Translations under genes and position numbers: made by a program | Notes under the pieces: model-generated | The model's input: only the letters and a program-made list of their open reading frames with translations | Databases searched by the model: none | Told to the model about the DNA's origin: nothing | Source of the DNA: a virus | Reading direction: 5' to 3' (one strand) | Virus record (IMG/VR): IMGVR_UViG_3300030118_000853 | Span: 1-23,424 of that record | Length of the DNA stretch: 23,424 bases | Part shown: piece by piece, positions 1 to 23,424 of the stretch | Layout: each line of letters starts with the position of its first letter | Numbering within the stretch: the first letter of the stretch is position 1

Positions 1-27
1 TTTTTGCCTGTTTCTTTATTAATTATT

Positions 28-234
28 TTATACATTTTTTATAGTTTTTTTATTCATAATTTTTAACGCTGTTTTTCTTACTTCTTTTAATTCTTCTTTG
101 TTTAAATTTAAGGCGTTTTGTATAGGTATTAAAATCATTTCATCTAGTTGGTTTATAAATATTTGTATGTCTTTTTTTGTTGATTGATTTAGTACGACAT
201 TTATTAATTTGATTGTTTGTTCTTTTGTTTTCAT
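28..234 (-). CDS. hypothetical small protein (68 aa)
   Basis: I do not recognise this protein. It is a short charged polypeptide rich in Lys, Asn and Ile, predicted to be mainly helical, with no membrane segment and no cysteine motif. The ATG at 232-234 follows an A-rich leader almost identical to that of the preceding gene (334-615), which supports both the start and joint expression. It lies in the leftmost transcript, probably driven by the promoter near 668-699. Only 27 bases remain downstream in the window, so later genes of this unit cannot be seen. Confidence 0.6.
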   Translation of the reverse strand: MKTKEQTIKLINVVLNQSTKKDIQIFINQLDEMILIPIQNALNLNKEELKEVRKTALKIMNKKTIKNV

Positions 235-266
235 TTTTATAGTTTTTAGTTAATTTCGTTTTATTG
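232..266 (-). repeat. duplicated A-rich translation leader, copy 2
   Basis: The 35 bases starting with the initiation codon at 234 and running upstream match the corresponding bases of the previous gene (613-647) at 33 of 35 positions. Read on the minus strand the shared core is AACTAAAAACTA followed by an A-run and ATG. It lacks a Shine-Dalgarno sequence, as is usual in Bacteroidota. A duplicated ribosome-loading leader, or duplication of a whole gene cassette whose coding part then diverged, would explain it. Confidence 0.7.
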
Positions 267-288
267 CGTTTTGTTTCGCTAGTAATAG

Positions 289-309
289 ACTAGAGAAAAA
301 ATCTCTAGT
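289..309 (-). other. hairpin in the 5' leader of the 68-aa gene
   Basis: ACTAGAG and CTCTAGT form a 7-bp perfect stem around a 7-base loop that reads ATTTTTT on the minus strand. No T-run follows the stem in the transcript direction, so this is unlikely to be an intrinsic terminator. It may be an mRNA processing or stability hairpin. The rest of the gap 235-333 holds only the A-rich leader. Confidence 0.4.
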
Positions 310-333
310 TTCGCCCTTCTAGGCTCATCAGTA

Positions 334-615
334 TTACGCCTGCGTTAATTCTTCAAATATATCAATTACAGCACTATCAATTAAAGTTTCTTCATTTGTT
401 GTTTTATTTTCGTTCATATTTTCTACGCCATGAGCAATAAAATATAATGCACTTTCTTTACAATCATTTAAACCGCACACCTGTGCAGTTATTTCATAAT
501 AATTAATATATCCTTTTGTGTTGGTTCTAAGTGTAAATTTTGGATTTATACCGCCATCGCTTAAAGTTAATCCGCACTCTATCTTTTGATTTTGTCTTTC
601 TATTGTTTTAATCAT
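334..615 (-). CDS. hypothetical protein (93 aa)
   Basis: No family recognised. The protein is acidic towards the C-terminus and contains two cysteines (in VCGLNDCKES) but no clear metal-binding pattern. No membrane segment is seen. The ATG at 613-615 follows an A-rich leader shared with the next gene downstream (28-234). It is the first gene after the promoter at about 668-699 and after the repeat-rich gap 616-899, so it is probably an early or regulatory phage protein. That role is inferred from context only. Confidence 0.65.
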   Translation of the reverse strand: MIKTIERQNQKIECGLTLSDGGINPKFTLRTNTKGYINYYEITAQVCGLNDCKESALYFIAHGVENMNENKTTNEETLIDSAVIDIFEELTQA

Positions 616-647
616 TTTTTTAGTTTTTAGTTTATTTCGTTTTATTG
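613..647 (-). repeat. duplicated A-rich translation leader, copy 1
   Basis: Partner of the 35-base leader at 232-266, with 33 of 35 identical positions including the ATG. A shorter version of the core (minus strand AACTAAAAACTAAA) occurs again at 5127-5140, just upstream of the start of the annealing-protein gene at 5121. Confidence 0.7.
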
Positions 648-660
648 TCTTTTAATTATT

Positions 661-700
661 GACAATGCAAATATATAAAACTTTTACACAATAAAACAAA
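661..700 (-). promoter_or_regulatory. Bacteroidota-type promoter for the leftmost transcript
   Basis: On the minus strand TATATTTG (668-675) matches the Bacteroidota -7 consensus TAnnTTTG exactly. A TTG (697-699) lies 21 bases upstream, within the usual spacing for the -33 element. Transcription would begin near 661-664 and read the 93-aa and 68-aa genes. The 13-mer TTTTATATATTTG recurs at the -7 element near 2239. Confidence 0.65.
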
Positions 701-778
701 AAATGTTAAAATATTTATAAAATATGCTAATTTATAATCATTCTAAATAACTGATAATCAACCTTTTGTATATAAAGA

Positions 779-794
779 ACGCGTGTGTACGCGT
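779..794. repeat. GC-rich 6-bp inverted repeat ACGCGT-GTGT-ACGCGT
   Basis: A perfect 6-bp inverted repeat with a 4-base spacer, standing out in very AT-rich surroundings. The 8-mer ACGCGTGT also occurs as a direct repeat (779-786, 789-796), with a related ACGTGT at 801-806. It adjoins the iteron-like repeats and may be part of one protein-binding array. Confidence 0.5.
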
Positions 795-819
795 GTAGGC
801 ACGTGTTATAGCAGACCCA

Positions 820-867
820 GCAGTTTCACTGGCAGTTTCACCCAGCAGTTTCACCGAGCAGTTTCGT
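820..867. repeat. four iteron-like direct repeats, core GCAGTTTCAC
   Basis: The core GCAGTTTCAC occurs at 820-829, 832-841 and 845-854, with a fourth copy GCAGTTTCGT at 858-867 (one internal change at the ninth base). Start-to-start spacing is 12, 13 and 13 bases. Because the spacing is not a multiple of three and the gap has no open frame, this is not a coding repeat. Spacing that short places sites on turning faces of the helix, as in some iteron origins. Which protein binds is unknown. The phage DnaA-like and HTH proteins are candidates. Confidence 0.7.
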
Positions 868-899
868 GATAAAAAAAAAATTTTAAAAAATATTTTGAA

Positions 900-1247
900 T
901 TATTTTATTTTCATGTACCAGTCAAGTACATCCATACATTCGTCTAGGCCTTTAACGACCTTAGCATAGTAACCTGCTTCATTAAGATATGCTACCCACT
1001 CTTTCTGTTCTTTAGTTGGATAGCTTTTCTTGTCTGCTTTTATTTCTAAGAATAAACCTGCATACTTACTGTTTACTTTAAGTATCTGCATATCTGGAAA
1101 GCCTTTTACATAGCCTGTCTTCTTTGCTAGTATTGCTTGTTTCATAGATGTTCTAATACCGCCTAGTGATGCACAGTATCTTATATCAGGATATGTATAC
1201 TTCATATAAGTACAAAAAGATGACTGGACTGCTGCTTCTTTTTTCAT
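900..1247 (-). CDS. VRR-NUC domain nuclease (115 aa)
   Basis: The protein fits the VRR-NUC branch of the PD-(D/E)XK nuclease fold, whose members cut branched or structured DNA such as Holliday junctions or flaps. The signature is visible: an N-terminal KEAAVQ with E4, then KGFPD with D52, then LFLEIKA with E68 and K70, followed by PTKEQ with Q81. The length is typical of single-domain phage VRR-NUC proteins. The ATG at 1245-1247 lies 27 bases after the stop of the upstream HTH gene. That spacer is dominated by a four-tract G-quadruplex motif, which may control its translation. The likely role is resolving replication or recombination intermediates before packaging. Confidence 0.85.
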   Translation of the reverse strand: MKKEAAVQSSFCTYMKYTYPDIRYCASLGGIRTSMKQAILAKKTGYVKGFPDMQILKVNSKYAGLFLEIKADKKSYPTKEQKEWVAYLNEAGYYAKVVKGLDECMDVLDWYMKIK

Positions 1248-1251
1248 AGCA

Positions 1252-1286
1252 CCCCCTGCCCCCCTATGACCCCCCTATATGCCCCC
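1252..1286 (-). promoter_or_regulatory. G-quadruplex motif in the ribosome-loading region of the nuclease gene
   Basis: On the minus (transcribed-sense) strand four G-tracts of 5, 6, 6 and 5 bases are separated by spacers of 6, 5 and 2 bases. This meets the strictest intramolecular G-quadruplex pattern. It ends 4 bases before the nuclease ATG and its first tract is inside the last codons of the HTH gene, whose stop codon (1275-1277) shares a base with the second tract. Such G-runs are very unlikely by chance in this AT-rich genome. Confidence 0.75.
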
Positions 1287-1502
1287 TCCATCAGTATAAG
1301 TAGTTCCTTTTATTAATTGATACATTAGAGGTTGAGATACCTTGTACTTTCTCGCTAATGATGAGATAGTTATCTTTTGTGTTGAGGTATTGTATTCTTT
1401 TCTTATATCATCTGCTTCTTGTATGCTAAATTTTCTTCTAGCATATCCACCACCTCTTAAATCTTTTCTATCTTCTATTTTTATTTTTCTAATCTTTGGC
1501 AT
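1275..1502 (-). CDS. small helix-turn-helix DNA-binding protein (75 aa)
   Basis: The N-terminal 20 residues are very basic. Residues from about 25 to 68 form a helix-turn-helix: KFSIQEADDIRKEY, then ITISSLARKYKVS as the positioning helix and QPLMYQLIKG as the recognition helix. This pattern occurs in phage regulators and in the DNA-binding part of resolvases and homing nucleases. Here there is no catalytic domain, so a regulator or DNA-bending role is likely. The C-terminal Gly-Gly-Gly-Ile is encoded by the first G-tract of the quadruplex motif. The start at 1502 follows the previous gene by 11 bases. Confidence 0.7.
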   Translation of the reverse strand: MPKIRKIKIEDRKDLRGGGYARRKFSIQEADDIRKEYNTSTQKITISSLARKYKVSQPLMYQLIKGTTYTDGGGI

Positions 1503-1513
1503 AATACTTTGTT

Positions 1514-1771
1514 TTATTCATCATCAAATCTATCTATTGTTTCGCCATACTGTCCTTCTATTTCTACATTTGTAATTAGAACATCAACCTTGTCGTGTTT
1601 TTTCTTGTTGATGTAACAGATTCTGTCTAAGATGATTTGGTCGTTTTTTATTTCTTCAATATCAGATGTTAGTGCAAAAGTATCTAAAGTACCAATAGTT
1701 GCTCTTCTGGTTACTGCATTTTTCTTTTTTATTTGATAAGATACAAATACTCTAAATATTGGTTTTTTCAT
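1514..1771 (-). CDS. hypothetical protein (85 aa)
   Basis: I do not recognise a family. The N-terminal half, with a basic stretch SYQIKKKNAVTRR, suggests a small alternating-strand domain, and the C-terminus ends in an acidic DRFDDE. The ATG at 1769-1771 lies inside the end of the DUF3310 gene (20-base overlap), which indicates translational coupling in the early operon. No membrane segment or metal motif is visible. Confidence 0.6.
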   Translation of the reverse strand: MKKPIFRVFVSYQIKKKNAVTRRATIGTLDTFALTSDIEEIKNDQIILDRICYINKKKHDKVDVLITNVEIEGQYGETIDRFDDE

Positions 1772-2102
1772 TTTTAATTTTATCTAACTCAAACTCTAAA
1801 TGGTTGATTGCTTTTTGTATACAGTCAACACTTGTAGAGTGTTTTCTTTTTGCTCTAAGAAGATAAGTAACAGCAGTTCCTACATTGTATGATAAATCAA
1901 AATCTTCTACAACTTTTCTTGCTTCATATCCATAAACATTACCAATATAATAGTTTGGTGTCTTGTCTTTACTGTAATCTATTTCTTCTATAGTAGAGTT
2001 TGACACATAGCCATTTCTGTCTTTTTCGTAATAATATTTACTATGACTTTCTTTTTCTTCCATTTTTTCTATCATTAAGCAATGCGCCTGTTCTTGTTTC
2101 AT
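1752..2102 (-). CDS. DUF3310-family protein (116 aa)
   Basis: The C-terminal half matches DUF3310, a small domain common in phages and sometimes labelled nucleotide-kinase-like. The visible pattern is SYNVGTAVTYLLRAKRK, then a short gap, then DCIQKAINHLEFELDKI. In related proteins this reads as G-x-x-(I/V)-x-Y-(I/L)-x-R-A followed by a D-(L/I)-x-K-A helix. The N-terminal about 55 residues are not conserved in any family I know. The biochemical function of DUF3310 is not established. It overlaps the genes on both sides (62 and 20 bases), typical of a tightly packed early operon. Confidence 0.75.
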   Translation of the reverse strand: MKQEQAHCLMIEKMEEKESHSKYYYEKDRNGYVSNSTIEEIDYSKDKTPNYYIGNVYGYEARKVVEDFDLSYNVGTAVTYLLRAKRKHSTSVDCIQKAINHLEFELDKIKNEKTNI

Positions 2103-2223
2103 GCTTAGTTAGGTTTCTTTTAAATTCTTCTCTACTGTATTCTTTTACTTTCATATCTATCATAACAGCAGCAAAAAATATTACTATTACTATAAATCCT
2201 AAACAAGTTATTGCGTATATCAT
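2041..2223 (-). CDS. small single-pass membrane protein (60 aa)
   Basis: The start is taken at the ATG at 2221-2223; a TTG six codons further upstream is also possible. The N-terminus is a hydrophobic segment (YAITCLGFIVIVIFFAAVMI, about residues 3-22). A basic soluble tail follows, ending KNGRKRKS. This is an N-anchored membrane protein with a cytoplasmic basic tail if the positive-inside rule holds. The last 62 bases overlap the start of the DUF3310 gene. Its position in the early region argues against a lysis role; superinfection exclusion or host takeover is possible but unproven. Confidence 0.55.
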   Translation of the reverse strand: MIYAITCLGFIVIVIFFAAVMIDMKVKEYSREEFKRNLTKHETRTGALLNDRKNGRKRKS

Positions 2224-2238
2224 TTTATTTAATTTTAA

Positions 2239-2246
2239 CAAATATA
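2239..2246 (-). promoter_or_regulatory. probable internal promoter, -7 element
   Basis: In the 47-base gap after the 122-aa gene, the minus strand reads TATATTTG, an exact TAnnTTTG match. The 13-mer TTTTATATATTTG is shared with the promoter at 661-700. A TTG lies only 11 bases upstream, too close for a normal -33 element, so this is supported only by the -7 element and its context. It would drive the membrane protein, DUF3310, HTH and nuclease genes. Confidence 0.4.
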
Positions 2247-2270
2247 TAAAAATATTTCAATTTTATATTA

Positions 2271-2639
2271 TTATTTTAATAATTTTGGTTCTGGTCTATA
2301 ATGAGGTATAGTTTTAGGGTCTTCACCTCTATCAAATTTTGCTCTGGCATCCCATATTAAATCCTTATGTTTTCTTAACCATCTCATGTATGTTGGTACA
2401 TTTAAGTGTATAAAAGAATCGTTTTGTGGATTTCTTATACCTAAATTAAATGCTTGTTCTGCATCTTCAAAGTAAAAATTTTTGTATGTCTTTGATAAAT
2501 CATCTGCTAAACTTTGAGACATAACCATTATAGTATCTTCTTCTACATTGTTTTGTCCTAACTGTATATATGTTTTGCTAATTAAATCTACAGCACCCAT
2601 AAGCAAATCTTCTCTTGACATTGTTTTTATTAGTTTCAT
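2271..2639 (-). CDS. hypothetical protein of the replication operon (122 aa)
   Basis: No named family recognised. The N-terminal half is predicted helical. The central pattern is FEDAEQAFNLGIRNP followed by LNVPTYMRWLRKHK, resembling small proteins found next to replication initiators in Bacteroidota phages, where an aromatic-rich helix pair precedes a W-L-(K/R) segment. Its start overlaps the stop of the upstream initiator-like gene in an ATGA arrangement, so the two are translationally coupled. That coupling suggests, but does not prove, a partner of the initiator such as a helicase-loading factor. Confidence 0.65.
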   Translation of the reverse strand: MKLIKTMSREDLLMGAVDLISKTYIQLGQNNVEEDTIMVMSQSLADDLSKTYKNFYFEDAEQAFNLGIRNPQNDSFIHLNVPTYMRWLRKHKDLIWDARAKFDRGEDPKTIPHYRPEPKLLK

Positions 2640-3280
2640 TGTTTAAATTGTTGTTTTAGTTTTTCTTTTACGTTTATATTTTTTTGTAAGTGCATATGTA
2701 TTTTACTGACACCTGTATTATTATTTTTTGTTTGTCTTTTTTCCCAAGTTCTAACACAACTTTTCCAGCACTTCATTGCAGACTTTCCTATTTTCCAATT
2801 TTTGCTTTCATAAAAATCAAAAAAAGTTTCTGCATCTATTGTATTATTTCTTTGTTTACAATAAATACTAATCTCATCAACAGTTGGTTTCTTAAAACGC
2901 CTTTTATTATTACTATACGTAGTATTATTATTAATACTTGTATTATTATCCTTAAAGTTTTCTTTAATACCCTCCTTAAAGTTTTCTTTAATACCCCCTT
3001 TAAGAATACTTATATACCTCCTATCAATTTCTTTAGTACCCTCTTTGTAAGTGTAATACGTTGATATATAACCATTTGCAACTAATTCACTTATCCACTT
3101 ACTGATAGTAACAACACTCTTGTCATATAACTTAGAAAAATATTTGTTTGTGGCAAAACATTCTCCATTCATATTTAAGAGTGCTGTTATCTCAGCATAT
3201 AGTAACTTAGCATTTGCAGTTAGTTTTTTATCATATCTAACCTCAGCACTTATTACAGCATAATAGTTTGGTCTTTGCAT
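2636..3280 (-). CDS. HTH_36-type replication initiator/replisome organiser candidate (214 aa)
   Basis: Residues about 5-80 match the winged helix-turn-helix found in phage replication initiators and plasmid Rep-like proteins (HTH_36). Visible elements are EVRYDKKLTANAKLLYAEI, then GECFATNKYFSKLY and TISKWISELVANGYI. The middle is a low-complexity Asn/Lys/Thr linker containing a recent tandem duplication of eight residues. The C-terminus has a conserved-looking EISIYCKQRNN...WKSCVRTW block like that of DnaD/replisome-organiser proteins. I chose the ATG at 3278-3280, one base after the SSB stop, over an upstream ATG at 3352 that would overlap the SSB gene by 71 bases. The likely job is origin binding and recruitment of host helicase. 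Confidence 0.75.
   Translation of the reverse strand: MQRPNYYAVISAEVRYDKKLTANAKLLYAEITALLNMNGECFATNKYFSKLYDKSVVTISKWISELVANGYISTYYTYKEGTKEIDRRYISILKGGIKENFKEGIKENFKDNNTSINNNTTYSNNKRRFKKPTVDEISIYCKQRNNTIDAETFFDFYESKNWKIGKSAMKCWKSCVRTWEKRQTKNNNTGVSKIHMHLQKNINVKEKLKQQFKQ
2950..2995 (-). repeat. in-frame 24-bp tandem duplication in the initiator linker
   Basis: The 22-mer at 2950-2971 is repeated exactly at 2974-2995 (period 24 bases), and a degenerate third copy is visible just to the right. It encodes two copies of GIKENFK followed by an acidic residue. The exact identity implies a recent duplication by replication slippage that lengthens the flexible linker. Confidence 0.8.
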
Positions 3281-3281
3281 T

Positions 3282-3545
3282 TTAGAATGGTAAATCATCA
3301 TCTGCAGTTTTCTTTGCAGCAGGTTTAGTATTCTCTTGTGGCTTGTAGTCATTTACATAAGCATAATGAGTAGCACCCTTTTCAGATGGTTCTCTTCTCT
3401 CAGATATAACCATAGACACCCAGCCATTCTTTGAGTTTGCTTGTAAGTCATCTACTTTGAAGTTTGCTACTAACATACTTCCATATTGTGTAGTAATGTT
3501 TTTTATACTACTTGGCAAATAAATTTTCTCTTTTTTCTCTTTCAT
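3282..3545 (-). CDS. SSB-like single-stranded DNA-binding protein (87 aa)
   Basis: The protein ends in DDDLPF, the acidic tip that bacterial single-strand-binding proteins use to dock replication and repair enzymes. A short OB-like body precedes it (beta-rich segments YGSMLVANFKVDDL and GWVSMVISE), then a Pro/Lys/Ala linker. At 87 residues it is about half the length of cellular SSB and could be a minimal SSB or a competitor for SSB partners. It overlaps the end of the DnaA-like gene by 38 bases and is followed after one base by the initiator gene. The grouping supports a role at the phage replication fork. Confidence 0.75.
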   Translation of the reverse strand: MKEKKEKIYLPSSIKNITTQYGSMLVANFKVDDLQANSKNGWVSMVISERREPSEKGATHYAYVNDYKPQENTKPAAKKTADDDLPF

Positions 3546-3948
3546 GTTTTTGTTTTTTAATTATGTATAATTTAGTTAATGATTCTTCTATATTTTTCTT
3601 TTTAGTTTCTAAGGCCATTATCTCCTCGTCTACTTCTACCTCTATTATTCTATCTTCTATTTGTCTAAAGGCATCTTTATCGTCTGAATAATTATTGTAA
3701 AAAAACTCAAACTTTTTTGTATGATGTATAATAGAAGCATGGTGCATATTTGTCATTTGTGCTATTTCCATCAAAGTTAAATTAAACACACTTCTTAACA
3801 CAAAAAAATACATTCTTTTCGCATGAATAAAATTTTGCTTTCTACTGCCTAGAAATATTCTATCTTTTTCTACATCATAAATTTTGGATATTTCGTCTAA
3901 TATTATTGTATTATAATAATCGCTAAATCGTAAGTTTTTTCTTCTCAT
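3508..3948 (-). CDS. stand-alone DnaA domain-IV-like DNA-binding protein (146 aa)
   Basis: Residues about 15-80 resemble the C-terminal DNA-binding domain of the chromosomal initiator DnaA (Bac_DnaA_C). The match covers the basic helix AKRMYFFVLRSVF, the turn LTLMEIAQMTNMHHASIIHH (compare S-x-x-E-I-G and the D-H-T-T-V-x-H-A signature) and a following KK. No AAA+ ATPase region is present, so it cannot load helicase by itself. The C-terminal 50 residues are charged and coiled-coil-like. It starts 9 bases after the HTH regulator gene. It may bind DnaA-box-like sites in the phage origin or compete with host DnaA. The D of the usual D-H-T-T signature is replaced by H. Confidence 0.75.
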   Translation of the reverse strand: MRRKNLRFSDYYNTIILDEISKIYDVEKDRIFLGSRKQNFIHAKRMYFFVLRSVFNLTLMEIAQMTNMHHASIIHHTKKFEFFYNNYSDDKDAFRQIEDRIIEVEVDEEIMALETKKKNIEESLTKLYIIKKQKHEREKRENLFAK

Positions 3949-3957
3949 ATTTTTATT

Positions 3958-4200
3958 TTAGTTTATATCGTACACTACTGTATCAATGATGTCTTGTATA
4001 GTCAAACCAATATTGTCTGCTAATCTTTTAGCGTGTATAAATCTCATAGTTGTTGGTTCTTCTATAAACTTTTTACTTGTAGCATAATTAACTTGAAGTA
4101 TTTTACAAAGCCTTAAATTAGATATTCCATAAATTCTAAGCAGTGCTTCAAATTCATTTCTTGACTTTCTAATTTTATCTAATGTATATTTTTTTGTCAT
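3958..4200 (-). CDS. small HTH regulator, Cro/CI-like (80 aa)
   Basis: The sequence fits a lambda-repressor-like five-helix DNA-binding fold: an N-terminal basic helix, FEALLRIYGISNLRLCKILQVNYATSKKFI as the helix-turn-helix, and a final RLADNIGLTIQDIID helix typical of XRE/Cro proteins. There is no C-terminal cleavage or dimerisation domain. It is the first gene after the 163-base non-coding stretch with the 14-bp inverted repeat, so it may autoregulate through that region. It is followed directly by the DnaA-like gene, implying joint control of the replication module. Confidence 0.7.
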   Translation of the reverse strand: MTKKYTLDKIRKSRNEFEALLRIYGISNLRLCKILQVNYATSKKFIEEPTTMRFIHAKRLADNIGLTIQDIIDTVVYDIN

Positions 4201-4212
4201 GTCTTTAATAAA

Positions 4213-4361
4213 TTATATGAGTGAAGAACCCAGCCATATTGTAAATTAATTTTTTATGTTAATTTATTTTAATTATTGTTGTTTATCAATGTGGGCGTAA
4301 TCTTTACAAAGTATAACCGCTCAGTTAATAATTTATAATGATTATAACTTCACTCATATAA
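4213..4361. repeat. 149-bp non-coding element closed by a 14-bp perfect inverted repeat
   Basis: TTATATGAGTGAAG at 4213-4226 is exactly inverted at 4348-4361, enclosing 121 bases. Directly inside the right arm lies a 15-base palindrome TTATAAT-G-ATTATAA (4333-4347). Near the left arm is an 8-bp stem (4242-4249 with 4259-4266). The centre holds the GC-richer part with a CTTT-AC-AAAG quasi-palindrome. No target-site duplication flanks it. It starts two bases after the stop of the 84-aa gene and ends 12 bases before the HTH start. It could be a multi-branched RNA leader, a MITE-like insertion, or an operator/origin array. A nine-codon ORF from 4357 to 4325 is probably chance. Confidence 0.6.
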
Positions 4362-4363
4362 CT

Positions 4364-4618
4364 TTACTTATCAAACACTCCATCTTTCAGCATTTTCAAC
4401 CATTGCTTTCTAGTGTCTGTTTCTATTTTGTTTTCGTTTATTTGTTTTATTATTTGCTCTGCTTCTAGTTCTGTTAAGTCGTTTAATCTTTCCATAACAT
4501 CATCTACATAATGTGTAGGCAAAGCGGTTCTGTGAATGTTAGACTCAATGATAAGCCACTGTGTATCTGTAATACCAGTAGGCTCACCATCAAGTATATC
4601 ATCTAACCAATCATTCAT
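4364..4618 (-). CDS. hypothetical acidic protein (84 aa)
   Basis: I recognise no family. The protein is acidic and helical, with an N-terminal NDWLDDILDG and a central LPTHYVDDVMERLNDLTELEAEQIIKQI stretch like a small helical-bundle protein. There are no cysteines or membrane segments. Its ATG shares one base with the stop of the upstream annealing-protein gene (TAATG), so it is translationally coupled and may work with that protein. It is the last gene before the inverted-repeat element. Confidence 0.65.
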   Translation of the reverse strand: MNDWLDDILDGEPTGITDTQWLIIESNIHRTALPTHYVDDVMERLNDLTELEAEQIIKQINENKIETDTRKQWLKMLKDGVFDK

Positions 4619-5121
4619 TAATCAACTATCTCATCCTGACCAAAGACATTACCTTGCTCATAGAAACCAGCCAATTTAAGTACAACTCTTGACATTGCTC
4701 TCTTCTCAGCCATAGCAACAGGAAACTTTTTACCACCTCCCATTAAGTTACTGTCAGAAGCCTCACCAAAACTCATCATATTTCTTATTTCGTTCTTACC
4801 AACCTTCATTGTTGCAACTGCTTTTAAGACTACATGATTCTTATCTAAGTCTAATGTAACTACTTCATATGCAACAGTTATTCCTTGTTTACTTACAATT
4901 TTATCTATACCTGACCTAGTAATAATTACAAAGCCTCTCTTGTCTTTATATACATCTTCTTTGACAAGATTGTTTTCTTTAAATAATCTTCTTAAAGCAT
5001 CCTCTCTTGTTTCAGGAGTTACTTCTACTTGTTCTTGTTTGTTTGATTTTCTACTCATTTCATTGTTGTTTAAGTTATTAATATTTGTTTGTTGTTCATA
5101 CATTTGTTTCATTTTTCCCAT
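4618..5121 (-). CDS. Erf/Rad52-like single-strand annealing protein candidate (167 aa)
   Basis: Residues about 36-165 look like a compact version of the phage annealing-protein group. A beta-rich centre (GFVIITRSGIDKIVSKQGIT, then VVLKAVATMK) is followed by KKFPVAMAEKRAMSRVVLKL, close to the M-A-E-x-R-A-x-x-R-(A/V)-x-L-x-L motif near the C-termini of Erf/Rad52-type and related phage DNA-binding proteins. Such proteins coat ssDNA and anneal complementary strands during phage recombination. The N-terminal 35 residues are Asn/Gln-rich and variable. The length is short for Erf, so assignment to a specific family is tentative. It sits between a 64-aa gene with a clear promoter and a coupled 84-aa gene. 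Confidence 0.55.
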   Translation of the reverse strand: MGKMKQMYEQQTNINNLNNNEMSRKSNKQEQVEVTPETREDALRRLFKENNLVKEDVYKDKRGFVIITRSGIDKIVSKQGITVAYEVVTLDLDKNHVVLKAVATMKVGKNEIRNMMSFGEASDSNLMGGGKKFPVAMAEKRAMSRVVLKLAGFYEQGNVFGQDEIVD

Positions 5122-5146
5122 AGTTATTTAGTTTTTAGTTAGTTTT

Positions 5147-5341
5147 TTATGAAGTATATTGTTTATAAACATTATAGTCTCCATTAAGCCATCTTTCTTG
5201 TGTTTTTAAATTTTTTAAAGTCCACTCGTAAGGTAGTGTAAATAGTTTCTTTATGAGTTTATCTTCTTCAAATTCGTTTAGGTGCATATCATAATCAATT
5301 TCATTCAAAGTTAAAATATGCGTTGGATTTTCTTTTTTCAT
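5147..5341 (-). CDS. hypothetical protein (64 aa), first gene of the replication transcript
   Basis: Family unknown. The protein is small, acidic in its centre (LNEFEEDKL) and aromatic-rich towards the C-terminus (LPYEWTLKNLKTQERWLNG). The ATG at 5339-5341 is preferred over an upstream TTG at 5392, because the upstream extension would cover the promoter. The start lies 22 bases downstream of the -7 element at 5364-5371, so its leader is very short. Confidence 0.6.
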   Translation of the reverse strand: MKKENPTHILTLNEIDYDMHLNEFEEDKLIKKLFTLPYEWTLKNLKTQERWLNGDYNVYKQYTS

Positions 5342-5363
5342 GTCTTTAAGTTTTAAGTTGCGA

Positions 5364-5392
5364 CAAAGATATAAAATTGGAATAAACCACAA
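5364..5392 (-). promoter_or_regulatory. strong Bacteroidota-type promoter of the replication operon
   Basis: On the minus strand TTG (5390-5392) is followed after 18 bases by TATCTTTG (5364-5371), which fits the -33 TTG / -7 TAnnTTTG consensus with ideal spacing. It should drive the 64-aa, annealing-protein, 84-aa, HTH, DnaA-like, SSB and initiator genes. Confidence 0.75.
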
Positions 5393-5422
5393 AACATTTT
5401 TAACATTTTTTTACAAAATGTT
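5393..5422. promoter_or_regulatory. operator-like repeats next to the -33 element
   Basis: The 8-mer AACATTTT occurs at 5393-5400 and 5402-5409, and its inverse AAAATGTT at 5415-5422. The last two form an 8-bp inverted repeat with a 5-base spacer. The first copy touches the -33 TTG. One more inverse copy (700-707) touches the -33 TTG of the promoter at 661-700. Binding of a phage regulator is possible. The A/T-only bias makes some matches expected by chance. Confidence 0.4.
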
Positions 5423-5452
5423 TATTTACTAGATATAAATTGTGTGATGTTT

Positions 5453-6541
5453 TTAGAAATAATGCACAAGTCTAGCCACTTGACCGCTTGTTTTTTCGTG
5501 TAAAAATCCTTCAACTGCCTTTGGAACTCCCACATAACCTTTTCTTGAGTGCCAACTATCAGTGCCTGATGGAGACCTCATATACTCTATAGTAACACCT
5601 ATAAAGTCTTTACCATCTAACCACTTGTGTTTTACCTTGTGATGTAAGTGATGTAAATACCAGTATCTAAACTTAGACTCACTCCACATATGCGGTCTTT
5701 CTTGTGCCATAATTAGTGGTAATTTATCCATCTTTGCACCATCTCCATGTTCAAATCCTATTAGGTTTTTACCATACTGATAATACTTTCTATGTGAAAC
5801 GCTTATATCAAAATTTACATCTTTGTCATTTCTAAACCAACTTTTAAGTGCGTGTGCTAAATGAAAGCCACTTTGATAATCATGGTTACTCATAGAGTGT
5901 ACTACATCTACAGGTGCTATCTCTCTTAACATTTCTATACACTTAACATATAATGCTAAGGCAATCTCAAAGTGTTCCCACCATTTACCATCAACATCTT
6001 GTCTTGTACCTTTTGTAGTTTGGTTGTAAACATTGTCTATGTGCAATACATCATTACCTATGCAGAATAATATTTTTTCTACATCAAACCCTTCTGCCTT
6101 TACTGTTAAGCCTTCTAATCCTTCTAAAACACGCATACAAGCAGTTTCAACGTCATAACCACTACCAGTTTCTAAATCATTTGCATATTTACCTATATGT
6201 ATGTCTGCAGGATTTATTACTAATAAGTGATTGCCATATGTATTTTTTCTTTCTTTTGGAGGGTAGTAAGGTGAGTGTCCTTCTATAAATTTACTTATGT
6301 TTTCTAATAAAAGGTTTTGGTCTAAACTTAAATCTTCTTTTGTAACTACACTAAATCTATATTCTCCACTAGCAGACTGCCAATGTTTTACAGATACTAC
6401 ATCTTTTTTATCTATGCCTCTTTCTTGTAAGTGTATATCAAGAGCAGAGTTACCATTTATAGATGTGTTTTCTCCTCTACTCTCATATATCATTTCAACC
6501 TCCTCTTCAGAAAGTCTCAATCTTTTACCATATTTTTTCAT
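5453..6541 (-). CDS. calcineurin-like metallophosphoesterase with N-terminal HTH-like segment (362 aa)
   Basis: The five motifs of the calcineurin-like phosphoesterase fold are in order: D-x-H at about 113-115 (PADIHIGK), G-N-D at 162-164, N-H-D at 219-221 (MSNHDYQSG), G-F-E-H-G-D at 262-267, and an H-H-L-H cluster at 297-300. These residues would bind two metal ions and hydrolyse phosphodiesters or phosphomonoesters. Residues 1-25 look like the start of a helix-turn-helix. The ATG at 6539-6541 is chosen over a TTG at 6598, which lies beside the terminator. Relatives are widespread in Bacteroidota phages. Roles in DNA processing, as in SbcD/Mre11, or in nucleotide turnover are possible. It stands alone between the terminator at 6590-6624 and the promoter at 5364. 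Confidence 0.85.
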   Translation of the reverse strand: MKKYGKRLRLSEEEVEMIYESRGENTSINGNSALDIHLQERGIDKKDVVSVKHWQSASGEYRFSVVTKEDLSLDQNLLLENISKFIEGHSPYYPPKERKNTYGNHLLVINPADIHIGKYANDLETGSGYDVETACMRVLEGLEGLTVKAEGFDVEKILFCIGNDVLHIDNVYNQTTKGTRQDVDGKWWEHFEIALALYVKCIEMLREIAPVDVVHSMSNHDYQSGFHLAHALKSWFRNDKDVNFDISVSHRKYYQYGKNLIGFEHGDGAKMDKLPLIMAQERPHMWSESKFRYWYLHHLHHKVKHKWLDGKDFIGVTIEYMRSPSGTDSWHSRKGYVGVPKAVEGFLHEKTSGQVARLVHYF

Positions 6542-6589
6542 TGTATTGTTTATTAGTTGTGCTAAAAGTATATAAAAAACAACCCCTTT

Positions 6590-6624
6590 AAAAACCAAAA
6601 GTGAGATGTTATAAACATCCCACT
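6590..6624 (-). terminator. intrinsic terminator at the end of the virion/lysis transcript
   Basis: Minus-strand arms AGTGGGATGTT and AACATCTCACT (6614-6624 and 6600-6610) form an 11-bp stem with one G-T pair and a 3-base loop, directly followed by TTTTGGTTTTT. The opposite direction lacks a T-run, so it acts only on the minus strand. It separates the late block from the metallophosphoesterase gene. Confidence 0.75.
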
Positions 6625-6684
6625 ATTGATAACTATAAACTGTAAACTGAAAACCAGACAGGATTAACCCATCTAAATTGTTTG

Positions 6685-6692
6685 CAAAGATA
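6685..6692 (-). promoter_or_regulatory. possible promoter, -7 element, just after the holin candidate
   Basis: The minus strand reads TATCTTTG, an exact TAnnTTTG match, two bases after the last gene of the lysis block. No TTG is found at the usual distance upstream (nearest spacing 11 bases), so the -33 part is missing. If active, the transcript would meet the terminator at 6624-6590 after some 55-90 bases. It would then either yield a short RNA or read through into the metallophosphoesterase gene. Confidence 0.35.
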
Positions 6693-6693
6693 A

Positions 6694-6972
6694 TTATTTT
6701 TTACAAACATCACAGTTATTACAGGTATTTTTTTCAAATACAGAGAAGCATAATGGTAACACTCCTAACCCTACAAGAATTAAAGAGTTTGTATCTATAC
6801 CATTTTTTTCTATGTATAAACTAGCAGCTAAAACTATTACACCGCTAATAGTTCTTTTGCTACTCCATTTACCTTTTGTGTCTGTAAATAATTCTTTAAC
6901 TGCTTTTATTAATTCAGTTATAGGCTTTATACCTCCTTTTAAAATTGCTTCTGCTATATACTTTTTAAACAT
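6694..6972 (-). CDS. holin-like two-TM membrane protein with C-terminal Cys cluster (92 aa)
   Basis: An amphipathic basic N-terminal half is followed by two hydrophobic stretches, TISGVIVLAASLYI (about 42-55) and SLILVGLGVLPLCFSVF (about 63-79), joined by a short loop. The C-terminus carries CNNCDVCKK, three cysteines with C-x-x-C-x-x-C spacing. Size, topology and position two genes after the endolysin suit a holin or other lysis accessory. The Cys cluster is unusual for a holin and might bind a metal or be redox-active. Its start overlaps the stop of the 53-aa gene (TAATG). Confidence 0.6.
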   Translation of the reverse strand: MFKKYIAEAILKGGIKPITELIKAVKELFTDTKGKWSSKRTISGVIVLAASLYIEKNGIDTNSLILVGLGVLPLCFSVFEKNTCNNCDVCKK

Positions 6973-7133
6973 TATTTTTTCTTTTTATAGTTAGGAATTA
7001 ATGCGTCTATAATAGTGTCTATCCATCCAAAGATTTTGTTGTCTTTTTCTGTTGGAGTTAGATTAGTTATAACTTTAGCAAAAGCCATAAGACCTATTAA
7101 TAACTCTAGCCAATTTTCTGTAATAAAATTCAT
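6972..7133 (-). CDS. small membrane protein, holin candidate (53 aa)
   Basis: This short gene fills the gap between the endolysin and the two-TM protein. It begins MNFITENWLELLIGLMAFAK, with one hydrophobic helix at about residues 7-25. An amphipathic segment (NKIFGWIDTIIDALIPNY) follows and it ends in a tetralysine. Topology and size resemble small class III or pinholin-like proteins and other tiny phage lysis proteins. The stop overlaps the next start by one base. Reading frame, start codon and coupling all support a real gene. Confidence 0.65.
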   Translation of the reverse strand: MNFITENWLELLIGLMAFAKVITNLTPTEKDNKIFGWIDTIIDALIPNYKKKK

Positions 7134-7156
7134 AATATATTTATTTGGTTAATATT

Positions 7157-7534
7157 CTAATTGTAAAGCCAAATTGATGGACTTGGCTTGTCTTTGTTGT
7201 CTATGTCAACATGGATAAAAGTTTTACCTAAACCCATTCTTGTAAATCCAGCATAACCTAAAGCATCTATCATTATTGCTCTAATTTTACTGTTTTTGCA
7301 TTTTATGTCTGCTGCTAAACCTTTTAAATGTGAAGAACTTTTAGATGCCTTTATACCTTTTCTTATTAGCTTTTCGTTGTGTTCTTTACACCTATAACCG
7401 CTACTTATAACAAATGGTGTCTTAGCAAGTTCCCTTGCCATATCTAACATCTCTAATAACTCGTCACTTATGACTGTTTCTTCACAACCACAAGTACAAG
7501 TAAATTCTTTTTTCTTAAAATATTTAAGACTCAT
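7157..7534 (-). CDS. M15-family peptidase, phage endolysin (125 aa)
   Basis: The protein has the zinc D-Ala-D-Ala / L-Ala-D-Glu carboxypeptidase pattern of peptidase family M15. SGYRCKEHNEKL comes first, then SSHLKGLAADIKC with zinc ligands H69 and D76, then FIHVDID with H108 as the third ligand. It would cut peptide cross-links in peptidoglycan at the end of infection. It has no signal peptide, so release would depend on a holin, and two candidate holins follow directly. The N-terminal CTCGCEE segment is a common extra Cys motif in phage M15 enzymes. The start overlaps the upstream stop by one base. Confidence 0.9.
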   Translation of the reverse strand: MSLKYFKKKEFTCTCGCEETVISDELLEMLDMARELAKTPFVISSGYRCKEHNEKLIRKGIKASKSSSHLKGLAADIKCKNSKIRAIMIDALGYAGFTRMGLGKTFIHVDIDNKDKPSPSIWLYN

Positions 7535-8547
7535 TATTTATATTTACTCATTATCTCATCAAAAAAATCAGTAAAGTCTTGCTTAACATCTTCTTCTATA
7601 GTGTACTCTTCTTCTCTTTCTTTCTCTATGTCATCTACATCATAAGTAAACATTATTAGCATTTCTTTATCATCTTCTTCTACTTTTATTTCTAACTCTC
7701 CATCATGATGTAGCTTTTCCATCATCTCTTTTGTAAAGTGAAAGTGATGGTCATGCTCATCATCTCCATAGTATTTTCTTTTCTTTGCCATGTTTTTTTC
7801 TTCTTTAGTTGTTTTCATTGGGTGATTTTCTGGTAGTAAGTCTGTATCATGCTTGCCACTTCTATATTTTCCATTTCTTAAAGCATATAAAAAAGAATTG
7901 CAACGTGCTAGTGCCCACTGGTCAGGCCCTGTAACTCCTTCTCTTACACTTTCAGGATTCGTATAATAAGCACCAACACCTCTTTTAAATACTTTTTCTA
8001 ATTTAGCAACAGTAACCTTTGGATTCCAATCCTTCTTTAAATCTTTCACATCTTCATTATGCTCTTCCATTTTATTTTTCAAGGCTTTTTTTATTCTCTC
8101 GCTAATTTCTGTTTCTTCTTGATTTTTTATAGAATTTTTTGCTTTGTCTATTTGTTCTAACTTTCTAATTGCCCAGTTAACACCTGCATCACCTCCCCAA
8201 GCATCCCACATTATACCACCACAACCTTCATCATATGGCACATCTTTATGCTGTTGGTGTCTTTTAAATGATGCCATACGAGCAATAGTTCTTCTTGTAA
8301 GACTTTCTCTGTTTGCCAACTGTCTAGCTCTTGTCCAGCCCACGATAGTTCCGCAAGAACTACCATTCTCTTCTTTATACTTTATTGCTCTCTTAGCGTT
8401 ATTGGTTGCTGCTTCAGGATAGTCATTATAAGTTTCTTCTGCATAATAATCTTTATTAGCAGTTTCACACTCTGATTTAGAATCATACTGACAGTTGCCA
8501 GTTTGACCAAACTTCCATTTTCCATTTTCACATTCGTAACAAGGCAT
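7534..8547 (-). CDS. multi-domain phage protein of unknown function (337 aa)
   Basis: Four parts are visible. Residues 1-32 hold a Cys-rich segment with C3, C6, C19 and C27. Residues about 44-133 form a conserved block (EAATNNAKRAI, then GWTRARQLANRESLTRRTIARM with a KRHQQHKDVPY and WDAWGGDAG core). Residues about 173-240 form a second block (KVFKRGVGAYYTNPESVR, then DQWALARCNSFLY and DTDLLPE). I recall both blocks from marine phage and phage-like head proteins, as DUF-type domains without known activity. Residues 253-337 are a His-rich then acidic region that could also be made separately from an ATG at 7789-7791. It precedes the endolysin with a one-base overlap. Confidence 0.6.
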   Translation of the reverse strand: MPCYECENGKWKFGQTGNCQYDSKSECETANKDYYAEETYNDYPEAATNNAKRAIKYKEENGSSCGTIVGWTRARQLANRESLTRRTIARMASFKRHQQHKDVPYDEGCGGIMWDAWGGDAGVNWAIRKLEQIDKAKNSIKNQEETEISERIKKALKNKMEEHNEDVKDLKKDWNPKVTVAKLEKVFKRGVGAYYTNPESVREGVTGPDQWALARCNSFLYALRNGKYRSGKHDTDLLPENHPMKTTKEEKNMAKKRKYYGDDEHDHHFHFTKEMMEKLHHDGELEIKVEEDDKEMLIMFTYDVDDIEKEREEEYTIEEDVKQDFTDFFDEIMSKYK

Positions 8548-8558
8548 ATCTATAATTT

Positions 8559-8690
8559 TTATCTTCCCTGACCTCTATAAGTCTTTTTATATCCTCTCTT
8601 TCCTTTAGAGGCATTTTTAGAATGAACGCCTTTACGCTTCTTTCTACCATTACCTCTAAATTCAAAAGTTATTGTTTTCTTTCTAGCCAT
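8559..8690 (-). CDS. basic micro-protein (43 aa)
   Basis: A short reading frame begins MARKKTITFEFRGNG and continues as a Lys/Arg/Gly-rich chain ending TYRGQGR. About 40 percent of its residues are basic, with no acidic residue after E10. It starts 3 bases after the stop of the upstream structural gene and ends 11 bases before the next start, so it fits the operon spacing well. The composition suggests nucleic-acid binding, like small ribosomal proteins or DNA-condensing phage proteins. No family can be named. Confidence 0.55.
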   Translation of the reverse strand: MARKKTITFEFRGNGRKKRKGVHSKNASKGKRGYKKTYRGQGR

Positions 8691-8693
8691 CTT

Positions 8694-9158
8694 CTATGCT
8701 GTTACACACATAAACTCAATGTCAATACCATCTGTATTTGCGTTAGCAGCTATTGCAGTTACATCTGCTAAAGTTCCTACAGTTGTGCTACTTGTTTCTG
8801 CATCCATTTCGTTATCCATTAACAAGTAACTTTCTCCTGCCTTTACTTTAACAAAGTAAGAAGTGTTAGAAGCACCTGTAATTCTTAACTCTAAAAAATT
8901 AGTGTCGTCTAGATTTGTAATTCTAAAGTATTTGTAATTAGAAACATCTACTTGACCTGCTGAATCTGCTGCACCAAAATTCAAAATATCTGTCCAGTTT
9001 CCACCCCTACCTTGACTTTGAATAGCCATCACTCTTTGCACTATCTCTCCATTGCTAGAGTATACCTTATTAACAGTGTTACCATAAGAAACACCATTCA
9101 AACTATAACTTTCTGTTATTGTAACTTGTAAATCTGCTGCTTGTACTGTTGTTGCCAT
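8694..9158 (-). CDS. virion structural protein candidate (154 aa)
   Basis: Beta-rich and Ser/Thr/Asn-rich, with no cysteine except near the C-terminus (EFMCVTA). A central segment YFRITNLDDTNFLELRI, followed by YFVKVKAGESYLL, resembles phage head-decoration and tail-appendage proteins that measure a value at a lattice site. I cannot assign it to one family. It lies in the block of small virion proteins that follows the portal and connector genes. Confidence 0.5.
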   Translation of the reverse strand: MATTVQAADLQVTITESYSLNGVSYGNTVNKVYSSNGEIVQRVMAIQSQGRGGNWTDILNFGAADSAGQVDVSNYKYFRITNLDDTNFLELRITGASNTSYFVKVKAGESYLLMDNEMDAETSSTTVGTLADVTAIAANANTDGIDIEFMCVTA

Positions 9159-9180
9159 ATTTATTATTTATTTTTTTTTG

Positions 9181-9399
9181 TTAATCCTCTTGTGTCCACT
9201 CTGGACTGTCTAAAATTTGCATTATGCTCTCATAATCAAAAGTTATTTTCCCTTCTAAAAAACTAGGAGTTTCACCTTTGAATTTAAGTAATGCTTGACT
9301 TTTGTCATTACTATATCTTAATGTTTCTGCTGAATCTTCTAAGACTTGACTAAAATCTATATTTGGTATTTCTCTTTTTAATATTAAAACGTATTTCAT
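9181..9399 (-). CDS. hypothetical protein in virion block (72 aa)
   Basis: No family recognised. The protein is a short mixed alpha/beta chain starting MKYVLILKREIPNIDF and ending in an acidic SPEWTQED. It follows the LamG gene by one base, so it is probably translated along with it and may be an assembly partner or chaperone for that protein. That link comes only from position. Confidence 0.55.
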   Translation of the reverse strand: MKYVLILKREIPNIDFSQVLEDSAETLRYSNDKSQALLKFKGETPSFLEGKITFDYESIMQILDSPEWTQED

Positions 9400-9400
9400 A

Positions 9401-10138
9401 TTAATTATTATAAGTTGGTGTTGTTGTACTCCAAGTAGGAGTATTTACTAAAGTTCCATTTTTTCCATTTCCACTACTATCTAAAGCTACAGTTCCTGAA
9501 CCTAGTCCAAATCTGTAATAACCTTTTAAACCTGACATATTAGTTATATCCATAGGATAGAATCTAGTAGCTACAGCGTTTGACCTATTTTGTATATACA
9601 AGACATTTGCTGCTGTCAATGGAGTGTTAAATATCGCTACATTACTCATTTTACCATTGAAAAAACCACCACCTGTTAAGTTCTGACCTATATCAGCATC
9701 TAGTAAAGTTCCGCTAAAAGTACCTAAACCTGTAGTTGTTGCTTTCAAAGTACCATCTAAATAAATTTTTAATTCATCTGCTGCTGTACTCCAAGTTCCA
9801 GCCACATGATGCCAAAGTCCATCATTCTCTATTGCATCACTAAATATAGCTTGTTTTAAAGTTCCTCCTGCCTTAAATTCAAATCTCATTTGGTTTGTAG
9901 CGGCGTGATATAATAATGCTATGTAATTTTGTCCATCTACTCTTGTTCTAAAAAGCGTTCCATTAGAAGATGTTGTGTCTAGTTTACACCAAACAGAAAC
10001 AGAACCTTCTAAAGGATTTAAAATACCTACAAGTGCATCAATATTAACACTTTCATCAGTACCATTAAAATCTAAAGAGTAAGTATCAAAAGCCTTATTT
10101 AAGTCAGGCAATCCTAATGCTTGTTTTAAATTTAACAT
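9401..10138 (-). CDS. LamG/concanavalin A-like virion protein (245 aa)
   Basis: Residues about 18-185 match the laminin-G-like (concanavalin A superfamily) jelly roll. Visible landmarks are SLDFNGTDESVNI, the strand GSVSVWCKL, the hallmark GLWHHVAGTW (about 107-116), LKIYLDG (123-129) and a final strand GKMSNVAIFN. The C-terminal YYRFGLGSGTVALDSSGNG is a short repeat often seen after such domains. The protein would sit on the virion surface and bind host glycans, acting as a tail fibre, receptor-binding protein or head decoration. No signal peptide is present. Confidence 0.8.
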   Translation of the reverse strand: MLNLKQALGLPDLNKAFDTYSLDFNGTDESVNIDALVGILNPLEGSVSVWCKLDTTSSNGTLFRTRVDGQNYIALLYHAATNQMRFEFKAGGTLKQAIFSDAIENDGLWHHVAGTWSTAADELKIYLDGTLKATTTGLGTFSGTLLDADIGQNLTGGGFFNGKMSNVAIFNTPLTAANVLYIQNRSNAVATRFYPMDITNMSGLKGYYRFGLGSGTVALDSSGNGKNGTLVNTPTWSTTTPTYNN

Positions 10139-10149
10139 ATTATTATTTA

Positions 10150-10437
10150 TTATGCGTTAGCGTTTCCATCATGCTCTGAATATCCTATACCAATACCACT
10201 TGTTAAAGTTATTGCTGTAATTCTCATAAATAATGTTGTTCCAGCAGGTAAAGTAGTTTGAAGAGCAGATTCACCTGTAACACCATCTGCAGTTATTGAA
10301 GCAACAACAGAGGTTACTGGAAAATGTACTGCATAAAAATCAGTGCTTGTTTGTGCTGCTGTAGTAAACACCTGTGTACCTCCACCTTTACCTAACATTT
10401 CAAATAGTAGTGTATTGTCTGTATCGTATGTACTCAT
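10150..10437 (-). CDS. small virion/decoration protein candidate (95 aa)
   Basis: This Thr/Ala/Gly-rich, predicted all-beta protein begins MSTYDTDNTLLFEMLGKGGG and ends in GYSEHDGNANA. It has no cysteines and no membrane segment. Composition and location between a holin-like gene and the LamG gene point to a head-decoration or tail-appendage component. I cannot name a family. Confidence 0.5.
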   Translation of the reverse strand: MSTYDTDNTLLFEMLGKGGGTQVFTTAAQTSTDFYAVHFPVTSVVASITADGVTGESALQTTLPAGTTLFMRITAITLTSGIGIGYSEHDGNANA

Positions 10438-10459
10438 TTTATTTTATTTTTTTTAATTA

Positions 10460-10693
10460 TTATTCTGTAAATATTTTTATTATAGCACCTAGAGTTATAG
10501 TATATATAACCCACATTGCTTTTACTAATACCTTTCTCATAGATGTGTTTCTGTTTACTCTTGCTGTAACACCTGTATCTGGATTTAGTAGTTTGTCAGT
10601 TATCATATCTAGTTTTGCATCTATATTATCTATCTTACCATTTATAGTGGTTATATCTTTTTTCATTGCTATTATTTCTTCTTTAGTAGTCAT
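10460..10693 (-). CDS. coiled-coil protein with C-terminal TM, XhlA/holin-like (77 aa)
   Basis: Residues 5-40 form a heptad-rich coiled coil (MKKDITTINGKIDNIDAKLD). A short Pro-containing turn and a basic stretch follow, then one hydrophobic helix near the C-terminus (VKAMWVIYTITLGAIIKIF). This layout matches XhlA-like and related phage membrane proteins linked to lysis. It overlaps the previous gene by 11 bases. It lies well upstream of the endolysin, so it may instead anchor a virion or membrane component. Confidence 0.6.
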   Translation of the reverse strand: MTTKEEIIAMKKDITTINGKIDNIDAKLDMITDKLLNPDTGVTARVNRNTSMRKVLVKAMWVIYTITLGAIIKIFTE

Positions 10694-11300
10694 AACACAA
10701 TTCTATAGTAACATTAAAATATACAACTGGTGTTGAGCCGCTTGTTTTTAGCATTGGAAAAATTAAATCTCCAGCAGCAACACTAGGTGCTGTTATTGTA
10801 GTTTCATTTATAGTTTTTAATTTATCGTTATTGCCAGGCATACTTATAGCAATTTCATCTATTACAGTAGGTGTTAAAGCAGTAGAAACATTATCAGCAG
10901 GAGTTACTTTACATATTGCTAAAGTTACTGTATCATTTGTACTTGACACCATCCAACCTCTTATTGATTTTACAGTAGCAGAAGTGTGCGGTATATAAGT
11001 ATCAGTTCTAAAAATATCACTAACATCTAAAGTGGCAGCACCTACAGTTGCACTTCCATAATCTGTATCTATCTCATAAGGAGACTGACCATCTGTTAAG
11101 TTTTTTCTATATTCATAATTAGTTTGACAAGTTGCATAACCCTGCATTTTAAATGTGCTTATTTTTATAAGACTTTTATCTACCCATGTTAAAGTACCAG
11201 TAGTGTCTTTACTACAAAGAGTATCGTTACTAGCAGACTCAAACCCTTTTGGATTGTGTCTGTTTATGTCAGTTAAGTTTTTATGTTCGTTTGAAGCCAT
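10683..11300 (-). CDS. virion structural protein candidate (205 aa)
   Basis: The N-terminus MASNEHKNLTDINRHNPKGF, with a following NDTLCSKD, resembles the start of tail- or head-attached proteins in marine Bacteroidota phages. The remainder is beta-rich, with segments such as SATVKSIRGWMVSS and GDLIFPMLKTSG that suggest a jelly-roll-like domain. The tail NVTIELCYDY contains one of several scattered cysteines. Located just after the head-tail connector gene, it may be a neck or fibre protein. No family can be named. Confidence 0.55.
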   Translation of the reverse strand: MASNEHKNLTDINRHNPKGFESASNDTLCSKDTTGTLTWVDKSLIKISTFKMQGYATCQTNYEYRKNLTDGQSPYEIDTDYGSATVGAATLDVSDIFRTDTYIPHTSATVKSIRGWMVSSTNDTVTLAICKVTPADNVSTALTPTVIDEIAISMPGNNDKLKTINETTITAPSVAAGDLIFPMLKTSGSTPVVYFNVTIELCYDY

Positions 11301-11310
11301 TTATATATTT

Positions 11311-11895
11311 TTAACAGTCATCACAAGGACAGTAATCTTTCCAACTACCATAGTTTCTTGTTGGTCTTGAATATATACTGTCATACATTATTATTCCATG
11401 ATTCTTATAAGTAGAATCATTAGAAGGTCTATTACTTTCATAAGTAGGATATTGACCACTTTGGTCATCATCTTCCATATAATCTATCATATCTTTTAAA
11501 TAAATCTCAGCCTTTCTATAAGTATCTTGCTTATAAGCATTTAACTCAGAAGGGTCTATAATAGTAGAAAACTCATCTATATTATGAACTATACCCATAC
11601 TACTACTGTTGCTTTGCACCTCATTTATTACTTCAAATCTTACATACCAACACAAAGTTCTAGTTAGAAAATCATCCATCAATGTTTGGTTTGCAGTTGT
11701 TAAAGTACCAGCATGATGTTGAGTTTTTATTTCTTCATAAAACTTTTTGCCTAAAGCGTGTTTTATATGTGCTAACTCTGCAAGTAAAATAGTATTATTA
11801 GATATTAAAGCAGGGTCAGTGTTTGCATTAGTAAAACTATTGCTTATAACTTCTGCTGCTGTTACTAAAGGATTATATTGATTTACATTTGCCAT
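11311..11895 (-). CDS. head-tail connector (adaptor) protein (194 aa)
   Basis: The gene sits directly after the portal, where the head-completion adaptor is usually encoded. The helical content (ELAHIKHALGKKFYEEI, then DFLTRTLCWYVRFEVINEV and YRKAEIYLKDMIDYM) matches the gp6/gp15-like adaptor fold that rings the portal. The last 40 residues are polar and disordered and end in CPCDDC, an unusual C-terminal cysteine cluster. The start lies 2 bases after the portal stop. Confidence 0.6.
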   Translation of the reverse strand: MANVNQYNPLVTAAEVISNSFTNANTDPALISNNTILLAELAHIKHALGKKFYEEIKTQHHAGTLTTANQTLMDDFLTRTLCWYVRFEVINEVQSNSSSMGIVHNIDEFSTIIDPSELNAYKQDTYRKAEIYLKDMIDYMEDDDQSGQYPTYESNRPSNDSTYKNHGIIMYDSIYSRPTRNYGSWKDYCPCDDC

Positions 11896-11897
11896 AG

Positions 11898-13229
11898 TTA
11901 TTCTTGTGTTTCGGTTACTTGTAAGTCTCCTGCATCATCATCACCAACGCCATCTGCATCATTATCTCTAGTTACAATAATCTGCTCTCTATCTGTTATA
12001 AACATATTTCCTTCTTTTAACATTGGTAAATCTTCATCTAACATTCTTCTTTGTTCATTTATTGTAAGAACCTCTTTAGGGTCAATCTGAGTAGCGAAAC
12101 TAACTGGCGGCTCATACTGTATTAATAAATCTTCAGGTAAAAAACCTAGTTCTTTAAATAATATCTTTTTAAGTCCAGTCAACAACAAATCAGATGTATC
12201 TTTAATTACTGTTGTCATTGCTAAATCATAAGCAATTCTTATCTCACTACCAGTATTGTTCATCTTACCAGAACTTACTAAACCACTCAATGATGGTTGC
12301 CATCTATGTGCAGTCACTATATTTTGGTCAGTAATTCGTTGTAAGTCTATCCAACTACCTTCTTGGTCATCTTTTATTATCTGAACATTAGCTTGAGAAG
12401 TATCTCCATTTTTAACGATAAACATAATTTTACCATTATTCCCATCACCAACAAACTTCTTTTGTGCTTCTCTTACTAACTTCTTTGCTTCTTCTTCTCC
12501 CATGTCTCCGCTAATCTCAACGATTGCAGAAGGCTGGAAACCATTTTTAAATTTTGTGTGATTCCATTTACCAATCTCATAATCAACTGCTATGTGTTCT
12601 AGTGCTGCAGTGTAGTCAGGCAATCCATAAAATTGAAATGTAGGCTCATAATCTTTAAATTGTAAAATAAACCTATTGCTTTTAACTTTTGGATAAAGTG
12701 GTAAAATAGTAAGTTTTTCTTTCATGGTATTATATCTAGCCCAGTCAGGGTGTATATAAACCTCTTTTTTGTTTTTAGACATTCTTACAGTAGTTGCATC
12801 TATATGATATAGATTTAAACCACCTTCATATAAAACTCCCTCTAAGTAAGCATTACCAAAAGTATAATAATCATCTGCTAATTTTTTAAAGACTTGTCTT
12901 AAAGACTCTCCATCAGCATTAACATCTTTTATGTATTCTTTTATTTCTTCATTGCTTGTAACAAACTTTGCACCACTTGTAAAAATAGTTTTTTGTGCAA
13001 GTACACTTCTGTGTGTAGATGACTTTCTTTTAAGTTCTGCTAAATACTGTGGAAATAAATTGTTAGTACCAAAAGGTATAAATTTAGTTCTTACTTTAGT
13101 AAGGTCTTGCGGCTCTTCTATATGTTCAGGTATCGCTAAATTAAAAACTCCAAATTCAAAAGTGTTACTCTTTTGAGTCTGAAGATTCTTTACCTGACTT
13201 TTTCTTTTTGTCTGCTTTCTTTGACTCAT
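11898..13229 (-). CDS. phage portal protein (443 aa)
   Basis: A dodecameric ring at one head vertex through which DNA is packaged and ejected. The sequence has the portal pattern: FIPFGTNNLFPQYLAELKRK near the N-terminus, the stem/wing region DDYYTFGNAYLEG, the hallmark FYGLPDYTAALEHI about mid-protein, then a Lys-rich crown region, and a final conserved RRMLDEDLPML. The length is typical. The first 21 codons overlap the upstream gene by 65 bases. There is no later ATG before the conserved region, so this start is probably correct. The C-terminal 25 residues are very acidic (RDNDADGVGDDDAGD), like a calcium-binding or flexible tail. In this genome the portal follows the capsid gene. Confidence 0.9.
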   Translation of the reverse strand: MSQRKQTKRKSQVKNLQTQKSNTFEFGVFNLAIPEHIEEPQDLTKVRTKFIPFGTNNLFPQYLAELKRKSSTHRSVLAQKTIFTSGAKFVTSNEEIKEYIKDVNADGESLRQVFKKLADDYYTFGNAYLEGVLYEGGLNLYHIDATTVRMSKNKKEVYIHPDWARYNTMKEKLTILPLYPKVKSNRFILQFKDYEPTFQFYGLPDYTAALEHIAVDYEIGKWNHTKFKNGFQPSAIVEISGDMGEEEAKKLVREAQKKFVGDGNNGKIMFIVKNGDTSQANVQIIKDDQEGSWIDLQRITDQNIVTAHRWQPSLSGLVSSGKMNNTGSEIRIAYDLAMTTVIKDTSDLLLTGLKKILFKELGFLPEDLLIQYEPPVSFATQIDPKEVLTINEQRRMLDEDLPMLKEGNMFITDREQIIVTRDNDADGVGDDDAGDLQVTETQE

Positions 13230-13386
13230 CTTTTGTTTTTGTATTTGATAATTTTTCTATAAAATTTGTTGCACCTAAATCCTCATAAGCATACGCTAAT
13301 TCTTCTTGTGTTGCTGTTGCTGTTCTTATAACGCTATTAGCACCATGATATATAGTTACTTTTTTTATTGCTTTATATTTAGACAT
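13165..13386 (-). CDS. small protein with Lys-rich tail, overlapping the portal gene (73 aa)
   Basis: The ATG at 13384-13386 is chosen over a TTG at 13449. The N-terminal 45 residues look folded (KAIKKVTIYHGANSVIRTATATQEELAYAYEDLGATNFI resembles the small proteins that precede portals in other Bacteroidota phages). The rest is a Lys/Ser/Asp tail (KKADKKKKSGKESSDSKE). The last 65 bases are also the first codons of the portal gene in another frame, so the low-complexity tails of both proteins are coded by the same DNA. Function unknown. Confidence 0.6.
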   Translation of the reverse strand: MSKYKAIKKVTIYHGANSVIRTATATQEELAYAYEDLGATNFIEKLSNTKTKDESKKADKKKKSGKESSDSKE

Positions 13387-13451
13387 AATTATATAAATTT
13401 TTAAATGTGATAAATCTATTATTTTTTTATTACAATCACACATATTCAAAA

Positions 13452-13479
13452 AAAAGATATTAATAGGGTAATGTTACAA
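13452..13479 (-). promoter_or_regulatory. weak promoter candidate ahead of the portal cluster
   Basis: On the minus strand TTG (13477-13479) is followed after 17 bases by TATCTTTT (13452-13459), which differs from TAnnTTTG only at its last base. It lies in the 139-base gap between the tail-tube candidate and the 73-aa gene. The TTG is part of a 14-mer (13472-13485) repeated exactly at 16296-16309. Confidence 0.3.
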
Positions 13480-13525
13480 AACTTTTTACGAACAAAGTTC
13501 AACCTATTATTATACCTTTAATCTA

Positions 13526-14119
13526 CTATGTTGTTGTTGCTGTTAAAGCAGAAGTATCAACTACAAGACCTGCACCAGTTGCTGGGTCATATTGTCTTGG
13601 TAGCTCAAACTGTCTAGCCATTAAACTAATAGTTAGTCCATTTTGGTCTGAATATGCAGCACCTGTTCCACCCTCCATACTTGCTAAATTTAAGAATGTT
13701 TGGTTTCTTGCAGGTACATCTTCATTTGCATATTTTTCACTTAAACCTATAACTAATTTTTCATCATTTGAAGTTACAACTATTGCCATCATACAAGTAT
13801 TTAACATTGTTTGCAATTCGTGCATTTTGACATTATTGATTTGTGGTAACATAAAAGTTAAACCACACTCAAATACTGTTGAGCCATTTTCTTTAGTTGC
13901 ATTTACAGTTAAATCAGCAGTTTCATTTTTAAATTCAAAAACTTTCCAAGCTGCAGTTGAACCACCACCGCTAGTAATTTTTGTAACATCATGCTTACCT
14001 GCGGCATTACTATAAGTTACAACATCATCATCAGCAAAACTTCTTAGGCATATTTGTTTTATACCTCCTACAGTTTGTAAAGCAGAACAATCTATTGCTA
14101 TACCATTATCTATTGCCAT
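13526..14119 (-). CDS. virion protein, major tail (tube) protein candidate (197 aa)
   Basis: The protein has the size and beta-rich character of siphophage tail-tube subunits. It starts MAIDNGIAIDCSALQTVGGI, has a Gly/Ser loop at about 50-55, and a C-terminal SYSDQNGLTISLMARQ-like strand set before a Thr-rich end. Similar proteins lie close to the capsid gene in Bacteroidota siphophages. A head-decoration role cannot be excluded. It follows the capsid gene and its terminator hairpin, so its expression may be lower than that of the capsid protein. Confidence 0.45.
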   Translation of the reverse strand: MAIDNGIAIDCSALQTVGGIKQICLRSFADDDVVTYSNAAGKHDVTKITSGGGSTAAWKVFEFKNETADLTVNATKENGSTVFECGLTFMLPQINNVKMHELQTMLNTCMMAIVVTSNDEKLVIGLSEKYANEDVPARNQTFLNLASMEGGTGAAYSDQNGLTISLMARQFELPRQYDPATGAGLVVDTSALTATTT

Positions 14120-14155
14120 TTTATTATTGTTTTTATTGTTAATTAAAAGTAATTA

Positions 14156-14180
14156 AGAGAGGAGGATTATCCTCCCCTCT
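14156..14180 (-). terminator. hairpin terminator after the major capsid gene
   Basis: Minus-strand arms AGAGGGGAGG and CCTCCTCTCT form a 10-bp stem with one G-T pair around the loop ATAAT, 15 bases after the capsid stop codon. A mostly T/A stretch (TAATTACTTTT) follows. The GC-rich stem stands out in AT-rich DNA. It may be a partial terminator, or a 3' stability structure that raises the capsid message over downstream genes. Confidence 0.65.
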
Positions 14181-14195
14181 ATCATTACATTACTA

Positions 14196-15203
14196 TTAGT
14201 AGAAAATTCCCCATTGTACAAGTGAAGGGTACAAGAATTGTACACCTAACTTGAAGTAACCTCTGAAGAACATTTTTTCTTCTAAGTCATCATAAAAAAC
14301 CTTGAAAGAGCCTTCTGGGTCAGTTACATCAGAACCTATAATTAAGTTCTCAACCGCACAGTAACAAGCACCTTCTGTTCCATTTACACCACCTCTTAAG
14401 AACATTGCTGGGTCAAGGTCTGCTAAAATAGTATCCCACTCATACATAGGAACTAACTCAACACCTCTAAACTTAACAACTAATACACCATCTTGCTGGT
14501 TAGTAATTGCTAAATCAGCAGAAGTACCTTCTAAGTTAGATAAGTAAGCGTTGTAAGTCTTAGGAGTTACAAAAATTTTCTTATCTGAAGCAGGTACTTG
14601 TTGTAATGCTGCTGGTGCATTATCATACATGTTTCTTAATATACCAAGTGCTTCTGCTGCAGTTGGTGCTGTAGGTGCTACTGCACTGTATTCTGTTCTT
14701 GCTGCTAATACAGTTGCATCATCTCCCATTAACTTCATCCAACCAGTTACACCTTGATAGTTTGCAGTAGAATCATCTCCACCCCATGCTAATCTTACTA
14801 CATCTTGTGCAATACCTTTTACAGCACGATTTACAATCGCATCTGCTAACATAGTTCCTTCTACATTCATTACATCAACACCACTTCTATACATTTCTTC
14901 AATGTAAGTTCCCATGAACTCATCAGTACATTGCTCAAGAGCAACTCTCATTCTACCTGCTGTGATTGTTTTCTCGTCAATGTTAAATTGAGTTGAACCA
15001 CTTGTTGCTGAACAACCAGTGTATTTTGCTACGATTTTTGTTAGAGCAGCAGAAGTAAATACATTCATTTTATGCTTAACATTAGGTAAAACCCTATAGT
15101 TACTCATAATATCCTCACTTCTAAATACTGGCTCATAAAAAATTTCATTTAGGTTCGCACCTGAGTAAGTTGCGAATGTTCCTTTATTTGCTACGTTTGC
15201 CAT
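14196..15203 (-). CDS. major capsid protein, HK97-fold (335 aa)
   Basis: The protein has the length, Ala/Thr/Gly-rich composition and secondary-structure order of HK97-type capsid proteins. An extended N-arm is followed by a long spine helix (TMLADAIVNRAVKGIAQDVV), an A-domain with KKIFVTPKTYNAYLSNL, and a final FRGYFKLGVQFLYPSLV strand. It lies just downstream of a ClpP-type protease/scaffold gene (14-base gap), the standard partnership. No long N-terminal delta domain is present, consistent with scaffold being supplied by the protease gene's C-terminal part. It is followed by a terminator-like hairpin. Confidence 0.85.
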   Translation of the reverse strand: MANVANKGTFATYSGANLNEIFYEPVFRSEDIMSNYRVLPNVKHKMNVFTSAALTKIVAKYTGCSATSGSTQFNIDEKTITAGRMRVALEQCTDEFMGTYIEEMYRSGVDVMNVEGTMLADAIVNRAVKGIAQDVVRLAWGGDDSTANYQGVTGWMKLMGDDATVLAARTEYSAVAPTAPTAAEALGILRNMYDNAPAALQQVPASDKKIFVTPKTYNAYLSNLEGTSADLAITNQQDGVLVVKFRGVELVPMYEWDTILADLDPAMFLRGGVNGTEGACYCAVENLIIGSDVTDPEGSFKVFYDDLEEKMFFRGYFKLGVQFLYPSLVQWGIFY

Positions 15204-15217
15204 TTTTTTTCTATTTT

Positions 15218-15628
15218 TTAATTATTAAATTTATTTCTCATTTTCTCAGCCATTGCATTGTAAAAACTTGCGTTAGCATCTTCTTTTTTGTTTTCAACGA
15301 TTACAGGGTCGCTATCAGTTTTTATTTCAGTACCTTTAGCATCTGCTTTGTTGATTTTTGCGTTTAACGCTTCAACCTCTTCAGTTAAAGTTTCGTTAGC
15401 ACCTTTAGAAGTTGCTAATTCTTCTTCTAATAAAGAAATTTTATTAGATAACTCTACATTCTTAGCTTCAAAATCAGAAATTTTATTCATTATTTCTTCA
15501 TTGTCTCCTAGATTAACAGTTATCGCTGCATCTTCAGCAACATCTTTAGAAACCTTTACATCACTTTTTACAGCAGCAACGATTTCTTCAACTTTGTTGT
15601 TGAACCATTCTTTTAACTCGTTAGTCAT
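15218..15628 (-). CDS. nested scaffold protein, internal start in the protease gene (136 aa)
   Basis: An in-frame ATG at 15626-15628 (M209 of the protease) is preceded on the minus strand by an A-rich leader, AATAATAAAAAA, of the kind used at other starts in this genome. It lies exactly between the protease domain and the coiled-coil region. Independent translation would give a protease-free scaffold, as with lambda C/Nu3. That parallel is established for other phages and inferred here. Confidence 0.5.
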   Translation of the reverse strand: MTNELKEWFNNKVEEIVAAVKSDVKVSKDVAEDAAITVNLGDNEEIMNKISDFEAKNVELSNKISLLEEELATSKGANETLTEEVEALNAKINKADAKGTEIKTDSDPVIVENKKEDANASFYNAMAEKMRNKFNN

Positions 15629-16252
15629 TTTTTTATTATTTATGTTAATACTTAATTGATTCTTAATTTTTTCGTGTGTTATGTTTTTAAATTTAGAAAT
15701 ATCATACTTTGCAGCAACTTTTATTGAGTCTGAAATTAAGTCAACAAAACCTAGTTCATATGCCTCTTCAGCATTTAACCAAGTTTCTTCATCCATCATT
15801 CCGCTAACAGCTTCTCTTGACAAACCTGTTTTTTTAGTGTAAATATCTGTCAACTCGCTAGATATTTTCTCAAGAGTTTCTGCAGTCTTTCTCATGTCTT
15901 TTGCTTCTCCAGTAGTACCTCCCCACGCATTATGTATCATAAATAAAGAATTTTCTGCCATTATAACCTCATCTGCACCTAAAGCAATTATAGTAGCAAT
16001 ACTTGCTGCTATACCTTCTATATATACAGTGGTTTTAGCCTCTCTCCTTTTAATTACGTTATACATAGCCATGCCATCAAAAACATCACCACCTAAACTA
16101 TTAATTCTTAAATTGATTGGGGTATTCTTTAGATTTTTTACATCTGAAATAAATTCTTGTGCAGACACACCATATCTACCTATTTCATCAAATATATATA
16201 TGTCAGCAGTTTCGCCCTTCTTGTTTTGTATGTTATACCATTTTTCTTTCAT
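15218..16252 (-). CDS. ClpP-like head maturation protease fused to coiled-coil scaffold (344 aa)
   Basis: Residues 1-180 are a ClpP/S14-type serine protease. Landmarks are INLRINSLGGDVFDGMAMY, the nucleophile in GIAASIATII (S84), FMIHNAWGG with H107, and a D-E-E-T-W-L-N-A-E-E-A segment with candidate acid D154 ahead of GFVD. Residues 209-344 are acidic and coiled-coil (FEAKNVELSNKISLLEEELA), like head scaffolding proteins that are removed by the protease during head maturation. A likely nested scaffold start is listed separately. The start at 16252 follows a gap of 55 bases that contains a weak promoter candidate. The adjacent gene is the capsid. Confidence 0.88.
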   Translation of the reverse strand: MKEKWYNIQNKKGETADIYIFDEIGRYGVSAQEFISDVKNLKNTPINLRINSLGGDVFDGMAMYNVIKRREAKTTVYIEGIAASIATIIALGADEVIMAENSLFMIHNAWGGTTGEAKDMRKTAETLEKISSELTDIYTKKTGLSREAVSGMMDEETWLNAEEAYELGFVDLISDSIKVAAKYDISKFKNITHEKIKNQLSININNKKMTNELKEWFNNKVEEIVAAVKSDVKVSKDVAEDAAITVNLGDNEEIMNKISDFEAKNVELSNKISLLEEELATSKGANETLTEEVEALNAKINKADAKGTEIKTDSDPVIVENKKEDANASFYNAMAEKMRNKFNN

Positions 16253-16257
16253 AACTG

Positions 16258-16292
16258 CAAAAATATATTTTATGTAAAGGCTTTTTACACAA
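16258..16292 (-). promoter_or_regulatory. weak promoter candidate ahead of the protease/capsid genes
   Basis: TATTTTTG (16258-16265, minus strand) matches TAnnTTTG. The nearest TTG (16290-16292) is 24 bases upstream, slightly too far. Transcription would start almost at the protease ATG, giving a very short or absent leader. The stretch ATTGTGTAAAA around the TTG is shared with the promoter at 661-700. Confidence 0.3.
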
Positions 16293-16307
16293 TTTTGTTA
16301 CAAAACT

Positions 16308-16640
16308 TTAATATGCAATATTATTAGATGGCTTTTGTTTTTTTCTTTCTTTATAAACTATGTTTTGTGCTTGACTTTCACTTATGTTATATTTTATAGA
16401 TAAATCCATCCAAGTATGGGTTCTACTACCATTGTTAGTTGACAACATTCTGTCAAAATCAACTATAATCATATAGTTTCTAAGTCTTTTAGGATTTATA
16501 ATACCTCTTTCTGCAAAATAACATACAATATCTTTACAGGTTGGATATAAACCAAATTTTTTCTCTAAAGCTATACCTGTAATATCAATAAAGTCTTTTA
16601 CTACATCAACTTTATTTTGTCTTTGCTTTTTTTGTCGCAT
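16308..16640 (-). CDS. helix-turn-helix-like protein (110 aa)
   Basis: The ATG at 16638-16640 is used; an earlier TTG at 16664 would add only eight residues. The N-terminus is very basic (MRQKKQRQNKVDVVKDFIDI). The C-terminal part, MDLSIKYNISESQAQNIVYKERKK, has the spacing of a helix-turn-helix with Ser-Glu at the recognition helix. In between is a helical region with two cysteines (PTCKDIVC). It overlaps the previous gene by 29 bases. A DNA-binding role is likely, but whether it regulates late genes or serves in DNA packaging is unknown. Confidence 0.55.
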   Translation of the reverse strand: MRQKKQRQNKVDVVKDFIDITGIALEKKFGLYPTCKDIVCYFAERGIINPKRLRNYMIIVDFDRMLSTNNGSRTHTWMDLSIKYNISESQAQNIVYKERKKQKPSNNIAY

Positions 16641-16905
16641 TAGTTTTTTTAGGTTTTCTTTCAAGTTCTATCCATTCATCTACCATTGTTTCCCAAAACT
16701 TAACAACTGCTTTTCTACAAGAGTTGCAATTCATATCTTGTTTGTTAGTTGGAAATAATAGATGCCACTCTGCAAACATAATATCTAACGAATCAGCGTG
16801 ATAAGTTGAGAAGTTACGAGCATGGTTAGATTGTTTTATGACTGCTTGAGTCATAAACTTTCTTTTTTCTTTGTTAAAGTTTTCTGCGATTTCTTTTAAA
16901 TTCAT
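16612..16905 (-). CDS. hypothetical protein with CxxC motif (97 aa)
   Basis: The ATG at 16903-16905 is preferred over a TTG at 16944, because it starts just after the stop of the zinc-ribbon gene. The centre reads MFAEWHLLFPTNKQDMNCNSCRKAVVKFW, with one C-x-x-C pair that could bind half of a metal site. The C-terminus is a Lys-rich tail (KPKKTNATKKAKTK) coded in the overlap with the next gene. Because it follows a zinc-ribbon gene, the two may form a shared metal-binding unit. No family is recognised. Confidence 0.55.
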   Translation of the reverse strand: MNLKEIAENFNKEKRKFMTQAVIKQSNHARNFSTYHADSLDIMFAEWHLLFPTNKQDMNCNSCRKAVVKFWETMVDEWIELERKPKKTNATKKAKTK

Positions 16906-16915
16906 ATGTAAAGTT

Positions 16916-17110
16916 TTACCATTTGTTTTCTGGACATTTACCAAAGAACTCTTTTGTTAGTGATGTTTTTGCATCTAAGAAACATTTACATTTAGCACAT
17001 CTTGCACCATAAGTAAATTTAGGTCTTTTTAATAACAAAAAGTTTCGGTAAAAACTACAACTTTTACATATATCTAATCTTTCTAATTTGGTTTTTTTAT
17101 CAACAAACAT
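16916..17110 (-). CDS. zinc-ribbon protein (64 aa)
   Basis: Four-plus cysteines arranged as CKSC at residues 15-18, then CAKCKC around 38-43 and a final C-P-E-N-K-W give a zinc-ribbon pattern (C-x2-C...C-x2-C...C). The closing CPxxKW is typical of small Bacteroidota phage proteins next to the tape measure gene. It probably binds one zinc ion and may act in protein-protein contacts during tail or head assembly. It starts 19 bases after the tape measure stop. Confidence 0.7.
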   Translation of the reverse strand: MFVDKKTKLERLDICKSCSFYRNFLLLKRPKFTYGARCAKCKCFLDAKTSLTKEFFGKCPENKW

Positions 17111-17129
17111 TTGTTTATATTTTTAATTA

Positions 17130-19565
17130 TTAAATTGTTGCTTGTGCTTGAATTACATTTACAGTGTTTTGACTTTCAGTAATATCCGCCTCTACAACTA
17201 CTACTCCACTATTAGAACTCATTGCACCCATCATTTGATTTTGATTTAAAGCATTGAATTGTTGTTGTGAAAATGAAGGCATATTTAAAAGACCTCCATC
17301 AGCAAACTTAACACCACCACCTGCAACATTCATTGCAGATAATTGGTTTCTAAACATTGCTGTGCTTCTTTTATTTATTACAGCCTCTCCACCTTCTAAC
17401 TCTACAACTCTACCACCTACTGCAAACTTCTCTCCACCTTGTGCGTGTGATTTTCCTTTTACTAACCCACCATCTGCAAATGTGTCAGACATTAATGCTT
17501 TTGCATTAGCAATACCAGATGTTAATGCACCTAAAACAGCAAGTATGTTTATAACCTTTAAATACCATGGAGAGTCTGCTGCTGCACTTGTTACAGCTCT
17601 CACAGCATCTACTGCAGCTTCAGCACTTTTAGCAACTGCAGATGCTTGTGATATTTTTATACCTAATCTTTTTAAACCTATTAATTCTTTTTCTTGTTCA
17701 CCTACCATTATAAGCTGACTGCCTATATCCTGCATAGCTTGTATTCTGTCGCTTACTTCTTTTTTTCTTTGTCTTTCTAAATTTAATTCTTCTTGTGCTA
17801 CAGTTTGTATTCTTTTTAATTCTGAATTTAGAATTTGATTATTAATATCAGCAGTTGATTTTCCATATTCATTAAATAATCCCATCATATTCATAAGATG
17901 TGTCTGTTCAGCATCAAAAGCCATTTGGTCAAACTCTTCTTGTGTGATTTGCTTATCAATCAATTGTTGTGTCAAATCAGACATTTCATCTGTATGAAAA
18001 ATTTCTAGTTGTGTTCTCTTAACCTCAAAAGATTTTCTGTCTGCTTCTTGTTGTTCTTTTAACTCTGTCTGTTTTCTTTTTTCTGCTGCTCTTCTATTTT
18101 TTTCGTCTTGTATATCTTTATCAAGTTGTATTCTATCGTTTTTATTTTTTTCTGCTTTTACTTCTTGGTCTAAAATTTCTTTTAAATCTTCTAAGGCCAA
18201 CTTTCTAGCCTCTATATCTTTTGGCAGGTTTTTTGCAATAAAAGATGCTCTTTCTGCAGAACGACCAAATCCACCTTCTAATTCCTGAGCTCTTTTTAAA
18301 ATTTGTTTTTGTTTTTCTTGGACACGACCTAGACTTTCTATTTCTAGTTCTAATAATTCTGCTCTAGTTTTTGTCTCTACAGGTGCACCACTTTTTTGTA
18401 AATCATCTATTTCTTTTTGAGTGTCTTTAACTCTTTTTAAAGCGTCTGTTAAAAATTGTGAACCAATTTGTTCAGGAGTTTGCATATTACCTACAACTCT
18501 ACTAATAAAATCAGTAAAATCTTGAACAACAGTTCTTACAGCACGAGACATATTACTACTTCCTGTCATTATAGCAATTTCTAACCCCTCCCAAGCAGAT
18601 TTAGCCTTTAAAATATCTCCCTGTAAAGTGTCTGCCATTATATCAGCCATTTCTTGTGCCTTGCCATTAGCATCTTCTAAAGCATCTGTTAAATCTAAAA
18701 CCCTATCAGCACCATTAACCATAGTTTGAAATGCTGCTACCTGTCTTAAATCAACAAGCTCCATCATTTCAGCATTTGAAAGACCTTCATCGTTTAGTTG
18801 TTTTAATGCTTTTTCTAAGTCTGCACTGCTTTCTACAGTAAAGCCTAAATGTTTTGACAGGTCAGAAGCAGGGTCTTGCATTTTCAAGAATATATTTCTC
18901 AAAGATGTACCTGCAATAGAAGCCTCAATACCAGCATCAGTAAGTGTACCCATTACTGCAGAGGTAGACTCTATACTTATAGAAGCAGCAGCAGCAATAG
19001 GTGCTACCTTCGTCATAGATGTTTGAAATTTTTCTATATCTAAAGCAGAACTTGTAAACGCTACAGCCATAACATCAACAACTCTTTGTGTTTCTTGAGC
19101 ATCTAATCCAAAACCTCTTACTGCCGCACCAGCCACAACTGCTGCTCTACCTAAATCTGACTGAGTTGCTGTTGCTAACATTAAAGTAGCCTCTTGTGCT
19201 TCTAAAATTTCTGAAGTGGAAAATCCTAATTTACCAAAGTTTACTTGTAATTCTGCAACTTGTGATGCAGTAAAGAATGTGCTTCTACCTAATTGTTGTG
19301 CAGTATTTGTTAATTTTTTAAAGTCTTTTTCTGTAGAGCCAGTGATTGCTTTTACCTTAGCCATTTCAAACTCAAACTTTGTAAATGTTCTAATAGCACC
19401 AGTAATTGCTTTTTGTATTTGGTTAAAAGCGGCTGTTGCAGTAACTATACCTGCAGTCATTGCTCCTAAACTTTTTGTTGTAGTGCCTGTTCTTTTTTCT
19501 AAGTTTGCTAAATCTTTTTGTCCTTTTACGACTACCTGAACTACTATTCTTTCTGTATTTGACAT
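17130..19565 (-). CDS. tail tape measure protein, TP901 family (811 aa)
   Basis: Residues about 60-370 match the TP901-type phage tail tape measure domain, with FEFEMAKVKAITGS, LGRSTFFTASQVAELQVNF and AVVAGAAVRGFGL visible in order. Residues about 375-640 are Lys/Glu/Gln-rich coiled coil. A hydrophobic stretch near 675-695 (YLKVINILAVLGALTSGI) could enter the host membrane during ejection. The C-terminus has the common FADGGLVKGKSHAQGGEKFA pattern seen in many Bacteroidota phages. By the usual rule of about 0.15 nm per residue the tail would be near 120 nm long. It lies between the gp10-like and zinc-ribbon genes. Confidence 0.92.
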   Translation of the reverse strand: MSNTERIVVQVVVKGQKDLANLEKRTGTTTKSLGAMTAGIVTATAAFNQIQKAITGAIRTFTKFEFEMAKVKAITGSTEKDFKKLTNTAQQLGRSTFFTASQVAELQVNFGKLGFSTSEILEAQEATLMLATATQSDLGRAAVVAGAAVRGFGLDAQETQRVVDVMAVAFTSSALDIEKFQTSMTKVAPIAAAASISIESTSAVMGTLTDAGIEASIAGTSLRNIFLKMQDPASDLSKHLGFTVESSADLEKALKQLNDEGLSNAEMMELVDLRQVAAFQTMVNGADRVLDLTDALEDANGKAQEMADIMADTLQGDILKAKSAWEGLEIAIMTGSSNMSRAVRTVVQDFTDFISRVVGNMQTPEQIGSQFLTDALKRVKDTQKEIDDLQKSGAPVETKTRAELLELEIESLGRVQEKQKQILKRAQELEGGFGRSAERASFIAKNLPKDIEARKLALEDLKEILDQEVKAEKNKNDRIQLDKDIQDEKNRRAAEKRKQTELKEQQEADRKSFEVKRTQLEIFHTDEMSDLTQQLIDKQITQEEFDQMAFDAEQTHLMNMMGLFNEYGKSTADINNQILNSELKRIQTVAQEELNLERQRKKEVSDRIQAMQDIGSQLIMVGEQEKELIGLKRLGIKISQASAVAKSAEAAVDAVRAVTSAAADSPWYLKVINILAVLGALTSGIANAKALMSDTFADGGLVKGKSHAQGGEKFAVGGRVVELEGGEAVINKRSTAMFRNQLSAMNVAGGGVKFADGGLLNMPSFSQQQFNALNQNQMMGAMSSNSGVVVVEADITESQNTVNVIQAQATI

Positions 19566-19575
19566 ATCTTATATT

Positions 19576-20106
19576 TTAAAATGCTTCTGTTACTTGTGCT
19601 TTTCTGTTTTTTCTAATCTTATCTGCTATCATATTAGCCACATCTACACCTACAGATGGTGCTAATTTATCTGCTACTTGTTTACTAAATTTATTTGCAG
19701 TATAACCTGCAAAATCTGTTCTTCTTAATGGACTGTTACCCTCTGTCCAAACCACATAAGGCTGTCCATAACGAGGTTTTTTTCTTTCTGGGTCTTTACT
19801 TTTTGGATTTCCATTTAATTTTCTCCATATAGGAAACACTGATTTGGCTGGTAGTCCTTTTGTTTTTGCCCAAGACCTAATTGCAAGTATGTTAGGTTTT
19901 TTTGCAAACTTAGGATTGTTAACCGCCCTCCAATAACTAACAGATGAAATAATATTTAATACACTATCTTTTATATGAAACTTTAAACCTCTGCTTAATC
20001 TACCTGTTGCATTATGCTTTTGGTCAATAAGTTCTTGTTGTAATCCTTTTCTAAGCATTACACCCACCTCAGTAAGAGTTCTATTTGTATGTGTTAGTTT
20101 CAACAT
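19576..20106 (-). CDS. HK97 gp10-like tail completion/neck protein candidate (176 aa)
   Basis: The pattern fits minor neck proteins that cap the tail tube: an N-terminal amphipathic helix (LRKGLQQELIDQKHNATGRLSRGL), followed by a beta pair (LKFHIKDSVLNIISSVSYWRAVNN) and a Lys/Pro-rich loop with PERKKPRYGQPY. The key hallmark is the N-A-T-G-R-L segment and the later Y-W that recur in gp10-like proteins. Unlike most phages, it is encoded before the tape measure and far from the portal. The start lies 1 base after the 256-aa stop. Confidence 0.45.
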   Translation of the reverse strand: MLKLTHTNRTLTEVGVMLRKGLQQELIDQKHNATGRLSRGLKFHIKDSVLNIISSVSYWRAVNNPKFAKKPNILAIRSWAKTKGLPAKSVFPIWRKLNGNPKSKDPERKKPRYGQPYVVWTEGNSPLRRTDFAGYTANKFSKQVADKLAPSVGVDVANMIADKIRKNRKAQVTEAF

Positions 20107-20107
20107 T

Positions 20108-20878
20108 TTATGTTTCGTTTACTACTTCGTCAGTTATTATATTATCAGGTCTTCTTAAAGTTTTATGTGCAACACCAAATTTATCGTTAACGTAAGTAGG
20201 CACTACATAGTCTTGTCGTTCTTGTATTGATACAGATGATATAGATACAGCAGTTGCACTTGTATCTTCTGTTGTAAAGTAAATAACTAAAACATCATTA
20301 TTTGTTTTTGCTTTGAATGTAGCTTCTGTTATGCCTGTACTCGTACCGCTTACTGGAAATGTTATTTCTGCATTAGAAGATTTTATATACTGTTGGCTGG
20401 TTGAATCATATGTGTCACCTGCAGAATAAAAATGTGGATAATATGTGCATATAGACATTGTTCCAGAAGATGAAATTACAGTACTTTGAACAGTTATTTT
20501 ATATTCATATCCAATATTTAATCCAGATAATTTTTGATAGATACCACTATAACTATTATTACCTCCAGATTTTTGACCATAAAAAACGAAATAACCACCA
20601 ACACTAACAGGTGCGTTTGTTGCTGTAAATGGAGAGCCTGAGGTTTTAAATCTATACCAAGCACCAACAATAGATGGTGGTTGTGAAACTAGAGAATCAA
20701 CAACAAAATCTGTTTCTGTTGTAGAGTGTTCCCCTTGAGAACCTAATTGCACACCATATGCAAAAGCATTTCCAAAATTTACATACTCTCCATTGTAAAC
20801 AGTTACAGAAGTAAAAACTTCCAAACCACTTTGCAGTGCTACACCTCTATCTGATATTTTTTTTCTTTTATCACTCAT
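20108..20878 (-). CDS. beta-rich virion protein, carbohydrate-binding-like (256 aa)
   Basis: A polar, Ser/Thr/Gly-rich, nearly all-beta protein. Residues about 85-220 read like a carbohydrate-binding jelly roll: GGYFVFYGQKSGGNNSYSGI, then LNIGYEYKITVQS and FKAKTNNDVLVIYF, followed by AVSISSVSIQE. That last pattern, strands ending in V-S-I-x-(D/E), is common in CBM-like phage fibre domains. The N-terminus is basic (MSDKRKKISDRG). It sits 1 base after the large tail-hub-like gene, so it is probably a tail-tip or fibre accessory that touches host surface glycans. Confidence 0.55.
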   Translation of the reverse strand: MSDKRKKISDRGVALQSGLEVFTSVTVYNGEYVNFGNAFAYGVQLGSQGEHSTTETDFVVDSLVSQPPSIVGAWYRFKTSGSPFTATNAPVSVGGYFVFYGQKSGGNNSYSGIYQKLSGLNIGYEYKITVQSTVISSSGTMSICTYYPHFYSAGDTYDSTSQQYIKSSNAEITFPVSGTSTGITEATFKAKTNNDVLVIYFTTEDTSATAVSISSVSIQERQDYVVPTYVNDKFGVAHKTLRRPDNIITDEVVNET

Positions 20879-20879
20879 A

Positions 20880-23424
20880 TTATGCTCCTAAATTGTTATT
20901 ACCACCATCTGGTATACCTGTACCATTACTACCTCCAGTTCCTATTATAATAGTTTCATCTAAAGCAGGTGCTTTTGCAGCGAAAGCTCCTAATTGTAAC
21001 CACTCTATTAATTCTACTTTAGTTGGTATATTTTTATTTGGTTGATAGTCTATAATTTTATTTAATCTAAAATAAACACCATCTATATAAATCAGCTTTC
21101 TAAAATCTAAGTTTATTATATCTGTAGTATTTAAATCTATAAAAACTGTTCTTATTCTTGGCCTTGACTTTAACATTTCAAACATTTCTCTATAATATGT
21201 TTCATACAGTCCTTTACCAATCACAGAGTCAGCAATATTACCTGTTGCATCATCAAACTCTCTAATTCTAACACTACCATAAGTTAAAACAGGATATGTT
21301 GTTTTTTCTCTATTGTAAGAAACAGCATGAGGAAAAATATTTACTTGTGTTGTTAAATTTAATATAGATGGTAAACTATTTGAAGCATTTAAAATGAATA
21401 CAGTGTCTTTCCAGCTTTGAACATTTGCAATTTTCATTTTATCTGTAGATGATGCTGTAAAAGTAACATCATCATACCTGTTGTAATATAGCAGTCTTGG
21501 TAAAAATTCGTAACCTTTGTCTGGTCTTGATGTAGAAGAAGAAGAAACATCATCTTCCCATAAACAAGCTGTTGGAGGTGCACCAACAAAAGAACTAAAA
21601 GTACCTCTTGTTTGTTGGTCTACAGGACAGTAAGTACCAGCAAAAAATGGATTTTCATAAACAGTTTCTCCCTTTTCAAAGTTTACAGGTAAAACTTCTT
21701 GGTATGGATATTCATCAATAACATTATCAAAATATTTAATACCTCTACTTTCTACCTTTTTGTCTTTGTCATCAGTTTTATATTTGAATATTATATTTCT
21801 TTTTAATTCTGTTTTTTGCCACTTATCTTCTGTTAATTTAGACCTATCTAATTTGTATGTAAAGTCTACTGCCTCTGCAAATGGTTTGTAAAAAGTTGAA
21901 AATGGCTCAAATGTTACCTTTCTTTGCTCTTGATTTGTTTGTAGTTTTAAATTAAAAGCATGACTTATTCCTTTTATAAAGTCTACAACTTTAAGGTCTG
22001 GATTTATAACATCTTTTAAGTCGTATGTCTGACCCCATTCTACAACGCTTGGGTCTAGCTTTATACTAAATTTACCTATTATTGGTCTATAAGTTATAGT
22101 GTATGTTCCCTGCCAGTTTGTACCCCAAGTTTTTGGTCTTTGTTGTACTTGTAGTAATATTCTAATCTTATCATCTTTATTTAACCATACTGAAAAATCA
22201 ATACTATCGTTAATATCTATAGTGTTACCACCAGCACTAGCATCACCATCAATAGAAGGGTAAAATTCATTTAACTGCGTATTTACACCTCCAGACCCAA
22301 CATACACGTCTGCTATAAATTCACCATAACATTCTTTTGTGCTTGTTGCGCCTGAATTTCCAGCAATATTGAATTGTGGGTCATCATCATTTGCAGTAGC
22401 TATATTATCCCAGCTTGTTTGACCTGGTGACTGCCTTTGTATTCTATATTGTATTGATTCTATAACCCACTCTGGGTCTCTACGCTGGTCACCACCACCA
22501 AAACTACTGTAGTGATTTGGAATAGAAGCACCATTTCTTTGCAAATTAGCACAATGAACACTGCAATCATCTAATACTATATTGTAATATCCATACTCTT
22601 GTATTGTAAAGTAAGAACCACCTCCTGTGGCTAAAGTAGTTGCGTTTTTGCCAGGATAAATTGTGTGGTTATAATTATTAAAAGCTGTCCAGTCTGTAGG
22701 TGCGGCATCATTATAACTTATTAGTGTGTTTGCGGTAACAGAAGAAAAACTAAACTGAGTGTTTAAAGACCCTAATCCCACACCAAAACCTACATATTGT
22801 AATACATTATAACTTAACCCTGTAGGGTGGGCATAATCAACAGAAGTTTGATGTCCTGAAAGATTCACTGATTTATCAAATGTTGCATCTACAGAAAAAT
22901 CAGCATATTTTTCATCTGTATTGTAGCATTTAAAATTTGGTAGTGTCCAAACTAATTGCTTAAACATTTGAGTATTTACGAATGTTGAATCTATAGAATA
23001 TCCTATAGAATGAAATATTTTTTCTAATGTTTTCTTTACCCATAATGCTGGTCTCCAATCTGGTTGTGGGTCTGGCGTTCCATATTCTCCACCAGCATTT
23101 TGTAGGCCTTGATAACCTGTTTGATTAGAATTAAATCCATCATGAGCAAATTTTGTTTTAAGCATCTGAATCGTATTTTCTATACCACCCTCATTATATT
23201 CTCCATGTGATACTATTGGATATACAAACATATTAGTATTAGACGTTCCATCTGCAAGAGTGTCTGAGTCTTCTTGATTCCATGAAGCACTAACTGTATC
23301 GTAATTATAAAGAAGACCTTTATTATTACTACCCCAATCTAATTCATGTAAATAAACACCATCTAATTCATCTGCCCATCCTAAATTACTTCCTAAAAAA
23401 ATGCAATTATAATAAGAGGCCTCT
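20880..23424 (-). CDS. tail hub/tail-tip-like structural protein, cut by the window edge (at least 847 aa)
   Basis: The reading frame is open to the last base of the window, so the true start is outside; the ATG at 23231 is internal, with 64 more codons visible upstream. The central part (VINPDLKVVDFIKGISHAFN, then TFEPFSTFYK) and the C-terminal part (LNTTDIINLDFRKLIYIDGV followed by YFRLNKI and PTKVELIEW) resemble the hub domains of siphophage tail-tip proteins that close the tail tube and bind the tape measure. The upstream half is beta-rich and may carry fibre-like insertions. The end is a Gly/Asn-rich GGSNGTGIPDGGNNN tail. It is the first gene seen of the virion transcript. Confidence 0.6.
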   Translation of the reverse strand, partial: EASYYNCIFLGSNLGWADELDGVYLHELDWGSNNKGLLYNYDTVSASWNQEDSDTLADGTSNTNMFVYPIVSHGEYNEGGIENTIQMLKTKFAHDGFNSNQTGYQGLQNAGGEYGTPDPQPDWRPALWVKKTLEKIFHSIGYSIDSTFVNTQMFKQLVWTLPNFKCYNTDEKYADFSVDATFDKSVNLSGHQTSVDYAHPTGLSYNVLQYVGFGVGLGSLNTQFSFSSVTANTLISYNDAAPTDWTAFNNYNHTIYPGKNATTLATGGGSYFTIQEYGYYNIVLDDCSVHCANLQRNGASIPNHYSSFGGGDQRRDPEWVIESIQYRIQRQSPGQTSWDNIATANDDDPQFNIAGNSGATSTKECYGEFIADVYVGSGGVNTQLNEFYPSIDGDASAGGNTIDINDSIDFSVWLNKDDKIRILLQVQQRPKTWGTNWQGTYTITYRPIIGKFSIKLDPSVVEWGQTYDLKDVINPDLKVVDFIKGISHAFNLKLQTNQEQRKVTFEPFSTFYKPFAEAVDFTYKLDRSKLTEDKWQKTELKRNIIFKYKTDDKDKKVESRGIKYFDNVIDEYPYQEVLPVNFEKGETVYENPFFAGTYCPVDQQTRGTFSSFVGAPPTACLWEDDVSSSSTSRPDKGYEFLPRLLYYNRYDDVTFTASSTDKMKIANVQSWKDTVFILNASNSLPSILNLTTQVNIFPHAVSYNREKTTYPVLTYGSVRIREFDDATGNIADSVIGKGLYETYYREMFEMLKSRPRIRTVFIDLNTTDIINLDFRKLIYIDGVYFRLNKIIDYQPNKNIPTKVELIEWLQLGAFAAKAPALDETIIIGTGGSNGTGIPDGGNNNLGA

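Follow-up and report, generated by a model that had tools for sequence, protein, structure and literature searches.

A conserved, strand-specific G-tract array of marine phages probably works as a DNA or RNA element and not merely as a switch for the neighboring nuclease gene

The analyzed window, a virus record of 23,424 bases, carries on its minus strand phage structural genes followed by replication-type genes, among them genes for a protein with a DnaA C-terminal domain, a replication initiator, a small HTH protein, and a VRR-NUC nuclease (Table 1). The nuclease scores above the gathering cut-off of its family profile (23.8 bits), and the HTH protein has only weak matches to HTH families (Mor, E = 0.006, below the cut-off). 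At the junction of the latter two genes, reading from 1286 to 1252, four G-tracts are separated by CATATA, TCATA, and CA and followed by TGCT and the VRR-NUC ATG. On rereading the sequence, the tract lengths (5, 6, 6, and 5), the spacers (6, 5, and 2 bases), and the 4-base gap to the ATG reported in the initial annotation proved exact. Its argument that the tracts do not result from base composition is likewise borne out: the window has 26-36% G+C, and the array is its single match to G4 N1-12 G4 N1-12 G4, with 0.00 matches expected from 100 dinucleotide shuffles. The G4Hunter score of the 35-base element is 2.43. The HTH protein indeed ends in residues encoded by the first tract, so that the array is partly coding. 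The HTH and VRR-NUC genes share one reading frame and are separated by just a TAG and nine sense codons (GGHRGAGGA). Because TAG terminates 7 of the 39 likely genes of the window, it is an ordinary stop there, and a general code in which TAG would be a sense codon joining the two proteins was rejected; the only real fusion was found in one relative, L075.

Table 1. Features around the G-tract array in the window
Feature	Coordinates	Strand	Remarks
G-tract array; tracts of 5, 6, 6, and 5	1252..1286	-	Type-A position (HTH/VRR-NUC junction)
Small HTH protein gene, 75 aa	1275..1502	-	C-terminus ...TDGGGI*; TAG (1275-1277) after first tract
Untranslated gap of 27 bases with three tracts	1248..1274	-	Shares the reading frame of the HTH and VRR-NUC genes
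VRR-NUC nuclease gene, 115 aa	900..1247	-	PF08774, 25.1 bits; phrog_5702, Holliday junction resolvase, E = 2e-13
Second direct-repeat array, TGAAACTGC x4, 12-13 bp apart	815..867	-	Just 3' of VRR-NUC

The replication region contains other repeats as well. In all inspected relatives, including those without the G-tract array, VRR-NUC is followed by three to six TGAAACTGC repeats spaced ~11-13 bp apart, with AT-rich DNA preceding them and the promoter-like sequence TATATTTGCA lying further on. This second array is a candidate iteron, operator, or origin, and we treat it as context that is separate from the G-tracts. The initiator gene (2636-3352) itself contains three direct repeats of ~19 nt (minus-strand AAGGAGGGTATTAAAGAAA, at 2959-3046), which are possibly iterons resembling those of lambda O.

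A G-tract array lies directly upstream of VRR-NUC in 76 of the 80 closest VRR-NUC relatives in IMG/VR. In a set of 128 IMG/VR loci, all of which are metagenomic assemblies and not independent counts, the array occupies the HTH/VRR-NUC junction in 91 (type A), stands elsewhere, ~1.5-2.6 kb downstream, in 28 (type B), and is absent from the sequence seen of three (L070, L071, and L079, one clade) despite more than 3 kb of visible downstream sequence; the contigs of the remaining six end too early to decide. The labels of L275 and L276 were set by eye because G-runs inside the HTH gene misled the automatic labeling ('AB' and 'A'), and an extra scan with a type-B query, which yielded mostly contigs already counted, was left out of the 128. 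Junction arrays consist of two to eight tracts, mostly GGGGG, with short AT-rich spacers between them. In the type-B phages, YNE* terminates the HTH gene, which overlaps the VRR-NUC start directly, with no array between, and an array of three to six tracts is found in a mostly noncoding gap ahead of another gene. Where annotated, the type-B array stands 3' of a small membrane-like ORF and 5' of a phrog_2267 gene; in some type-B loci, the small ORF extends into the first tract, which encodes its last residues (FGGC*), the other tracts being noncoding.

No locus among the 128 has arrays at both sites, and a second-site array is absent in all 47 type-A loci whose sequence reaches that place. The closed type-A genome G049 (L384 and L385; 34,008 bp, a terminal direct repeat of 99 bp, and the terminase large subunit gene at 16948-18390), probably a complete genome of this phage family, carries exactly one array. 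In one type-B clade (L256 and its relatives), the HTH gene itself contains three further G-runs (4, 6, and 7; coding for EGIRGEYHRGG), which are located 110-80 nt upstream of the VRR-NUC start and are kept in nearly all clade members, so that one array per genome is true of the main array only. The array is retained next to changed neighbors: in L076, it still adjoins VRR-NUC though a different ORF precedes it, and in L274, the type-B array persists though the preceding small ORF differs. A free tree splits the type-B phages into two clades, but a single clade is not rejected (p-AU 0.42), and we therefore claim only one relocation, as a minimum. In every case, the array is on the sense strand, which is confounded with the direction of replication and packaging. 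Common to the loci are sense-strand G-tracts in the stretch between the replication and terminase genes, and at both sites, the array stands ~0-45 nt before a start codon, after or at the end of the upstream ORF.

This distribution bears directly on the proposal of the initial annotation that a folded RNA quadruplex switches off the VRR-NUC start. The array leaves that start codon in the 28 type-B relatives, and three further relatives keep VRR-NUC without an array in the sequence seen; given that the gene is kept whereas the junction tracts are gone, the switch fails as a general function. It may operate in the small clade of the window itself, with three tracts separating the HTH stop from the ATG. 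A broader alternative, of which the switch is a narrow case, is that an intercistronic RNA quadruplex tunes the mRNA by slowing exonucleases or ribosomes, such that the flanking genes are expressed differently. The location of the array just ahead of a start codon and past the upstream ORF at both sites, the quadruplex predicted for the RNA of most junction arrays (53 of 60), and the three tracts separating stop and ATG in the window all fit this alternative; nevertheless, we consider it unlikely, because the gene downstream of the array is not the same at the two sites, the three-tract arrays of L016-L018 have no predicted quadruplex, and the HTH reading frame extends to approximately the last tract in 54 of the 60 distinct junction arrays, so that translation should unfold the RNA structure. 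Because ribosomes would translate through the tracts, the accompanying claim that the upstream HTH gene remains unaffected does not hold either. The host, judging from gene starts and promoter-like sequence, is presumably a member of the Bacteroidota. The better Shine-Dalgarno match GGAGG is rare (13 occurrences vs. 231 runs of at least five G), and ribosomes of Bacteroidia, the presumed host class, generally do not recognize Shine-Dalgarno sequences (PMC9976891), so that the Shine-Dalgarno-like role suggested as another option is unlikely.

In most type-A relatives, the array is translated as a Gly/Arg-rich tail of the HTH protein, e.g., GGIGGHRGRRGSNIIGGKL, and in most cases no more than 15 bases separate the HTH stop from the VRR-NUC start. 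Of the 286 tracts, 247 are passed by the HTH frame before it closes, compared with 106 and 44 for the other two frames. In L075 (2272-2901), a natural HTH-VRR-NUC fusion, the tail encoded by the G-array serves as the linker, and the near-identical L073 has TAG at the position of the L075 GAG. The window represents a minority state, in which three tracts stay untranslated because of an early TAG; in its clade and in L016-L018, the HTH gene stops early, yet the tracts are kept, and 29 of the 62 distinct junction sequences retain a tract past the HTH stop. Selection at the protein level on an RGG-like tail, with the G-tracts being simply its codons, would explain the open frame, the richness of the tails in Gly, Arg, and Lys, and the linker of L075. 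As the sole cause, however, it is refuted by the type-B arrays, which lie outside any such tail, and it is also at odds with the early HTH stops and with the codons used. GGG accounts for 249 of 402 Gly codons in the junction tails vs. 22 of 449 in the VRR-NUC genes, and AGG for 95 of 124 Arg codons in the tails, both being otherwise rare; among Gly pairs that combine GGG with GGT, GGG-GGT occurs 74 times and GGT-GGG never, the sole observed order being the one that yields a G5 run (these codon counts, as well as the pair counts given below, are not phylogenetically independent). Tracts occur in all three codon frames. Overall, we regard selection on the protein tail as a very unlikely explanation of the array.

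At the type-B site, the pairwise mismatch is 0.06 in tract columns, 0.21 in spacers, and 0.18 in flanks; that is, the tracts are approximately threefold better conserved than their surroundings, and the comparison among relatives proposed in the initial annotation thus came out as tracts kept while spacers vary. The number of tracts changes rapidly, differing in 117 of 170 pairs with flank identity of 94-97%. At flank identity of at least 99%, 8 of 13 pairs of assemblies have identical arrays and none differs in tract number. With respect to the earlier suggestion of a slippage-prone tract, on/off slipping is not suggested by the constant tract number in 13 of 13, although run length does differ in two of these pairs (L053/L064 and L025/L041). 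From the sequence comparisons, the element is maintained in kind and not through the descent of each tract. Such turnover, together with the apparent absence in the L070 clade, would also be expected of a functionless minisatellite, neutral or selfish, in which repeats are gained and lost through slippage or recombination. We find this highly improbable considering the better conservation of the tracts compared with spacers and flanks, the confinement to a single strand with hardly ever a second array site, and the reading frame that stays open across the array. For the L070 clade, the array could be either dispensable or located elsewhere. Contig ends cluster in the array: of 44 ends in the vicinity, 6 are located in the 80 nt that follow the HTH match, with ~1.2 expected, and contigs ending inside the G-array include L116, L127, L130, L162, L168, L261, and L267. 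This circumstantial excess fits a hard-to-copy stretch or sequencing drop-out, or strain polymorphism.

The start-to-start spacing of the tracts is mostly 9-10 (range 6-18), run length varies from 4 to 8 or 9, and, of 391 runs, 340 are preceded by an A and none by a C. The regular spacing and the preceding A, along with the neighboring gene for a putative DNA-binding HTH protein, are compatible with a duplex DNA array of AGGGGGT repeats ~9-10 bp apart, which would be a target of the HTH protein or of some other factor and function, for example, as an operator, origin, or packaging site. We deem this quite unlikely, given the breadth of the spacing and run-length distributions, spacers as variable as the flanks, and the adjacent TGAAACTGC repeats, which are a better candidate for an ordinary binding site. 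Nonetheless, the preference for A counts against a quadruplex, which does not need it. A packaging terminus at the array was rejected because both ends of near-complete contigs are scattered with respect to VRR-NUC and because, in the closed G049 genome, TerL begins ~4.5 kb downstream. A GC-skew switch marking an origin was also rejected, the sign being constant in G049 save for a weak dip at 13-16 kb.

The window array matches the canonical intramolecular G-quadruplex motif (four tracts of at least three G with short loops on one strand), as do four tracts of at least three G in 54 of the 60 junction arrays; the six arrays that differ indicate that a simple intramolecular quadruplex is not universal. 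Under an energy model, the predicted minimum-energy RNA fold includes a quadruplex in 53 of the 60 junction arrays, and for the window the calculated energy is -49.7 kcal/mol with the quadruplex vs. -15.7 without it. No quadruplex is predicted for the three-tract arrays L016-L018, which could presumably form a cotranscriptional quadruplex only in the form of a DNA:RNA hybrid or through a smaller number of tetrads. The array in these phages is likely a G-quadruplex. By the QmRLFS rule, an R-loop requires an initiation zone and an elongation zone of at least 100 nt with at least 40% G (PMC4489302). With 63% G, the array can count as an initiation zone, but none of 76 arrays is followed by a G-rich elongation zone, the best in the window having 20% G, so that long R-loops are not expected by this rule.

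The array is a family-wide feature of these phages. A pattern scan of all viral contigs for similar arrays recovered mostly this family and a few scattered others; an unrelated 45.5-kb viral contig (L092:1-81) opens with approximately nine tandem copies of AATAGGGGG. An Illumina poly-G artifact was dismissed since many metagenomes show the same ordered, one-strand array. In INPHARED, the window has no DNA match to known isolates and close isolates are absent; P12024S and its kin, distant relatives, lack the array; and no close prophage was found in GTDB genomes. The literature search, to which subscription journals were mostly inaccessible, found no description of such an array.

Since the tracts are retained better than spacers and flanks, the strand is constant, the array has more than one location, and GGG and AGG tail codons supply G-tracts beyond the need of the protein, what is conserved is a nucleic acid element. 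The G-run array of these marine phages thus probably works as a DNA or RNA element and not merely as a switch for the nuclease gene: a role in VRR-NUC translation is a misfit with type B, and a role of the protein tail with both type B and the codon order. Sense-strand tracts at all loci and the folding predicted in 53 of 60 make a cis-acting, cotranscriptional quadruplex the simplest reading. We assign a probability of roughly 0.5 to the interpretation that the four tracts are the window phage's copy of a conserved, strand-specific array that acts as a nucleic acid element, most likely a cotranscriptional G-quadruplex. Usually there would be one main array per genome, in a transcribed region beside replication genes. 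Transcription would expose the G-rich sense (non-template) strand, allowing a quadruplex to form in the nascent RNA, in the DNA strand that is displaced, or from both together as a hybrid, and the folded array could act in cis as a roadblock or polar mark in replication, recombination, or module expression. Quadruplex folding, its dependence on transcription, and the process served are what we infer here. A bolder extension, which we put forward as speculation and hold to be rather doubtful, is that a whole dsDNA phage family depends on a portable, transcribed G-quadruplex array as a cis-element, which starts or steers replication or recombination. The array would persist by relocating and, in most members, would be written inside a gene, the same bases thereby providing both a nucleic acid structure and an RGG-like protein tail.

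Viral quadruplex motifs are often proposed on predictor score alone, whereas here comparison shows that the tracts themselves are retained. The same bases are shared by the G-tract element and a Gly/Arg-rich protein tail, and the natural series of two to eight tracts makes a phage quadruplex function directly testable.

Several known systems provide points of comparison. The extended Shine-Dalgarno sequence of rpsU in Flavobacteriales (PMC9976891) is similar in that AGGGGGU could pair with the anti-Shine-Dalgarno sequence, with one G-U pair, but the phage motif is repeated and mostly translated, and the better match GGAGG is rare. Immunoglobulin switch-type R-loop zones, as captured by QmRLFS, likewise contain several non-template G-clusters with more than 50% G and a matching initiation zone (PMC4489302). 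Unlike these, the phage arrays have no G-rich elongation zone (0 of 76 reach 40%). The pilE G-quadruplex of Neisseria gonorrhoeae is cis-acting and requires both transcription and a particular orientation, demonstrating that elements with such dependences exist (PMC3547852). It resembles the phage array as a G-tract motif kept in place on one strand, the strand of the array being likewise constant, and differs from it in lying upstream of one gene with its own sRNA promoter (PMC3547852). The phage array, known from sequence alone, is larger, fast-changing, usually inside an ORF, and found at two sites in the family. In the case of mitochondrial conserved sequence block II, two long G-runs on the non-template strand have a known role in termination and priming. 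The phage array shares with it the non-template G-runs near replication functions but has 2-8 short tracts and a putative role. If the portable-array reading were true, the element would be a phage counterpart of the pilE quadruplex or of conserved sequence block II.
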